Shown one piece after another: positions 1 to 64,000 of a DNA stretch of 64,000 bases. This DNA comes from Ignavibacteriota bacterium (GTDB lineage: Bacteria; Bacteroidota; Ignavibacteria; UBA10030; BY39), in assembly GCA_003327435.1 (NCBI GenBank), contig QOQV01000006.1, positions 110,065 through 174,064 of the forward strand, in the 5' to 3' direction. How positions within the stretch are numbered: position 1 is the stretch's first letter; every line of letters begins with the position of its first letter. Made by a program: the position numbers and the translations under genes. Under the pieces are notes generated by a model. It was not told the DNA's origin and did no database searches. It saw only the letters and a list, made by a program, of their open reading frames with translations.

Positions 1-1
1 T

Positions 2-253
2 GAAGAAAAAGTTACTCCCAAAATCTTGAAAATCGATCCTTCTGTAAGAGATAGACAGATTGAAAAACTTAGATCTTTAAAGGAAAATAGAGATAATACA
101 AAAGTAAGAAAATGCCTGGATGAAATTAGACAAGCTGCGAAAAGTAATGAGAATTTAATTCCATTGATACTAAATGCGGTTGAAGCATATGCAACAGTTG
201 GTGAAATATCGGATGCTTTGAGAGATGTGTGGGGAGAATATAAAGAGTTTTGA
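2..253 (+). CDS. Methylmalonyl-CoA mutase large subunit, C-terminal end (5' truncated)
   Basis: The reading frame is open from the window edge, so the TTG start in the ORF track is artificial; 83 codons plus stop are visible. The tail ([13 protein letters not shown], a NENLIP block, [19 protein letters not shown]) matches the end of the catalytic TIM-barrel half of methylmalonyl-CoA mutases, which interconvert succinyl-CoA and (R)-methylmalonyl-CoA with adenosylcobalamin. The protein stops where single-chain mutases would continue into the B12-binding domain, so this looks like the two-subunit type with the cobalamin domain encoded elsewhere. A methylmalonyl-CoA epimerase gene lies about 48 kb downstream, supporting a propionate/methylmalonyl pathway. 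The stop lies just before guaA. Confidence 0.8.
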
Positions 254-255
254 TT

Positions 256-1797
256 ATGAAAGATGAAGAAAAAATAATTGTATTAGATTTTGGCTCACAA
301 TATACTCAACTTATAGCTCGTAGAATTCGTGAAATTGGGGTATATTCAGAGATTTACCCTTTTAATCTAAGTATTGCAAGAATTAGTGAACTTAAACCTA
401 AGGGTATCATATTATCAGGAGGTCCATCAAATGTCTATCGTTTAGATTCACCTTTACCAGAAAAAGAAATTTTTAATCTCAATATCCCGATACTTGGTAT
501 CTGTTATGGCCTGCAGTTAATATGTTATATGATGGGTGGGATTGTAGAACCAACTAGTACAAGGGAATTTGGAAAAGCAGAAATGAATATTTTAGATACT
601 TCAACGATTTTCTCTGGATTAAATAATCAAATTACTGTATGGATGAGTCACTCGGATGTTGTAACAAAACTTCCAGAGGGATTCAAAAAAATAGCCTCAA
701 CCGAATATTCTGAATATTGTGCGATTGCTAATACAGATAAATCTATCTATGGTTTACAATTTCATCCAGAAGTAGTCCATACACATCGGGGATTAGATAT
801 TTTTAAAAATTTCATATTTAAAATATGTCAATGTGAAGGAAAATGGAATCCAAAATATTTCATAGAGAACAAAATTAACGAAATAAGAGAACTTGTACAG
901 GGTAAAAAAGTAATCTGTGCATTGAGCGGTGGAGTTGATTCTTCAGTTCTCGCATTTCTAATGCAGAAAGCAATTGGTAAAAACCTTTATTGTTTCCACA
1001 TCGATAATGGCTTAATGCGTGAGGGCGAAAGTGAGAGTATTGTTAAAAGATTTAGAGAAGAATTTAAGTTTCAACTTGATTATATCGATGGATCAGAGTT
1101 ATTTCTCAGACGGCTTGTAGGAATTACAGATCCAGAGATGAAGAGAAAAATTATAGGAAGTACATTTATTGAGATATTCGAAAAAGAAGCAATGAAATTG
1201 GGTAATGTTGATTATCTTGCACAGGGGACACTTTATCCTGATGTTATTGAATCAAGTTCGCATAAAAGAGTTTCAGCAAAAATAAAAACACATCATAATG
1301 TTGGTGGCTTACCTGAAAAAATGCATTTAAAACTAATTGAACCGTTCAGGGAACTTTTTAAGGATGAAGTTAGAAAAATTGGTGCTGAACTGAATATACC
1401 ACCGGATATCCTGAATCGTCATCCATTTCCAGGACCCGGACTTGCTGTAAGAATAATCGGTGAAATAACAGATAATAAATTGAATATGCTTCGTCAGGCT
1501 GATTCAATTTTTATATCTGAAATTAAAAAAGCTGGAATATATGATGAGATCTGGCAAGCATTTGCGGTTCTTCTTCCAGTTCAAACTGTAGGTGTAATGG
1601 GAGATGAAAGAACCTATGAAAATGTTGTTGCCCTCCGTGCGGTTACAAGTATCGACGGGATGACAGCTGATTGGTATAAAATTCCAATGGATGTGTTGGA
1701 GAAAATTTCAAATCGGATAATTAATGAAGTAAGAGGCATAAATCGTGTTGTTTATGATGTAAGCTCTAAACCACCAGCCACAATTGAATGGGAATAA
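256..1797 (+). CDS. guaA: GMP synthase (glutamine-hydrolysing)
   Basis: Converts XMP, glutamine and ATP to GMP in purine synthesis. The N-terminal class I amidotransferase has the nucleophile in GICYGLQL and the catalytic His/Glu in QFHPEVV. The ATP pyrophosphatase domain has the P-loop [10 protein letters not shown]. The C-terminal dimerisation domain ends in the usual IEWE. The length of about 513 residues is normal. I chose ATG 256 over the TTG at 250 because the ATG directly precedes the conserved [10 protein letters not shown] strand. Only 2 nt separate it from the mutase stop, so the two are probably cotranscribed. Confidence 0.97.
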
Positions 1798-1814
1798 ATT
1801 GAATATTCGGCTTT

Positions 1815-2648
1815 ATGAAAAAATATCTGAGATTTATAAAAATTGAACACACACTTTTTTCGTTACCATTGATTTATGCTGGTGTTCTTCTGGCAACAGA
1901 AAAAACTCCTGATATAGAATTGTTAATTTTAGTTTTAACTGCTGCTGTCGGTGCTCGTATCGTTGCTATGTCGCTCAATAGAATAATAGATGTAAAAATA
2001 GATCAAAAAAATATTCGCACAAGCTCAAGAGAATTACCCGCTGGGAGAATGAAATTTCTTGAAGCGATTGTCGTAACACTACTTGGTTTAACTGTTTATG
2101 CAATCTCTGCATATTTAATCTCAAAATTTTGTTTTTATCTATCACCAATTCCATTGGTCATTTTTTTGATATACCCTTATCTTAAACGGTTCACCAGGTT
2201 CGCCCATTTTGGAGTCGGACTTGGATTGTCTATGGCGCCCTTAGGTGGTTGGTTTGCTGTAAAGGGTAGTTTTGAAGACCTACATTTAGGAATCTTATTA
2301 CCCATCTTTACTATTTTCTGGGCTACTGGTTTTGATATAATATATTCCACACTTGACGAAGAATTTGATAGGAAAGAAGGCCTTTATTCATTACCTTCCA
2401 CAATCGGGACTTTAAAAGCATTAAAAGTTTCCGCTATATTACATTTCCTGGCATTTGTAATGTTGATAATTATTTATATTGTTTTATTGAGGAATATATC
2501 GTCCTTACCTTTTTTGATTTTCAGCGGGTATTTATTATATCTTGAACAAAAAAAAGCTTCGGATGTTGAACTTGCATTTTTCAAAATTAATGCTATAATT
2601 GGTTTTGTGGTTTTTTTAATGGTTTTTATGAAAGGTATTAAATTATGA
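1815..2648 (+). CDS. mqnP: UbiA-family prenyltransferase, probable MqnP of futalosine menaquinone synthesis
   Basis: An integral membrane protein of 277 residues with about eight hydrophobic segments. Both aspartate-rich motifs of UbiA prenyltransferases are present: NRIIDVKIDQKN with the following RTSSRELPAG, and DIIYSTLDEEFD. They bind the Mg-diphosphate of the polyprenyl donor. Family members attach a polyprenyl chain to an aromatic acid. Because UbiX, UbiD, MqnE-A and MqnC genes follow, the likely acceptor is 1,4-dihydroxy-6-naphthoate rather than 4-hydroxybenzoate; that acceptor is inferred from context. The stop overlaps the next start (ATGA). Confidence 0.85.
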   Translation: MKKYLRFIKIEHTLFSLPLIYAGVLLATEKTPDIELLILVLTAAVGARIVAMSLNRIIDVKIDQKNIRTSSRELPAGRMKFLEAIVVTLLGLTVYAISAYLISKFCFYLSPIPLVIFLIYPYLKRFTRFAHFGVGLGLSMAPLGGWFAVKGSFEDLHLGILLPIFTIFWATGFDIIYSTLDEEFDRKEGLYSLPSTIGTLKALKVSAILHFLAFVMLIIIYIVLLRNISSLPFLIFSGYLLYLEQKKASDVELAFFKINAIIGFVVFLMVFMKGIKL

Positions 2649-3196
2649 AAATTGCTGTTGGAATTACAGGCTCGTCAGGAATTGTTTATGCACTTGAATT
2701 TCTTAAAAAGTGCCCTGCCGAAAAATATCTGGTTATATCTAAATGGGGAAAAGCTGTGCTAAAGGACGAGTGTGGTATTAATACGAATGAATTGAATAAG
2801 TTTGTAAAGAAACAATTTTCAAATGACGACCTGACTGCTCCACTTGCTTCAGGGACTAATAGTATAGATGCTACCGTTATAATACCCTGCACTACTTCAA
2901 CAATTGGTAAGATAGCATCTGGAATTGGAGATTCTTTACTTACACGGATGGCACAGGTTGCATTAAAAGAAAAAAGGAAACTTATACTTTGCATTAGAGA
3001 AACACCACTTTCTACTATCACACTTGAACAATGTGCTAAATTATCTCGTGATGGAGTGTTAATTATGCCAATCTCGCCACCGTTGTACTTCAAACCTAAT
3101 TCTGTTGATGAATATATCGAGGCATTTGTGAATAAATTAAATGGTGTTCTGGGATTATCCGAAACAAAAGGTTGGAGGTCTGAAGAGCTTGAATGA
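2645..3196 (+). CDS. ubiX: UbiX-type flavin prenyltransferase
   Basis: Makes prenylated FMN, the cofactor of UbiD decarboxylases, from FMN and dimethylallyl phosphate. The protein is 183 residues, normal for the family. It starts with the flavoprotein strand MKIAVGITGSSGIVYAL, and has the IIPCTTSTIGKIASGIGDSL block and the conserved RETPLS and MPISPP motifs. It overlaps the prenyltransferase gene by 4 bp upstream and the ubiD-type gene by 4 bp downstream, a tight trio in which this enzyme supplies the next one's cofactor. Confidence 0.92.
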   Translation: MKIAVGITGSSGIVYALEFLKKCPAEKYLVISKWGKAVLKDECGINTNELNKFVKKQFSNDDLTAPLASGTNSIDATVIIPCTTSTIGKIASGIGDSLLTRMAQVALKEKRKLILCIRETPLSTITLEQCAKLSRDGVLIMPISPPLYFKPNSVDEYIEAFVNKLNGVLGLSETKGWRSEELE

Positions 3197-5016
3197 AAAA
3201 TAATTTTACTGCTTTAAGAGAATTTCTAATTCATCTTGAATCAATTGGTGAACTTAAGCGCATAAAAGTTGAAGTTGATCCAGTATTGGAAACTACTGAG
3301 ATTGCGATTCGTGCAATGGCTGAAAATAAACCGGCTCTGCTTTTCGAAAATCCAAAGAATGCAAAATATCCACTTGCTATGAACATTTTAGCAAGTGAAA
3401 AAAGAATCGAATATGCACTTGGTTTTCATCCGGAAGAATTAGGTGAGAAATTAATAAATTTTTTTGATCAGATTTTTCCAGTGAAATTAAGTAAGCTGGC
3501 AAGCAATACATTTATTCTAAAGAGGTTCTTTTCCTCAATTCCTAAAATTAAAAATGGGGTCGCTCAGCAAATTGTAGAAAGTCCAAAACTTACCGAGTTA
3601 CCAATTCAGAAATGCTGGCCTGAAGATGGTGGTAGATTTATCACACTCGGTCAGGTTTTTACATATGATCCGATTACAAACAAAAGAAATGTCGGAGTAT
3701 ATCGCATACAGGTTTTTGATGAAGCAACAACCGGGATGCACTGGCAAATTCAAAAGGGTGGAGGTTTTCATTTTTATCAGGCACAAAAATTAAATCGACC
3801 ACTGGAATTGGCTGTTGTTTTGGGGACTGATCCGGCTCTTCTACTTGCAAGTGTTGCGGCACTTCCTGAAGGGATTGACGAAGTTATGTTTGCTGGATTT
3901 CTAAGAAGTAAAAGAGTAGAGATGACTCGTGCTAAATCAATTTCAATTAATGTACCTGCAAATGCAGAGTTTGTTCTTGAAGGTAAGGTTATTCCCGGAG
4001 AATCCAGATTAGAAGGTCCGTTTGGAGATCATTTTGGTCATTATTCTGCTGCTGCTAATTTTCCGGTTTTTCATATATCAACGATCACGCATCGGAAAAA
4101 TCCGATCTATCCAGGTACAATTGTGGGTAAACCACCTATGGAGGACAAATATCTTGGTGATGCAACACAACAAATTCTTGGTCCTCTAATTCGATTGATG
4201 CATCCTGAAATTAAAAGTATGTGGGCATATTATGAAGCTGGATTCCATAATCTTTTAGTTTTGTCAATTGAAGAAAGATACCAGAAAGAAGCTGTGAAAA
4301 CAGCCCTATCAGTAATTGGTGAAGGTCAGCTTTCTTTAACAAAATGTGTAATTACTGTTTCACATGATGTTAATCCAAAAGATTGGAATGCTGTATTAGG
4401 TGAAATAAAAAACAATTTTGATCCTCACTATGATTTTATAATGATTCCGAAAGTCCCTCTCGATACACTGGATTTTACAAGCTATAAAATGAATTTAGGA
4501 AGTAAAATGATTCTTGATGCATGCAAAAAGAGCGAAAGAAATTCTATCCCTTCTACTATAAACAATTCTTCCTCAAATGAACAACTAAAGCAGACAATTT
4601 ATCAGCTCGATAATAGAATTATGGATATGAATATAGTTAATGAATGTTTATTGATTGTAAAGATTAATTCAAATATTTTTGATCCTGGAAATCAAGATTC
4701 TAATGATAACGCTGGAAGAGAAATTCTACGGAAACTTTTACAAAACAACAATTTATCCAGTTTAAAGCTCATTGCTGTTACAAGTGAGGATGTAGACATT
4801 CATAACAGAGAAAGTTATATCTGGGGAATCTTTACAAGATTTGATTGTGAGAGAGATGTGCTTTTTAAAGAACAAAAACTTGTTGGAATTACGCCAGTAT
4901 ATTTTGGCCCAATGGGTATAGATGCTACCTGGAAAAGAGGTTATCCTTCTCCCTTAATGATGGATGAAAGAATTAAGAAATTAGTTGATGAAAAATGGGA
5001 AACTTATTGGAAATGA
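3193..5016 (+). CDS. ubiD: UbiD-family prenyl-FMN-dependent decarboxylase, probable prenylated dihydroxynaphthoate decarboxylase
   Basis: A 607-residue UbiD-family protein. Recognisable parts are the metal/prFMN-binding block GVYRIQVFDEATTGMHWQ, GGFHFYQAQ, the acid-rich EFVLEGKVIPGESRLEGPFGD segment that carries the catalytic glutamates, and the GPLIRLMHPEI helix. Family members decarboxylate aromatic or unsaturated acids. Here the expected substrate is prenylated 1,4-dihydroxy-6-naphthoate, giving demethylmenaquinol, because the gene sits between ubiX and mqn genes. It is longer than E. coli UbiD (about 497 residues), with extra sequence mainly in the C-terminal third. This role is called MqnL in some organisms; I keep the family symbol. 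Confidence 0.88.
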   Translation: MKNNFTALREFLIHLESIGELKRIKVEVDPVLETTEIAIRAMAENKPALLFENPKNAKYPLAMNILASEKRIEYALGFHPEELGEKLINFFDQIFPVKLSKLASNTFILKRFFSSIPKIKNGVAQQIVESPKLTELPIQKCWPEDGGRFITLGQVFTYDPITNKRNVGVYRIQVFDEATTGMHWQIQKGGGFHFYQAQKLNRPLELAVVLGTDPALLLASVAALPEGIDEVMFAGFLRSKRVEMTRAKSISINVPANAEFVLEGKVIPGESRLEGPFGDHFGHYSAAANFPVFHISTITHRKNPIYPGTIVGKPPMEDKYLGDATQQILGPLIRLMHPEIKSMWAYYEAGFHNLLVLSIEERYQKEAVKTALSVIGEGQLSLTKCVITVSHDVNPKDWNAVLGEIKNNFDPHYDFIMIPKVPLDTLDFTSYKMNLGSKMILDACKKSERNSIPSTINNSSSNEQLKQTIYQLDNRIMDMNIVNECLLIVKINSNIFDPGNQDSNDNAGREILRKLLQNNNLSSLKLIAVTSEDVDIHNRESYIWGIFTRFDCERDVLFKEQKLVGITPVYFGPMGIDATWKRGYPSPLMMDERIKKLVDEKWETYWK

Positions 5017-5048
5017 ATTTAATTTTGAAATTAAAATGAAAGTTATTT

Positions 5049-6896
5049 ATGGAAATCCTTTTTAGAGATAAATCTTTAATTCCAATCTGGAATAAATTAC
5101 TGAATGGCGAGAGATTAACTTTTGATGATGGCCTTGCACTTTTCAGGACAAATGACCTGATATCACTTGGTAAGATGGCTAATTGGTTCAGTTATCAGAA
5201 AAGTGGTGATGCGGTTTATTTTGTTCTAAATCGCAAGATTGAACATACAAATATATGTGTATTGTCCTGTAAATTTTGCGATTTTGCTAAAAAGAAAGGT
5301 GAACCAGGTGCATATGAGATGACTACCGAAGAAATTCTTTCCAAATTATCATCTGGTATCAGGGAAGTACACATCACCGGAGCAATGCCACCGGACTGGA
5401 AATGGGAAAGGTATCTTGATATAGTTCAATCTATTAATGATAAGTTTCCAGAGATTGATATAAAAGCATATACAGCTGTCGAGATAGATTTTTTTCATAA
5501 GAAATTTAAAAAGTCGATCGAGGAAATACTAATTGAGTTGAAGAATGCTGGTTTGAAAACAATGCCTGGAGGTGGTGCTGAAATATTTTCAGAGAGAGTT
5601 CGCCGACTTTTATTTAATCAAAAAATTGGTGAAAAATCCTGGCTGGAAATCCATAAAACTGCACATCGACTTGGTATACCAAGTAATGCAACTATGCTTT
5701 ATGGACATATAGAAACTCTTGAGGAAAGAGTAAAACACCTTATCAAGTTGAGAGAAGCTCAGGATGAAACTGGAGGTTTCTTAACTTTTATACCACTTGC
5801 ATTCCAACCTGGTGATACAGGTATTAAACCAAAAAATAATTTTACTTCCGCAATCGATGACCTGAAAACAATTGCAGTAAGTAGATTGATGTTGGATAAT
5901 TTCCCACATATAAAAGCGTATTGGGTCATGTTAACTGAAGAAGTTGCAGCAATCGCCTTAAATTTTGGAGCAGATGATATTGATGGTACGGTCGGTGAAG
6001 AGCACATCGCACACGATGCGGGTGCTATATCCCCAATGAAATTAGCTCAGGACCGTATAATCAAGATTATAAAAGAAGCAGGTAAGATTGCTGTGGAAAG
6101 AGATGTGTTCTATAATCCTCTTAAAATCTATGGAAGGAATATTATTGGTAAAATCCCATATTTAAATTCCATTCCTATTTATCATAATCTTAAAATTGAT
6201 TCATATTTTACTTTACCACTTTTCCCACACCGACTTGGTGAGATGATGAGCAATGGATATATAGATGCTGGTTTAATTTCTCTTGTTGACTATCTTAATA
6301 ATAAAGAAAAATTAAATTTATCAAGGTGGTGCCTATCGAGTCGAGAAAAAGTACAAAGTGTTTTACTTTTCTCAAAATATAAATTGGAAGAACTGGAAAA
6401 TAAAAAAATAGGCATCACAGACGAAACCTCAACATCAGTTAAACTTTTGAAAGTAATTCTTGAAAAAAAATATAAAATTAATGCTTTATTTGAAGAATTC
6501 CATCAACCGAAAATTAGCTTTCAGGAATTTGATGCTGTGCTTCTTATTGGGGATAATGCATTAAATAAATATAAAGCTCAAAATCCGGAATTTAATTACA
6601 AATTCGATTTAGCTGAAGAGTGGTTTCAATGGCAAAATCTACCATTCGTTTTTGCAGTGTGGGTAGAAAGAAAGGATTTGCTGCCTAATTTGTCTGATGA
6701 TATTATAAAAACTGTTGAGTTGAACATTCAAAAAAATTTTGATGAATTATCAGCTATTGTAAAACAGTACAGGTTTGGTGTGAAATTGACAGATGAAGAA
6801 ATAATCGAATATTTGAAAGGTTTTAATTACAAAATCGGTGATGAAGAATTGTCTGCGATAAGAAAATTTGAAGAATTAATAAGGGAAACGAAATGA
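5049..6896 (+). CDS. mqnE-mqnA: Fusion of aminofutalosine synthase (MqnE, radical SAM) and chorismate dehydratase (MqnA)
   Basis: One uninterrupted 615-residue frame encodes two consecutive menaquinone enzymes. Residues about 1-358 are MqnE: radical SAM CxxxCxxC at C70/C74/C77 (ICVLSCKFCDF), the MPGGGAEIF and NATMLYGH motifs, and the family end ERDVFYNPL. Residues about 365-615 are MqnA, starting with IIGKIPYLNSIPIYHNL and containing GYIDAGLISLVDYL, KVQSVLLFSK and TSVKLLKVIL. MqnA dehydrates chorismate to 3-[(1-carboxyvinyl)oxy]benzoate, and MqnE joins that product to SAM-derived adenosyl, so the fusion pairs producer and consumer. The enzymes are normally separate proteins of about 270 and 370 residues. 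The gene overlaps mqnC by 4 bp. Confidence 0.9.
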   Translation: MEILFRDKSLIPIWNKLLNGERLTFDDGLALFRTNDLISLGKMANWFSYQKSGDAVYFVLNRKIEHTNICVLSCKFCDFAKKKGEPGAYEMTTEEILSKLSSGIREVHITGAMPPDWKWERYLDIVQSINDKFPEIDIKAYTAVEIDFFHKKFKKSIEEILIELKNAGLKTMPGGGAEIFSERVRRLLFNQKIGEKSWLEIHKTAHRLGIPSNATMLYGHIETLEERVKHLIKLREAQDETGGFLTFIPLAFQPGDTGIKPKNNFTSAIDDLKTIAVSRLMLDNFPHIKAYWVMLTEEVAAIALNFGADDIDGTVGEEHIAHDAGAISPMKLAQDRIIKIIKEAGKIAVERDVFYNPLKIYGRNIIGKIPYLNSIPIYHNLKIDSYFTLPLFPHRLGEMMSNGYIDAGLISLVDYLNNKEKLNLSRWCLSSREKVQSVLLFSKYKLEELENKKIGITDETSTSVKLLKVILEKKYKINALFEEFHQPKISFQEFDAVLLIGDNALNKYKAQNPEFNYKFDLAEEWFQWQNLPFVFAVWVERKDLLPNLSDDIIKTVELNIQKNFDELSAIVKQYRFGVKLTDEEIIEYLKGFNYKIGDEELSAIRKFEELIRETK

Positions 6897-7972
6897 ATTT
6901 TGAAGAGATTAAATATAAAGTTATAAATAACATTCGAATTAAACCTGAAGAAGGTCTCTTTTTGCTTCAGAAAGCACCTATATTAGAATTAGGTGAGTTA
7001 GCTGCATTTGTCCGTGAAGTAAAAAATCCTTCACCATATGTTACTTTTGTTGTAGATACAAATCCAAACTATACAAATATTTGTACAATAGATTGCATAT
7101 TCTGTGCATTTTATCGTCATCCTGGTGAAGAGGGTGAATATACATATTCTGTTGATGAATTGATCCAGAAATTTAGAGAATCAGCTGCAATGGGAGTCAC
7201 AACAATCCTGTTGCAGGGTGGTGTAAACCCAAATCTGAGCCTGGATTATTACATTGAATTAGTTAATCGTACAACGAAAGAATTACCCGATATCCATCCG
7301 CACTTTTTTTCTGTTTCGGAAATAGTGGGTATGGCTGAAGTTTCCAGATTGAGTATTGAAGAAGTTTTAAGGAAATTATGGGATGCCGGACTTAGAACTC
7401 TTCCTGGTGGAGGGGCTGAAATTTTATCAAATCGCATCAAGAAAAAAATATCTAATAAGAAGGAAACTGCTGACCAATGGCTGGATGTGATGCGAACCGC
7501 ACATAAAATTGGCTATAAATCTACGGCAACGATGATGTATGGTCATATTGAAAAAGATGAAGATATCATCGAACATCTGGAAAGTTTACGAAAGTTACAG
7601 GATGAAACAGGTGGCTTCACAGCTTTTATTCCCTGGTCATTTAAACCAGGTAATACTCCACTTGAAAAAATTATTCCACATTATGCATCCAGTACGAGAT
7701 ATTTGCAGATAATCGCGCTTTCGAGAATATATCTGGATAATTTTGCTCATATTCAAGCTTCCTGGTTTTCTGAAGGGAAAAAGATCGGTCAGATTGCCCT
7801 TCATTTTGGCGCTGATGACTTCGGTGGAACTTTGCTTGAGGAAAATGTCCACGCTGCAGCAAATTATGTCAGCAAAACAAATACAGATGAAGTTATCAAC
7901 CTGATAAAAGAGGCAGGTTTTATACCAGCGCAGAGAACTACTCTATATCAGATAATTAAAATTTTCGAGTAA
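6893..7972 (+). CDS. mqnC: Cyclic dehypoxanthinyl futalosine synthase (MqnC, radical SAM)
   Basis: Radical SAM enzyme that cyclises dehypoxanthine futalosine. The cluster motif is CxxxCxxC at C64/C68/C71 in NICTIDCIFCAFYR; the CAFYR context is typical of MqnC, whereas MqnE has CDFA. It also has LLQGGVNPNLSLDYYIELV, LPGGGAEILS, and the end block FGGTLLEENVHAAA. The length of 359 residues is normal. The ATGA overlap with the MqnE-MqnA gene indicates translational coupling. Confidence 0.94.
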   Translation: MNFEEIKYKVINNIRIKPEEGLFLLQKAPILELGELAAFVREVKNPSPYVTFVVDTNPNYTNICTIDCIFCAFYRHPGEEGEYTYSVDELIQKFRESAAMGVTTILLQGGVNPNLSLDYYIELVNRTTKELPDIHPHFFSVSEIVGMAEVSRLSIEEVLRKLWDAGLRTLPGGGAEILSNRIKKKISNKKETADQWLDVMRTAHKIGYKSTATMMYGHIEKDEDIIEHLESLRKLQDETGGFTAFIPWSFKPGNTPLEKIIPHYASSTRYLQIIALSRIYLDNFAHIQASWFSEGKKIGQIALHFGADDFGGTLLEENVHAAANYVSKTNTDEVINLIKEAGFIPAQRTTLYQIIKIFE

Positions 7973-7984
7973 TTCACACTTTTT

Positions 7985-9361
7985 ATGATTAATTCAATTG
8001 AGTTTGAATTAAATCTTGACCCTTTTGAAGCTTTTCTTTCGTTTCCACAAAAAGAGGGATTGATTTTATTGGAAAGTTCTGGTTTTGATTCCTCAGATTT
8101 GAGAATATCATATCTTTTCTTTGAACCATTAAAAATTGTTTTTTTGCGGGATGAGAAATTGCATGAAATATGTAATGGTCGAGAAAAAGTTATCGAAGGT
8201 GATCCGCTGGATTATTTAAAATTTTTATTGACCAAAGAACATAATAGTTCCACAAATAAATTTTATGGGGGATTAGTCGGATATTTTAGTTACGACTTTG
8301 GAAGAAGATTCGAAAATATAAAAAGCAATAAAAAATCAATTACTAATTTACCAGAATTATTTTTTGGCTTATATACGAAATGTTTAATTTATAATCATAG
8401 AATAAACAAATGGGAATATAGAACCAGTCCTGCAAATGAAGAAAATCTAAATAAAAATTTGGAGGAATTAAACAGAAAGTTTTTAGTGAATAAGAAATTG
8501 GGTAGTACAATAAATAAATCTTTTCCAGTGATAAATTTAAAATCAAATTACACTTATGAAGAATATATAAAAAGTGTGATAAGGGCAAAATATTATATTA
8601 GAGAAGGGGATATTTATCAGGTTAATTTAACTCAACAGTTTTATGGAACTACTAATATTCCTGCAACTGAGATATATGGAAGAGTTCGAAAAGTTAATCC
8701 AGCACCATATTCAGCAATAATGTATTTAGGTAATAATCAGTATGTCCTATCCAGTTCTCCAGAGTTGTTTCTAAAAGTTGATGATGGTTATGTCACCACA
8801 AAGCCGATAAAAGGTACGATAAGGAGAGGTGAAAATGCAGATAAGGATGAATTATTAAAAAAACAATTATTGAATAGTGAAAAAGATGCAGCAGAATTAA
8901 CAATGATAGTTGATCTTGAGAGAAATGATTTAAATCGTGTTTGTGAGACAGGTAGTGTTGATGTAAAATATTTAAAGAAGGTGGAAACCTTCGCAAGCGT
9001 CCATCATCTTGTTTCAGAGATTGTTGGTAAATTGAAAAATGATTGTGATGTATTTGATTTGATCAAAGCATCTTTTCCAGGCGGTTCAATAACAGGAGCA
9101 CCAAAAATTCGTGCAATGCAGATAATCGAAGAACTGGAACCCAACAATCGAGGTGTTTATACAGGTGCAATTGGTTATATAGGGTTTAATGACCATTCTG
9201 AATTTAATATCGCTATACGAACTATTAGTTATGATAATGGGCTGTTGTCCATAGGACTCGGCGGAGGAATAGTAGCCGATAGTGTACCGGAACTTGAATA
9301 CCAGGAAACTCTACAAAAAGGTAAATCAATTTTTGAAGCATTAGGAGCAGTGTTGGAGTGA
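7985..9361 (+). CDS. pabB: Aminodeoxychorismate synthase component I (PabB)
   Basis: Chorismate-binding enzyme that aminates chorismate to 4-amino-4-deoxychorismate for folate. The C-terminal chorismate-binding core shows LSSSPELFL, the PIKGTIRRG motif with the lysine typical of PabB, MIVDLERNDL, and FPGGSITGAPKIRAM. Its close relative TrpE is the alternative. The following class IV aminotransferase-fold gene (pabC) and the PIKGT motif favour PabB. The length of 458 residues is normal, and no glutaminase domain is fused. The stop overlaps the next gene's GTG start (GTGA). Confidence 0.87.
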   Translation: MINSIEFELNLDPFEAFLSFPQKEGLILLESSGFDSSDLRISYLFFEPLKIVFLRDEKLHEICNGREKVIEGDPLDYLKFLLTKEHNSSTNKFYGGLVGYFSYDFGRRFENIKSNKKSITNLPELFFGLYTKCLIYNHRINKWEYRTSPANEENLNKNLEELNRKFLVNKKLGSTINKSFPVINLKSNYTYEEYIKSVIRAKYYIREGDIYQVNLTQQFYGTTNIPATEIYGRVRKVNPAPYSAIMYLGNNQYVLSSSPELFLKVDDGYVTTKPIKGTIRRGENADKDELLKKQLLNSEKDAAELTMIVDLERNDLNRVCETGSVDVKYLKKVETFASVHHLVSEIVGKLKNDCDVFDLIKASFPGGSITGAPKIRAMQIIEELEPNNRGVYTGAIGYIGFNDHSEFNIAIRTISYDNGLLSIGLGGGIVADSVPELEYQETLQKGKSIFEALGAVLE

Positions 9362-10158
9362 TTGCGTACTTGAACGGAAAATTTCTAAACAAATTAGAAA
9401 TTAAAATCTCACCTTTTAATGAAGCATTCTTATATGGCAAAGGTTTCTTCGAAACCTTACGAACACTAAACTCAAAACCTTTTCGCTTGGATGATCATAT
9501 CAAACGGTTAAATAATTCGCTTTCTTTCTTTGGATATAAAAATGTTGATCCAGATGAAATAAAATTCGCAATCACTGAGCTTATCAGAATTAATCAGCTC
9601 AGTTCGACAATTATTAGAATTACCGTGAGCAAAAATATTTTGGAAGAGGAACAAATATTGTTGATAAATATGGAAGAATATAAACCAACATTTTCAGAAT
9701 TTGTTTCTGTAACAATCTATCCTGAAAGACAGGCACATAATAATGAACTCAGGAAACACAAGTCTACAAATTATCTTTTAAATAAAATTGCTTATCAACA
9801 TGCTTTATCTAATGGTTATGATGAAGCATTATTTGTTGATAATTTTGATCATTTGTTAGAAGGTTCAAGAACAAATGTTTTTATGATCTCACAGGACACT
9901 GTTTATACTCCTTCTCTTAAATGTGGTTTATTACCTGGTATAACAAGGCAGATTGTTTTTGAAATTGCGGAAGAACTTGGAATAAAATATCAGGAAAAAG
10001 TTATTCACTTATCTGAATTAAAACAAAGTGATGAGATATTCTTGACAAATTCGATTAATGGTATTATAAAAGTTAAAAATATCGATGAAAAATACTTTGA
10101 TAATTTTAAAATTACAGATAAATTTCGTATGATTTATGAGGAAATGTTAAAAAGTTAA
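9358..10158 (+). CDS. pabC: Aminodeoxychorismate lyase (PabC), class IV PLP enzyme
   Basis: A 266-residue fold-type IV PLP enzyme. Motifs are FNEAFLYGKGFFETLRT near the N-terminus, the catalytic lysine in HKSTNYLLNKIAYQHAL, DEALFVDNFDHLLEGSRTNVF, and LPGITRQIVFEIAEELG. It most likely releases pyruvate from aminodeoxychorismate to give 4-aminobenzoate. Branched-chain or D-amino acid aminotransferase activity is the family alternative, but the translational coupling to pabB (GTG start within GTGA) supports PabC. Confidence 0.85.
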   Translation: MIAYLNGKFLNKLEIKISPFNEAFLYGKGFFETLRTLNSKPFRLDDHIKRLNNSLSFFGYKNVDPDEIKFAITELIRINQLSSTIIRITVSKNILEEEQILLINMEEYKPTFSEFVSVTIYPERQAHNNELRKHKSTNYLLNKIAYQHALSNGYDEALFVDNFDHLLEGSRTNVFMISQDTVYTPSLKCGLLPGITRQIVFEIAEELGIKYQEKVIHLSELKQSDEIFLTNSINGIIKVKNIDEKYFDNFKITDKFRMIYEEMLKS

Positions 10159-10178
10159 AATAAATAAGTGGATCGAAT

Positions 10179-10718
10179 ATGCCTATAATTTCAGAAACGG
10201 AACTAAGAGCTGAAAATGTTTTGAATACCGCAAAACAAATGATTGTTGCAGCCCGTACTGCACCAAAAGCTCGTGGTGTTGATAATTTGGAAATTGTAAT
10301 TGCTGATCATAAAGAGATAAAAATTATTGCTCAGAAAATGATGGAATTATCTCAAACTGATGAGGCATTTGCTTTTTTCTCGAGGGATGCAACTAACATC
10401 TTAAAGTGTGATTATTTGGTACTAATAGGTACACGAATTAAAAGCCTTGGATTAAAAGGATGTAATTTGTGTGGATTTAGTAATTGCGATGAGAAGGATA
10501 AAAATCCTGATGTTCCATGTGTGTTCAATACAAATGATCTGGGTATTGCGATTGGTTCTGCTGTAAGTGTTGCTTCAAATTTGAGGGTTGATAATAGGGT
10601 AATGTTTTCTGTGGGGAAGGCGGCACTTGAGCTTAAAATTTTGGGTGAAGATGTGAAGATAATTTTCGGAATCCCGTTAAGTATTTCGGCAAAAAATATA
10701 TTTTTTGATAGAAAATAA
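10179..10718 (+). CDS. DUF2148 ferredoxin-like domain protein
   Basis: A 179-residue protein of the DUF2148 family. It starts with the typical ETELRAENVLNTAKQMIVAARTAPKARG segment and has a cysteine cluster, CNLCGFSNCDEKDKNPDVPC, suitable for a metal or Fe-S centre. No signal peptide or membrane segment is evident. The family has no established reaction. It ends 13 nt before the rubrerythrin start, and that pairing suggests a redox or oxidative-stress role, which is inference only. Confidence 0.8.
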   Translation: MPIISETELRAENVLNTAKQMIVAARTAPKARGVDNLEIVIADHKEIKIIAQKMMELSQTDEAFAFFSRDATNILKCDYLVLIGTRIKSLGLKGCNLCGFSNCDEKDKNPDVPCVFNTNDLGIAIGSAVSVASNLRVDNRVMFSVGKAALELKILGEDVKIIFGIPLSISAKNIFFDRK

Positions 10719-10719
10719 A

Positions 10720-10727
10720 AAGGAGAG
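10720..10727 (+). promoter_or_regulatory. Shine-Dalgarno site deciding the rubrerythrin start
   Basis: The purine-rich AAGGAGAG lies about 5 nt before ATG 10732, and right after the stop of the DUF2148 gene. It supports ATG 10732 over the upstream in-frame TTG at 10705 used by the ORF track. Confidence 0.7.
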
Positions 10728-10731
10728 AATT

Positions 10732-11235
10732 ATGAAACATACTACAAAATCAAACCTTGAAGCAGCTTTCGCTGGCGAGAGCCAGGCATATATGAAATAT
10801 ATCATATATGCTGAGAAAGCTGAAAGGGAAGGATTTCCCACAATGGCTAAATTATTTAAAGCGATAGCCTTTGCAGAAAAAGTTCATGCTACGAATCATT
10901 TTCGCCTACTGGAGAAGATTAAGACCACTGTAGAAAATCTGGAAAATGCAGCTGCTGGTGAAAATTATGAAGTTGAAGAAATGTATCCAGCCTTCGATGC
11001 AGTAGCAAAATTACAAAATGAGAAAGGTGCTGTTCAATCATTTCATTATGCTATTGAAGCTGAAAAGATCCATGAATCGATGTATAAGAAAGCAAAAGAA
11101 TTTATTAAGCAGGGAAAAGATATTGAGGCAAAAAATGTGTATGTTTGTCCTGTCTGTGGCCATACAGTAATTGATGAACTTCCCGATAAATGTCCAATTT
11201 GTGGTCTGGCAAAAGAAAAGTATGAAAAATTTTAG
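10732..11235 (+). CDS. rbr: Rubrerythrin
   Basis: A 167-residue rubrerythrin, a cytoplasmic non-heme diiron peroxidase that detoxifies hydrogen peroxide in anaerobes and microaerophiles. The N-terminal ferritin-like four-helix part carries the diiron ligands in GESQAYMKY, FAEKVHATNH and AIEAEKIHE. The C-terminal rubredoxin-like domain has two CxxCG knuckles (CPVCGHT and CPICG). The start at ATG 10732 is set by the upstream Shine-Dalgarno site. Its stop overlaps the convergent beta-CASP gene by 4 bp (TTAG). Confidence 0.95.
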   Translation: MKHTTKSNLEAAFAGESQAYMKYIIYAEKAEREGFPTMAKLFKAIAFAEKVHATNHFRLLEKIKTTVENLENAAAGENYEVEEMYPAFDAVAKLQNEKGAVQSFHYAIEAEKIHESMYKKAKEFIKQGKDIEAKNVYVCPVCGHTVIDELPDKCPICGLAKEKYEKF

Positions 11236-12614
11236 TCACTAATTTTATATTCTTCACCTAATTTGGGAATAATTACTTTGGTATTTGGTAATTTTTCCTG
11301 AACCTTTGTTTGAATCCAAATCATTCCATCTGGTTCACCGTGAACCAGTATTAATATTTTTGGCTTTGTAATTTTCACCAGATTTATTAACTCTTCGCGA
11401 TTGGAATGAGAAGAAAATCTAAAGTAATCCACCTCGCACATTACTTTGATTTCTTCTGCTGATTCGGTTAGTTTTATAACCTCATTCTTCTTGGAATGTA
11501 ATATTTTAAATCCTGGAGAATCGGGATCCAGATAACCGACAAAAAATATTGCAAAGTTTTTTTGTTTTAACCATCTTTGAGCAAGTATAAATGAAGGGGT
11601 TCCATCGAAAACCATTCCACTTGGTGCAAGGACTATGCTTGGTACTTTAAAGTATTTATCATTCAATAAGTTCTCATAATCTAATTTTAATTGAGGTATT
11701 TCCTTTAACTTTAATTTATTGTTGGTTCTTCTTGAAGTGTACCGATGGGAATCATATATGTCAGAAATTTCGTTTCCGAGACCACCTGTGTAAATATCAA
11801 GCTCGGGAATTGATCCTTTCTTAATCAAATTATGAAGTAAAGCCAAAATTTCCTGTTGTTTTCCCAAAGCAAAGACAGGAATTAATATTGAACCTCCAGC
11901 ATCAACAATTTTGTTAATCGACTTAGCAAATCTTTTAATTTCATCGCTTCTTTTAGTGATGATTCCAGATGCAGCAGTTGTAGTTTCCATTATCATAGCA
12001 TCTATTGGTTTTTCAGGATATTCAGCACCAGCCATTATTGTTTGTTTGCTTGCACAGGTATCTCCAGTATAAAAAATTCGAATTGAACTTGTTTCTAATA
12101 AAATACCTGCTGAACCAAGTATATGACCTGAATCTAAAAATTTCAAATTTATTTGCTCGTTTCTTAGATGTCTATATCCAATTAATTCATTGTATTCGTT
12201 AAATTTTACAACATTAATGGTTTCAGTTAATAAATCGAGTTGTTCGTGTGTGTAATGAGGTAGAGGATCTCCATCGATAATTTCTTTATTTGATATATAC
12301 AAACTATTATGTAACATTACTTCTGCGATATCGCGCGATTGTGGTGTAGTATATATTTTTAAATGTGGATATCTCTGAATTAAATAAGGTAAAGAACCAA
12401 TGTGATCAATGTGCGAATGTGATATAATTACATAATCTGTATTTTGATTTTCGAGTAATTCAAAATTTGGTAGTGCTTCAAGTCCTTTTTTTTCGGGATG
12501 TAATCCAGCATCTAAGATAATACCAGTTCCATGAATATCCAGATAATAGCAATTTGAGCCAATTTCGTTTTCACCACCAATTAATCTGAAAGATATTTTC
12601 TCATTTTTAAACAT
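11232..12614 (-). CDS. Beta-CASP metallo-beta-lactamase-fold hydrolase (RNase J/CPSF-like exonuclease family)
   Basis: A 460-residue protein starting with FRLIGGENEIGSNCYYLDI. It has the zinc-binding SHSHIDHIG motif, a second metal motif around LDSGHILGSAG and YTGDT, the beta-CASP insertion (SILIPVFALGKQQEIL), and a C-terminal RMMBL-type segment ending in ILVHGEPDG. The family acts on RNA or DNA phosphodiester bonds; RNA processing is most likely here. It is smaller than RNase J (about 550 residues) and lacks its C-terminal extension. It is the last gene of a minus-strand run after menG and mqnD, and converges on rubrerythrin with a 4-bp overlap. Confidence 0.82.
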   Translation of the reverse strand: MFKNEKISFRLIGGENEIGSNCYYLDIHGTGIILDAGLHPEKKGLEALPNFELLENQNTDYVIISHSHIDHIGSLPYLIQRYPHLKIYTTPQSRDIAEVMLHNSLYISNKEIIDGDPLPHYTHEQLDLLTETINVVKFNEYNELIGYRHLRNEQINLKFLDSGHILGSAGILLETSSIRIFYTGDTCASKQTIMAGAEYPEKPIDAMIMETTTAASGIITKRSDEIKRFAKSINKIVDAGGSILIPVFALGKQQEILALLHNLIKKGSIPELDIYTGGLGNEISDIYDSHRYTSRRTNNKLKLKEIPQLKLDYENLLNDKYFKVPSIVLAPSGMVFDGTPSFILAQRWLKQKNFAIFFVGYLDPDSPGFKILHSKKNEVIKLTESAEEIKVMCEVDYFRFSSHSNREELINLVKITKPKILILVHGEPDGMIWIQTKVQEKLPNTKVIIPKLGEEYKISD

Positions 12615-12617
12615 CGA

Positions 12618-13454
12618 TTATATTAATTCGATGGATTTTGTTTCTGGAATTAGTCCTTTTTTGTAAGCTGTATTAAACAGCAATTCAAGAGCGCTTCTAC
12701 CTTCTTCACCCATATCGATGGTTAAACGACTAACATACATTTTAACGAATTTTTCACCGAGTTCACGATTTAAACCTCTTCCGTATTTTAAAGCATAATC
12801 GATTGCTTCTTCCATATGGTTGTAACCATACTCAATGCTTTTCATTAGGCTTGAAGATATTTTTTGAGCAAGTTCTTTACCAAGATCTTTTCTCACAACA
12901 TCCAATCCAAGTGGTAGTGGTAATCCATTAGAAAAATCTTTCCAGTATTCTCCAAAATCTAAAATCTTATTAAATCCGCTATCGGCATATGTTAGTTGTC
13001 CTTCGTGAATTATTAATCCAGCATCGAACTCACCAGTCGCAGTTCTCTCCATAATTTGATCAAATGGTATATCTTGATTATTTATTCCTTCAGTAAAAAT
13101 TTTAAACAGTAAGGTTGCTGTTGTAAACCTACCTGGTGTTGCAACAGTTTTATCTCGGAGTTCTTCTAATTTTTTGAATTTTTTAGATATTAAAACTGGA
13201 CCGTATCCTTCTCCCATACTCGCTCCTGTGCGCATTATCCAGTATTTATCACTGACATATGGGAAGATATGTGCACTTATTGCTGTGATTTCAAGTTCTC
13301 CTCTTAAGGCTCTCTCGTTTAAAGTTTGTATATCTTCGAGAATGTGTTCAACTTTGAAATTGTCAATTTTTATTTTTCCAGTTGCAAGTCCGTAAAACAT
13401 AAAGGCGTCATCGGGATCAGGACTATGACCAATTTTTAATATTTTATTATTCAT
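12618..13454 (-). CDS. mqnD: 1,4-dihydroxy-6-naphthoate synthase (MqnD)
   Basis: Cleaves cyclic dehypoxanthinyl futalosine to 1,4-dihydroxy-6-naphthoate. The protein has a periplasmic-binding-protein-like fold and the family signature IGHSPDPDDAFMFYGL, then ITAISAHIFPYV and GYGPVLISKK. No signal peptide is seen, as expected for the cytosolic enzyme. I start it at ATG 13454 (278 residues), preceded by a GAGGTG Shine-Dalgarno site. The ORF track's upstream start would add nine residues that overlap the end of menG. It lies on the opposite strand from the other mqn genes. Confidence 0.93.
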   Translation of the reverse strand: MNNKILKIGHSPDPDDAFMFYGLATGKIKIDNFKVEHILEDIQTLNERALRGELEITAISAHIFPYVSDKYWIMRTGASMGEGYGPVLISKKFKKLEELRDKTVATPGRFTTATLLFKIFTEGINNQDIPFDQIMERTATGEFDAGLIIHEGQLTYADSGFNKILDFGEYWKDFSNGLPLPLGLDVVRKDLGKELAQKISSSLMKSIEYGYNHMEEAIDYALKYGRGLNRELGEKFVKMYVSRLTIDMGEEGRSALELLFNTAYKKGLIPETKSIELI

Positions 13455-13457
13455 TTT

Positions 13458-13463
13458 CACCTC
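13458..13463 (-). promoter_or_regulatory. Shine-Dalgarno site deciding the mqnD start
   Basis: Read on the minus strand this is GAGGTG, 3 nt before ATG 13454 and directly after the menG stop codon. It supports the shorter MqnD start. Confidence 0.6.
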
Positions 13464-13464
13464 A

Positions 13465-14202
13465 CTATTTTGTTCCAACATAAACTGTTACGATTCCAAA
13501 TGTTAATGTTTTGTGATAAACATCTCTGAAACCAATTTCTTCTAAAATGTTATTTAACTCTTTTCCTTCTGGGAATTGCATTACTGTATTGGGTAAGTAT
13601 GTATACGCAATTTTATTTTTGGATATAATTTTTCCTATCAATGGTAGTATTTTTTGAAAATAAAAAAAGTATAACTTTCTGAACAATAAATGTTTAGGCT
13701 TAGAAAACTCAAGTATAATAAACTTTCCATTTTTTGTAAGTACTCGATATATCTCAGCTAACCCTTTTTTTAAATTGTTAAAATTTCTTATTCCAAAGGC
13801 GACTATAGAAGCTTGAAAGGATTCATCGTTAAACGGTAAATTTTCTGCATCTGCTATTTTGAAAGCGATTTTATCTTCAAAATTTGCCTTTCTAATCTTA
13901 TTTCTTGCAATTTCTAACATATTTTCGGCGATATCAATGCCTATAACTGATTTACAACCGTATTTTGCGGCTACTATAGAAAAATCTCCAGTTCCACAAG
14001 CAACATCTAAAATCTTGTCTGGTACAGGCTGTCCTAAAAACTTTATTGCTTTCCTTCGCCAATAAAAATCCATCCCACCGCTTAAAAAGTGATTTAAAAA
14101 ATCATAAGTTCTTGCGATGGAATTAAATAGACTTGCTACCTGAGATGTCGAGTATTTCTTATCCAATGAATTGATAATACAATTTGATTTTAAGATAACC
14201 AA
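13465..14202 (-). CDS. menG: Demethylmenaquinone methyltransferase (MenG/UbiE family)
   Basis: SAM-dependent methyltransferase for the last step of menaquinone synthesis. It has the UbiE N-terminal block FNSIARTYDFLNHFLSGGMDFYWRR, motif I ILDVACGTGDFS, and AFGIRNFNNLKKGLAEIYRVL. The length of about 245 residues is normal. No ATG precedes the conserved block, so the start is TTG at 14202 or an in-frame TTG slightly downstream; the exact start is uncertain. It precedes mqnD in a minus-strand operon, separated by about 10 nt. Confidence 0.93.
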   Translation of the reverse strand: MVILKSNCIINSLDKKYSTSQVASLFNSIARTYDFLNHFLSGGMDFYWRRKAIKFLGQPVPDKILDVACGTGDFSIVAAKYGCKSVIGIDIAENMLEIARNKIRKANFEDKIAFKIADAENLPFNDESFQASIVAFGIRNFNNLKKGLAEIYRVLTKNGKFIILEFSKPKHLLFRKLYFFYFQKILPLIGKIISKNKIAYTYLPNTVMQFPEGKELNNILEEIGFRDVYHKTLTFGIVTVYVGTK

Positions 14203-14226
14203 AGATTTTTAAAAATACAAAAGGAT

Positions 14227-14255
14227 TTGATTTTAAGTGCTACTATTATTATAAT
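14227..14255 (+). promoter_or_regulatory. Predicted sigma-70 type promoter for DAHP synthase
   Basis: TTGATT, a 17-nt spacer, then TATAAT, in the intergenic space between divergent menG and the DAHP synthase gene. The expected transcription start is near 14262, about 25 nt before ATG 14286. Confidence 0.6.
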
Positions 14256-14285
14256 TATTGTGTTAAATAAAATATTAGGTTGTAT

Positions 14286-15302
14286 ATGATAATAGTGATG
14301 AAGAGATACGCTACTCAAGATGATATTCAAAATGTGATTGATAAAATCAGGGAAATGGGGTACGATTACCAGATTTCTTATGGTGGAGAAAATACTTTAA
14401 TCTTCGTAATTGGGAGTGAAAAAGAGCTTGGTAAAGAAAAGTTTATTTTTTTGAAGAATGTTGATAATGTTATTCAAGTTGCAAAACCTTATAAATTAGC
14501 CAGCAGGGAATTTAAGTCAGATAACACTATTATTGATGTGAATGGTATAAAAATTGGTGGTGAAGAGGTTCTTATAATTGCTGGACCCTGTTCTATCGAA
14601 AGTGAAGAGCAACTTATGTTATCGGCTGAGATTGTAAAAAATTCCGGAATAAAATTTTTAAGGGGTGGCGCATTTAAACCCAGAACAAGTCCATACTCTT
14701 TTCAGGGATTGGGTGAGAGTGGCTTGAGGTTGCTCGCAAAAGCCCGAGAAAAAACTGGTTTGAACATAGTAACAGAAGTAATGGATACATCTGAAGTGAA
14801 TTTAGTTGCTGAATATGCTGATATATTACAGGTAGGTGCAAGAAATATGCAGAACACAAAACTACTTCAGATGCTGGGTAAAATTAATAAACCGGTATTA
14901 TTAAAAAGGAGCTTCTCCGCTACTTTAAACGAGTTTTTGTTAAGTGCAGAATATATACTAAGTAGTGGGAACGAAAATGTAATTTTGTGTGAAAGGGGCA
15001 TAAGAACATTTGTAGAATATACACGCAACACACTTGATTTGAACATTGTACCAGCCATTAAACAAATTTCACATCTTCCTATCATCGTTGATCCAAGCCA
15101 TGGAACAGGTAAATCAGACTATGTGATACCGATGAGCAGAGCGGCGATTGCAGCCGGAGCTGACGGTTTGCTTGTAGAAATACATCCAAATCCGGCTAAT
15201 GCAAGTTCAGATGGTGAACAATCGCTAACTCCTGAAAGTCTAATAAGATTAATGAGTGAAGTAAAAGGTATAGCCAGCTCGGTAGGAAGAAAAATTTTAT
15301 AA
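14286..15302 (+). CDS. aroF: 3-deoxy-7-phosphoheptulonate (DAHP) synthase, AroA-I-beta type with N-terminal regulatory domain
   Basis: First committed enzyme of the shikimate pathway; condenses PEP and erythrose 4-phosphate. Residues about 1-75 form the small ferredoxin-like regulatory domain seen in the Thermotoga-type enzyme. The barrel follows with [54 protein letters not shown] and [10 protein letters not shown], which contain the PEP and metal ligands. I chose ATG 14286; the ORF track starts at a TTG two codons earlier. It sits divergently from menG and near mqn and pab genes, so it feeds chorismate to both routes. The TAA stop is 6 nt before the ABC ATPase. Confidence 0.95.
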
Positions 15303-15307
15303 GTGCG

Positions 15308-16027
15308 ATGATTCAATTAATTAATGTAACAAAAAAGTTTAATTCAATACTTGCTGTAGATAATTTATCTATTGAGGTGCCGGCAGGACAATTTATGGGC
15401 TTTCTTGGACCAAATGGGGCAGGTAAGACCACCACAATTAAAATGATGACTGGGCTTTACAATCCAACATCTGGTAAGATTATCATTAATGGATATGATG
15501 TGGTTAAACAACCAATAGAAGCAAAATTAAATATAGGTTATGTTCCTGACCAACCCTATCTGTATGATAAATTAACTGGTAGAGAGTACCTTTACTTCTG
15601 TGGAGGGTTATATAAGATACCACAAGAAGATTTAGATATAATGGTTGATGAGATTATTAAAATTTTTGAAATTGAGGAATGGATTGATAAACGAACAGAA
15701 AGCTATTCACAGGGTATGGCTCAAAGAGTGGTTTTCGCTGCTGCATTATTACATAATCCAAAAATCATTATTATAGATGAACCAATGGTTGGGCTTGATC
15801 CAAAAAGTGCAAATATTATTAAAAATATTTTAAAAGAAAAATGTAAGAACGGCAGTACTGTATTTATGTCAACTCATATTTTGTCTGTTGCAGAAGAATT
15901 GTGCCAGCGAATTGTTTTTATTAAAAAAGGGCGAATTGTATTTGACTACGCAATAGAAGAATTAATTGAACTCAAACGTATACATAATCGAAAACTCGAA
16001 GATTTGTACCTGGAATTAGTTGGATAA
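15308..16027 (+). CDS. ABC transporter ATP-binding protein
   Basis: A 239-residue ABC ATPase of the ABC-2/export type. Walker A is GPNGAGKTT, the signature motif is the variant YSQGMAQRV, Walker B is IIIIDEP, and the switch region contains MSTHIL. It overlaps the following membrane protein (TAATG), which should be its permease partner. The substrate is unknown. Confidence 0.92.
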   Translation: MIQLINVTKKFNSILAVDNLSIEVPAGQFMGFLGPNGAGKTTTIKMMTGLYNPTSGKIIINGYDVVKQPIEAKLNIGYVPDQPYLYDKLTGREYLYFCGGLYKIPQEDLDIMVDEIIKIFEIEEWIDKRTESYSQGMAQRVVFAAALLHNPKIIIIDEPMVGLDPKSANIIKNILKEKCKNGSTVFMSTHILSVAEELCQRIVFIKKGRIVFDYAIEELIELKRIHNRKLEDLYLELVG

Positions 16028-17712
16028 TGTTTAAAGAATTAATCCATCTTATATCTTACAAACTTAAATCCAACTTGAAGCTTTCTCTTGATTTTAGCCT
16101 GCAGGGATTGATCAAAAATGTTGGCTCTCTTCTGCTTTATTCTATATTCATAATTGGTGCTTATCATTTTGCATATAATTCAATTCATTATTTAATGAAT
16201 CAAGCTCATATTGGATTATATCTTCTACATAAGTTTTTCTCTATTATGTTTTTTGTATTATTTCTAAGTGTTCACATTGGTAATGTTGTAGTTGCTTATT
16301 CAACTTTTTATAAGTCCAGAGAAGTCATGTATTTGTTCAGCCAACCGGTATCTTTTGCAAATATTTTTTTAATAAAGTTTTTAGATAATTTCTTTTATAG
16401 TTCAACTACACTTTTGTTGATTGGTATTGCAGTAATCTATGCATATGGAAATTATTTTTCCCTTCCATTTTATTTTTACATAATGGTTTTAGCTCTAATT
16501 TTCTTCCCATTTTTATTGATAGCTGCAGCAATGGCAGTGATTGTGTTGTTTATATTAATAAGGTTAGTTGATAAATATAAAGCTACTACAGTACTGATTG
16601 TGTTCATACTTTTGTATGTATTTATTTTACTTTTTTATTTTTATTTATCTAATCCCTTCGAATTAGTGGAAAACGCTTTAAATAATCCTCTCAGTGTAGA
16701 ATCGCTCTCCAGGTATGAGTCTTTTATTTTAAAATACTTACCAAATTATTGGGTATCGGAGTTCCTTTATTGGACAATAAAAGGTAATAAGATAATAAGT
16801 ACTTATTATGCAATAATTAATTTTTTGGTTGCAATTCTTATGTTGACTAGCATATATTACCTTGCAAAAATATTTTATCGAAAAAGTTTTTTAATTGTTC
16901 AGGGACTTAACTTATTTTCAGAGAAAGGGAAATATTCTAAAAATATTTTTCAGGTACCATTATTTTCTAATCGACAAACGGATGTAATTTTCAAAAAAGA
17001 GTATCTTCAATTTTTCAGAGAACCAAGCCAATGGATACAGTTATTGGTAATGTTGATATTTATGTTAATATTTTCTATTAGTGTAATGAACTATGAATAT
17101 AAAACCAATGATCCATTTTTAAAGACGGTTTCCTATATTTCCATTTTCATTTTTGTTGCTTTTTTAATTGCTTCACTCTCACTAAGATTTATTTTTCCTG
17201 CACTCAGTATCGAGTATAAAAATTTTTGGAAAATCAGGTCAGCACCTTTGAATTTAAACAAATTTTATAATGTAAAATTAATTTATTATGGATTGCCAAC
17301 AATCCTGCTTGCACTTATTTTGATAATATTTTCCCATTTACAATTTCTGAAGTATGAATTGTTGCCCAAGGTGTCTATAAGTTTAATTTTATTGACATCA
17401 TTGGTGCTTATCATTTTGAATTTTTCGGGTGGTGGTTATTTTTCAATTTTTTCCGAAAAAAGTCCTGTAAGAATTGCATCAACACAGGCGGCTTCACTTA
17501 TTTTTTTATTAAGTTTGATTTATATTGGTATAGTAACATTATTTTTGGCTGCGATAACTTACAAATACTTTGAAACATTGAAAATAAATAAAATATACGA
17601 AGCAAGAACGCCTTATGAATTGCTATTAGTAATTTTTTTAATTTCAGCTGTTCTCGTTGTCTCAGCATATTTTGTTGGAATAAAAACACTTAAAGAACGA
17701 GATTTTTTGTAA
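16027..17712 (+). CDS. ABC transporter permease, substrate unknown
   Basis: A 561-residue polytopic membrane protein with roughly ten to twelve hydrophobic segments in two halves, linked by a more polar region around residues 290-340 (KKEYLQFFREPSQW). The halves resemble ABC-2 permease modules, and the start codon overlaps the ATPase stop. No extracellular solute-binding domain is fused. I cannot assign a substrate. Large two-module permeases of this kind with one ATPase are commonly annotated as exporters. Confidence 0.8.
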   Translation: MFKELIHLISYKLKSNLKLSLDFSLQGLIKNVGSLLLYSIFIIGAYHFAYNSIHYLMNQAHIGLYLLHKFFSIMFFVLFLSVHIGNVVVAYSTFYKSREVMYLFSQPVSFANIFLIKFLDNFFYSSTTLLLIGIAVIYAYGNYFSLPFYFYIMVLALIFFPFLLIAAAMAVIVLFILIRLVDKYKATTVLIVFILLYVFILLFYFYLSNPFELVENALNNPLSVESLSRYESFILKYLPNYWVSEFLYWTIKGNKIISTYYAIINFLVAILMLTSIYYLAKIFYRKSFLIVQGLNLFSEKGKYSKNIFQVPLFSNRQTDVIFKKEYLQFFREPSQWIQLLVMLIFMLIFSISVMNYEYKTNDPFLKTVSYISIFIFVAFLIASLSLRFIFPALSIEYKNFWKIRSAPLNLNKFYNVKLIYYGLPTILLALILIIFSHLQFLKYELLPKVSISLILLTSLVLIILNFSGGGYFSIFSEKSPVRIASTQAASLIFLLSLIYIGIVTLFLAAITYKYFETLKINKIYEARTPYELLLVIFLISAVLVVSAYFVGIKTLKERDFL

Positions 17713-17771
17713 TTCAATCACATTTTGATTAAATTACTCCAGCAATTAAAGGAGAGAAATTCAAGTTTTTT

Positions 17772-19730
17772 ATGACGGTAAAAGGATATACATTATTTGT
17801 AATTTTGGTTCTATCCCTATCGGGCATTGCACAAACAATTCAGTTTAATAATGAAGCTGAGAAATATTTTTCAGAGGCAATTGAAAAATATAAAAATGCA
17901 AAATATGATAGCTCGCTAATATTCTTTCAGAAAATAGCCAAAATGCCATTAAACCATCGTTCTACAGCTGCATTGATAATGTTATCTAAAAATTACTACA
18001 AGTTGCAAAATTATAATGAATCAATAGAAACCGCTAAAAAGTTTCTGACACAATTTCCGCAAAGCAATTATGTTGATGATGCATATTTCACGATTGGATG
18101 TTCACAATATAAATTGGGAGATTATACAAACTCATTTTATTCATTACTTAATTCTATAATGATAACAAAAGATAGAAAGCTGTATAACAATACATTAAAT
18201 CTTTTACAGATTATATCAAAAGAGAATTTACCAGAAGAGACCTTAAATCAAATTGCTCATAAAAATGAAAATAAAGAAATTTATGATTTGATAATCGCAC
18301 TTTATTCCAAAAAGTTATATGATTATGGAAGTGTAAAGCAATCAAGAAATTTATTGCGAAAAGTAATTGAACATCCAATTTCTGATAAGTATAGATCCTT
18401 CGTTGGAGAAGTTTGGAAAATTCTTCAAAAAAAATACCCATTGAAAATAGGTGTTTTGGTTCCATTAATGGGTAATTATTCGGATTCACCTTTCAGTGAA
18501 GTTGGTAATGATGTTCTTGCTGGTATACAGATAGCAACGGAAAAGTTTAATGCGAACAAGGATAATGACTACGAAATCGTGCTTGATGTTAGAGATACTG
18601 AACGTATGCCGTCCCGTGCTGTTAGCGAATTAAATGATTTGATTAAGCAAAATGAAAGAATTTTGTGTGTAATTGGGCCTATATTTAGCAACGAAGCATT
18701 GGTATGTGCTGAGGTCGCTCAAAAAAATAGAATTTTAATGATAACCCCAACAGCTACCTCAAATGGAATTGCTTCAATAGGAGATTATGTTTTTCAGGCT
18801 AATCCTGATTACAGGAATAGAGGTAAAGCACTTGCACGTATTGCCGTAGACCATTTAAAACTCGTTAATCTGGCTGTTATTTCTCCCAATGAATCATCTT
18901 CTAAAAGTGTGGTTGAAAATTTTATAAACGAAGCAACACAACTTGGTGCGAACATTGTTGCGACTGAATATTATGAAAAGGGAGCTCAGGATTTAAGTGA
19001 GCAATTCCTTAATTTGCGGAAAGTTTCAACTAATCTTGAACCTGTAGTTTCATTTTCTAATAAGGTTAACACATTGGCTAAAATGAAATTGCTTCGTGCG
19101 GGTATTGATAGTGAACTTCTGGATTCTTTAATCGATACTGGCGGCGTTATCGGTGTAAATAGATTATTTGGGAAAAAAGGGCGTGCGATTGCTGATTCAA
19201 TCGGTTTGGTGTATTATTATCCAAATAATTACTCGGATTCCGTTTATTTTGAGATAAATTCAATACATGGAATCCTTTTTCCTATAAGTTCATCAGAAGA
19301 AATTGGTATTATTGCGCCTCAATTAAGTTATTTCAACATCAAAACTCAAATACTTGGAACAAGCGAGTGGTATGATGAAAATGAATTAAAAAACAATAAG
19401 AATTACTTAGATAATCTAATCTTTATTTCAGAATTCTATATCGACGAAGAAGACGAAAATACAAAAAGTTTTATTGAAAATTATAAATCTAGATTTAAGA
19501 ATTTACCCACAAAAAATTCTTATTACGGATATGATATAATGAATTTAATAACTAATCTAATAAAACAGGGAAACATAAATCAAGAACTCCTAAAGAAGCG
19601 CTTATCAGAAGTGCGTGACTTTTCTACATTACACTCAAAGATTACCTTTGGTAGTGATAGGGTAAATTCACAATTTAATATTTTAAAGCTCTCCAATGGA
19701 AAAATAAAAAAAATTGGCGATTTAAAATAA
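17772..19730 (+). CDS. TPR repeat plus periplasmic binding protein (type 1 fold) fusion, exported
   Basis: A 652-residue protein with a signal peptide (FVILVLSLSGIAQ). Residues about 25-215 form TPR-like helical repeats, such as AEKYFSEAIEKYKNAKYDSSL. From about residue 225 comes a Peripla_BP_6/LivK-like domain: KIGVLVPLMGNYSDSP, GNDVLAGIQIATEKFN and VIGPIFSNEALVCAEVAQKN. This layout resembles LpoA-type proteins that combine TPR and LivK-like modules and act on peptidoglycan synthases. Ligand sensing in the periplasm is the alternative. The role is unproven. A GGAGAG-type site lies upstream with long spacing. Confidence 0.78.
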   Translation: MTVKGYTLFVILVLSLSGIAQTIQFNNEAEKYFSEAIEKYKNAKYDSSLIFFQKIAKMPLNHRSTAALIMLSKNYYKLQNYNESIETAKKFLTQFPQSNYVDDAYFTIGCSQYKLGDYTNSFYSLLNSIMITKDRKLYNNTLNLLQIISKENLPEETLNQIAHKNENKEIYDLIIALYSKKLYDYGSVKQSRNLLRKVIEHPISDKYRSFVGEVWKILQKKYPLKIGVLVPLMGNYSDSPFSEVGNDVLAGIQIATEKFNANKDNDYEIVLDVRDTERMPSRAVSELNDLIKQNERILCVIGPIFSNEALVCAEVAQKNRILMITPTATSNGIASIGDYVFQANPDYRNRGKALARIAVDHLKLVNLAVISPNESSSKSVVENFINEATQLGANIVATEYYEKGAQDLSEQFLNLRKVSTNLEPVVSFSNKVNTLAKMKLLRAGIDSELLDSLIDTGGVIGVNRLFGKKGRAIADSIGLVYYYPNNYSDSVYFEINSIHGILFPISSSEEIGIIAPQLSYFNIKTQILGTSEWYDENELKNNKNYLDNLIFISEFYIDEEDENTKSFIENYKSRFKNLPTKNSYYGYDIMNLITNLIKQGNINQELLKKRLSEVRDFSTLHSKITFGSDRVNSQFNILKLSNGKIKKIGDLK

Positions 19731-19749
19731 TAAATTCTGGAGGCAGAAT

Positions 19750-20481
19750 ATGAAGAAATTCAATGATAAGTTATCGGAGGATTTATTACAATATCATTCT
19801 AAAATTAAGGAATGGCCAGCTGATGAAAGGCCAAGGGAAAAATTAATAAAATATGGTACCGATTCCCTAACAAATGCAGAATTGTTAGCGATAATGTTGA
19901 GAAGCGGCTCAGGAAAAATAACGGCTGTTGATCTTGCCAAGAAGATGTTATCAGATTTTGGATCCTTAAATTCATTATTATCTAAATCAATTAATGAATT
20001 AAAAAATTATAAAGGAGTTGGGACAACCAAAGCTGTAACACTCCTTGCAGCATTTGAACTTGCAAAAAGGATTTCGACAGAGGTATCAGATAAAAAGCTA
20101 AAAATCTCTTCACCAAAAGATGTTTATACGCGTTATGGACCTTTTTTGAAGGATCTAAAACAGGAAGTTTTTAAAGTCCTCTTATTAAGCACTTCAAATG
20201 AATTGCTTAAAGATGTGGAAATTACAAAAGGTACATTAAACGCCTCTCTTGTGCATCCAAGAGAAGTTTTCAGGAACGCAATTATTGAAGCAGCTGCGGC
20301 TATTATCTTATTGCATAACCACCCAAGTGGTAATCCACAGCCCAGCCAGGAGGATATCCAAATAACAAAACAACTTTTACAGGCAAGCAGGATTGTAGAA
20401 ATTACAATACATGATCATATTATTATAGCTGGAAATACTTTTTTTAGCTTTGCTGAGAATGGGATGTTAAAAGAGAAATAA
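19750..20481 (+). CDS. radC: RadC-family JAB-domain protein
   Basis: A 243-residue RadC family protein. The N-terminal helix-hairpin-helix part begins with DERPREKLIKYG and TNAELLAIMLRSG. The C-terminal JAB/MPN metalloprotease-like domain has the HNHPSGNPQPSQED motif with the zinc-binding histidines and aspartate. The name comes from an old DNA-repair assignment, and the true activity of the family is not settled. GGAGGC precedes the ATG. Confidence 0.95.
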   Translation: MKKFNDKLSEDLLQYHSKIKEWPADERPREKLIKYGTDSLTNAELLAIMLRSGSGKITAVDLAKKMLSDFGSLNSLLSKSINELKNYKGVGTTKAVTLLAAFELAKRISTEVSDKKLKISSPKDVYTRYGPFLKDLKQEVFKVLLLSTSNELLKDVEITKGTLNASLVHPREVFRNAIIEAAAAIILLHNHPSGNPQPSQEDIQITKQLLQASRIVEITIHDHIIIAGNTFFSFAENGMLKEK

Positions 20482-20498
20482 TTACTTAGGTGCAAAAC

Positions 20499-20527
20499 TT
20501 GACAAATTAAATTTATTTTCTTATAAT
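20499..20527 (+). promoter_or_regulatory. Consensus sigma-70 promoter for the lipoprotein/LysM-like pair
   Basis: TTGACA, exactly 17 nt, TATAAT: both hexamers match the E. coli consensus. The expected start point is near 20534, leaving a leader of about 50 nt with an AGGAGGA Shine-Dalgarno site before ATG 20584. This predicts very strong expression of the small lipoprotein downstream. Confidence 0.8.
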
Positions 20528-20583
20528 AAAGTAAAGTTTTACAAAATAATGTTGAAATCTAAATTAAATATTAGGAGGATAGT

Positions 20584-20841
20584 ATGGTAAAAAGAAGCGG
20601 TATCTTAATTGCTACTGCAATATCAGCTTCATTGTTCTTAAGTGCCTGTACAAGCAGGCCTTCAGAAGAAGAACTCAGGCAGCTGAATGATTTAAAAGCT
20701 GAAGTTTCGGCATTAGAAAAACAGGTACCTGACAAAGAAAAGGAAAAAGCCAAACTTGAGAAAGAAGTTGCTGAAAAAAACGGCAAACTTCAGGAATGTC
20801 AGGACGATCAAGCTGCAGTAAGAAAAGCTTTAGGTCAATAA
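20584..20841 (+). CDS. Small coiled-coil lipoprotein (Lpp-like)
   Basis: An 85-residue protein with a lipoprotein signal peptide and lipobox LSAC, so the mature chain begins at the cysteine. The rest is a charged heptad-rich coiled coil (LKAEVSALEKQVPDKEKEKAKLEKEV). By analogy with Lpp-type proteins it should be an abundant outer-membrane-anchored structural lipoprotein; no homology is claimed. It has a strong promoter and a strong Shine-Dalgarno site, and is followed within 21 nt by a coiled-coil LysM-like protein, probably in the same transcript. Confidence 0.8.
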   Translation: MVKRSGILIATAISASLFLSACTSRPSEEELRQLNDLKAEVSALEKQVPDKEKEKAKLEKEVAEKNGKLQECQDDQAAVRKALGQ

Positions 20842-20862
20842 TTAAGGAAAGGAGAAGGGACA

Positions 20863-21609
20863 ATGAAGACAAAATTATTTTTAACAATTTTAATAACAAT
20901 GTTACTTGTTCTTGATGTGCAAATCCTTTTTGCACAAGAAATGACAAAAGAACAATGGCAACAGGAAATGAGTCAATATACCGCAAAGCGAAATGACCTT
21001 AAAGCAAAATTGGACAAGCTAAATTCGGATATCAAAAATCTCCAGGATCAATCAAAAAAACTGGATGCCGATGTCGCAACTTGCCATGATAATTTGTTGA
21101 AATTATTGGGTGTAACACAAGCTGAATATGACGCATTTATCGATGAACTCACCCGTTATGAAAATAGAACTAATGAATTAATGCGGCTTTCTGACGAAGA
21201 GCTCTTAAAATATCGTGATGAAGTTATGAATATGGACAAGAGAGTAACTGAAATGGCAAAACACAATATTGCCATGATTCCAAGAATAAAGAGCCGAATA
21301 GAAAAATTGCAAGCCAACATTGCGAGCTTAAAGAAAACTCTGGAAAAAGAAAAAACCTATACTGTTGGTACCTGGGCAAAGGACAGAGATTGTCTATGGA
21401 ATATCGCTAAGAAAAAAGATATTTATAACAATGCCTGGTTATGGCCAAAGATTTGGCAGGGTAATAAGGATAAAATTAAAAATCCAGATATAATTAAACC
21501 CAAATGGGTATTGAAGATTCCAACAGGTGCTGAATTAACAAAAGAAGAAAAAGCTGCTGCAAATTCATATTACAGAAAGAAGAAAGAAGCTGCAGAACCA
21601 ACACAATAA
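20863..21609 (+). CDS. Exported coiled-coil protein with C-terminal LysM-like domain
   Basis: A 248-residue protein. It has an N-terminal signal peptide (LFLTILITMLLVLDVQILFAQ), a long central coiled coil, and a C-terminal LysM-like module (YTVGTWAKDRDCLWNIAKKK, then NAWLWPKIWQGNKDKIKNPDIIKP) that should bind peptidoglycan. The domain is a variant of the usual YTVKKGDTLWxIA. With the upstream lipoprotein it probably forms a cell-wall to outer-membrane pair. A terminator follows at 21654. Confidence 0.8.
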   Translation: MKTKLFLTILITMLLVLDVQILFAQEMTKEQWQQEMSQYTAKRNDLKAKLDKLNSDIKNLQDQSKKLDADVATCHDNLLKLLGVTQAEYDAFIDELTRYENRTNELMRLSDEELLKYRDEVMNMDKRVTEMAKHNIAMIPRIKSRIEKLQANIASLKKTLEKEKTYTVGTWAKDRDCLWNIAKKKDIYNNAWLWPKIWQGNKDKIKNPDIIKPKWVLKIPTGAELTKEEKAAANSYYRKKKEAAEPTQ

Positions 21610-21653
21610 TTGATTTGAAAAAAATTAGTATTAATTTTTACATTCAAAATTTT

Positions 21654-21690
21654 AAAAGCCCTTTTCCCTGGTGGAAAGGGCTTTTTATGT
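21654..21690 (+). terminator. Rho-independent terminator after the LysM-like gene
   Basis: An 11-bp stem, AAAAGCCCTTT with AAAGGGCTTTT, around a short loop, followed by a T-run. It closes the lipoprotein/LysM transcript about 45 nt after the stop. Confidence 0.85.
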
Positions 21691-21720
21691 TTTTTAATAA
21701 ATGAAAGGGTAATATTATAG

Positions 21721-22737
21721 TTGGCTGATAAAAAAATAAAAACCGATGGTGTTGATATGCTCCGTTTATTGGGGCTGAACGACGCTAATTTACAAATTAT
21801 TGAAAACAGATTTGATGCTGACATTATTGTTAGGGGAGACACGATAATACTCAGAGGTGAAACACATCAGATAGAACAATTAGAGAAGATATTTAAAGAA
21901 TTAATTTACATTTTAAGTAAAAATGGAACTCTCACAACAAACGATGTTGAAACAGTAATTGATCTTGTAATGGTTAATGGAGAAGCAGCTCTACCCAAAT
22001 CAATAACTCAGCAATATAGTGAGAGCGAGCTTGATAACGCTGTATTGTTTACAAGAAATGGTATTATCAAAGCCAGAACTCCAGGGCAACGAGAGTATAT
22101 AAAGCAGATCAGAAAAAACGATATCGTATTTGCAATTGGTCCTGCTGGTACTGGAAAAACTTATTTAGCTGTCGCTATGGCTGTGGCTGCATTGAAGAAT
22201 AGAGAAATAATGAAAATCGTACTTGCTCGACCTGCAGTTGAAGCTGGTGAAAGCTTGGGTTTTTTACCGGGCGATATGAAGGAAAAAGTTGATCCTTACT
22301 TGCGTCCGCTATATGATGCCTTGGATGATATGATTCCACCAGAAAAATTAAAAAATTATATTGAAAAGCGGGTAATAGAGGTTGTTCCGCTTGCATATAT
22401 GAGGGGGCGAACATTGAATAATTCTTTTGTAATTTTAGATGAAGCACAAAATGCTACAAGTATGCAGATGAAGATGTTTTTAACTCGACTTGGTATGAAC
22501 TCTAAAGCAATAATCACAGGTGATATTACACAAATAGATTTACCAGCAAAAACTGTATCTGGTTTGGTACAGATACAGGAAATTTTAAAGCAAATTGAGG
22601 GAGTTGCATTTTGTTATTTTGATCGTAATGATGTTGTCAGACATAAGCTGGTAAAAGATATTATTGATGCTTATGACAAATATACAGCTAATGGGAAATC
22701 AGGTACTTCCAACGAACAGTCAACAAATGGAAATTAA
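21721..22737 (+). CDS. phoH: PhoH-family ATPase
   Basis: A 338-residue PhoH-like protein. The N-terminal KH-like part includes LRLLGLNDANLQIIENRF, and the P-loop ATPase domain has AIGPAGTGKTYLAVA and Walker B FVILDEAQNAT. Family members are linked to RNA metabolism and phosphate or stress responses. The start is TTG 21721, preceded by AAAGGG; the next in-frame ATG is 12 codons in, at the edge of the conserved region. It converges on mazG with a TTAA stop overlap of 4 bp. Confidence 0.93.
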   Translation: MADKKIKTDGVDMLRLLGLNDANLQIIENRFDADIIVRGDTIILRGETHQIEQLEKIFKELIYILSKNGTLTTNDVETVIDLVMVNGEAALPKSITQQYSESELDNAVLFTRNGIIKARTPGQREYIKQIRKNDIVFAIGPAGTGKTYLAVAMAVAALKNREIMKIVLARPAVEAGESLGFLPGDMKEKVDPYLRPLYDALDDMIPPEKLKNYIEKRVIEVVPLAYMRGRTLNNSFVILDEAQNATSMQMKMFLTRLGMNSKAIITGDITQIDLPAKTVSGLVQIQEILKQIEGVAFCYFDRNDVVRHKLVKDIIDAYDKYTANGKSGTSNEQSTNGN

Positions 22738-23486
22738 AGTTTTTTAGCTTCCTCCCATAACAAATCCATTTCTTCAAGGCTTGTGTTGTGAATATCCTTT
22801 CCTCTCTTTTTAAGTTGTTGCTCTATGTATTGAAATCTCTTGATAAATTTTTCTATTGTTTGTCGTAATGAGTTCTCTGGATTTACATTGATAAATCTTG
22901 AATAGTTTACAAGAGCAAAAAGTAAATCGCCGTATTCGCTTTCAACTTTTTCTTGATCACCAGATTCGATTGCTGAGTGTAATTCTCTTATTTCTTCTTC
23001 AACTTTTCTCCATGCATCTTCTTTTTTTTCCCAATCAAAACCAACTTTTGAAGCTTTATCTTGCAACCTATGTGCACGCAATAAAGCTGGAAGTTCTTTT
23101 GGGACACCTTCTAAAACAGAATTCCTTCCTTCGCCAAGTTTGGATTTTTCCCAATTTGAAATAACCTGTTTTGAATCATTTAGTTTAATGTTACCAAACA
23201 CATGCGGGTGTCGCCGAATGAGCTTTTCAGTGATTTCTTTAATCACATCTTCTAAGGTAAATTCATTAAACTGTTCAGCAATTGATGTATGAAATACGAC
23301 ATGTAAGAGTAAATCTCCGAGTTCTTGTTTTAGTGCTGATAAGTCGTTGTTATCTATTGCTTCGATTACTTCGTATGTTTCCTCAATTAAGCTATGTCTT
23401 ACAGAGATATGAGTTTGCTCTCTATCCCAAGGACATTCTTTGCGCAGTCGTCTTACTATTTCAACAAATTTATCAAATTCTTTCAA
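22734..23486 (-). CDS. mazG: Nucleoside triphosphate pyrophosphohydrolase MazG
   Basis: Hydrolyses (d)NTPs to NMP and pyrophosphate, a house-cleaning enzyme. The 250-residue protein has the opening RRLRKECPWDREQTHISVRH and the Mg-binding EETYEVIEAID and ELGDLLLHVVFH motifs. A second MazG module (EEEIRELHSAIESGD, EYGDLLFALVNYSR) follows, giving the usual tandem architecture. Its end overlaps phoH. Confidence 0.95.
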   Translation of the reverse strand: MKEFDKFVEIVRRLRKECPWDREQTHISVRHSLIEETYEVIEAIDNNDLSALKQELGDLLLHVVFHTSIAEQFNEFTLEDVIKEITEKLIRRHPHVFGNIKLNDSKQVISNWEKSKLGEGRNSVLEGVPKELPALLRAHRLQDKASKVGFDWEKKEDAWRKVEEEIRELHSAIESGDQEKVESEYGDLLFALVNYSRFINVNPENSLRQTIEKFIKRFQYIEQQLKKRGKDIHNTSLEEMDLLWEEAKKL

Positions 23487-23555
23487 TTTAAATTTTCCAT
23501 TTTTGTTAAAAACATAATAAATTCTTGGTTTAAAATCAAAAATTAATCAAAAAAT

Positions 23556-23584
23556 TTGATTTTATATGACAGTTTATCTATATT
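23556..23584 (+). promoter_or_regulatory. Predicted promoter of the two-component operon
   Basis: TTGATT, 17-nt spacer, TATATT upstream of the response-regulator gene. An imperfect inverted repeat (AAAATCAAA with TTTGATTTT) overlaps the -35 region and might be an operator. The expected start is near 23591, leaving a leader of less than 20 nt. Confidence 0.5.
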
Positions 23585-23608
23585 CAAATAAAAACGAACA
23601 TTTTGGCT

Positions 23609-23989
23609 ATGGAAACAGGCAGAAAAAGAAAAATTTTACTGGTTGATGATGAAGTCGGTTTTGCTGAAATTTTGAGGGAACTGCTAATTATGGAAGGATA
23701 CGAGGTAGTTTTGGTATATGATGGTCAGGAAGCTCTGGATAAATTAAATGAATATGTACCGGATTTGATAATTTCTGATATTTTAATGCCAAGAATTGGA
23801 GGAATCGAATTATATCAAAAAGTCAGACAGTTACCTGAATTCTCTCATACCCCATTTCTATTCATAAGTGGTTTTGAGGATGAAAAAATACTACGAGGCT
23901 TACATGATAAAGAGCTTTTTGGAATACTTACAAAACCAATCGATATGGATCAGGTTAATAAGATGATCAACAAGATTTTGCATGATTGA
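23609..23989 (+). CDS. Single-domain response regulator
   Basis: A 126-residue stand-alone receiver domain with the acidic pair in KILLVDDE, the phospho-acceptor aspartate in DLIISDILMP, and the conserved lysine in ILTKPID. There is no output domain, so it acts by protein contact or as a relay intermediate. I place the start at ATG 23609; the ORF track's TTG is two codons upstream. The histidine kinase follows immediately. Confidence 0.9.
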   Translation: METGRKRKILLVDDEVGFAEILRELLIMEGYEVVLVYDGQEALDKLNEYVPDLIISDILMPRIGGIELYQKVRQLPEFSHTPFLFISGFEDEKILRGLHDKELFGILTKPIDMDQVNKMINKILHD

Positions 23990-24000
23990 TATCTTTAACA

Positions 24001-25851
24001 ATGCCTATTTCATTTTTCAATAGTCTTCGTTTTCGAATCTCATTTAGTTACATACTCCTTGTCTCAATAAGTATCGCAATTACAATTTGGGCAATAATTA
24101 ATTTCAACCGACTTGGCAATTCTGTTGATCAAATCATCAGGGAAAATTATTTGAATGTTATAGCAGCGGAAAATATTGTTCGTGCACTGGAAATAAAAGA
24201 TAATGCTCTCGCAGCGATTATTACAAATCCAAGTCAGAAAAATATTGAAGCATACAAACAATCAAAATTGGATTTTTTCCAATGGTTACAAAAGACCCAG
24301 GAAAGAGTTTATAAAACAGAACAAAGATCAATTCTGGATAGCATCTCAAATTTACATCAGAAATATGATGAAGAGGCTGAAAATCTGATGATGTTGGTTT
24401 TCGATCCCAAATTACAACAAATTGCCAAGGGCTATCACTTTAATGCGATCAGACCAATAAACGAGAAATTAAAAGAATTTTGCTTCACGTTAATTGATAT
24501 AAATCAAAAAGAGATGTTCGAAATGGATGCTCGCGCAAAGAAAATATCTGGTGAAGCCACATTTGCTGTATTGATTGCATCGCTCATTGCTGTTACTTTA
24601 AGTATTCTTGCAAGTATACAATTCACGCGCTCTATCGTTGAACCAGCAGAAAGATTAACTGAAACTGTTAGGAACATTGGCAGAGGTAGATTGGATTTGA
24701 AAACAGATATTTTGACCAACGATGAATTTGGTGAATTAAGTCGTGAATTTAATAAAATGACTGAGCGACTGAGAAGGTTTGAGGCAATGAATATTGAAAA
24801 AATACTTACAGAAAAACAAAAAGCTGAAACTATAGTTGAAAATATTTCCGATGGAATAATAGTATGTGACAAACAGAATCAAATACTATTAATTAATGAA
24901 GCCGCAAGAAAATTATTAAAAATTGAAGATAAGAATGTTGAGGGACTGAGTTGTGAAATAATAAATGATGATAGAATCCGTTCTATCATTCTGAACCCAA
25001 GATTAGATGACTACCAGAAGCAACCATATATCCTATTCAAAGATGGAGAGAAAGAGATTTATGTAAGACCTAGAGTTTCTGAAATACCCTTACCTGGTGG
25101 GGAAAAACTTGGTACGGTTTTGATTTTACAGGATGTAACTCAATTTAAATTGCTTGATAAAATGAAATCAGAATTTATGGCGACTGTTTCGCATGAATTT
25201 CGTACACCGCTAACTTCTATCAATATGTCGATAGATATTCTGCGTCAGGGTATAGTTGGTAAACTAACTCCAGAACAGGAGGAATTAGTACAAGCTGCAA
25301 AACAAGATTCCGAGCGTCTCACAAAACTTGTCAGGGAGTTGCTTGAATTATCAAAACTTGAATCAGGAAAAATTCAACTTAAAGAAGAGTTAATATCAAT
25401 TAATGATGTAATTGAAGATATTATAAAACCACTGTACTTACCCTTTAAAGAAAAAGGTGTAGAGCTAATTCTCAATCTGGATAAAACAATACCGAAATTT
25501 GTTGGAGATTTTCGACAGTTTAGCTGGGTGGTTAGCAATTTAGTTAATAATGCTCTACGCTATACTCCTGAGGGCGGTGTAGTTGAAATTCAATCTCACA
25601 CGAAAAATAATTATATATTTGTGAATGTTCGTGATACAGGAAAAGGGATACCTGTGGAGAATCTGGACAAAATTTTTGATAAATTTGTGCAATTAAAAGA
25701 GAGCATGGAGAGCACACCCGGAAGTGTTGGATTGGGTTTATCTATCGCAAAGGAAATTGTAGAAATGTATGGTGGAAATATTTGGGCAGAAAGTGAATTA
25801 GGAAGGGGTAGTGTTTTTACTTTTTCGATACCAATAGAGAGAAGGAAATAA
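24001..25851 (+). CDS. Membrane sensor histidine kinase (HAMP-PAS-HisKA-HATPase)
   Basis: A 616-residue kinase. An N-terminal membrane helix (ISFSYILLVSISIAITIWAII) is followed by an extracytoplasmic helical sensor region of about 150 residues and a second helix (VLIASLIAVTLSILASIQF). Then come HAMP, a PAS domain (IVENISDGIIVCDKQNQILL), the phospho-acceptor H-box FMATVSHEFRTPLTSI, and the ATPase N-box NLVNNALRY, with G-boxes DTGKGIP and GLGLSIAKEIV. The start is ATG 24001. The upstream TTG at 23986 overlaps the response-regulator stop and is possible but weaker. The signal is unknown. Confidence 0.92.
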   Translation: MPISFFNSLRFRISFSYILLVSISIAITIWAIINFNRLGNSVDQIIRENYLNVIAAENIVRALEIKDNALAAIITNPSQKNIEAYKQSKLDFFQWLQKTQERVYKTEQRSILDSISNLHQKYDEEAENLMMLVFDPKLQQIAKGYHFNAIRPINEKLKEFCFTLIDINQKEMFEMDARAKKISGEATFAVLIASLIAVTLSILASIQFTRSIVEPAERLTETVRNIGRGRLDLKTDILTNDEFGELSREFNKMTERLRRFEAMNIEKILTEKQKAETIVENISDGIIVCDKQNQILLINEAARKLLKIEDKNVEGLSCEIINDDRIRSIILNPRLDDYQKQPYILFKDGEKEIYVRPRVSEIPLPGGEKLGTVLILQDVTQFKLLDKMKSEFMATVSHEFRTPLTSINMSIDILRQGIVGKLTPEQEELVQAAKQDSERLTKLVRELLELSKLESGKIQLKEELISINDVIEDIIKPLYLPFKEKGVELILNLDKTIPKFVGDFRQFSWVVSNLVNNALRYTPEGGVVEIQSHTKNNYIFVNVRDTGKGIPVENLDKIFDKFVQLKESMESTPGSVGLGLSIAKEIVEMYGGNIWAESELGRGSVFTFSIPIERRK

Positions 25852-25852
25852 A

Positions 25853-27178
25853 ATGGAACCTCGTGGTACAATAATCGTTGTTGATGACGAGCAAAATATT
25901 CTAAGAACCCTTAAAATATATCTCGAATCAGTAAATTTTTTAGTCGATGCATATTTGGACCCTGTTGAAGCAAGTGTAAAATTAAGTGAAAAAGAATATG
26001 ATATTGCTTTCTTTGATTTAAAAATGTCACCTATTGATGGAATGCAATTGTTAAAAGAATGCAAACAAAAATCTCCAAACACAACAGTTGTAATCATAAC
26101 TGCGCATGGTTCAATTCAGAGTGCTGTCGAAGCTATCAAAAATGGAGCTGAAGATTTTTTGCAAAAACCTTTCGATATGCAGGAGTTTCAACTATTTACT
26201 GAAAGAGTCTTCGAATATCATAAGTTAAAAAAAGAAGTCAGATATTTAAGACAGCAGATAGAAGAAACTAAGGAAGAGCAGCAGTTTATATCTCGTGATC
26301 CGGAAGTTTTACAGCTACTTGACATTGCTCGTCAAATCGCTGATTCAAATCTTAATGTGCTGATCGAAGGTGAAAGTGGTACCGGTAAAGAAATGCTTGC
26401 AAAGTTTATCCATAACTGTAGCAACAGGCGTAATAAACCATTTATAAAAGTTAGTTGTGCAGCATTTCCAGAGACACTCTTGGAAAGTGAATTATTTGGT
26501 CATGTAAAAGGGGCTTTTACAGGTGCAATGAAAGATAGAACTGGCAGATTTGAAGCAGCTGATGGTGGAACAATTTTGTTAGATGAGATCGGAGAATTAC
26601 CTCAAAATATTCAAGTAAAACTTCTTAGATTTTTACAAAGTAAAGAGTTTGAGCGACTCGGAGAAAATTTGACTCGTTGCGTTGATGTTCGTGTCATTGC
26701 TGCAACAAACAGGAATTTAACAGAAGCGTTACAATCAGGTGCAATCAGGGAAGATTTATATTATCGACTTAATGCAGTGAAGTTTAAACTTCCACCATTA
26801 AGGGAGAGGCCAGGAGATGTATTAATTTTAATACAATTTTTTATAAAAAAATACGGTGGCGGCAAACAGTATGATTTATCTGATGATGCACTAAAATTGC
26901 TAACAACATATCGTTGGCCGGGGAATATTCGTGAACTTGAAAATGTAATTGAAAGATGCCTGGTGTTTGCTAAAGATGGTGTAATTCGCTCAGAATATTT
27001 ACCGGATGAAATTAAGAACGCTGATTTAAGCATATCAAGTATTTTATCATTGGAGGAAATGGAAAAACTGCATATAAAAAAAGTTCTTGGGGTAGCAAAA
27101 GATTTGGATGAGGCAGCTAATCTTTTAGGGATTGATCCTACAACTTTATGGCGTAAAAGGAAAAAGTATAATTTATAA
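25853..27178 (+). CDS. NtrC-family sigma-54-dependent response regulator
   Basis: A 441-residue regulator with intact receiver (TIIVVDDEQ, DIAFFDLKMSP, FLQKPFD), AAA+ sigma-54 interaction domain (GESGTGKEM, the sigma-54 loop GAFTGA, ILLDEIGEL) and Fis-type HTH (DEAANLLGIDPTTLWRKRKK). It activates sigma-54 promoters when phosphorylated, presumably by the adjacent histidine kinase, whose stop is one nt before this ATG. Target genes are not evident here. Confidence 0.93.
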   Translation: MEPRGTIIVVDDEQNILRTLKIYLESVNFLVDAYLDPVEASVKLSEKEYDIAFFDLKMSPIDGMQLLKECKQKSPNTTVVIITAHGSIQSAVEAIKNGAEDFLQKPFDMQEFQLFTERVFEYHKLKKEVRYLRQQIEETKEEQQFISRDPEVLQLLDIARQIADSNLNVLIEGESGTGKEMLAKFIHNCSNRRNKPFIKVSCAAFPETLLESELFGHVKGAFTGAMKDRTGRFEAADGGTILLDEIGELPQNIQVKLLRFLQSKEFERLGENLTRCVDVRVIAATNRNLTEALQSGAIREDLYYRLNAVKFKLPPLRERPGDVLILIQFFIKKYGGGKQYDLSDDALKLLTTYRWPGNIRELENVIERCLVFAKDGVIRSEYLPDEIKNADLSISSILSLEEMEKLHIKKVLGVAKDLDEAANLLGIDPTTLWRKRKKYNL

Positions 27179-27327
27179 TCATTGCATTTTGCAAGATTCC
27201 ATAATTGATTGATTTTCAAAAAATTAAAAGGCATATCCTAAATATTTCTTTTATAACCTTGCAAATTGCAATTAATAAGTTCTAATATGTTATTTTTTGA
27301 TTCATTTTTAAGTAAAATTTCTGGTAT

Positions 27328-27333
27328 TATAAT
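27328..27333 (+). promoter_or_regulatory. Possible -10 element before the STAS gene
   Basis: TATAAT lies 36 nt before GTG 27369 in the 190-bp gap after the NtrC-type gene. The -35 region is poor (TTTTTA at 17-nt spacing), so this is tentative. I see no other feature in this gap. Confidence 0.35.
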
Positions 27334-27368
27334 TGATAGTTTAATTTTAAAAAAAATCAGGATATTTT

Positions 27369-27725
27369 GTGAATTTGAAAATACGTACAGTTAATAATGG
27401 TCAAATTGGTATCATTGAATTAAAGAGTTCACTTATCAGTGAAGATATAATAAACGAACTCCGCGATGCTGTCGCAGATTTTATTGAACAGGGCAACAAA
27501 AAATTGATTATAGATTTATCGAAAGTGAACCTTATTAATAGTATTGGATTAGGTTCATTGATTTCGGCTTACACCACATTTACAAAAAGTGGTGGTGAAA
27601 TTATTCTAACCGGTGTTGGAAAATCTGTAAAGAATGTTTTTATTATAACAAAATTAACTGAAGTATTTGAGATATGTGATAAGATAGATGAAGCAATAAA
27701 AAAATTTTCATTAATAAAAGTATAA
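27369..27725 (+). CDS. STAS-domain protein (anti-sigma factor antagonist-like)
   Basis: A 118-residue stand-alone STAS domain with the typical LIIDLSKVNLINSIGLGSLISAYT segment, including a serine at the usual phosphorylation position (INSIGLG). SpoIIAA-like proteins of this kind take part in partner-switching regulation with a kinase/anti-sigma factor, none of which is visible nearby. The start is GTG 27369, preceded by CAGGA. It lies directly before the exbB operon. Confidence 0.88.
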   Translation: MNLKIRTVNNGQIGIIELKSSLISEDIINELRDAVADFIEQGNKKLIIDLSKVNLINSIGLGSLISAYTTFTKSGGEIILTGVGKSVKNVFIITKLTEVFEICDKIDEAIKKFSLIKV

Positions 27726-27758
27726 ACAATAACAAAAACAATTAAAAGGAGATAAGAA

Positions 27759-28538
27759 ATGCAAAAAAATCTTTTTTCAACCGTTGTATTCATATTAGCA
27801 CTAATTATTGCGTTTGCGATATGGTGGTTTATTCTTGGTGATCCAGCGAATTTTAAAGATGGTGAAGGCCGACACCAGCCAATTAATTTACTCGGTACGA
27901 TTTTCGTAGGTGGGTATTTTGTACCGGTTTTGATTATGTTATCAATTTTGGTGATCACTTTTGTATTTGAAAGAATCTTTTCGCTTGGTAAAGCTAAAGG
28001 CAAAGGTAATATGGCAACTTTTATCCGTGATATTCAGAGACATCTTGATAGTGGTAAAATTGACGAAGCAATCAAAACATGTGATCGACAGAGAGGTTCT
28101 CTTGCAAATATCGTGAAAACTGGACTTGAAAGATACCAAGCAATTGCAAGAGAAGGTAAAGGTTGGGAAGCTGAGAAACAGATGGCAGAAGTACAAAGAT
28201 CAATTGAGGAAGCTACATCACTCGAATTACCAGTGTTAGAAAGAAATCTTATTGTATTATCTACAATTGCATCAATTGCTACTATGGTGGGTCTACTGGG
28301 TACAACTGTAGGAATGATCCGTGCATTTAGAGCGCTAGCACATGCTGGTGCACCCGACGCCATTCAGCTCTCAATAGGTATATCTGAGGCACTTGTTAAT
28401 ACAGCGTTTGGATTATTTGCTGCAATAACTGGAATTGTCGCTTACAACTTTTTTGTTAATAAAGTAGACACATTTACTTATATGATTGACGAAGCAGGTT
28501 ATAATATAGTCCAAACACTTATGACAAAATCTAAATAA
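27759..28538 (+). CDS. exbB: MotA/TolQ/ExbB proton channel protein
   Basis: A 259-residue inner-membrane protein with three main hydrophobic segments. One is near the N-terminus, one is around residues 50-75, and a C-terminal pair includes TIASIATMVGLLGTTVGMIRAF and LVNTAFGLFAAITGIVAYNFF, typical of ExbB/TolQ proton channels. It powers TonB with the ExbD proteins encoded next. AAGGAGAT precedes the ATG. Confidence 0.93.
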   Translation: MQKNLFSTVVFILALIIAFAIWWFILGDPANFKDGEGRHQPINLLGTIFVGGYFVPVLIMLSILVITFVFERIFSLGKAKGKGNMATFIRDIQRHLDSGKIDEAIKTCDRQRGSLANIVKTGLERYQAIAREGKGWEAEKQMAEVQRSIEEATSLELPVLERNLIVLSTIASIATMVGLLGTTVGMIRAFRALAHAGAPDAIQLSIGISEALVNTAFGLFAAITGIVAYNFFVNKVDTFTYMIDEAGYNIVQTLMTKSK

Positions 28539-28556
28539 ACATTAGGAGAATTAATT

Positions 28557-29087
28557 ATGCCAAAGATAAAGAAAGGGCGTGTTTCAATTCGAATTGACAT
28601 GACTCCTTTCGTGGATATTGCGTTCCTCCTGTTAACTTTCTTTATGCTGACTACGCAATTTAAACCACCGGAAGAAGTTGTGATAGAATTGCCTTCTTCC
28701 CATTCTGAGTATAAATTACCAGAATCCGATGTTATGCTTATAACAATCACCAAAGATGATAGAATCTTTTTGGGATTAGATGCACAAACAACAAAATTAA
28801 GAGTATTGGGTGATGTTGTAAAACAGAATTGGGAATATTATTCTCCAGAAGTACGTAAACAATACGGAACTCCAGAAAATATGGCAAAGTTAGCTCCCAG
28901 TGTCCAGGTAACATTGAAAGATCTCCCGGATCTCTTGATAAAAGCCAGAATTACCAATCCAAAATTAAGGACTATCATAAAAGGCGATCAAGAGGCAAAT
29001 TATGGGCTAACTGAAGATATAATGGATATTCTGGAAAAGACGCAAATAACTCGTTTCAATTTAATAACCAATTTAGAACGGAATTAA
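28557..29087 (+). CDS. exbD: ExbD/TolR biopolymer transport protein (first copy)
   Basis: A 176-residue protein with one N-terminal membrane helix carrying the proton-path aspartate (RIDMTPFVDIAFLLLTFFML) and a periplasmic domain. It pairs with ExbB. Compared with the second copy it has a longer periplasmic part, including a segment (KQNWEYYSPEVRKQYG) that the second lacks. Strong GGAGAA site upstream. Confidence 0.92.
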   Translation: MPKIKKGRVSIRIDMTPFVDIAFLLLTFFMLTTQFKPPEEVVIELPSSHSEYKLPESDVMLITITKDDRIFLGLDAQTTKLRVLGDVVKQNWEYYSPEVRKQYGTPENMAKLAPSVQVTLKDLPDLLIKARITNPKLRTIIKGDQEANYGLTEDIMDILEKTQITRFNLITNLERN

Positions 29088-29098
29088 GGAGGATAGAT

Positions 29099-29599
29099 AT
29101 GGGTGCTGTAGACACTGCTGCTCCGCGTGGAGCTCAAAGAAAAAAAGGTAAAAAGAGACGGCAACCGCGTCGCCTCGGTATAAGAATCGATATGACTCCA
29201 ATGGTCGATATCGCATTCCTGTTGCTAACATTTTTTATGTTAACAACAACAATGAGTAAACCTCAAACTATGGAAATAAATCTTCCTCCGTCTAAAGATG
29301 TTAAAGTCGAAATAGCAGAAAGCAATTTAATGACCCTAAGAGTTAAAGGTGATGGTTCAATTTACTGGAATATGGGTATTGAAAGTCCAAAAAAGGTTGA
29401 ATTCAAAGACTTAAAAGCTCTGCTTAAAGAGAGAATCGAACAGAATCCGAAATTGACTGTATTACTAAAAATACATCGAGACGGAAAATATCACATGATG
29501 GTTGATATTATTGACGAGTTCAATGTAAGTGGCATCAGTCGTTTTAGCATTGCACCACTTACTGAAGCTGATCTCAAAGTACTTGCAAAGGTATCATAA
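29099..29599 (+). CDS. exbD: ExbD/TolR biopolymer transport protein (second copy)
   Basis: A 166-residue ExbD paralogue with a very basic cytoplasmic N-terminus (KKGKKRRQPRRLGIR), then the helix DMTPMVDIAFLLLTFFML and a periplasmic domain. Two different ExbD proteins with one ExbB suggest a heteromeric ExbD dimer in the motor, as inferred for other Bacteroidetes clusters. GGAGGA lies 7 nt before the ATG. Confidence 0.92.
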   Translation: MGAVDTAAPRGAQRKKGKKRRQPRRLGIRIDMTPMVDIAFLLLTFFMLTTTMSKPQTMEINLPPSKDVKVEIAESNLMTLRVKGDGSIYWNMGIESPKKVEFKDLKALLKERIEQNPKLTVLLKIHRDGKYHMMVDIIDEFNVSGISRFSIAPLTEADLKVLAKVS

Positions 29600-29619
29600 A
29601 GGAAAGGAGTGGATGAAAA

Positions 29620-30351
29620 ATGGTAAAAGAAGCAACTGCAACATTACATTACGGATTTCAGGAACTTCGTAAGTTATACAATCGATATGCTGGTATTGCT
29701 TTGGCAATTGCTGTGTCACTTCACTTGAGTATTATTGGAATATATTATCTTATTGAATACCTTGGCGAAGAAGAAGAACCAGTATATACTATGCGTGTCA
29801 TTAAATTATCTGAATTAGGTCCACCACCTTCAATTACTAACACAGAAACTGCACCTCAATTGGCTATTTCTGCTCCAACTGCTAAGCCAACGATTGGTGT
29901 GCCAGTTCCAGTACCAGATGCTGAAGTCAGCCCTGAACAAACACTTGCCACACAAACTGAAATGAGTCAGCAAGCAAGTCCAATTGTTTCTGATCTTGGA
30001 GATTTGGGTGGCGGTGGAGTCCAAATCGAACAGGATATAAAAATTGAAGATGAAGGTCCACCACCAGATTTTGTACCAGTCGAAAAACAACCAGTTCCAG
30101 TAAAGCAAGTCACACCTGTTTATCCAGAACTTGCACAGCGTGCCCAAATGGAAGGAACTGTCTGGGTAAAAATCTGGGTCGATAAAGAAGGTAAGCCCAA
30201 AAAGGCAGTTGTCATTAAAAGTGATGCCGAAATATTTAATCAGGCAGCGATAGATGCTGCAATGCAATGGGTATTTACACCCGCAATTATGAATAATGGA
30301 CCTGTGGCTGTTTGGGTGGCAATACCATTTAAATTTAAACTTAAGAATTAA
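29620..30351 (+). CDS. tonB: TonB-family energy transducer
   Basis: A 243-residue protein with one N-terminal membrane helix (GIALAIAVSLHLSIIGIYYLI), a proline-rich periplasmic spacer (PTAKPTIGVPVPVPDAEV) and a C-terminal TonB domain (PVYPELAQRAQMEGTVWVKI, then AAIDAAMQWVFTPA). It transfers proton-motive energy from ExbB/ExbD to outer-membrane receptors. No TonB-dependent receptor gene is in the window. Confidence 0.93.
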   Translation: MVKEATATLHYGFQELRKLYNRYAGIALAIAVSLHLSIIGIYYLIEYLGEEEEPVYTMRVIKLSELGPPPSITNTETAPQLAISAPTAKPTIGVPVPVPDAEVSPEQTLATQTEMSQQASPIVSDLGDLGGGGVQIEQDIKIEDEGPPPDFVPVEKQPVPVKQVTPVYPELAQRAQMEGTVWVKIWVDKEGKPKKAVVIKSDAEIFNQAAIDAAMQWVFTPAIMNNGPVAVWVAIPFKFKLKN

Positions 30352-30368
30352 TCATACAACCGAAAATC

Positions 30369-30584
30369 ATGGCACTGCAAACACAAAAAATTTTAGATAC
30401 ATTTGGATATGTTGTTTCTGCAATAGTAATTTTAGTTGGATTAGCCATGATTTTCGGTTTTCTTCTAACACAAACACCCGAAAATTATAGAATTTTATTT
30501 GGTATCGTACTGCTTCTTTATGGAATTTATCGTTCTATAACTATTCGTATTAAACAAAAGAAAAATTTTCCCAATGAGGAATGA
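30369..30584 (+). CDS. Small two-helix membrane protein
   Basis: A 71-residue protein with two hydrophobic helices (VVSAIVILVGLAMIFGFLL and ILFGIVLLLYGIYRSI) and a basic C-terminus. I do not recognise a named family. Its place between tonB and the PstS-like gene, and an 11-bp overlap with the latter, suggest it belongs to the same envelope operon. Confidence 0.7.
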   Translation: MALQTQKILDTFGYVVSAIVILVGLAMIFGFLLTQTPENYRILFGIVLLLYGIYRSITIRIKQKKNFPNEE

Positions 30585-31500
30585 CTATTTCAAAATACTT
30601 TTTTTCTTTTTATTCTTGATTGGTTGTCAGAGTGGTGATGTAAAGGAATCCCCCACAAAAGGATATCTGGTTATATATGCTTCAGAAACAGTTGCTCCAC
30701 TGGCAAAAAGTCTTGCACAAAGATTTGAACATATCTACACAGAAGCTAAGATAGATGTAAGAATTACCTCAGCTCGTGAAGCAGTAATGTATCTATTAAG
30801 CGATAGTACTGAACTTATACTTCTCTCCAGAACATTGGATAAAGATGAAGAAGCAATTGTCAAGAAGCGAGAAATGAAAATATATAATTATGAGATTGCT
30901 AAAGGTGGATTTGGGATCATAGTTAATAAAGATAATCCTATTGAGCAAATAAGAATTTCTCAAATCGATAGTTTATTTAAGGGAAATATCAAGTTCTGGA
31001 AGGAATTAGGTTGGAAGAGTTCAAATTCAAAGATTTATATGTATTTTCCAGGAAGAAACTCCGATGTTTTCGATTATTTTTTAGAGCGGTTTGAAGTCCA
31101 GAAATTACCGGATAATTTATTTACTTTTTCGACAACAGATTCTACAATCCAATTCATATCTCAGAAAACTAATGCAATGGGATTTGTGGGTATAAATTAT
31201 TATGACACCGTGTATAATAATATAAAATTTCTGGATGTTGGTGATTCATCAGCATATAGTGATTCTCTGGGTGTGAGTGGAGAGTATTTTTCGCCTGCAC
31301 AAGCATATGTTTATAAAGAATTTTATCCTTTACGTTCAAATGTTTATATTTATACAAATATTAAAAGTGTTGGTTTAGCAAGTGGATTTGTATCTTTTGC
31401 CACAGGTGTTCAAGGTCAACAAGTGGTTTTGAATAACAAGTTGGTACCTTCCACAATGCCAGTTAGAATAATTCAACTAAACAGACAGGAGAAAAAATAA
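30574..31500 (+). CDS. PstS-like phosphate-type substrate-binding lipoprotein
   Basis: A 308-residue lipoprotein (lipobox LIGC) with a PBP-like domain of the PstS family: LVIYASETVAPLAKSLAQRFE, then GGFGIIVNKDNP, SLFKGNIKFWKELGW and NAMGFVGINYY. Classic PstS proteins deliver phosphate to a PstCAB transporter, but no such genes are nearby. Instead it sits downstream of a TonB motor and before a TPR protein, with overlaps on both sides (TAATG with the next gene). Its ligand is therefore uncertain. Confidence 0.83.
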   Translation: MRNDYFKILFFFLFLIGCQSGDVKESPTKGYLVIYASETVAPLAKSLAQRFEHIYTEAKIDVRITSAREAVMYLLSDSTELILLSRTLDKDEEAIVKKREMKIYNYEIAKGGFGIIVNKDNPIEQIRISQIDSLFKGNIKFWKELGWKSSNSKIYMYFPGRNSDVFDYFLERFEVQKLPDNLFTFSTTDSTIQFISQKTNAMGFVGINYYDTVYNNIKFLDVGDSSAYSDSLGVSGEYFSPAQAYVYKEFYPLRSNVYIYTNIKSVGLASGFVSFATGVQGQQVVLNNKLVPSTMPVRIIQLNRQEKK

Positions 31501-33125
31501 TGAAAAAAAATATTCATTTATTACTCACCTTACTTTTTTCGATAAGCACAATATTATGCTTAAATTTTGCATATTCACAAGATACATTCGAGCAAGGTAA
31601 GGAAGAATTAAAGAACGGTAATTATAAAAAAGCGGTGCAGCTTTTCAGAGATTCACAGAAAAAACACAAAAAGAATCCGGAGTTATACTTTTTAATGGGT
31701 GAAGCATTGCTCAAACAGGATTCTCTGGATGCAGCTCTGGTTGCATTTACACAAGCGCGCGAGCTTGATGAAAAAAATCCTGCTGTTTATATAAAAATAG
31801 GAGATATCTATGCAATGCAGGGTATTTCTCCTGCTGCAATTGAACAATATCAGAAAGCAATTGACATAAACACTGGACTTGTTGAGGCGCATATAAAATT
31901 AGCACAGACCTATAAAAAAATGCGTAAATGGAACGATGCGGCAAAAAGTTATTTGACTGCAATACAGCTGGATTCTACAAATGCAAGCTTATATGATGAA
32001 TTGGGAAATATATATTTTCTTGCTAAGCAATATGCCAACGCAGCAAAAATGTACAAACGCCTTACAGAATTATCACCGAATTCTTTTGATGCTCAGTATT
32101 TGTATATGAAATCTTTATTTGAAATAAAAAATTATGACGAGGTTGTAAAAGTTGCTGAGAAGGTACTGTCTTTGGATTCTACTAAATTTGATGTATTCAG
32201 AATAATGGCTTATGCTTATGTTGAGCTAAAAGATTATAAAAGTGCTGAATCTGCTTTCCTAAAATTAAAAAGGGAAACTGAATTAACTGCTGAAGATTAT
32301 TATAAGTATGGGAAAACACTCCAAGGACTTGATAAACAAATACAAGCAATTGAAGCTTATGAAACTGCACTTAAATTAGATTCAACATTCTCTGATGTAT
32401 ATTCAGAACTGGGTGCTCTTTATATGCGTCAAAAACGGTATAATGAATCAGCGGATATGTATGAAAAGAAAATTGGTGTTGACTCTACGTCTATTAGCGC
32501 ATATCTTAATGCTGCGGCTTCATATATTCAATTAAAGAATTATGAGCGTGCACGACAATTATTAAAAAAGGCGATAGAGTTAAGACCATCATATATAGGT
32601 TCACGACTTAGATTAGCACAAACCTATGCCTTAATGGATTCACTGGATCTTGCCAAGCAGGAATATGATGAAGTTCTTGCATTAATAGGAGATCAGAAGG
32701 AAAAATACAAAACCGAATTGCTTGAAGCTTATAATATGATTGCCTCTTTCTATTTTCAGAAACAAAAGTATGCAGCAGCTGCCGATTGGGCTCGCAAGGC
32801 AATATCATCAGGAGCAGATGATGCATCAATCCGTGTTCTTCTTGGACAATCCCTAATGCTGAATCGAAGTGATGATCCTGATGATAACAGAAAGAGAGAT
32901 GAAGAGGCTGTTAAACATTTCAGAAAAGCTATTGAATATGATGCTAAAAACATTCAAGCACACCTCTGGCTCGCAAATGGACTCTTGTATCTCAGAATTG
33001 AGGGGGAAGACGAGATTAATAAAAAACTTCAAGCAGAAGCAATCACTGAATTTAAAAAAGTATTACAACTTGATCCCAATAATGTGGATGCTAAAAAAGG
33101 ACTTGAAAGATTAGGAGCTAAATAA
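31500..33125 (+). CDS. Exported TPR-repeat protein
   Basis: A 541-residue protein with a signal peptide (LLLTLLFSISTILCLNFAYSQ) and about twelve TPR units, such as LYFLMGEALLKQDSLDAALVAF and AIEYDAKNIQAHLWLANG. It should be a periplasmic scaffold. Its start overlaps the PstS-like stop, so it is the last gene of the exb-tonB cluster. Partner unknown. Confidence 0.85.
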   Translation: MKKNIHLLLTLLFSISTILCLNFAYSQDTFEQGKEELKNGNYKKAVQLFRDSQKKHKKNPELYFLMGEALLKQDSLDAALVAFTQARELDEKNPAVYIKIGDIYAMQGISPAAIEQYQKAIDINTGLVEAHIKLAQTYKKMRKWNDAAKSYLTAIQLDSTNASLYDELGNIYFLAKQYANAAKMYKRLTELSPNSFDAQYLYMKSLFEIKNYDEVVKVAEKVLSLDSTKFDVFRIMAYAYVELKDYKSAESAFLKLKRETELTAEDYYKYGKTLQGLDKQIQAIEAYETALKLDSTFSDVYSELGALYMRQKRYNESADMYEKKIGVDSTSISAYLNAAASYIQLKNYERARQLLKKAIELRPSYIGSRLRLAQTYALMDSLDLAKQEYDEVLALIGDQKEKYKTELLEAYNMIASFYFQKQKYAAAADWARKAISSGADDASIRVLLGQSLMLNRSDDPDDNRKRDEEAVKHFRKAIEYDAKNIQAHLWLANGLLYLRIEGEDEINKKLQAEAITEFKKVLQLDPNNVDAKKGLERLGAK

Positions 33126-33131
33126 TATATT

Positions 33132-33662
33132 ATGGCAGTTAGCTTAAAGAAATTACCTGTTGGAAAGAGATGTCCAGATATTGTTAACGCAATCGTTGAA
33201 ATTCCCAAAGGTAGTAGAAATAAATATGAATACGATGTAACTCTTGACATTTTTAAACTTGATCGAGTCCTTTATTCGTCAATGCATTATCCAGCAGCTT
33301 ATGGCTTTATTCCAAGTACCCTCTACGAAGATGGTGATCCCGTAGATGTATTAATTATTATAGATCAACCCTTATCAACCGGCATATTACTTGAAGTAAA
33401 GCCAATTGGGATTTTAAGAATGTACGATGAGCAAGGTTCGGATGACAAAATTTTATCAATTGCTGTTCATGATCCTACATACAAGACAGTTACAGGTATA
33501 AATGATCTTCCAAATCATTTGCTTATAGAAATAGAACATTTTTTCACGAGTTATAAAAACCTTGAAGGAAAATCTGTAAAAAGTTTCGGTTGGGATTCTG
33601 CTCAAGCTGCAAAAAAAGCAATCTTAGATTCTGTAAAAAGATTTAAGAAAAATAAAAAATAA
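33132..33662 (+). CDS. ppa: Inorganic pyrophosphatase (family I)
   Basis: Soluble Mg-dependent enzyme hydrolysing pyrophosphate to phosphate. The 176-residue protein has VEIPKGSRNKYEYD, YGFIPSTL, the signature EDGDPVDVL with three aspartates, and the KSVKSFGWDSAQAAKK end typical of bacterial hexameric enzymes. It starts 6 nt after the TPR gene. tRNA-Thr follows 2 nt after its stop. Confidence 0.96.
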   Translation: MAVSLKKLPVGKRCPDIVNAIVEIPKGSRNKYEYDVTLDIFKLDRVLYSSMHYPAAYGFIPSTLYEDGDPVDVLIIIDQPLSTGILLEVKPIGILRMYDEQGSDDKILSIAVHDPTYKTVTGINDLPNHLLIEIEHFFTSYKNLEGKSVKSFGWDSAQAAKKAILDSVKRFKKNKK

Positions 33663-33664
33663 AT

Positions 33665-33736
33665 GCTGGTGTAGCTCAGTGGTAGAGCAGCGGTTTCGTA
33701 AACCGCAGGTCGTCGGTTCAAATCCGACCACCAGCT
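33665..33736 (+). tRNA. tRNA-Thr (anticodon CGT)
   Basis: A complete 72-nt cloverleaf. The acceptor stem GCTGGTG pairs perfectly with CACCAGC. The D-arm is GCTC...GAGC, the anticodon stem GCGGT/ACCGC holds loop TTCGTAA with anticodon CGT, and the T-arm is GTCGG TTCAAAT CCGAC. The discriminator base is T. CCA is not encoded. It lies 2 nt after the ppa stop, so it may be processed from that transcript. Confidence 0.96.
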
Positions 33737-33794
33737 CTATCCTCAGTTTACCAATCTTATATACATCCTTTAAAATAATATATAGGAACCCTTA

Positions 33795-35525
33795 ATGAAA
33801 TATTTTTTGTATTTTTGCCTGTTTTTCTCATCGCTTTATGCTCAAAATAAACTTTATAATCATTACTTTGGTAACCTCCATTCCCATACATGGTACTCAG
33901 ATGGTAATAAGGATCAGGATACGAACACCTATAAACTACCTGTCGCTAAAGCAATTAATTATGGTAGAACAGTTGCTCTCAATTTGAATTACTTAGCTAT
34001 TACTGACCATAATCATAACGAAGGTTTGAATATGACCCTTCCAAGATGGCGTTCTGGTGTGAATGAAGCCGATACCGCCAATAAGGAGAATGTTTTTGTA
34101 GGTATTTTTGGACAGGAATGGGGTACGCTGGCAACTTATGGAGGTCATACACTGATTTTTAACACTGATAAGTTAATTGGATGGAATCCAGGTGTTTATG
34201 ATGTCTATGTTGCGAAAAATGATTATAATCGATTATGGAAAGTTGTCGACTCTCTTAACGCTTTCTGTTATCTCGCCCATCCTAACAATACAGACTTCGG
34301 TAATTTATTGTCTAAAAGTTATGATTCGAATATTGATAAAGTATTACAGGCAACTGCAATTAAAAGCGGACCTGCTTTTTCTACTAATACTACAATGACC
34401 GATCCTTCCTCTACAACATACGAATCCTATTACCATTCTTTGTTAAAATTGGGTTATCATATTGCTCCTACTGCTGATCAGGATAATCATTATACAAATT
34501 TTGGAATGAGTAATCAACAACGAAGTGTTGTACTGGCGAAAGCACTGACTAAAACAGATATTCTGACTGCACTTAAAAACCGAAATGTATATGCATCAGA
34601 AGATGTTAATGTAAAAGTTGATTTTGATATAAATGATTCTATAATGGGAAGTATCATAACATTGCTTACACCCTTTAATATAAGGGTAAAAGTTACTGAT
34701 GAAACACCTAATGATAACATTTCAAAAATAGAAATCAGATGTGGAATACCGGGATCTGGAACTAATTCCACAGTACTAACCTCTATCAGTAACTCGGATT
34801 CGTTATCTTATATTGTAAATCAACCGGTTAGTTCTACATATTATTATTATGTATTTGTTCAGCAAAATGATGGGCAAAGAGTTTGGACAGCACCAATCTG
34901 GGTGACTGTTAATGGTTATTTACCGGTTACATTTGGATCATTAATTGCAAATAAAATGGAAAATTCAAACTATGTTAAAATTGAGTGGTCTACCGTCAGT
35001 GAAATAAATAATCTTGGTTTTTATGTCCAGCGCAAAGGAGAATATGATACTGAATATTTATCCTTGAATGAGGATATTATTCCAGGTTCAAACACTACTC
35101 TTCAAAATCAATTTTATTATTTTATCGATACAACAATTATTAGCAATGGTAATTATTATTATCGTATCAAACAAGTTGATAACAATGGATTAGAATCATA
35201 TTCAAATCCAATACTCTTTAATTTTAATCCAACGGAAATGAAGGATTATGAATTAAAAATTTACAAATATGAATTAAAACAAAATTATCCTAATCCTTTT
35301 AATCCATCAACAAGAATAAATTATACAGTTCCTAAAAGTGGTTTTGTTCATTTGGCTGTTTATGATATTTATGGAAAACAAGTACAGTTAATTTATAGCG
35401 GATTTCAGACTCCAGGAGAATATTCATATGAATTTAACGCGATTGGACTTGCATCAGGAGTTTATTATTATAAATTAATAACAAATGATCATTATATGGT
35501 CAAAAAAATGTTGTTAATGAAATAA
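33795..35525 (+). CDS. Secreted PHP-type metallohydrolase (CehA/McbA-like) with T9SS sorting domain
   Basis: A 576-residue exported protein with signal peptide FCLFFSSLYAQ. The N-terminal two-thirds has PHP-like metal motifs: FGNLHSHTWYSDG, YLAITDHNHNEG, FGQEWGTLATYGGHTL, CYLAHPNN and TADQDNH. Middle Ig-like segments follow, then a C-terminal type IX secretion sorting domain beginning LKQNYPNPFNPSTRINYTV and ending YYYKLITNDHYMVKKMLLM. It is likely surface-attached or secreted and hydrolyses a phosphoester or amide; the substrate is unknown. It starts 58 nt after tRNA-Thr. Confidence 0.85.
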   Translation: MKYFLYFCLFFSSLYAQNKLYNHYFGNLHSHTWYSDGNKDQDTNTYKLPVAKAINYGRTVALNLNYLAITDHNHNEGLNMTLPRWRSGVNEADTANKENVFVGIFGQEWGTLATYGGHTLIFNTDKLIGWNPGVYDVYVAKNDYNRLWKVVDSLNAFCYLAHPNNTDFGNLLSKSYDSNIDKVLQATAIKSGPAFSTNTTMTDPSSTTYESYYHSLLKLGYHIAPTADQDNHYTNFGMSNQQRSVVLAKALTKTDILTALKNRNVYASEDVNVKVDFDINDSIMGSIITLLTPFNIRVKVTDETPNDNISKIEIRCGIPGSGTNSTVLTSISNSDSLSYIVNQPVSSTYYYYVFVQQNDGQRVWTAPIWVTVNGYLPVTFGSLIANKMENSNYVKIEWSTVSEINNLGFYVQRKGEYDTEYLSLNEDIIPGSNTTLQNQFYYFIDTTIISNGNYYYRIKQVDNNGLESYSNPILFNFNPTEMKDYELKIYKYELKQNYPNPFNPSTRINYTVPKSGFVHLAVYDIYGKQVQLIYSGFQTPGEYSYEFNAIGLASGVYYYKLITNDHYMVKKMLLMK

Positions 35526-35537
35526 TTCTTTAAAATT

Positions 35538-35565
35538 TTGCTTTATGCAAAAAAAATCATATATT
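35538..35565 (+). promoter_or_regulatory. Predicted promoter of rpmE
   Basis: TTGCTT, 16-nt spacer, TATATT in the gap before the L31 gene, with an expected start about 30 nt before ATG 35602 and a GGAG Shine-Dalgarno site between. Confidence 0.5.
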
Positions 35566-35601
35566 TAACCATTAAAATTAATAATTTTTGGAGTTTTTAT
35601 A

Positions 35602-35823
35602 ATGAAAAACGGTATTCATCCGCCATATAAAAGATCAATTGTTACCTGTGTTTGTGGTAATACTTTTGAAACCAGGTCAACAGTTGGTAACATTAAACTT
35701 GAGATATGTTCTGCCTGTCATCCGTTCTTTACAGGTAAACAAAAACTAGTGGATTCAGCAGGAAGAGTTGAAAGATTTAATAAAAAATATAAGAAATCTA
35801 AAGAAGAAACTCCAACTGCTTAA
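35602..35823 (+). CDS. rpmE: 50S ribosomal protein L31 (zinc-binding C+ form)
   Basis: A 73-residue L31 beginning [16 protein letters not shown]. The cysteines in VTCVCGN and [12 protein letters not shown] bind zinc, so this is the C+ form, as in B. subtilis RpmE, not the zinc-free paralogue. A terminator follows. Confidence 0.97.
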
Positions 35824-35849
35824 GGTGGAATATTAGAAATATTATTCAT

Positions 35850-35884
35850 AACGGAATGTAATTAAAACATTCCGTTTTTTTTTG
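35850..35884 (+). terminator. Rho-independent terminator after rpmE
   Basis: A perfect 10-bp stem, AACGGAATGT with ACATTCCGTT, a 7-nt loop and a run of nine T. It ends only about 10 nt before the start codon of the GlmU-like gene. Confidence 0.9.
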
Positions 35885-35894
35885 ATTTATTTCT

Positions 35895-37163
35895 ATGGGG
35901 AAAATTAATTACTACATATATGAAGATAAAAATTTTTCTAACTTTTATCCTCTGACTTACCTGAGACCTATCTATGATCTGAGATGTGGAGTGTTTTCTC
36001 TTAGAGAGAAGATTGAAAAATGCTTCAATATTAAAAAGATAAATTTGTTATCCCGCCCAATTTTAACAGATCTTTTGAGAGAAACATACCCAGAATTCAA
36101 CATTAATCAGTTTTCAGAAGGAAATTCTGTTTTTATAAACGGACGTTTAATCGCGAATCGGGATCTAATTAAACAGGTTTCGTTCAATTTTAAAAATGAT
36201 GTTGTATATAAAACTAATAACCAAGTAGTTATTGTTTGTATTACAGATAAAACTTTAAAATATTTTTTGACCAAATGGAAGCGTCAAGGTTTCCCATTGT
36301 TAGAAGATGAAGACTTTGTAAATTTTAAAGAAGCACAAATAAATGCCAATCTGGCATCATATCCCTGGGATTTGATTGTAAATATTGGAAGTGAAATTGA
36401 AAAAGATTTTGAGTTGTTGAAAAAGAAGTCTCAAATTAAAAAGATTAAACATTCAGATATTGTTAATCCTAAAAATGTAGTAATAGGAAAGCATACAAAA
36501 ATTAGTTCTAATGTAGTAATCGATGCGACTGATGGACCAGTTATTATCGGAAAGAATGTTTTAATAATGCCACAAAGTACTATTGTTGGTCCTGCTTTCA
36601 TTGGTGATCAAACTATAATTAAAATAGGGGCAAAGATTTATTCAGGTTGTTCAATTGGTGAAGTGTGTAAAGTCGGTGGTGAACTGGATTCAGTAATTAT
36701 TCAATCCCATTCGAACAAACAACACGATGGATATTTGGGTCATGCATATGTTGGTAGTTGGGCAAATTTTGGTGCTGGTACAAATAATAGTGATCTAAAA
36801 AATAATTACTCAAAAGTGAAGGCAGTCATAAATGGAGAATTAATTAATACAAACCTGCAACATTTTGGTATGTTGTTCGGCGACCACTCTAAAACTGGTA
36901 TTAATATGATGTTTGATACAGGAACCGTTGTAGGTATATGCTGTAATCTATATGGAGCAGGATTACCTCCACGCTACATTCCCTCATTTGTCAGAGGTAC
37001 ACCTGAAGGACCTCTGAAAACAAATTCCCTTGAAATGGTTATCGACACGGCAAGAATTGTCATGCAAAGAAGAAATAAAATTTTATCTGATTCTTTAATA
37101 AAATTACTTGGTGAAGTGTTTGAAAATACTAAAGAACAGAGAAACAAATTTAATATTTTATGA
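35895..37163 (+). CDS. GlmU-like sugar nucleotidyltransferase/acetyltransferase, alternate Bacteroidetes type
   Basis: A 422-residue protein. The N-terminal divergent nucleotidyltransferase-like part (YYIYEDKNFSNFYPLTYLRPIYDLRCG) precedes a left-handed beta-helix of hexapeptide repeats (VVIGKHTKISSNVVID, VIIGKNVLIMPQSTIVGPAFIGD). The late GHAYVGSWANFGAGTNNSDLKNNY and HSKTGINMMFDTGTVVG segments resemble the acetyltransferase part of GlmU. Family members are thought to make UDP-N-acetylglucosamine in bacteria without normal GlmU; the exact reaction is inferred. It overlaps rsmB by 4 bp. Confidence 0.82.
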   Translation: MGKINYYIYEDKNFSNFYPLTYLRPIYDLRCGVFSLREKIEKCFNIKKINLLSRPILTDLLRETYPEFNINQFSEGNSVFINGRLIANRDLIKQVSFNFKNDVVYKTNNQVVIVCITDKTLKYFLTKWKRQGFPLLEDEDFVNFKEAQINANLASYPWDLIVNIGSEIEKDFELLKKKSQIKKIKHSDIVNPKNVVIGKHTKISSNVVIDATDGPVIIGKNVLIMPQSTIVGPAFIGDQTIIKIGAKIYSGCSIGEVCKVGGELDSVIIQSHSNKQHDGYLGHAYVGSWANFGAGTNNSDLKNNYSKVKAVINGELINTNLQHFGMLFGDHSKTGINMMFDTGTVVGICCNLYGAGLPPRYIPSFVRGTPEGPLKTNSLEMVIDTARIVMQRRNKILSDSLIKLLGEVFENTKEQRNKFNIL

Positions 37164-38521
37164 TCCAGAATCTGGAAAATCAGGAGAATATATATAGCGG
37201 TGCTCGTGGTTTAGCTATAAAAATATTGAATAGAATAGATAGAACGGATGCTTACCTGGACAAACTCCTTGACTATGAATTTAAACATAAAGAATTGTCT
37301 GATTTAGATAAAGGTTTGCTCAGTGAACTTGTACATGGTGTTGTTAGATGGAAAAATCGGTTGGATTGGGTATTAAATGGATTTTATCATGGTACTTTTA
37401 CAAAGGTGGAAACAAATTTAAAGAATGCATTGAGAGTTGCCGTATATCAGATTTTGTTCTTGGATAAAATACCACATTTTGCCGCTGTCAACGAAGCGGT
37501 AGAATTTGTAAAACGGGTAAATGGTGAGAAGGCAGCCAACTTAGTGAATGCAGTTCTTCGAAATATTATTCGTAATATTACAGAAATTAAATATCCAGAT
37601 CCTGACGTTGATCAGGTTCATTACTTAAGTGTATACTATTCACATCCACCATGGTTGGTTAAGCGATGGTTGTCGAGATATGGATTTGAGGAAACAAAAC
37701 AACTTCTTATAGCAAATAATCAAATTCCTGATATTAGTATTCGAATTAACAAGTTGAAAATTGAACCAGCAAGTTTCTTGAAGTTATTAGATGAGGTAAC
37801 TGTTCCTTATTCTGGTTCAAAGTATATTGACTATTTTATTCGTGTAAAGAATCTAAATAAATTAATTGAAAATAAATATTTTGAGAATGGTTACTTTTCA
37901 ATTCAGGATGAAAGCGCTGCGTTACCTTCAATTCTTCTGGATCCAAAGCCTGGAGAAACTATAATAGATTTGTGTGCCTCCCCGGGAGGGAAAAGCACCC
38001 ATATGGCTGAATTGATGCAAAATAAAGGTAAGATAATTGCTGTAGATAAGTATTCTCATAAATTGAATTTATTAAAGAAAAATTTTATTCGATTGGGTAT
38101 TGAAATTATTGAACCTGTAACTGGAGATGCCACAGATATTTCACTTGAACCCGCTGATAAAGTATTATTGGATGTACCTTGCTCTGGCCTTGGAGTGCTC
38201 AGAAAGAAACCCGATGTAAAATGGAAGCGAGACCTGAAGGATATTTTAAATTTATCAGAATATCAGCTTAGAATTTTATCTAATGCCGCTGGACTTGTAA
38301 AAACTGGTGGTGTTATTGTTTATAGTACATGTACAACTGAACCAGAAGAAAATATTGATGTTGTGAGAAAATTTTTAGAACAGAATGCAAACTTCAAACT
38401 TGAAAGTGCAGAAAATTTTGTAAATTCAGCTTTTTTAAATAGTTTCGGGTGTGTAGAAACAATTCCACATAAACACGATATTGACGGATCTTTTGCAGCT
38501 CGGCTTTTAAAAACAAGTTGA
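37160..38521 (+). CDS. rsmB: 16S rRNA (cytosine-967-C5) methyltransferase RsmB
   Basis: A 453-residue protein with an N-terminal NusB-like domain (VHGVVRWKNRLDWVL, NEAVEFVKRVNGEKAANLVNAVLRN) and a C-terminal SAM methyltransferase. The latter has motif I CASPGGKSTH, the catalytic cysteines in DVPCSGLG and YSTCTTEPEEN, and the KKPDVKWKRD block. The NusB fusion identifies RsmB rather than RsmF. ATGA overlap with the preceding gene. Confidence 0.93.
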   Translation: MIQNLENQENIYSGARGLAIKILNRIDRTDAYLDKLLDYEFKHKELSDLDKGLLSELVHGVVRWKNRLDWVLNGFYHGTFTKVETNLKNALRVAVYQILFLDKIPHFAAVNEAVEFVKRVNGEKAANLVNAVLRNIIRNITEIKYPDPDVDQVHYLSVYYSHPPWLVKRWLSRYGFEETKQLLIANNQIPDISIRINKLKIEPASFLKLLDEVTVPYSGSKYIDYFIRVKNLNKLIENKYFENGYFSIQDESAALPSILLDPKPGETIIDLCASPGGKSTHMAELMQNKGKIIAVDKYSHKLNLLKKNFIRLGIEIIEPVTGDATDISLEPADKVLLDVPCSGLGVLRKKPDVKWKRDLKDILNLSEYQLRILSNAAGLVKTGGVIVYSTCTTEPEENIDVVRKFLEQNANFKLESAENFVNSAFLNSFGCVETIPHKHDIDGSFAARLLKTS

Positions 38522-38533
38522 TATGGAGAAAAT

Positions 38534-39550
38534 ATGAAAAATCTAATTTGGGCTTTAGTACCAGCAAGTTTTATTTTAGGATTATTATTTTCATCTCGGT
38601 GTGAAAATTTCTATTTAATTAAGGATTATCAGATTTCAACTTTTTCAATTGTTGGTTACGATAGTGTGACTGGGGATCTGGGGGTTGCAGTGCAATCTAA
38701 ATTTCCGAATGTAAGGCCAATTGTTCCATGGGCTGAAGCTAATGTGGGCGCAATTGCAACTCAATCCCTTGCAAATACAAGCTATGGTCCCAAGGGCTTA
38801 GCATTATTAAAAAATGGTGCAACCGCAGAGGAAGCACTAAAAATTTTAATTGCGAATGATTCACTCAGAGATGAACGCCAGGTTGGTATTGTTGATGCAA
38901 AAGGGAATTCCGCAACCTGGACCGGAAAAAATTGTTTTGATTGGGCTGGAGGATATGTGGGCGAAAATATTGCTTTTAAGGGATTCGTGGTATCTGGAAA
39001 AAATTTTGCAGCGCAAGGTAACATTCTTGCGGGTAAACAAGTTGTTGATTCTATGGTTAGTGTTTATAAAAGAACAAATGGTTCACTCTCTGATAAACTT
39101 ATTGAAGCTTTAATTGCTGGTGGTAAAGCAGGCGGCGACCGCAGAGGCGAACAATCGGCAGCACTATTAATTGTTAGGAAAGGTGCCGGATATGGTGGTG
39201 AATTGGACAATTTTATAGACATCAGCGTTTATGATCACCCAAAACCGCTTGATGAGCTTAAACGCTTATACGAGCTTCATAAATTGTATTTCTTTAAATC
39301 AAAACCAGAAAATTTAATTAAGATTGATCATAATATTTGTCTGGAGCTTCAAAAAATTTTAAAAGATAGGGGATTTTATGATGGTGAAATTAATGGCATC
39401 TATGATGATTCAATGAAGAGAAAATTGAAAGAGTTTATGTGGTGGGAAAATTATGATGAGCGTGTTAGAGATGATGATAAAATTGATATTGAAGTGTTGA
39501 AAGATATAAGAAAAAATTACGAATTGTTCAAGAAACAAAACAAAAAATAG
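38534..39550 (+). CDS. DUF1028 protein with C-terminal peptidoglycan-binding-like domain
   Basis: A 338-residue protein with a hydrophobic N-terminal signal (ALVPASFILGLLFSSRC). Residues about 35-235 are DUF1028, an Ntn-hydrolase-like family, with STFSIVGYDSVTGDLGVAVQSKFP and DRRGEQSAALLIVRKG. A short C-terminal segment (LELQKILKDRGFYDGEINGIYD) looks like a PG_binding_1 repeat. The cysteine of SSRC could be a lipidation site but is not a good lipobox. The substrate is unknown. Confidence 0.85.
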   Translation: MKNLIWALVPASFILGLLFSSRCENFYLIKDYQISTFSIVGYDSVTGDLGVAVQSKFPNVRPIVPWAEANVGAIATQSLANTSYGPKGLALLKNGATAEEALKILIANDSLRDERQVGIVDAKGNSATWTGKNCFDWAGGYVGENIAFKGFVVSGKNFAAQGNILAGKQVVDSMVSVYKRTNGSLSDKLIEALIAGGKAGGDRRGEQSAALLIVRKGAGYGGELDNFIDISVYDHPKPLDELKRLYELHKLYFFKSKPENLIKIDHNICLELQKILKDRGFYDGEINGIYDDSMKRKLKEFMWWENYDERVRDDDKIDIEVLKDIRKNYELFKKQNKK

Positions 39551-39560
39551 AGGAAAAGTT

Positions 39561-40796
39561 ATGGAATATATGAAAGCAGTAGTCAAAGAAAAACCCTACC
39601 CTGGAAAAGAATGGCATAAGGGTTTCAAATTGGTAAAAAGGGGTGTACCAGAAGTTAAAAAACCTGATGATGTAAAAATTAAAGTACTTGCAACCGCTAT
39701 CTGTGGGACAGATGTTGGTATTTACAATGCTAAGGATTCTCTTAAAGATTCAATGATGATTCTACAAAAAGATGATGTTATTGTTGGACACGAGTTTGCT
39801 GGAACGATTGCAGATGCAGGAACTTTAGCTAGGAAGCATATTCTAAATCTTTTGAAAGAATTTTATGGTAGGAATACTGTTGTTAGAAAATATCTTGGCA
39901 AAAAAAATCCTCAAAAACTAATTAATGATTCTGACTTTATTAAATTTCTTGAAAAATATTTTTATTTTACAGCTGAAATGCATATTACCTGCGGGAAATG
40001 TGTACAGTGTAAAGCAGGTGAGTATCATGTTTGTCAGAATACCATTATAAACGGAATTCATGGTGATGGCTCTTATGCAGAATATCTTGTTGTTCCTGCA
40101 CGCAATATAAGAATTTTTTTAAAGAGCGATATTCCACTGGAAGTTATTGCTTTTATGGATGCAATTGGAAATGCAACTCATACTGTTCAATCGGTGGATG
40201 TTAAGGGTAAATCAGTTGCAATATTGGGATGTGGAGTACAGGGACTTATGGCAACTGCTGTTGCAAAGTATATGGGTGCAAAAACAATTTTTGTAACAGA
40301 TGCATCACATGGAGAGTTTACACATGATAAACTTGAACAAACAAGATTTCGTTTAGCTCGACTTTATGGTGCAAAATATTGTTATGATGTATCAATTGAT
40401 CGTGAGCGCGAAATGTTCTATAAAAAAGTACTTGAGGAAACAAGAAACGCTGGTGTTGATGCCGTCTTTGAAATGTCCGGCAATTACAAAGCTTACGAAG
40501 ATGCATTTAAAGTTGTGCGTATGGGCGGGACAATATCGTTGCTTGGTATACCTGGTGGTCATATGGTTACTGATTTTGCAAAACATATAATCTTCCCAGG
40601 CATCACGATTAAAGGTATAATCGGTCGGAGAGTTTGGGAAACCTGGGATGTAATGACCGAAATATTGAAGAAAGGACTGGCTAAAAAATTTGTTAGGTCT
40701 GGCTTTATTACACATACTCTTCCTCTCGAACAGGTGGATCAGGGAATAAATGCCATTATGAAAGGTGATGCACTCAAAGTTATATTAAAACCATAA
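39561..40796 (+). CDS. tdh: L-threonine 3-dehydrogenase-like zinc alcohol dehydrogenase with an insertion
   Basis: Oxidises threonine to 2-amino-3-ketobutyrate with NAD. The catalytic zinc site includes C48 (ICGTD) and the VGHEF motif at about 75-79. Structural zinc cysteines are in ITCGKCVQCKAGEYHVC, and the Rossmann motif is LGCGVQGL. At 411 residues it is about 65 longer than typical Tdh (about 345). Much of the excess is an extra basic helical segment, about residues 88-136 (HILNLLKEFYGRNTVV), between the catalytic and structural zinc motifs. The kbl gene 30 nt downstream supports the assignment. Confidence 0.83.
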   Translation: MEYMKAVVKEKPYPGKEWHKGFKLVKRGVPEVKKPDDVKIKVLATAICGTDVGIYNAKDSLKDSMMILQKDDVIVGHEFAGTIADAGTLARKHILNLLKEFYGRNTVVRKYLGKKNPQKLINDSDFIKFLEKYFYFTAEMHITCGKCVQCKAGEYHVCQNTIINGIHGDGSYAEYLVVPARNIRIFLKSDIPLEVIAFMDAIGNATHTVQSVDVKGKSVAILGCGVQGLMATAVAKYMGAKTIFVTDASHGEFTHDKLEQTRFRLARLYGAKYCYDVSIDREREMFYKKVLEETRNAGVDAVFEMSGNYKAYEDAFKVVRMGGTISLLGIPGGHMVTDFAKHIIFPGITIKGIIGRRVWETWDVMTEILKKGLAKKFVRSGFITHTLPLEQVDQGINAIMKGDALKVILKP

Positions 40797-40826
40797 TTTA
40801 TTATAAAAATATAGAAAGGGTTTATT

Positions 40827-42041
40827 ATGAATTTTTTTAATATTATCAATGAAGAATTAAAAAGATTAGAAGAATCAAAAACTTATAAATATGAAGTACC
40901 ACTTCAAAGCCCTCAGGATGGAATTGTTAAGGTTAAAGGGCGAAAGTTAGTTATGTTAGCTTCGAATAATTATCTGGGATTGTCAAATCATCCAGCAATA
41001 AAAAAGGCAGCAATTGAAGGGATTAAAAAATACGGTTACGGAGTTGCTTCAGTCCGTTTTATCTGTGGTACACAGGATATTCACCTTGAATTGGAAAAAA
41101 AGATATCTAAATTTGTTGGAACTGAGGATACCATTTTGTTTTCTTCTTGCTTTGCTGCAAATGAGGGTTTTTTTGCATCACTCACAAACGAAAAATTAGG
41201 TTTCGAGAATTATAAGGATGTCCTATATAGCGATAGATTGAACCATGCAAGCATAATCGATGGTCAGAGATTATGCAAACCAGAAACAACAGATAAGAAA
41301 ATTTACAATCACGCCGATATGGATGATTTGGAGAAATTATTAGCTGAAGATAAAGATAAAAACTATAGATTTAAGATTATTGCGACCGACGGAGTTTTTA
41401 GTATGGAAGGGGATCTTGCTCCTCTGGACCGAATAGTAGAACTTGCAAAAAAATACAATGCCATTGTTTTCGTAGACGATTCACATGCAATCGGGGTTTG
41501 TGGTAAATCAGGTAGAGGAACACCGGAAGCTAAAGGTGTTTTTGGGAAAATAGATGTACTAACTGGAACTTTAGGTAAAGCTATCGGTGGTGCTGCTGGT
41601 GGATACATCAGTGGTAAAAAGGAATTAATTAGTTACCTCAGACAAAAATCAAGGCCGTATACATTTTCTAATTCACTCCCTCCTGCTATAATTTTTGGAG
41701 CTATGGCAGCTTTCGATCTCCTTATGAAAGATAAATCTATTGTTAAACGTCTTCACGAAAACACTGCATATTTCAGAAAACAAATCAAAAATCTTGGATT
41801 CAAGATACTTGAAGGTGAACATCCAATAGTTCCAATAATGCTTGGTGAAGCTGCTATTGCTCAGGATATGAGCAGAGCTTTACTAAAAGCTGGTGTATAC
41901 ATAAAAGGACTATGGTTCCCTGTGGTTCCTAAAGGCGAAGCTAGGTTAAGAGCACAGATCTCAGCTGCACTTACTAAAAAAGATATTGATAATGCTCTGG
42001 ATGCTTTTGAAAGCGTCGGTAAGAAGATGAAAGTAATTTAA
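40827..42041 (+). CDS. kbl: 2-amino-3-ketobutyrate CoA ligase (glycine C-acetyltransferase)
   Basis: PLP enzyme of the alpha-oxoamine synthase family that cleaves 2-amino-3-ketobutyrate with CoA to glycine and acetyl-CoA. The 404-residue protein has [49 protein letters not shown] and the PLP-lysine motif [10 protein letters not shown]. Its position after tdh gives the two-step threonine-to-glycine pathway; relatives such as BioF or HemA are less likely. AAGGG precedes the ATG. Confidence 0.93.
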
Positions 42042-42221
42042 TTGTAATTGAAGGATCGAATGTTTAGAATAACGCAAATTTCCTTTTCATAGTTTATATA
42101 CACAATTTTAAACAAAATATTGATTAATTTTTAAAAAATATAATTGAAAAAAATATTTTTTAAAGTTTTCATAAACCAAGCTTATTCTATGAAGTAAGAA
42201 CATTATTTAGGAGAGAAAAAA

Positions 42222-42995
42222 ATGGGAACAAATTATGTGAATGAGGGAAATTTAAATAACCTGGTATACAGTAAACTGCGAAAAAATGTATATTTCATTG
42301 TCATTGTTTACACTATTATTGGTGGATTATGGATATATTTTTCTGATGAATTGGTAGAATCTCTATATGCTGATGTGCAAACTATTACAGAAATTCAAAC
42401 CTTTAAAGGATGGATATATGTTTTGATAACTGCTATTCTATTATTTTTTATGATTAATCGATTATATAATCAATTGAAAAACTATTATGAACAGGCATTA
42501 AAGAATCATACCAGTTTAAAATTAATATTTGATCATGTTGGAAGCATAATTTGGACTGTAGATAAAGAACTTCGATTTACGTCTTCATATGGTTCTGGAT
42601 TAAAGAAATTAAATTTAAAAATGAATGAAATAGTTGGAAAAACTTTGTATGAGTATTTCGGGGTTGAAAATGACGAATTTTTGCCTATTGCATCTCATTT
42701 GAAAGCATTTAAAGGAAGTTCTGTATTTTTTGAAATTGAATGGCAGGGTAACATATACCATTGCCATCTGGAACCTTTAAAAGAGCCTAATGGTGAAATC
42801 AGCAGTGTAATTGGTGTTGGAGTTGATATTACGGAGCGAAAAATAATAGAAGATAAGTTAAAAAATCAGCTCAATGAATTATTGCAATGGAAAAATGTAA
42901 TATTAAACAGGGAAGAAAAAATAATGGAACTAAAGAAAGAGGTTAATACACTTTTAATTGAGCAGGGTAAACCTATAAAATATTCGAATGTGTAA
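42222..42995 (+). CDS. Membrane PAS-domain protein without kinase output
   Basis: A 257-residue protein with two membrane helices (YFIVIVYTIIGGLWIYF and WIYVLITAILLFFMI) around a short loop. A PAS domain follows (HVGSIIWTVDKELRFTSSYG, ending VGVDITERK), then a coiled coil ending in REEKIMELKKEVNTLLIEQGKP. The protein stops where a histidine kinase or cyclase would start. That tail is a motif I recall from the ends of PAS proteins in several phyla; its function is unknown. Good AGGAGAG site upstream. Confidence 0.8.
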   Translation: MGTNYVNEGNLNNLVYSKLRKNVYFIVIVYTIIGGLWIYFSDELVESLYADVQTITEIQTFKGWIYVLITAILLFFMINRLYNQLKNYYEQALKNHTSLKLIFDHVGSIIWTVDKELRFTSSYGSGLKKLNLKMNEIVGKTLYEYFGVENDEFLPIASHLKAFKGSSVFFEIEWQGNIYHCHLEPLKEPNGEISSVIGVGVDITERKIIEDKLKNQLNELLQWKNVILNREEKIMELKKEVNTLLIEQGKPIKYSNV

Positions 42996-43016
42996 GATGT
43001 ACAAATAATTAAATCC

Positions 43017-43045
43017 TTGACTTTAAGCGCTATTCTGCGTATATT
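43017..43045 (+). promoter_or_regulatory. Predicted promoter of the efp-accB-accC operon
   Basis: TTGACT, 17-nt spacer, TATATT. The start point would be near 43052, giving a leader of about 45 nt before the efp ATG. Confidence 0.65.
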
Positions 43046-43097
43046 TTTTTATAATTAATATAATTTTGTTTAAAAAATAAGGTTTATATAGGTTTTT

Positions 43098-43664
43098 ATG
43101 GCTACAACTTCAGATTTTAGAAATGGTTTAACCATTCGAATGGATGGTGAAATTTGGACAATTGTTGAGTTTCAGCATGTTAACCCAGGCAACTGGCGTG
43201 CTTTTGTTAGAACAAAACTTAAAAATATTAAAAGTGGAAAAGTAATTGAAACTCGTTTCAGAGCTGGTGAAACAATAGATATTGTTAGAATCGAAAGAAA
43301 AGAATATCAGTTTTTATACCACGATGGAACATCACTCATATGTATGGATAAGGATACATATGATCAAATCTCAGTACAGGAAGATGTTGTTGGCGAAGGT
43401 AGCAAATATCTTAAAGATGGTGAGAATTTGGAAATTTTGTTCAATGGAAACGAAATAATTGGTGTAGAACTTCCAATAACTGTAGAATTAGAAGTAATAG
43501 AAACTGTACCAGGAGTCAAAGGTGATACAGCAACTGGTGGAACCAAACCCGCAAAAGTTGAAACAGGGGCTACTGTAAATGTTCCGCTATTCATAAATGA
43601 AGGAGATATTATTAAGGTAGATACCCGTACAGGTGAATACTTAGAAAGAGTAAAAACTAAATAA
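43098..43664 (+). CDS. efp: Elongation factor P
   Basis: Relieves ribosome stalling at polyproline. The 188-residue, three-domain protein starts TTSDFRNGLTIRMDGEIW and ends TRTGEYLERVKTK. The loop that reaches the peptidyl-transferase centre reads HVNPGNWRAFVRTKL. By position, the residue that is Lys34 in E. coli EF-P (PGKGQAF) is Asn32 here, with Arg34 two places on, so the usual lysylation or 5-aminopentanolylation site is missing. It leads an operon with accB and accC, a common arrangement. Confidence 0.96.
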   Translation: MATTSDFRNGLTIRMDGEIWTIVEFQHVNPGNWRAFVRTKLKNIKSGKVIETRFRAGETIDIVRIERKEYQFLYHDGTSLICMDKDTYDQISVQEDVVGEGSKYLKDGENLEILFNGNEIIGVELPITVELEVIETVPGVKGDTATGGTKPAKVETGATVNVPLFINEGDIIKVDTRTGEYLERVKTK

Positions 43665-43685
43665 ATAACCATCTAAGGTGATGTG

Positions 43686-44168
43686 ATGGATTTAAATTAT
43701 TTGAAAAAATTAACAAAAATACTGGTTGAATCCGGTGTTTCAGAGATAGAGATAGAAGAAGAGGGATTAAAGGTTCGCATTGCTAAACATTCACAAAACA
43801 GTACCATAGTACAACCTCAAGTGGTGCAACCTCAAGTGATTCAACCTACTCAACCTCAGGTTGTTGAAAGACAGGTTCAAAATGTAGCTCAACCAGCTAT
43901 TGAAACAAAGGTGGAAGAAACAAAGAAATTTCATGAGGTTAGATCTCCGATTGTTGGAACATTTTATCGCGCACCTGCCCCAGATGCTGATCCTTATGTT
44001 GAAGTTGGAAAAATTGTCAATAAAGGCGATGTTTTATGCATAATCGAAGCAATGAAGTTAATGAATGAAATTGAATCAGATGTTTCAGGTCGCATTGTAA
44101 AAATCTTGGTTGAAAATGCACAACCAGTTGAATATAATCAGGTTCTTTTTTTAATTGAGCCAGCATAA
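43686..44168 (+). CDS. accB: Biotin carboxyl carrier protein of acetyl-CoA carboxylase
   Basis: A 160-residue carrier protein. N-terminal helical part, a Gln/Pro/Val linker with QPQV repeats, and the C-terminal biotinyl domain with [12 protein letters not shown], where the lysine is biotinylated. It carries CO2 from AccC to the carboxyltransferase for malonyl-CoA synthesis. I prefer ATG 43686, since AAGGTG lies just upstream; the ORF track starts one codon earlier at GTG. Confidence 0.94.
43812..43865 (+). repeat. 15-bp tandem repeat in the accB linker
   Basis: CAACCTCAAGTGGTG, CAACCTCAAGTGATT, a 9-bp partial unit, then CAACCTCAGGTTGTT. They encode [13 protein letters not shown] and QPQVV. 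The repeat is in frame and could vary in copy number, changing linker length. Confidence 0.7.
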
Positions 44169-44189
44169 TAATTAAATTCGGGAAATTCA

Positions 44190-45536
44190 TTGTTTAAGAA
44201 AATTCTTATAGCTAATAGAGGTGAAATTGCTTTAAGGATCATCCGTGTATGTCGTGAACTCGGAATTAAATCTGTTGCAGTTTATTCTGAAGCCGATAGG
44301 GAATCGCTCCATGTAAAATTTGCTGATGAAGCTGTTTGTATTGGTCCACCACCCAGCCGTGAAAGTTATTTGAACATTCCCAGAATAATTGCAGCTGCTG
44401 AAATTACCGGTGCAGAAGCAATCCATCCGGGTTATGGATTTTTAGCCGAGAATGCAAACTTTGCTGAAATTTGCACATCTTCGGGTTTAAAGTTCATAGG
44501 ACCGAGTGCCGATTCTATTAGTGCTATGGGAAACAAATCGCTTGCAAAGGAAACAATGAAAAAAGCCAATGTCCCGGTTATACCCGGTAGTGATGGTGTG
44601 GTAACAAAGCTTCAGGATGCAGTTGATATTTCAAGAGAAATAGGTTTTCCTGTTATAATCAAGGCAGTTGCAGGAGGTGGTGGTAAGGGAATGCGAATTG
44701 TAAGAGATGAAGCTGAACTTGAAAAGAATTTTATTATGGCTTCCACAGAAGCTGAAGCTGCTTTCGGAGATCCCGGTGTGTACATTGAAAAATATCTCGA
44801 ACAACCACATCATATAGAAATACAGGTATTTGGAGATAATTACGGAAATGTAGTTCATATGAATGAGCGTGATTGTTCAGTCCAGAGACGTCATCAAAAA
44901 TTGATTGAGGAATCTCCTTCGCCATTTATTAATGCTGAGGTTAGAAAGAAAATGGGAGAAGCTGCAATAAAAGGAGCTAAAAGTGTAAATTATCAGGGTG
45001 CCGGTACAATAGAGTTCCTCGTAGATAAAGAACATAACTTTTATTTTATGGAAATGAATACGCGAATTCAAGTTGAGCATCCGGTAACCGAACAAGTCAT
45101 TGGAAGAGATTTAATCAAACTACAAATTGAAATTGCAGCCGGGAAAAAGTTGGATCATAAGGTAAAAAATCCAGTTGGACACGCTATTGAATGCAGGATA
45201 AACGCAGAAGATCCGTCTAATAATTTTAGACCTTCACCTGGAGAAATTACTGGATTTCACCTTCCAGGAGGATATGGTGTAAGAATAGATACGCATTGTT
45301 ACGCAGGATATAGAATCCCGCCAAATTATGATTCTTTGATTGCAAAATTGATTGTTTACGCTCCAGATAGGAAAAGTGCTATTGATAAGATGGCAGCAGC
45401 GCTCGAAGAGTTTACAATTGAAGGTATTCATACAACTATACCATTTCATAAAAAAGTCATGAAAAACGAATTATTTAGAGCTGGAAAATACGATACATCT
45501 TTTTTAGATAATATCATTTTAACAAATAAGGAATGA
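44190..45536 (+). CDS. accC: Biotin carboxylase subunit of acetyl-CoA carboxylase
   Basis: A 448-residue ATP-grasp enzyme. It starts [18 protein letters not shown], with [41 protein letters not shown] and [14 protein letters not shown], all diagnostic for biotin carboxylase. The length equals E. coli AccC. The start is TTG; no ATG precedes the conserved first strand. It lies 21 nt after accB and 3 nt before gcvH. Confidence 0.96.
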
Positions 45537-45539
45537 AAT

Positions 45540-45920
45540 ATGAATTTCCCAGAAAATTTGAAGTACACAAAAGAACATGAGTGGATATCAGTTAATGGTG
45601 ATACAGGGGTGGTGGGTATCACTGACTTTGCTCAAAGCGAGCTCGGCGATGTCGTATTTGTTGAACTGCCTGAAGTTGGCAAAGTCCTTAAAGCGGGTGA
45701 TATCTTCGGGACAATTGAAGCCGTTAAAGCGGTATCAGACCTTTTTTCACCAGTATCGGGTACAGTTATCGAAGTTAACAAAGATCTCGAAAACCAACCG
45801 GAATTAATAAACAAAGAACCGTATAACGGCGGTTGGATGATTAAAATAAAATTATCTGACCCATCTGAACTTAATAATCTGTTGGATGTATCACTGTATA
45901 AAACATTAATCGGACAGTAG
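45540..45920 (+). CDS. gcvH: Glycine cleavage system H protein
   Basis: A 126-residue lipoyl carrier. It starts NLKYTKEHEWISVNGDTGVVGIT, and the lipoylated lysine is in TIEAVKAVSDLFSPVSG. The end NGGWMIKIKLSDPSEL is typical. It shuttles the aminomethyl group between P and T proteins. It follows accC by 3 nt and precedes gcvPA by 2 nt, placing a lipoyl and a biotinyl carrier in one transcript. Confidence 0.96.
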   Translation: MNFPENLKYTKEHEWISVNGDTGVVGITDFAQSELGDVVFVELPEVGKVLKAGDIFGTIEAVKAVSDLFSPVSGTVIEVNKDLENQPELINKEPYNGGWMIKIKLSDPSELNNLLDVSLYKTLIGQ

Positions 45921-45922
45921 AG

Positions 45923-47260
45923 ATGCCATATATTCCAAATACTGAAGAAGATCGCCAGGAAATGTTAAACTCCATTGGAGTAGCAAGTTTTAATGAACTT
46001 ATTAAAAATATTCCAGAAGAAATTATTCTGAAAGAAAAAATTGATATTCCAAAGAGTTTATCAGAATACGAAGTTGTTAAAGAACTGCAACATCTTGAAA
46101 AGCTAAATCATCCTACATCAGAATTGGTTTCATTTCTTGGTGCTGGTTCTTATGACCATTTTATTCCCTCTGCTATTAATGCAATAATAAGCCGTTCCGA
46201 ATTCTATACCGCATACACACCATATCAGGCGGAAGTAAGCCAGGGAACATTGCAGGCAATATATGAATATCAAACAATGATTTGTCAATTAACTGGAATG
46301 GACATTGCAAATGCCTCAATGTATGATGGAGGTTCAGCATTAGCCGAGGCTGCTCTACTGGCTGTTAATCACACAGGACGGAATGAAATAATCGTAGCTG
46401 GAAAAATTCACCCAAATTATTTACGAATCATAAAAACATATTGTGAAGGACAGGGAATTGTAGTAAACGAATTGGTCTCAAGTAGAGGTGCATTATTACC
46501 GGAGAAATTAGCTTTGAATATTTCCGACAAAGTTGCTGCAGTAATCGTTCAGCAACCAAATTTCTATGGCTGTCTCGAAGATGTTGATGAGTTGTCCAAT
46601 ATCACTCACCAGTCTGGTGCACTGTATATAGTAGCCGTTGATCCGATCTCACTCGGAATTTTATCTCCTCCAGGTGATTATGGTGCCGACATAGTTGTTG
46701 GAGAAGGTCAGGTGTTTGGAATTAGTCAAAATTTTGGAGGTCCGTATCTTGGTATTTTCGCAGCAAAAGAATTTTTGTTAAGAAGAATGCCCGGTAGAAT
46801 CTCGGGTATTACTATTGATACAGATGGACAAAGAGGTTTTGTTCTGACAGTTCAAACGCGAGAACAACATATAAGAAGGGAAAAAGCAACTTCAAATATC
46901 TGTACAAATCAGGGATTAATGATGCTCGCTGCAACAGTATATCTGGCATTAATGGGTAAGAAGGGAATTCAGGAAGTGGCTAATTTATGCGTTCAAAAAT
47001 CCCATTATCTTGCTAACGAAATTATAAAAATTCCAGGATTTCATCTAAAATATAAACGACCATTCTTCAAAGAATTTGTAATTCAAACTCCAAAACCAGA
47101 AAACGAAATTATACGAAATCTTGCTCAAAAAGGAATACTTGCAGGTGTAAATTTGCGAATGTTTGATCCTCAGGACGATGGAATTTTAATCGCAGTTACT
47201 GAGAAGAGAACTAAAAAAGAAATGGATGATTTCATTAACGAGTTAAAGGCAATAATTTAA
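45923..47260 (+). CDS. gcvPA: Glycine dehydrogenase (decarboxylating) subunit 1
   Basis: The 445-residue N-terminal half of the split P protein: MPYIPNTEEDRQEML, FLGAGSYDHFIPSAINAI, YTPYQAEVSQGTLQAIYEYQ and the end GVNLRMFDPQDDGILIAVTE. The PLP-lysine is in subunit 2 (GcvPB), which is not in this window, nor is gcvT. With Tdh/Kbl upstream it would degrade the glycine derived from threonine to CO2, ammonia and a methylene-THF unit. Confidence 0.94.
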   Translation: MPYIPNTEEDRQEMLNSIGVASFNELIKNIPEEIILKEKIDIPKSLSEYEVVKELQHLEKLNHPTSELVSFLGAGSYDHFIPSAINAIISRSEFYTAYTPYQAEVSQGTLQAIYEYQTMICQLTGMDIANASMYDGGSALAEAALLAVNHTGRNEIIVAGKIHPNYLRIIKTYCEGQGIVVNELVSSRGALLPEKLALNISDKVAAVIVQQPNFYGCLEDVDELSNITHQSGALYIVAVDPISLGILSPPGDYGADIVVGEGQVFGISQNFGGPYLGIFAAKEFLLRRMPGRISGITIDTDGQRGFVLTVQTREQHIRREKATSNICTNQGLMMLAATVYLALMGKKGIQEVANLCVQKSHYLANEIIKIPGFHLKYKRPFFKEFVIQTPKPENEIIRNLAQKGILAGVNLRMFDPQDDGILIAVTEKRTKKEMDDFINELKAII

Positions 47261-47304
47261 AAATATTTTAAATTTGAGATATCAATAATTTTGAGGAGGC
47301 AAAT

Positions 47305-48843
47305 ATGCTATCTCAAGTTTTAAGCAGTGCGACATATGGAATTAATGCCCATATTGTTAAAGTTGAAACAAATATTGAAAAGGGACTTTACAGTTTCGTA
47401 GTTGTAGGATTACCTGATAATGCGGTGAAAGAGAGTCGGGAGCGCGTTATAGCTGCAATCAAGAACACTTTTACAAAAATACCAAATATGAAAATCACCG
47501 TCAATCTTGCACCTGCCGATATCAAGAAAGAAGGTTCTGCATATGATTTACCGATTGCAGTGGGTATTTTATCAGCTCTCGAAATAATTAAAAATGATTT
47601 GTTAAATGAATTCGTCATTTTAGGAGAACTTGCACTCGATGGCTCACTTCGTCCAGTTCATGGTGTTTTACCAATCGCTGTTGAAGTTAAAAAAAATAAT
47701 TTGAAGGGTATGATTTTACCTAAAGAAAATGCAAAAGAAGCTGCAATGGTTGAAGGCATCGATGTATATCCAATGAGTAGCTTAAGCGAAACTGTTGACT
47801 TTTTGAATGGTGAGTATGAAATCTTAAAACCCTTTAAAATAGATATGAATGAAGTTTTCTCACAGGAAAGACAATATTCAATTGATTTTTCAGATGTAAA
47901 AGGTCAGGAGAATGTTAAGAGAGCCTTAGAGGTTGCAGCTGCTGGGGCACATAACATAATTATGATAGGACCGCCTGGCTCTGGAAAAACAATGTTGGCA
48001 AAACGACTTCCAACAATATTGCCACCTATGACTTTCGAGGAGGCGATCGAAACAACAAAAATACATTCAGTTGCTGGAACATTGCCACCAAATTCTGCGC
48101 TTGTTGCTACAAGACCTTTCCGTGCACCTCATCATACAATTTCAGATAGCGCTCTCGTTGGAGGCGGAACGATACCACGACCGGGCGAGATCTCACTTGC
48201 ACATCATGGTGTGCTCTTTCTGGATGAATTACCAGAATTTGCTCGGAATGTACTTGAAGTTCTCCGACAACCCCTCGAAGACGCAAAAATTACAGTTAGC
48301 AGATCTAAAATGACTCTCGAGTTTCCAGCAAATTTTATGCTCGTATGTGCAATGAACCCCTGTCCTTGTGGTTTCTATACTGATCCTACAAAAGAATGTA
48401 CCTGCACCCAAATGCAAATCCAAAAATATATGGCAAAAATTTCTGGACCTTTACTCGATAGAATTGATTTACATATCGAAGTGCCGGCAGTAAAATATAA
48501 AGATTTATCAAGTAAAAGTCAGGGAGAATCTTCAGCGGCGATAAGAGAAAGAGTAATCGTCGCAAGAGAAATTCAGATGAGAAGATTCTCTGGTAGAAAA
48601 GGCTTGTTTTCTAATGCTGATATGCAATCTAAGGATATAAAAGAATTCTGCCAGATCGATTCTGCAGGAGAGGAACTTTTAAAAATGGCTATTACCAAAC
48701 TGGGTTTATCTGCCCGAGCTTACGATAGAATTCTTAAAGTATCACGAACGATAGCGGATTTAGCTAAATCCGAAGATATAAAACCAGAACACATAAGCGA
48801 AGCCATCCAATACCGTACACTCGATCGAAATTTATGGATGTGA
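47305..48843 (+). CDS. comM: YifB/ComM-family Mg chelatase-like AAA ATPase
   Basis: A 512-residue protein with an N-terminal Lon-like/ChlI domain (SSATYGINAHIVKVETNIEKG, GLPDNAVKESRERV). The AAA core has GPPGSGKTMLAKRLPTILPP, the FRAPHHTISDSALVGGG block and HHGVLFLDELPEF, and a C-terminal helical domain (GLSARAYDRILKVSRTIADL). ComM in competent bacteria helps branch migration in natural transformation; in others the role is unknown. GAGGAGG precedes the ATG. Confidence 0.94.
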   Translation: MLSQVLSSATYGINAHIVKVETNIEKGLYSFVVVGLPDNAVKESRERVIAAIKNTFTKIPNMKITVNLAPADIKKEGSAYDLPIAVGILSALEIIKNDLLNEFVILGELALDGSLRPVHGVLPIAVEVKKNNLKGMILPKENAKEAAMVEGIDVYPMSSLSETVDFLNGEYEILKPFKIDMNEVFSQERQYSIDFSDVKGQENVKRALEVAAAGAHNIIMIGPPGSGKTMLAKRLPTILPPMTFEEAIETTKIHSVAGTLPPNSALVATRPFRAPHHTISDSALVGGGTIPRPGEISLAHHGVLFLDELPEFARNVLEVLRQPLEDAKITVSRSKMTLEFPANFMLVCAMNPCPCGFYTDPTKECTCTQMQIQKYMAKISGPLLDRIDLHIEVPAVKYKDLSSKSQGESSAAIRERVIVAREIQMRRFSGRKGLFSNADMQSKDIKEFCQIDSAGEELLKMAITKLGLSARAYDRILKVSRTIADLAKSEDIKPEHISEAIQYRTLDRNLWM

Positions 48844-48884
48844 AGTAAGATTAATCAAAGAGATTTCTTCTTTTAAAAATCAAG

Positions 48885-48913
48885 TTGCTACAGTCACTTC
48901 ATTTTTCTATATT
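48885..48913 (+). promoter_or_regulatory. Predicted promoter of mce-uvrC
   Basis: TTGCTA, 17-nt spacer, TATATT in the 96-bp gap after comM, about 27 nt upstream of the mce ATG. Confidence 0.5.
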
Positions 48914-48939
48914 TAATTAAAAATTACAAGGATTAGTTT

Positions 48940-49344
48940 ATGATAAAAAATTTATCCCATATTGGTATTGCTGTTGAAAATCTAGAGAATTCAATCAATA
49001 TATTTAAAAATTTACTCAATCAATCCGATTATCATACTGAAAAAGTTGAATCGCAAAAAGTAAATCTCGCAATCTTCAAATTGCAGAACTTTAACCTTGA
49101 ATTGCTTGAACCAACATTGGATGATTCACCTATAAAAAAGTTCCTCGATAATAAAGGTGAAGGTATCCATCATATTTCCTTCGAAGTTGAAGATATTAAA
49201 AGTGAACTTGAACGATTGAAAAATAATGGTTTCAAGCTCATTAACGAGCAACCTGTTATGGGTGCAGAGGGTAAGTTAATTGCATTTGTCCATCCAAAAT
49301 CCACAAATGGCGTTTTGATTGAGTTGAGTCAGAAAGAAAAATGA
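48940..49344 (+). CDS. mce: Methylmalonyl-CoA epimerase
   Basis: A 134-residue vicinal-oxygen-chelate protein that interconverts (R)- and (S)-methylmalonyl-CoA. Metal ligands are in LSHIGIAVENL, FNLELLEP and HHISFEVEDI, and the end ends in ...TNGVLIELSQ. It complements the methylmalonyl-CoA mutase at the window start. It overlaps uvrC by 4 bp, an odd functional pair but a common kind of operon packing. Confidence 0.92.
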   Translation: MIKNLSHIGIAVENLENSINIFKNLLNQSDYHTEKVESQKVNLAIFKLQNFNLELLEPTLDDSPIKKFLDNKGEGIHHISFEVEDIKSELERLKNNGFKLINEQPVMGAEGKLIAFVHPKSTNGVLIELSQKEK

Positions 49345-51221
49345 CCAACAAAAAAATCCAAAATACCATCTCTGATAAACTCAAAAACATTCCTAATAAA
49401 CCTGGAATTTATCAATTTAAAGATTCAGACGGGAAAATTTTATATATCGGGAAAGCAAAGAATTTACGCAATCGTGTACGACAATATTTTCAGAAATCAA
49501 AAAATCTGGGTCCAAAAACTTTATCAATGCTTGAAAAAGTCAGCGATTTTGAGACGATAGTAACTGATTCTGAAGTTGAAGCATTAATCCTGGAAGCAAA
49601 CTTAATAAAAGAATATAAACCTAAATACAATATTTTTTTAAGAGATGATAAAAGTTATCCATACATCGTAATTACAAACGAACCATATCCAAGAATTTTT
49701 GTAACCCGAAGGATCGTCAGGGATGGAGCTAAATATTTTGGACCATTTACAGATGTTAAGCATTTGCGAGCATCCTTAAAAATGATACGGGATATTTTTA
49801 AAGTACGCTCCTGTAATTATCACATTGATGAAGAAACGATAAAAAAGAAAAAAATTAGAGTATGTTTGGATTATCATATCAAGAAATGTGAAGGTCCGTG
49901 TGAGGGACTTGTTACCAGAGAACATTATAATAAAATGATTGGGGAGGTTGCCCAAATTTTAAGAGGTAAATCTACATCTTTATTAAATGATTTAGAAAAG
50001 CAAATGAATGATTTGTCTGAAAGAATGGAATTTGAAGAAGCGGCAAAAATAAGAGATAAGATTCGAGCAATTCAAAATTATACTGAAAAACAAAAAGTAG
50101 TTGATAGTGAACTGATTGACAGAGATATTTTTGCTGTTGCTGTCGAAAATCGAATTGCTTGTGGTGTTGTGTTCAAAATTCGAGATGGAAAATTAATAGG
50201 TCGTCAAAGTTATTACCTCAGTGGAAGTATCAATTTTGAGGAGAAAGAAATAATATCTCAACTTGTAAGAAATTATTATCTCGAAGCTGATTATTTTCCC
50301 AAAGAAATCTTTTTACCCTGTGAAATTGACGATAAAGAGACAATCGAAAAATGGGTTTCCGAAAAAAGAAATGAAAGAGTTTGTATCTATATTCCCAAAA
50401 TCGGCGATAAAGCCAAATTGGTAGCTATGTGTCAGATGAATGCGCGCTATTTGCTGGATGAAATAAAAATTCAAAAGCTAAAGAGCAAACAGAAGATTGC
50501 TTTTCCAATAAAAGCGCTTCAGGAAGATTTAAAGTTGGAAAGTTTGCCCCAGCGTATTGAGTGTTTCGATATTTCAAATCTTCAGGGAACGGATACCGTA
50601 GCATCTCTGGTGGTATTCGAAAATGGAAAACCAAAAAAGAGCGAATATAGGATGTTTAAGATTAAAACAGTACCCGGACCCGATGATTATGCAAGTATCC
50701 GTGAGGTAGTTTATAGGAGGTACAGCCGTTTATTAGAAGAGGATAAACAACTTCCCGACCTCATAATTGTAGATGGTGGTAAGGGACAGCTATCGAGTGC
50801 TGTATCTATATTAAAAAATCTTCAGGAAGTTGCAAATGCAAAGGATATCAATAAAATTCCTATAATTGGTTTAGCTAAACGACTTGAAGAGATTTACACT
50901 CCGAACTCAAACGAACCCATTGTTTTACCACGAACTTCTTCAAGTCTGAAATTACTACAAAGAATAAGAGATGAAGCACACAGATTTGCTATTGAGTACC
51001 ATCGTAAGTTGAGGAATAAGAGAACTCTAAGAACTGAGCTCGATTTGATACAGGGTATAGGAAAGAAAAGAGCCAAAGAGTTATTGGAAGTCTTCGGCTC
51101 AGTTCAGGGAGTAAAGTTTGCGACTTATGAACAATTGGTAGAAATTGTGGGAGAAAAGATTGCTAACCGTATAAAAGAACACTTTGCAATCGAATTAGAG
51201 GCAAATAATAATGTAGATTAA
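49341..51221 (+). CDS. uvrC: UvrABC system protein C
   Basis: A 626-residue nucleotide-excision-repair endonuclease. GIY-YIG domain (NKPGIYQFKDSDGKILYIGK), cysteine cluster (CNYH...CLDYHIKKCEGPCEG), UVR motif (MEFEEAAKIRDKIRAIQ), RNase H-like endonuclease domain (CFDISNLQGTDTVASLVVF, LIIVDGGKGQLSSA) and C-terminal helix-hairpin-helix (IQGIGKKRAKELLEVFGS). All domains are intact. Convergent TTAA overlap with the next gene. Confidence 0.97.
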   Translation: MTNKKIQNTISDKLKNIPNKPGIYQFKDSDGKILYIGKAKNLRNRVRQYFQKSKNLGPKTLSMLEKVSDFETIVTDSEVEALILEANLIKEYKPKYNIFLRDDKSYPYIVITNEPYPRIFVTRRIVRDGAKYFGPFTDVKHLRASLKMIRDIFKVRSCNYHIDEETIKKKKIRVCLDYHIKKCEGPCEGLVTREHYNKMIGEVAQILRGKSTSLLNDLEKQMNDLSERMEFEEAAKIRDKIRAIQNYTEKQKVVDSELIDRDIFAVAVENRIACGVVFKIRDGKLIGRQSYYLSGSINFEEKEIISQLVRNYYLEADYFPKEIFLPCEIDDKETIEKWVSEKRNERVCIYIPKIGDKAKLVAMCQMNARYLLDEIKIQKLKSKQKIAFPIKALQEDLKLESLPQRIECFDISNLQGTDTVASLVVFENGKPKKSEYRMFKIKTVPGPDDYASIREVVYRRYSRLLEEDKQLPDLIIVDGGKGQLSSAVSILKNLQEVANAKDINKIPIIGLAKRLEEIYTPNSNEPIVLPRTSSSLKLLQRIRDEAHRFAIEYHRKLRNKRTLRTELDLIQGIGKKRAKELLEVFGSVQGVKFATYEQLVEIVGEKIANRIKEHFAIELEANNNVD

Positions 51222-51589
51222 TCCCGCTTTCTCATTCTATTTCTATTCTCTTCCATAATTTTTTCATATTTTTTAAATTGCTCTTTTGTCAATACATTTT
51301 TAATTTCGTTATCCTGTTCCTTCATATTTTTTTTCATTATTTCCATCATTTCCTGTCGGCTTTTGGTTTGATTTCTCAAACTATCTACCTTTTTTGAGTA
51401 TTTCAGCAAGATTTCATTAACTTTGGGAATTTGTTTATTCTCCAGCTTTAAGTCAACTTTTAACCTTTCGGTTAAAAATTTCGCTCTTTCTTCTGCATTT
51501 GGCATTCCTTGTTGCATTTGAGATATTGCAAAATTGTATCCCGAAATAAGAATCATTACAAATAAAAATAGATTTTTTAATTTAAGCAT
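51218..51589 (-). CDS. Small exported Spy/CpxP-like protein
   Basis: A 123-residue protein with a signal peptide (LFLFVMILISGYNFAISQ). The rest is helical and charged, with an LTKEQFKKYEKIMEE motif like the LTxxQ motif of Spy/CpxP periplasmic chaperones. It probably guards against envelope stress. No family assignment beyond that is safe. The gene is convergent with uvrC. Confidence 0.72.
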   Translation of the reverse strand: MLKLKNLFLFVMILISGYNFAISQMQQGMPNAEERAKFLTERLKVDLKLENKQIPKVNEILLKYSKKVDSLRNQTKSRQEMMEIMKKNMKEQDNEIKNVLTKEQFKKYEKIMEENRNRMRKRD

Positions 51590-51650
51590 ATTACACCTTT
51601 TTTGATTAATTAATAAATTTTACTGAACATATTGAATATATGTTAATTTT

Positions 51651-51678
51651 TTGAAATTTTCTAAAAAAATGTTATAAT
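51651..51678 (+). promoter_or_regulatory. Predicted promoter of the parvulin operon
   Basis: TTGAAA, 16-nt spacer, TATAAT in the divergent gap between the Spy-like gene and the parvulin operon; expected start near 51685. Confidence 0.6.
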
Positions 51679-51734
51679 AAAATACTTTAAATAGCCAGAA
51701 ATTGCATATCCAATTCAAAAGAAAGGAAATATTT

Positions 51735-53741
51735 ATGTACAAATCTCATCTAATTATACTTAGCATATTATTTTTGTTTTTAATAGGTTGCAGCCCTAAG
51801 TATAGCGAGTTAGTAGTTGCAAAAATCGGCGATAATCAGCTAAAACTTGGAGAATACGAAAAATTTTATATAAAAAACACCGGAAGCTATGATATAGCGA
51901 AAAATTCTTCAAGAAAAGAACGGGAAGATTTTTTGGAGTTGCTTGTTAAGTATAGATTGAAGTTGCAGGATGCGTACGATAAAAATTTGCTTTCTGATCC
52001 GGAAATTATTGAGGAATTGAAAGATTACCGTGCAAGTCTGGCATCAACATATTTGCTTGATAAGGATCTTGTGGAACCTTCTTTGAAAAAAATTTATAAT
52101 AGAATGAAAGAAGAAATTCGTGCAAGTCATATCTTAATCCGTGTAGACCAGAATGCTTCTCCAGAAGATACGCTCAAAGCATATACAAAAGCGATGGAGT
52201 TAATTGAGAGAATTAATAAAGGAGAAGATTTTGGAAATTTGGCTTATGAATATTCTGAGGATCCATCTGCAAAACAGAATAGAGGTGATATTTATTATTT
52301 TACAACCGGACAACTAATACCTCAGTTTGAGGATGCAGTTTATGAAATGAAAGTTGGTGAAGTTACACAAAAGCCAATAAGAACTTCATTTGGTTATCAT
52401 GTGGTTAAGGTTACAGATAGGGGTCCCGCAAAAGGTTCCGTGCGAGTTAGGCACATTATGGTTCGTTTTAATTCATCCCAACCTGATTCAGCGGATTCTG
52501 CGGCAGCATATGGTCGCATTATGGCGATACAGGAAAGCTTGAAGCTCGGAGCAGATTTTGCTCAACTTGCGAAAAAACATTCAGAAGATGGCGGCAGTGC
52601 AACAAATGGTGGCGATTTAGGATTCTTCCAAAGAAGAAGATGGATACAATCATTCGACGAAGCAGCATTCAAACTTAAGCCAGGAGAGATATCACCAATT
52701 GTAAGAACCCCATATGGATTTCATATAATTAAATGCGATAGTATAAAACCAGTACCAAGTTATGAAGAACTGAAACCCGAAATACAAAGGACTTTTCAAT
52801 CGCAGCGTTATAATGATGCATACAACGCATATATCGAAAATTTAAAGAAGAAAATTGGATATACATTTTATGAGAATGTATTCGAAAATTTTGTATCATT
52901 ACTTGATTCAACTGACACAACAACAGATAGTTCCTGGGATAGTAGTGTAACTGAAGATGTTAGGAATGCTATTATTCTGCAGGTTGGCACACGCAATGTT
53001 GATGTTGATTATGTGATAAAAACTCTAAGCACCCGCCCGGATTTTCGAGATATTTATCTTAAAAAATCAGAATTGCTTAAGCGAGTGAGTAAAATTGGTG
53101 AGATCGTTTTGCTCGAGGAAGCTTCAAAGGATTTAGAAAAGCAATATCCTGAATTCCTGAATTTAATGAAAGAGTATCAGGATGGTGTAGTGCTGTATAA
53201 GGCTGAACAAATGGAGGTGTGGGATAAGCTATCGATAAACGACTCAAGTATGAGGGAATTTTTCAATAATAATCGCGAAAAATTTATGCATCCCGATAGA
53301 GTTAATTATAGTGAAATATATGTTATGTCCGATACATTAGCAGAAAAAATATATAATGAGTTAATAAATGGAGCCAATTTTGAAGAGCTGGCTGAAAAGT
53401 ATAATGAAGAACCAGAATTGAAGCAAAATAAAGGAGCACATGGTTTCGTCTCAGTTGATGAATCCGAACTTGCAGAAATTGCCTGGGAAATGGAAATTGA
53501 CCAAATATCAAAACCAATCTATACCCAAGAAGGTGGATATTCGATAATAAAAGTTAATGCCAAAGAAGAAAGTAGAGAGAAATCGTTTGAGGAAGCTGGA
53601 ATAGAACTCTCTAACGCTTTTCAGGAATATGAACAAAAACGTCTTGAAGGTGAATGGCTTGAAAGAATCAAACAAAAATATCCTGTGCAGAAATTCCCAG
53701 ATGTATTAGAAAAAGCATTTTTAGAACCACCTTCAAAATGA
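51735..53741 (+). CDS. Multi-domain parvulin-type peptidyl-prolyl isomerase, lipoprotein
   Basis: A 668-residue lipoprotein (lipobox LIGC) of the SurA/PpiC/PpiD type. After a helical chaperone region there are two clear parvulin domains (IRASHILIRVDQ...FGYHVVKV and VRVRHIMVRFNS...YGFHIIK). A third, degenerate one follows near the C-terminus (VNYSEIYVMSDT...GGYSIIKV). It should assist outer-membrane or secreted protein folding. The start is ATG 51735 with AAAGGA 8 nt upstream; the ORF track's TTG start lies 33 nt upstream, before the Shine-Dalgarno site. It overlaps the next gene by 4 bp. Confidence 0.9.
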   Translation: MYKSHLIILSILFLFLIGCSPKYSELVVAKIGDNQLKLGEYEKFYIKNTGSYDIAKNSSRKEREDFLELLVKYRLKLQDAYDKNLLSDPEIIEELKDYRASLASTYLLDKDLVEPSLKKIYNRMKEEIRASHILIRVDQNASPEDTLKAYTKAMELIERINKGEDFGNLAYEYSEDPSAKQNRGDIYYFTTGQLIPQFEDAVYEMKVGEVTQKPIRTSFGYHVVKVTDRGPAKGSVRVRHIMVRFNSSQPDSADSAAAYGRIMAIQESLKLGADFAQLAKKHSEDGGSATNGGDLGFFQRRRWIQSFDEAAFKLKPGEISPIVRTPYGFHIIKCDSIKPVPSYEELKPEIQRTFQSQRYNDAYNAYIENLKKKIGYTFYENVFENFVSLLDSTDTTTDSSWDSSVTEDVRNAIILQVGTRNVDVDYVIKTLSTRPDFRDIYLKKSELLKRVSKIGEIVLLEEASKDLEKQYPEFLNLMKEYQDGVVLYKAEQMEVWDKLSINDSSMREFFNNNREKFMHPDRVNYSEIYVMSDTLAEKIYNELINGANFEELAEKYNEEPELKQNKGAHGFVSVDESELAEIAWEMEIDQISKPIYTQEGGYSIIKVNAKEESREKSFEEAGIELSNAFQEYEQKRLEGEWLERIKQKYPVQKFPDVLEKAFLEPPSK

Positions 53742-54559
53742 AAAAAGTATTTATAATTATATTACTCCTATATATTAGTGGTTGTCAAAAACACGAAGTC
53801 CCTGAAAATTATGTCGCAAGAGTCGGCGATTCGTATTTAACAACTAAAGATATTGAAGAGTATTTGAATCAAGTAAAAGATACCTCGGATTTACAGTATA
53901 AATTATTTTTAAAAAAATGGATAGAAAATGAGGTTTTATTCCTTGAAGCTGAAGGGAAAGATGTTGATAAATCGAAAAAAATTACTAAACAACTTGAAGA
54001 TATAAAGAAACAGTTGACTATTAGTGAATACTTAGAAACCGAAATTTATTCAAAAAATGTAAATGTAAATGATGAGGAAATAGATAACTATTATTCTGCT
54101 CACAAAGACGAATTTGTTTTGAGTGAAGATGCAGTAAAGATAAATATAGTTACATTTATTGACCGCAAAGCGGCAAACGATTTTAGAGCTGAAATATTAA
54201 GAAGCGATGATTGGAATGGTACATTAAATAAATTTCTGTCAGATAGCATTGAAAATAAACTAATTGGTTCGGTTACCTCCAATCAACTATATACTCAACT
54301 TACTTTGTACCCTGCTGGTTTATGGAAAATTGCAAATAATCTTCAAAATAATGAAGTTAGCTTTCCTGTAAAAATCGATAATTTATTTTATATTGTTCAA
54401 CTAATCGAAAAATATCCAAAAGATTCAATCGCTCCAATTAATCTTGTAAAGGATGAAATTAAAAATCGTTTGATTATCGATAAGCGTAAAAAGATTTATC
54501 AAGAGTTGATTAGTTCATTGCTAAAGAAATATCAAGTAGAGATAAAATTGAATGAGTAA
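53738..54559 (+). CDS. SurA-like periplasmic chaperone lipoprotein, parvulin domain degenerate
   Basis: A 273-residue lipoprotein (lipobox ISGC). The N-terminal helical SurA-like region (YLTTKDIEEYLNQVKD, WIENEVLFLEAEGKD) is followed by a region with parvulin layout but no HILI or FGFHI-type motif, so isomerase activity is doubtful. It lies between two parvulin genes and overlaps both (4 and 8 bp). A holdase role is inferred. Confidence 0.75.
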   Translation: MKKVFIIILLLYISGCQKHEVPENYVARVGDSYLTTKDIEEYLNQVKDTSDLQYKLFLKKWIENEVLFLEAEGKDVDKSKKITKQLEDIKKQLTISEYLETEIYSKNVNVNDEEIDNYYSAHKDEFVLSEDAVKINIVTFIDRKAANDFRAEILRSDDWNGTLNKFLSDSIENKLIGSVTSNQLYTQLTLYPAGLWKIANNLQNNEVSFPVKIDNLFYIVQLIEKYPKDSIAPINLVKDEIKNRLIIDKRKKIYQELISSLLKKYQVEIKLNE

Positions 54560-55841
54560 AATTAAATTTAAAATCTTATGTTTGACATTTTTCTTTGTGT
54601 TTCAAGGTGTTTTATTATTTGCACAGGTTAAAATATTGGATCGAATAGTTGCAGTTGTAGGCAATGATATAATTATGGAGTCGGATCTGCAACAACAGGT
54701 AGAATTTTTTATTCTAAATACCAAGATTGATCCTAATACACCAAATCTTAGAAATCAAGTGTTAGATGCTTTGATAAATGAAAGATTGATTGTTGCCAAA
54801 GCTATTGAAGATACCAATGTTAATGTTACTGATGAGGAAGTATCTCAACAATTGGAACAGTTGATTCAACAAAATATTCAGCAGATAGGCTCAGAACAGA
54901 AACTTGAGGAAATATATGGAATGCCAATTAGTAGAATGCGCCGTGAGTTTCGTGATGAAATGAAAAAAAAGCTCCTAGCCGAAAGGATAAAGCAGTTTAA
55001 ATTCGGGAATGTTTCTGTTTCAAGGCGAGAGATTGAAGAATTTTACGAAACATATCGGGATAGTCTCCCAGAGGTAGAAGAAGAAGTAGAATTATACCAT
55101 ATCTTAAAATTTCCAAAGAAAAATCAGGAAATATTAAATGAAGTTAAAATTAAAGCAAAATTAATTCTTGATAGTATCAGATGTTGTGGGGATTTTGCAG
55201 ATTTTGCAAGAAGGTATTCTCAGGATCCGAACACAGCTATTGATGGAGGAGATTTAGGTGTAACCCGAAGAGGCACACTTGTTAAAGAGTATGAGGAAGC
55301 AGCCTTTGCATTAAACGAGGGACAGATATCTGAACCGATCGAATCCCCATTCGGTATTCACATAATACAATTAGTTGAACGAAGAGGTGAAAATATTCAC
55401 ACCAGACATATATTATTAAAAGTTGAAAGTGATTCCCTTTCTGATCAGTTAGTGATTGATTTTCTTAGCAAGATTTCAGATAGCGTAAAAAATGGTGGAA
55501 ATTTTGCAGAATTTGCAAAAAAATATTCTGAAGATCAAGAATCTGCTTCAATTGGTGGATACATCGGATTGGTTCCCCTATCTCAACTCAGCGATGATAT
55601 GCAAGATTTAATAAATGACCTTAACGAAGGTGAAATAAGTCAACCAGTTCGTGTATCTTCTGGTGGTTCTTATGGATTTCAAATTATTTATTTAAAAAAA
55701 CGCATACCGGCGCATAAGATTTCTTTAAGTACCGATTGGAAACGACTCGAGTTGTATGCTACCAATTATAAGCGCAACAAACTTTATCAGCAGTGGTTGG
55801 AAGAATTAAGGAATGAAATTTACTGGGATATTAGATTATAA
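54552..55841 (+). CDS. surA: SurA-type periplasmic peptidyl-prolyl isomerase/chaperone
   Basis: A 429-residue exported protein (signal peptide ending VLLFAQ) with SurA N-domain (ILDRIVAVVGNDIIMESDLQQQ, NERLIVAKAIED). Two parvulin domains follow (VELYHILKFPKK...FGIHIIQL and TRHILLKVESDS...YGFQIIYL). Total length and order match E. coli SurA (428 residues). It helps outer-membrane barrel assembly. Last chaperone of the operon, 17 nt before moxR. Confidence 0.9.
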   Translation: MSKIKFKILCLTFFFVFQGVLLFAQVKILDRIVAVVGNDIIMESDLQQQVEFFILNTKIDPNTPNLRNQVLDALINERLIVAKAIEDTNVNVTDEEVSQQLEQLIQQNIQQIGSEQKLEEIYGMPISRMRREFRDEMKKKLLAERIKQFKFGNVSVSRREIEEFYETYRDSLPEVEEEVELYHILKFPKKNQEILNEVKIKAKLILDSIRCCGDFADFARRYSQDPNTAIDGGDLGVTRRGTLVKEYEEAAFALNEGQISEPIESPFGIHIIQLVERRGENIHTRHILLKVESDSLSDQLVIDFLSKISDSVKNGGNFAEFAKKYSEDQESASIGGYIGLVPLSQLSDDMQDLINDLNEGEISQPVRVSSGGSYGFQIIYLKKRIPAHKISLSTDWKRLELYATNYKRNKLYQQWLEELRNEIYWDIRL

Positions 55842-55858
55842 ATTAATAAGGATTAAAA

Positions 55859-56857
55859 GTGAAAATCGATCTAAAAAAAATAAATGATGTTGAAGCTGTT
55901 GAACTATTGAATAAAAGTTATCAGGACATCAGAAAAGAAATTGCAAAAGTCATTATTGGCCAGAATGAAATCATAGAGCAATTGATTATCTCACTGTTAT
56001 CCAGAGGACATTGTTTGCTTGTAGGTGTACCTGGTTTAGCAAAAACATTATTAATAAAAACATTGGCACAGGTTCTGGATTTAAAGTTCAATCGTATCCA
56101 ATTTACACCTGATTTAATGCCGAGCGATATAACTGGTACGGAGATAATCGAAGAAAATGTTACTACTGGTGAAAAAACCTTTAAATTTGTTAGAGGTCCT
56201 GTTTTTGCCAATATAGTACTTGCAGACGAAATTAATCGTACTCCACCCAAAACTCAGGCAGCATTACTAGAAGCAATGCAAGAGCATCATGTCACCGCTG
56301 CAGGTCAGAAATATATTCTGGATGAGCCATTCTTTGTACTTGCAACTCAAAATCCAATTGAACAGGAAGGTACATATCCGCTTCCAGAAGCACAACTTGA
56401 TCGTTTTATGTTTAACCTTTGGCTTGATTATCCCTCAAGAGCAGAAGAAATAGAAATTGTAAAATCTACTACAAGTTCATACGCAACTACACTCAACCAA
56501 ATTTTAAATGCAGAGGAAATTATATTTTTCCAGGATTTGGTACGCAGAGTTCCGGTAGCTGATAATGTTATAGAATTTGCTGTTGATCTTGTAGGCAGAA
56601 CCAGGCCCAATGGAGCTTCAACACCTGATTTTATCAAAAATTGGTTAAGCTGGGGTGCAGGTCCAAGAGCGTCCCAATACCTTATTTTAGGTGCTAAAAC
56701 TAAAGCAATTTTGGATGGTAGAAAAACTCCGGATATTGATGATGTGAGAAAAATGGCAGGACCAGTTTTACGCCATCGTATAGTCACCAATTTTAATGCA
56801 GAAGCTGATGGTGTAAACTCGATACAAATTATTGAAAAATTATTAAGTACTATTTGA
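55859..56857 (+). CDS. moxR: MoxR-family AAA ATPase
   Basis: A 332-residue MoxR ATPase: VGVPGLAKTLLIKTLAQVLD (Walker A), LADEINRTPPKTQAALLEAMQE (Walker B) and ATQNPIEQEGTYPLPEAQLDRF (sensor 1). MoxR proteins act as chaperone-like AAA with VWA-domain partners. Here the usual DUF58 gene is absent, and a VWA-like membrane protein lies two genes downstream. The start is GTG. The protease gene starts within its stop region. Confidence 0.92.
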   Translation: MKIDLKKINDVEAVELLNKSYQDIRKEIAKVIIGQNEIIEQLIISLLSRGHCLLVGVPGLAKTLLIKTLAQVLDLKFNRIQFTPDLMPSDITGTEIIEENVTTGEKTFKFVRGPVFANIVLADEINRTPPKTQAALLEAMQEHHVTAAGQKYILDEPFFVLATQNPIEQEGTYPLPEAQLDRFMFNLWLDYPSRAEEIEIVKSTTSSYATTLNQILNAEEIIFFQDLVRRVPVADNVIEFAVDLVGRTRPNGASTPDFIKNWLSWGAGPRASQYLILGAKTKAILDGRKTPDIDDVRKMAGPVLRHRIVTNFNAEADGVNSIQIIEKLLSTI

Positions 56858-56859
56858 AA

Positions 56860-58914
56860 ATGACAAAACGATTTTTAATAATTTTCTTTTTTTATTTTCT
56901 GCTTTCACAGGATTCTTTCCCTGATCAACCCAAAAAATTCTGGGTATATTTCAAAGATAAGGGAATTTCTGAGAAAGTTAATTTTAATAAAGGGTCCGCT
57001 GAATATTCAAAGGCAATCAGTCAGCTTACGGAACGAGCTATACAAAGACGATTGAAAGTACTTCCACCTGAAAATGTAGTTGATTATGCAGATTTACCTA
57101 TAAATGAATTATATATTCAGAAAATTCAGTCGATTGGTGGTATTCTTCAGCAAAAAATTAAATGGTTAAATGCTGCAACATTTTATTTAAATGATGAACA
57201 ACTTAAGCATATAAAAGATTTTGAATTTGTAAAATCAATTGAACCTGTAAAACAGCTTGTAGGAAAATTACCTGAACCAGATTTCCAGAAATTTGAAAAG
57301 CTGAGTTCATTCGATTCTTCAGATTATGGATTATCCTACGCACAGTATTCTGTAGTGAAAATACCAGAAGTACATAAACTTGGTGTAACTGGAGATAGTG
57401 TTATAGTTGGTATGCTTGATACCGGTTTCAGATGGAGGAAGCATGAATCATTGATGAATACAAAAGTTCTGGCAGAGTGGGATTTTATTAATAATGATGA
57501 TACAACTGCAAATCAAGCTAACGATCCTTCTGGTCAGGATTCGCATGGTACCTTGACTATGTCGATACTTGGGTCATTTTACCCAAATAAGATAATTGGA
57601 CCTGCATATAATGCTTATTTCCTTCTGGCAAAAACTGAATATGTTCCAACTGAAACACGCATCGAAGAAGATTGGTGGGCAGCAGGTATTGAATGGTTAG
57701 AAAACCATGGTGCTGATGTTGTAAGCAGTTCACTTGGTTATAATATTTTTGATGATGGAACAGGATATAGATGGGAAGATGGCAGTTTTGATGGTAAGAC
57801 CGCTGTTACAACGCGTGCTGCAGTTCGCGCTGCACGGCTCGGTGTGGTTGTGGTAACAGCAATGGGAAACGAAGGTAATGGAAACGGAATAAAGGGCACA
57901 TTACTCTGTCCTGCAGATGCTGATAGTATTATTTCCGTTGGTGCAATAACAATACCTGGAACACTTGCATATTTTAGTTCGACAGGTCCTACAAATGATG
58001 GTAGAATAAAACCAGATGTAGTTGCTCCAGGAGTTAGCATATACAGTGCTGTTACACCCGGCCCATCGTCATATGGTTATTCACAGGGAACCTCTGCCTC
58101 TACACCAATAACAGCAGGAGTGATTGCTCTACTGCTTTCAGCACGGCCTGATTTAACACCAATTCAGATACGTTCAATTCTTCGTAATACATCAGATAGG
58201 GTGGAAATTGCTCGGTTTCCTGAACATCCCAACAATTTTGTTGGTTGGGGTAGGATTAATGCACTTAAAGCGTTGTTTTATCCATCTGTTCATAAAGTTA
58301 ATAACTCATATTATATCGCAACATTTTTAGGTAGTGTAAATGGTATTAAACCTGAATCTGTTAAATTGATTTACACCGTAAATAATTATAATTTTGATAC
58401 TCTGTATATGCATCGGTATTATGGGAAATCAGGTACTACAAATGGAGCTTACCGTACAGTACTAGATGGCTTACCAAACGGTGCAATCGTAAAATTTTTT
58501 ATAGTAGCAATAGATTCGAATGGAATATTAATAAATCTTCCAGAAGATACTTCAAAAATGTTTTCTTTTATGGTTGGAATAAATGAAATTACATTGGATA
58601 CTACTATAAATCCTATCTTACCTGAAACCTTCACTTTGTATTATAATTATCCGAATCCTTTTCCAACTCCATTTAATCCAGGTACAACTGTAGTATTAGA
58701 AAGCCCTGTATTTACTACTGGTTCCATAATTGTTTACAATCTTTTAGGACAAAAAGTGAGAACACTTTACTCGGGCAATATCAATATTGGGAAAAATTAT
58801 TTTTATTGGGATGCAAAAAACGATCAAGGAAATGATCTTCCAGGTGGTGTGTATTTTCTAAAACTCCACACCGGAGCATATAGTTCTGATCTTAAAATGC
58901 TTTTGCTACGATAA
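56860..58914 (+). CDS. Secreted subtilisin-like serine peptidase (S8) with T9SS sorting domain
   Basis: A 684-residue exported protease. Signal peptide FLIIFFFYFLLSQ, then a propeptide-like region (about residues 20-135), then S8 catalytic residues in GMLDTGF (Asp), DSHGTLT (His), AMGNEGNG (Asn) and QGTSASTPITAG (Ser). The C-terminal sorting domain begins with YYNYPNPFPTPFNPGT and ends LPGGVYFLKLHTG...KMLLL. The core motif is a variant with PNPF and PFNP separated by PT. I use ATG 56860 instead of the upstream TTG, which lies across the moxR stop. Confidence 0.9.
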   Translation: MTKRFLIIFFFYFLLSQDSFPDQPKKFWVYFKDKGISEKVNFNKGSAEYSKAISQLTERAIQRRLKVLPPENVVDYADLPINELYIQKIQSIGGILQQKIKWLNAATFYLNDEQLKHIKDFEFVKSIEPVKQLVGKLPEPDFQKFEKLSSFDSSDYGLSYAQYSVVKIPEVHKLGVTGDSVIVGMLDTGFRWRKHESLMNTKVLAEWDFINNDDTTANQANDPSGQDSHGTLTMSILGSFYPNKIIGPAYNAYFLLAKTEYVPTETRIEEDWWAAGIEWLENHGADVVSSSLGYNIFDDGTGYRWEDGSFDGKTAVTTRAAVRAARLGVVVVTAMGNEGNGNGIKGTLLCPADADSIISVGAITIPGTLAYFSSTGPTNDGRIKPDVVAPGVSIYSAVTPGPSSYGYSQGTSASTPITAGVIALLLSARPDLTPIQIRSILRNTSDRVEIARFPEHPNNFVGWGRINALKALFYPSVHKVNNSYYIATFLGSVNGIKPESVKLIYTVNNYNFDTLYMHRYYGKSGTTNGAYRTVLDGLPNGAIVKFFIVAIDSNGILINLPEDTSKMFSFMVGINEITLDTTINPILPETFTLYYNYPNPFPTPFNPGTTVVLESPVFTTGSIIVYNLLGQKVRTLYSGNINIGKNYFYWDAKNDQGNDLPGGVYFLKLHTGAYSSDLKMLLLR

Positions 58915-58917
58915 TTT

Positions 58918-61089
58918 ATGGTGAATGGATTTGTTTATATTACACTACAAGGAAAGTGGTTTCTTTTCTTTTTGCTTTCAGTTCTTTTTATTTTGCTCAC
59001 TTATTTTTTTTATAAATATACTATACCCCCAATAACTTTCTATAAGAAATTAATTTTATCGTTATTAAGAAGTATTGCACTCGTATTGTTAATATTATTG
59101 CTTTACGAACCAATTTTGAGTGTCGTCAAATTTTTAAAGGAGAGACCAAAAATTGGTGTAGTAATTGACAATACCCAAAGTTTGTTGGTTTCTGCAACCT
59201 CCAGAAACCAAATTCAAAAACTCAAAGAATTTTTTAAAACTAAAAAGCTTGAAGAAAAATTCCCGGAAATCTCTTTCGATTATTATTCTTTTAAGAATCA
59301 AGGAGTTAAATACAATAAATTTTCGTTTGATTCGCTAAATTTTGATGGTGAGCTTACAAATATATCGTCAGCACTACATACAGTTAAAAATGAAAATTAT
59401 AGCTCATTGGTTTTAATCACTGATGGCAATTTTAACTCAGGAAGAAATCCAATTTACGAAGTTGAGGAATTAAATATACCGATTTTCGTAATTGGAGTTG
59501 GGGATACAGTACAACAAAGAGATATAATGATATCAAAAGTACAGACAAATAATATTGTTTATGCTGGTAGCAAAGTACCGGTGGAAGTGACTCTAAAATG
59601 GTTTGGTTTTGAGGGTGAAAATGCTGAATTGATATTTTCAGAAGATAAAAAAATAATTTCTCGTACAATAATTAGATTAGATGAAGGTGAAATTGAGAAA
59701 CGTATAATACTAAATTATGATGCAATCAATGTTGGAATTAATAAATTAAATTTGAGTGTTTCAGTTTTAAAAGACGAATTGACTGAAAAGAATAATTATA
59801 AAGATTTTTATATCGAAGTTTTAAAAAGCAAATTAAAGGTGTTAATAATCGCCGGTGCTCCTTCTTCAGATGTATCAATAGTGTTTAATACGCTTTCTGA
59901 AAACTTTAATTATAGTGTAATGAGCTTTATTCAGAAAAATTCTGATGAGTTTTATCCATTTTATAAAAATGGTAAATATGAAATTAAATTTAGTGATGCT
60001 ATTATTGATACAAGTGATTGTATTGTATTAGTAAATTATCCAACCCAGATTACTAAAATTAACACAATAACAAAAATCTTTAGTAAAATTCAGGAGAAAA
60101 AAATACCTGTTTTCATAGTTTTAGGTAAGAATGTAGATTATTCCAAATTGCAAAATTTGGATCCAATTTTACCATTCAACTGGCAATCAGCTAATTCAAG
60201 AGAAATGTTTGTCTTTCCAGCATTAAATGAAAAAGTTGCAAGCTCAATTTTATTGACTAAAGATCTCACAAAGGAATCTTATCAACAGCTTCCTCCGATA
60301 TATAAACATTCAACACAATATCGCGCAAAACCTGAGTCTTATGTGATTGCATATGTGAAAGACCTTAGTGTTCAACTAAATGAACCAATATTTATCAACA
60401 GAAATGTGAATCGTCAAAAAAGTTTTGCGATCTTAGGTTATGGTATATGGAGATGGAAATTACTTACACAGGGATCAATTAACGAAAAATTCCTTTATAA
60501 CTTTTTGACTAATATAATTAATTGGTTAACGGTTATTGAAGATAAACAAAAAATTCGTGTTACGCCAGTCAAACAAAACTTTACAACTGCCGATCCAATT
60601 GAATTCACAGCAGAGATATATAATGAACAATATCAACCTATTGATGATGCAAATTTGAAAGTTTTTATAAAATCTAAGGATATTAATTATGAACTATTAA
60701 TGAACGGTATTGGTAATGGGAGATATGAAGGTAGTATCGATAATTTGAAAGCTGGGGATTATAGCTATTCTGCGAATGTGGAAGTCAATGGTGTAAATAT
60801 TGGTGAGGTAAAAGGTAGGTTTTCTGTTGGGAATATTAATATTGAGTACCTGGACACCCGTATGAATATTCATCTATTAAAGAAAATCGGATTGCAGTCT
60901 GGAGGAAAATATTTTGATGTGGATTTAATTGATAAATTAATCGATGAATTATCCAGTGTAAAAGTTCAAACCGCTGAACGGAAGATTGTTAATGAATATA
61001 AGCTTTGGACTGAAGAAGCAATTGCTGGGATTGTAATAATAATTTTTATTATTGAGTGGTTTATAAGAAAGAGAAATGGATTATTGTAA
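58918..61089 (+). CDS. VWA-like large membrane protein
   Basis: A 723-residue protein with two N-terminal membrane helices (WFLFFLLSVLFILLTYFFY and LLRSIALVLLILLLYEPIL) and one at the C-terminus (AIAGIVIIIFIIEWFI). Between them is a VWA-like fold (IGVVIDNTQSL in place of a DxSxS MIDAS motif, SSLVLITDGNFNSG), then large periplasmic beta-rich regions. Such proteins commonly accompany MoxR. The MIDAS motif is degenerate (DNTQS), so metal binding is uncertain. Starts 4 nt after the protease stop. Confidence 0.75.
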   Translation: MVNGFVYITLQGKWFLFFLLSVLFILLTYFFYKYTIPPITFYKKLILSLLRSIALVLLILLLYEPILSVVKFLKERPKIGVVIDNTQSLLVSATSRNQIQKLKEFFKTKKLEEKFPEISFDYYSFKNQGVKYNKFSFDSLNFDGELTNISSALHTVKNENYSSLVLITDGNFNSGRNPIYEVEELNIPIFVIGVGDTVQQRDIMISKVQTNNIVYAGSKVPVEVTLKWFGFEGENAELIFSEDKKIISRTIIRLDEGEIEKRIILNYDAINVGINKLNLSVSVLKDELTEKNNYKDFYIEVLKSKLKVLIIAGAPSSDVSIVFNTLSENFNYSVMSFIQKNSDEFYPFYKNGKYEIKFSDAIIDTSDCIVLVNYPTQITKINTITKIFSKIQEKKIPVFIVLGKNVDYSKLQNLDPILPFNWQSANSREMFVFPALNEKVASSILLTKDLTKESYQQLPPIYKHSTQYRAKPESYVIAYVKDLSVQLNEPIFINRNVNRQKSFAILGYGIWRWKLLTQGSINEKFLYNFLTNIINWLTVIEDKQKIRVTPVKQNFTTADPIEFTAEIYNEQYQPIDDANLKVFIKSKDINYELLMNGIGNGRYEGSIDNLKAGDYSYSANVEVNGVNIGEVKGRFSVGNINIEYLDTRMNIHLLKKIGLQSGGKYFDVDLIDKLIDELSSVKVQTAERKIVNEYKLWTEEAIAGIVIIIFIIEWFIRKRNGLL

Positions 61090-61117
61090 AAAGCCTCCGT
61101 TTAGTAACAGAGGCTTT
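61090..61117. terminator. Bidirectional terminator between the VWA gene and rpsT
   Basis: Stem AAAGCCTC with GAGGCTTT plus three more pairs after one mismatch, loop TAGT. It is flanked by A- and T-runs and works in principle for both convergent genes. Confidence 0.8.
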
Positions 61118-61123
61118 ATGAAT

Positions 61124-61378
61124 TCATTGTAATTTATTGACGTATTTTGTCAGAGCGGATTTTTGATTTGCTGCTTTATTTTTATGTATTATACCTTTTG
61201 CAGCAATTTGATCGATAAGTTTAATAGTTTTTTTTAGGCGTTCAAGAGCTTTTGTCTTATCTTTTTCGTTTTTCACGCTTTTGATAGCTGTTTTCATTTT
61301 AGAAAGATAAGCTTTGTTTCTTAAACGTCTTTTTGCAGCTTGTCTGGCTTTTTTTAGCGCAGAGGCATGTCTAATCAT
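61124..61378 (-). CDS. rpsT: 30S ribosomal protein S20
   Basis: An 84-residue basic helical protein: RHASALKKARQAAKRRLRNKA, AIKSVKNEKDKTKALERLKK and KGIIHKNKAANQKSALTKYVNKL. These are the S20 hallmarks. The gene is divergent from tRNA-fMet, with about 115 bp of AT-rich space that must hold both promoters. Confidence 0.96.
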   Translation of the reverse strand: MIRHASALKKARQAAKRRLRNKAYLSKMKTAIKSVKNEKDKTKALERLKKTIKLIDQIAAKGIIHKNKAANQKSALTKYVNKLQ

Positions 61379-61450
61379 TCAATCTCCAATTTTTTTAAAT
61401 TACTTTATAATTTTTTTTAAAGATAGTTAAAAAAGCAAAAAAAAACAAAT

Positions 61451-61479
61451 TTGAATAATTGTAAGAATTTTATTATATT
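61451..61479 (+). promoter_or_regulatory. Predicted promoter of tRNA-fMet
   Basis: TTGAAT, 17-nt spacer, TATATT; the -10 lies 14 nt before the tRNA 5' end, so the transcript would start about 7 nt upstream of it. Confidence 0.65.
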
Positions 61480-61493
61480 TAAAACACATTGAT

Positions 61494-61566
61494 CGCGGGG
61501 TGGAGCAATTGGCAGCTCGTTGGGCTCATAACCCAAAGGTTGTAGGTTCAAGTCCTACCCCCGCTA
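61494..61566 (+). tRNA. Initiator tRNA-Met (CAT)
   Basis: A 73-nt cloverleaf. The acceptor CGCGGGG faces CCCCGCT, so position 1 (C) and 72 (T) do not pair, an initiator hallmark. The anticodon stem has three G-C pairs (GGG/CCC) next to loop CTCATAA with anticodon CAT, also typical of fMet. T-arm GTAGG TTCAAGT CCTAC. Discriminator A. CCA is not encoded. E. coli has A72; here it is U72. Confidence 0.96.
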
Positions 61567-61580
61567 CAAAAGAATGCTTT

Positions 61581-61612
61581 AGGGATTCTACTTTATTGTA
61601 GGATCCCTTTAT
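61581..61612 (+). terminator. Terminator of tRNA-fMet
   Basis: A 10-bp stem, AGGGATTCTA with TAGGATCCCT (one G-T pair), short loop and T-rich tail, 15 nt after the tRNA. Confidence 0.75.
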
Positions 61613-61633
61613 TTTATATCGCCAGGTGGGATT

Positions 61634-61661
61634 TTGCATATTGAAAGGGTTTTATTATATT
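61634..61661 (+). promoter_or_regulatory. Predicted promoter of the sigma-54 activator gene
   Basis: TTGCAT, 16-nt spacer, TATATT; the start would fall near 61668, inside the ORF-track start codon at 61666. This argues that translation begins downstream. Confidence 0.45.
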
Positions 61662-61687
61662 AAGTATGGTCTTGTATGTGTTGAGAA

Positions 61688-61703
61688 TCACACATTTGTG
61701 TGA
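61688..61703. promoter_or_regulatory. Palindromic operator candidate
   Basis: TCACACATTTGTGTGA is a perfect 7-bp inverted repeat with a 2-bp centre. It lies between the predicted promoter and the likely GTG start of the sigma-54 activator. It could bind a dimeric regulator such as the Fis-type HTH of that protein. Confidence 0.45.
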
Positions 61704-61746
61704 ATTATTTTGTATATTATATGATAAAAAACGGATTAAAAATTTG

Positions 61747-63114
61747 GTGAATCAAAAGATTATATATTACTCGGGTACAGGTGAATCTGGTTCGTCAATA
61801 AGGTTAAAAATTCACCGCACAGGCATTGAATTAAAAGAAGTTTACGATTATGAGGAATTATTAAAGGAACTAACATCTGAACAATATCAGATTTGTGTAA
61901 TTAGGTGTGAAAAAATTGATGATAAAATCATAGATCTAATCAGGAAGTTAAAAAAAGATAAACCAAACCTTGGAACTATCATAAGTGCAAATTCAGGTTT
62001 TGTTGAAGATGCAATTAAAGTTATTAAGTCAGGAGCTGATGATTATTTTGTTGGAAATCTGGCTGATCCACTTCTTATTGAGTCAATTGTTAGATATATA
62101 ACTGATTATGGAGGACGAAGTAATAATCATAATGTTAGCAAGGAAAAGTTTTCAGAAAATGAGTTAGTATTTTTAGGACAGAGTTCAGCTGCATCAGAAA
62201 TAAGATCAGCTATTAGTTTAATTGCAAAATCACAAACAACTGTTCTTTTAACGGGAGAGAGTGGAACAGGAAAAGAAGTTGTTGCTAGGAATATTCATTT
62301 ACAGAGTAATAGAGCTGATAAACCATTCGTTGCACTAAATTGTGCTACCTTACCTCGAGATGTTATAGAGAATGAACTATTCGGTCATGAAAGAGGTGCC
62401 TTTACAGGTGCTATACAGAAGAAGATGGGATGTTTTGAACTCGCACATGGTGGTACTATTCTTCTCGATGAAATTGGTGAGATGAGTATAGAAACACAAG
62501 CAAAATTGTTGAGAGTTATTGAAACTCAAAAATTTCGGCGTTTAGGTGGGAAAGAGGAAATAAATGTTGATGTAAGGATAATTGCTGCAACTAACAAGAA
62601 CATAGTAGAGGCACTTAAGACGAAAGAAATGAGAGAAGATCTGTATTATCGATTAAGTGTGATTGAGATATATATACCCCCCTTGCGAGAAAGGAGGGAA
62701 GATATTAATATTTTATTGGATTATTACCTAAAAGTATTTGCTAAAAAATACGAATTAAAGTATGTTCCTTCATTTGATGAAGAAGCTCTCGAGATATTGA
62801 ATAAATATGATTGGCCTGGTAATGTTAGAGAATTAAAGAATGTTGTTGAAAGAGCCATTGTGATATGCCCTCATAAACAAATCTCACCAAAATACTTTCC
62901 ACAGAGGATTCAACAATCCGTAAAGGTTGATAAATACATTAATATTCCAATCGGTACATCAACAAATGATGCAGAAGAAATAATGATACTCAAGACCTTA
63001 GAGTCTACAGGACATAACAAGAGTAAAGCTGCTAAAATACTGGGATGGAGTAGAAAGACACTGTATAACAAATTGTCAGCTATCCAAAATAAAAAAGATA
63101 GAAATAGTAATTAA
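61747..63114 (+). CDS. Sigma-54-dependent activator with degenerate receiver domain
   Basis: A 455-residue protein from GTG 61747, where the chain begins directly with the receiver-fold strand (NQKIIYYSG). The ATG at 61666 in the track would add 27 unusual residues. Residues about 1-120 look like a receiver that lost the acidic pair (YYSGTGE), the phospho-aspartate (ICVIRCEKID) and the lysine (YFVGN). AAA+ motifs are intact: GESGTGKEVVARNIH, the sigma-54 loop GAFTGA, ILLDEIGEM. Fis-type HTH at the end (NKSKAAKILGWSRKTLYNKL). It probably acts without phosphorylation. Confidence 0.85.
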   Translation: MNQKIIYYSGTGESGSSIRLKIHRTGIELKEVYDYEELLKELTSEQYQICVIRCEKIDDKIIDLIRKLKKDKPNLGTIISANSGFVEDAIKVIKSGADDYFVGNLADPLLIESIVRYITDYGGRSNNHNVSKEKFSENELVFLGQSSAASEIRSAISLIAKSQTTVLLTGESGTGKEVVARNIHLQSNRADKPFVALNCATLPRDVIENELFGHERGAFTGAIQKKMGCFELAHGGTILLDEIGEMSIETQAKLLRVIETQKFRRLGGKEEINVDVRIIAATNKNIVEALKTKEMREDLYYRLSVIEIYIPPLRERREDINILLDYYLKVFAKKYELKYVPSFDEEALEILNKYDWPGNVRELKNVVERAIVICPHKQISPKYFPQRIQQSVKVDKYINIPIGTSTNDAEEIMILKTLESTGHNKSKAAKILGWSRKTLYNKLSAIQNKKDRNSN

Positions 63115-64000
63115 TTCGCCTTTAATATTATTTTGCCAGATGAGGATGTTTTTAACCAATATCCAATACCAGGTCTAATTGAGTCTGAAACTACATAACC
63201 TGAATTTTGATACCAAAAATCTGAGGCGATAATACCAGGGGGTATAGTTATTACATCTTGTACCGATATGGGTTTGCTGATTGAACCTATAAAGTTCCAT
63301 CCTTCTAAAACATCAATTGTATCGCTTAATATTAGTTCACCACTAATTAAAAGTTTATGTATATATGGAAATTTTACAAAATAAGCGTTACCGTTTTCTA
63401 AGTTCGTTACAATACTATAACCTGAAGAATTATAGAAAAAAAAATTCGATATAGCTGTCGGAAAAATTGTTTTTGCATTATTATCTGTAACTTTTACTGG
63501 TAATGAAATTATATTCCATCCCTGAGATAAACTAACTTCAATGGCATTGGAAGTATATACTCCGAAATTGAATATTGTACCTTCTGAAAGTGTATCTACT
63601 CTCACGGTGTAATACGGTGTAACTCTGGATGGAAAAGTTGTTTGCCATCCTGATTTCAGAGTAAGTGAGATAGTATATATACCAGGTGATATTGAATCGA
63701 ATAAATAATTACCGGTTTGATCAGAAATGCTTTTAAACGATTTACCTTCTCCATCAAGTTTAATTTCCCAACCAGATAAAAATGGCTCACCGTTATTCAA
63801 TGCTCCATTATTATTTGAATCAAAGAATATACTACCTTTAATTTTTTTTAGGGGAATTTGTGGAGTTAAGTTTACTACATTTTTTACAATTTGTAGCATC
63901 ATATCCCTTCTTGGTACAACTTTACCATTAACTGTTGCAGGTAGGTAAGCTTCACCTATGTTCCAGAGTATTACCCCACCGATGGTTGAATCTTTTACAA
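63111..64000 (-). CDS. Large surface protein, C-terminal part (SdrD B-like domain plus duplicated GWN module), 5' truncated
   Basis: The frame stays open past the ORF track's Met 63902 to the window edge, so at least 295 residues of a longer protein are seen. An SdrD B-like/prealbumin-like domain has IKGSIFFDSNNNGALNNGEP and DQTGNYLFDSISPGIYTI. After it come two related units: GWNIISLPV with FFFYNSSGYSIVTNLENGNAYFV, and GWNFIGSIS with DFWYQNSGYVVSD...GIGYWLK. There is no PNPFNP sorting motif at the end. It converges on the sigma-54 gene with a TTAA overlap. Confidence 0.78.
   Translation of the reverse strand, partial: VKDSTIGGVILWNIGEAYLPATVNGKVVPRRDMMLQIVKNVVNLTPQIPLKKIKGSIFFDSNNNGALNNGEPFLSGWEIKLDGEGKSFKSISDQTGNYLFDSISPGIYTISLTLKSGWQTTFPSRVTPYYTVRVDTLSEGTIFNFGVYTSNAIEVSLSQGWNIISLPVKVTDNNAKTIFPTAISNFFFYNSSGYSIVTNLENGNAYFVKFPYIHKLLISGELILSDTIDVLEGWNFIGSISKPISVQDVITIPPGIIASDFWYQNSGYVVSDSIRPGIGYWLKTSSSGKIILKAN

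Follow-up and report, generated by a model that had tools for sequence, protein, structure and literature searches.

The efp gene examined here raises the question of how elongation factor P (EF-P) may work when asparagine stands where the modified lysine usually lies; for such Asn-tip (N-type) proteins the classical answer, a modified lysine, cannot apply, since the lysine is missing. We analyzed the gene within a window of 64,000 nucleotides from an Ignavibacteriota bacterium (contig QOQV01000006.1, positions 110,065 to 174,064 of the forward strand) and searched the rest of the genome, which is 98.6% complete. The open reading frame contains no internal stops. Its product scores 257.5 bits against NCBIfam TIGR00038 (cut-off 185.8; residues 3–185 of 188 covered) and 69.4 against PF01132 (cut-off 27), has relatives in the PDB at an E value of 5e-61, and is conserved in sequence over its entire length. 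A Foldseek comparison of the AlphaFold model gives TM scores of 0.90 (T. thermophilus EF-P) and 0.86 (E. coli EF-P on the ribosome). Judged by family scores and predicted fold, the product is a complete, three-domain EF-P that is ordinary in length and fold. The features discussed below are collected in Table 1.

Table 1 Features of the window, with positions counted from its first nucleotide
Feature	Position	Strand	Basis
efp, elongation factor P, Asn-tip type, 188 aa	43098..43664	+	Open frame, TIGR00038, PDB relatives, Foldseek
Loop NPGNWRA, codons 29–35, seven residues between beta strands 3 and 4	43182..43202	+	Gapless alignment to KPGKGAA/KPGKGSA; model
Asn32, at the modified-lysine position (E. 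coli K34)	43191..43193	+	Gapless alignment; Asn in 87/191 collected EF-Ps
Arg34, two past the tip	43197..43199	+	Arg in 87/87 Asn-tip vs 2/91 Lys-tip EF-Ps
Arg53, second type-specific arginine	43254..43256	+	Arg in 84/87 Asn-tip EF-Ps; Thr in 85/91 Lys-tip EF-Ps
accB and accC, directly downstream of efp	43683..45536	+	Gene names read from sequences
TonB-like protein with two PPP motifs (GPPPSI, GPPPDF)	29620..30351	+	Name read from sequence

The segment HVNPGNWRAF aligns without gaps to the solved EF-Ps of Clostridium thermocellum (HVKPGKGAAF) and S. aureus (HVKPGKGSAF). The modified lysine thereby corresponds to Asn32, the first lysine to Asn29 and the glycine to Trp33, and Arg34 follows the tip by two residues. 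Both statements of a first-pass annotation made from the letters alone, that asparagine replaces the usual lysine and that an arginine follows two residues on, are borne out by this alignment, which rules out a register with Arg34 at the tip. In the model, the seven-residue loop is flanked by strands 18–28 and 36–43. With asparagine in place of E. coli K34 and proline two residues upstream, the protein belongs to the Asn-tip class as delimited in the passages considered here of the 2019 survey by Volkwein et al. (PMC6544042). The tryptic peptide covering residues 15–34, MDGEIWTIVEFQHVNPGNWR, has a computed mass of 2427.14 Da. Contamination, a single-genome artefact and a sequencing accident are ruled out, as the same loop occurs in a genome of the same genus and in many relatives.

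We collected 191 EF-Ps from a phylum sample, from contigs of named genomes and from further families. As inclusion depended on similarity to the window protein, the tip residues found (Asn 87, Lys 91, Gln 11, Arg 2) are not population frequencies. All 87 Asn-tip proteins fit [T/N]PGN[L/W/K]R, their loops being TPGNLRAF (55), NPGNWRAF (29), TPGNKRGF (2) and TPGNWRAM (1). By record title they come mostly from Ignavibacteria, Kapabacteria and Chlorobi, with some Bacteroidota MAGs and one Calditrichota. A nucleotide pattern written for the loop, although it overlooks some genuine cases, matched 83 of 396 phylum genomes, and its reversed control matched none. The Asn-tip class is thus no isolated oddity: Chlorobi have it, and so does the majority of the Ignavibacteria and Kapabacteria relatives sampled. 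Most of the N-type relatives searched have a single EF-P, which must then serve them as the general factor. The best explanation of these data is that the present organism, too, has the Asn-tip protein as its main EF-P.

The class itself is already known. In the passages of the 2019 survey considered here, asparagine accounts for 2.23% of EF-P tips, always with proline at −2 (PMC6544042), and it is among the tip residues listed in PMC11611912. The first-pass annotation had held that its reading would be refuted if a large subfamily sharing this loop had been described; this applies in part, the Asn tip being described at 2.23% and found lineage-wide here. The same survey passages share the Asn tip and the proline with our protein and contain neither the full loop signature, Arg34 and Arg53, nor a taxonomic home; Chlorobi are not mentioned in them, and the protein assayed there was an E. 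coli K34N mutant rather than a native Asn-type EF-P. In the main texts of the open-access literature, no work on an Asn-tip EF-P in its native form came to light, and searches that combined EF-P with Ignavibacteria, Chlorobi or Bacteroidetes returned nothing relevant.

The residues that accompany the tip form a companion signature. Position 34, invariably arginine in the Asn-tip class, varies among the 91 Lys-tip proteins; position 33 is leucine (55), tryptophan (30) or lysine (2) in the former and glycine in 88 of the 91 latter; position 29 is threonine or asparagine, never lysine, in Asn-tip proteins compared with lysine in 90 of 91. Residue 53, which lies outside the loop, is arginine in just one Lys-tip protein, and in all 11 of the Gln-tip paralogues described below. 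Taken together for 180 proteins, 84 combine Asn, a bulky residue 33, Arg34 and Arg53, 89 combine Lys, a small residue 33 and other residues at 34 and 53, and 7 show something else. On the tree, about four changes are required per trait, and co-occurrence of the four traits comes down to two independent pairs on well-supported branches, too few for a sign test to reach significance. With only these two pairs the statistics do not separate functional coupling from descent, and much of the association may be shared descent. In the best tree, Lys-type proteins of some Ignavibacteria families are nested inside the N-type; a topology with one N-type clade is not significantly worse (p-AU 0.199), and we do not claim reversions to lysine. 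One protein placed among the Asn-tip sequences (genome G128, L163:201-761; loop TPGKGRAS) has a Lys tip together with Arg34 and Arg53 and is possibly an intermediate or a reversion. Thermodesulfobacterium-like EF-Ps (L077:8001-8549, L089:422-970, L090:929-1477) have a Lys tip without proline at −2, in the loops KVSKNQPT and KVSKTQPV.

We then compared the protein and its genome with the known EF-P types. Lysine-type EF-Ps (the E. coli EpmABC type and the B. subtilis YmfI, or 5-aminopentanol, type) share the fold, the seven-residue loop and the proline at −2 but have the tip lysine that is absent here, where tryptophan also replaces the following glycine. The EpmA (genX) model has its best match in this genome at 262 bits, below the cut-off of 286.9, in a protein of 512 aa that is LysRS by its sequence; across 42 genomes nothing exceeded the cut-off, the matches being LysRS and other synthetases. 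The best genome-wide match to EpmB scores 245 against a cut-off of 369; the same protein stays below the cut-off for lysine 2,3-aminomutase (486 vs 525) and exceeds that of the KamA family. We rejected this KamA-like aminomutase as an EpmB: its closest models are KamA and AblA, and its gene (L266:5297-9145, genome contig C1) sits beside one GNAT-like and two ATP-grasp-like genes. For YmfI, the best short-chain dehydrogenase (SDR) in the genome reaches 220 bits against a cut-off of 238. Arginine-type EF-Ps have a conserved loop arginine, as does the window protein, but in the latter the arginine lies off the tip and the proline at −2 is present. EarP (PF10093), the partner of the arginine type, has no match in 42 genomes, a result for which the control genomes, equally without a match, provide no positive control. 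The arrangement that the first-pass annotation had named as fatal to its reading, Arg34 rather than Asn32 at the tip with an EarP partner, is therefore not what the alignment and this search returned. Deoxyhypusine modification of the IF5A type takes an acceptor lysine and a deoxyhypusine synthase, a combination not found here. EfpL (YeiP) has a loop of more than seven residues with arginine at the tip, and its models score 116 and 129 bits on the window protein (cut-offs 264 and 216). The earlier statement that no EpmA, EpmB, YmfI or EarP gene is visible in the window thus holds and extends to the genome at family cut-offs, with the caveat given for EarP.

The neighborhood of efp is likewise shared between types. 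The gene accB lies beside efp at 24 of 31 Asn-type loci and at 22 of 49 other loci, and accB, accC and gcvH occur as neighbors in both Asn- and Lys-type loci. Because many Asn-tip and Lys-tip efp genes have the same neighbors, we find no dedicated modification gene linked to efp.

On these grounds we favor, at a probability of roughly 0.55, the reading that N-type EF-P works without a tip modification, with Arg34 and perhaps Arg53 supplying positive charge. The protein would bind the ribosome as other EF-Ps do and would relieve Pro-Pro stalls without a modified tip; the bulky residue 33 may make the loop stiffer or shift its position, and the modified lysine may be replaced by Arg34, perhaps together with Arg53, as conservation and published precedents suggest. 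The step that no known modification enzyme acts draws on the genome-wide searches for EpmA, EpmB, YmfI and EarP. According to the survey passages, E. coli EF-P K34N is inactive (PMC6544042), and therefore asparagine alone is not enough. EfpL is active with an unmodified Arg33, and stiffened loops are a further precedent for unmodified function (PMC11611912); the analogy would extend to the window protein in its unmodified state, although the EfpL loop is longer and its arginine stands at the tip. Of the possibilities offered by the first-pass annotation, that the protein may work unmodified or that Arg34 may be modified or take over, the last would be compatible with the invariance of this residue (87/87).

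An enzyme of an undescribed family would escape the searches that were run; it might modify Arg34 or Asn32, much as the tip arginine in Pseudomonas EF-P is modified by EarP. We regard this as rather unlikely. The invariant arginine would suit it, and according to the survey passages more than half of bacteria are without a known EF-P modification enzyme (PMC6544042); against it, no candidate gene is linked to efp, EarP is unmatched in the 42 genomes (again with no positive control), the arginine lies two residues past the tip, and Asn-tip loops retain the proline that arginine-type EF-Ps lack. More doubtful still is the bolder form, in which an as yet undescribed enzyme family, common to Ignavibacteria, Kapabacteria and Chlorobi, places a chemically new modification on Arg34 or Asn32 of N-type EF-Ps. 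A named candidate comes from the same survey passages, which suggest deoxyhypusine synthase (DHS)-like proteins as possible modifiers of Lys- or Asn-tip EF-Ps (PMC6544042). Of the genomes sampled, 46 of the 47 with an Asn tip and 29 of the 42 others contain a homologue (PF01916), and the copy in this genome (contig C15) keeps the catalytic lysine motif SWGK. We nevertheless hold it highly improbable that they act on Asn-tip EF-P: the acceptor lysine is missing, the association depends on two independent pairs, homologues are also present in Lys-tip genomes, and by curated score the protein of this genome is a homospermidine biosynthesis protein (571 vs 450), deoxyhypusine synthase models remaining below their own cut-offs. 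The family scores and the presence in Lys-tip genomes thus weaken the published idea. In Thermus, a product is made from agmatine en route to homospermidine (PMC10981699), and a title cited in PMC8503589 reports that a DHS homologue is required for homospermidine in Anabaena. A third group of DHS homologues falls outside the assigned families.

The genome also encodes a second EF-P (L002:561-1139) with a Gln tip (GSGQMQGF) and Arg53. Its contig, C20, measures 2429 bases and matches the window in GC content (33%), and a same-genus genome holds a counterpart of the protein at 84% identity. The Asn-tip protein might accordingly have lost polyproline rescue and left that work to the Gln-tip paralogue, an account that the presence of the second gene in both genomes would allow. 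We consider it improbable: the paralogue is patchy (11 of 60 genomes searched, this genome and 10 others), whereas N-type EF-P is almost always present and in many cases stands alone. This patchiness points to the Asn-tip protein as the general factor, and the latter is conserved along its full length. The fixed signature N32, L/W33, R34 and R53 leaves two options that can be tested directly across the lineage: the role of the modified lysine has passed to arginines near the tip, or these proteins bear a modification still to be discovered.

The Gln-tip gene is followed by a lipoprotein-like and a phosphatase-like gene, an order kept in the same-genus genome (L206). In another Asn-tip genome, G196, the second EF-P (L152:201-758) carries Arg53 and has arginine at its tip (QTGRGGAY); no EarP match was found there. 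PPP motifs occur in the window's own proteins, and likely EF-P clients are therefore present; the TonB-like protein of Table 1 is a possible one, by its motifs. Elsewhere in the window, positions 5049-6896 encode a 615-aa protein that by sequence resembles a fusion of an MqnA-like domain with a radical SAM enzyme of the futalosine pathway, and an MqnC-like gene adjoins it.
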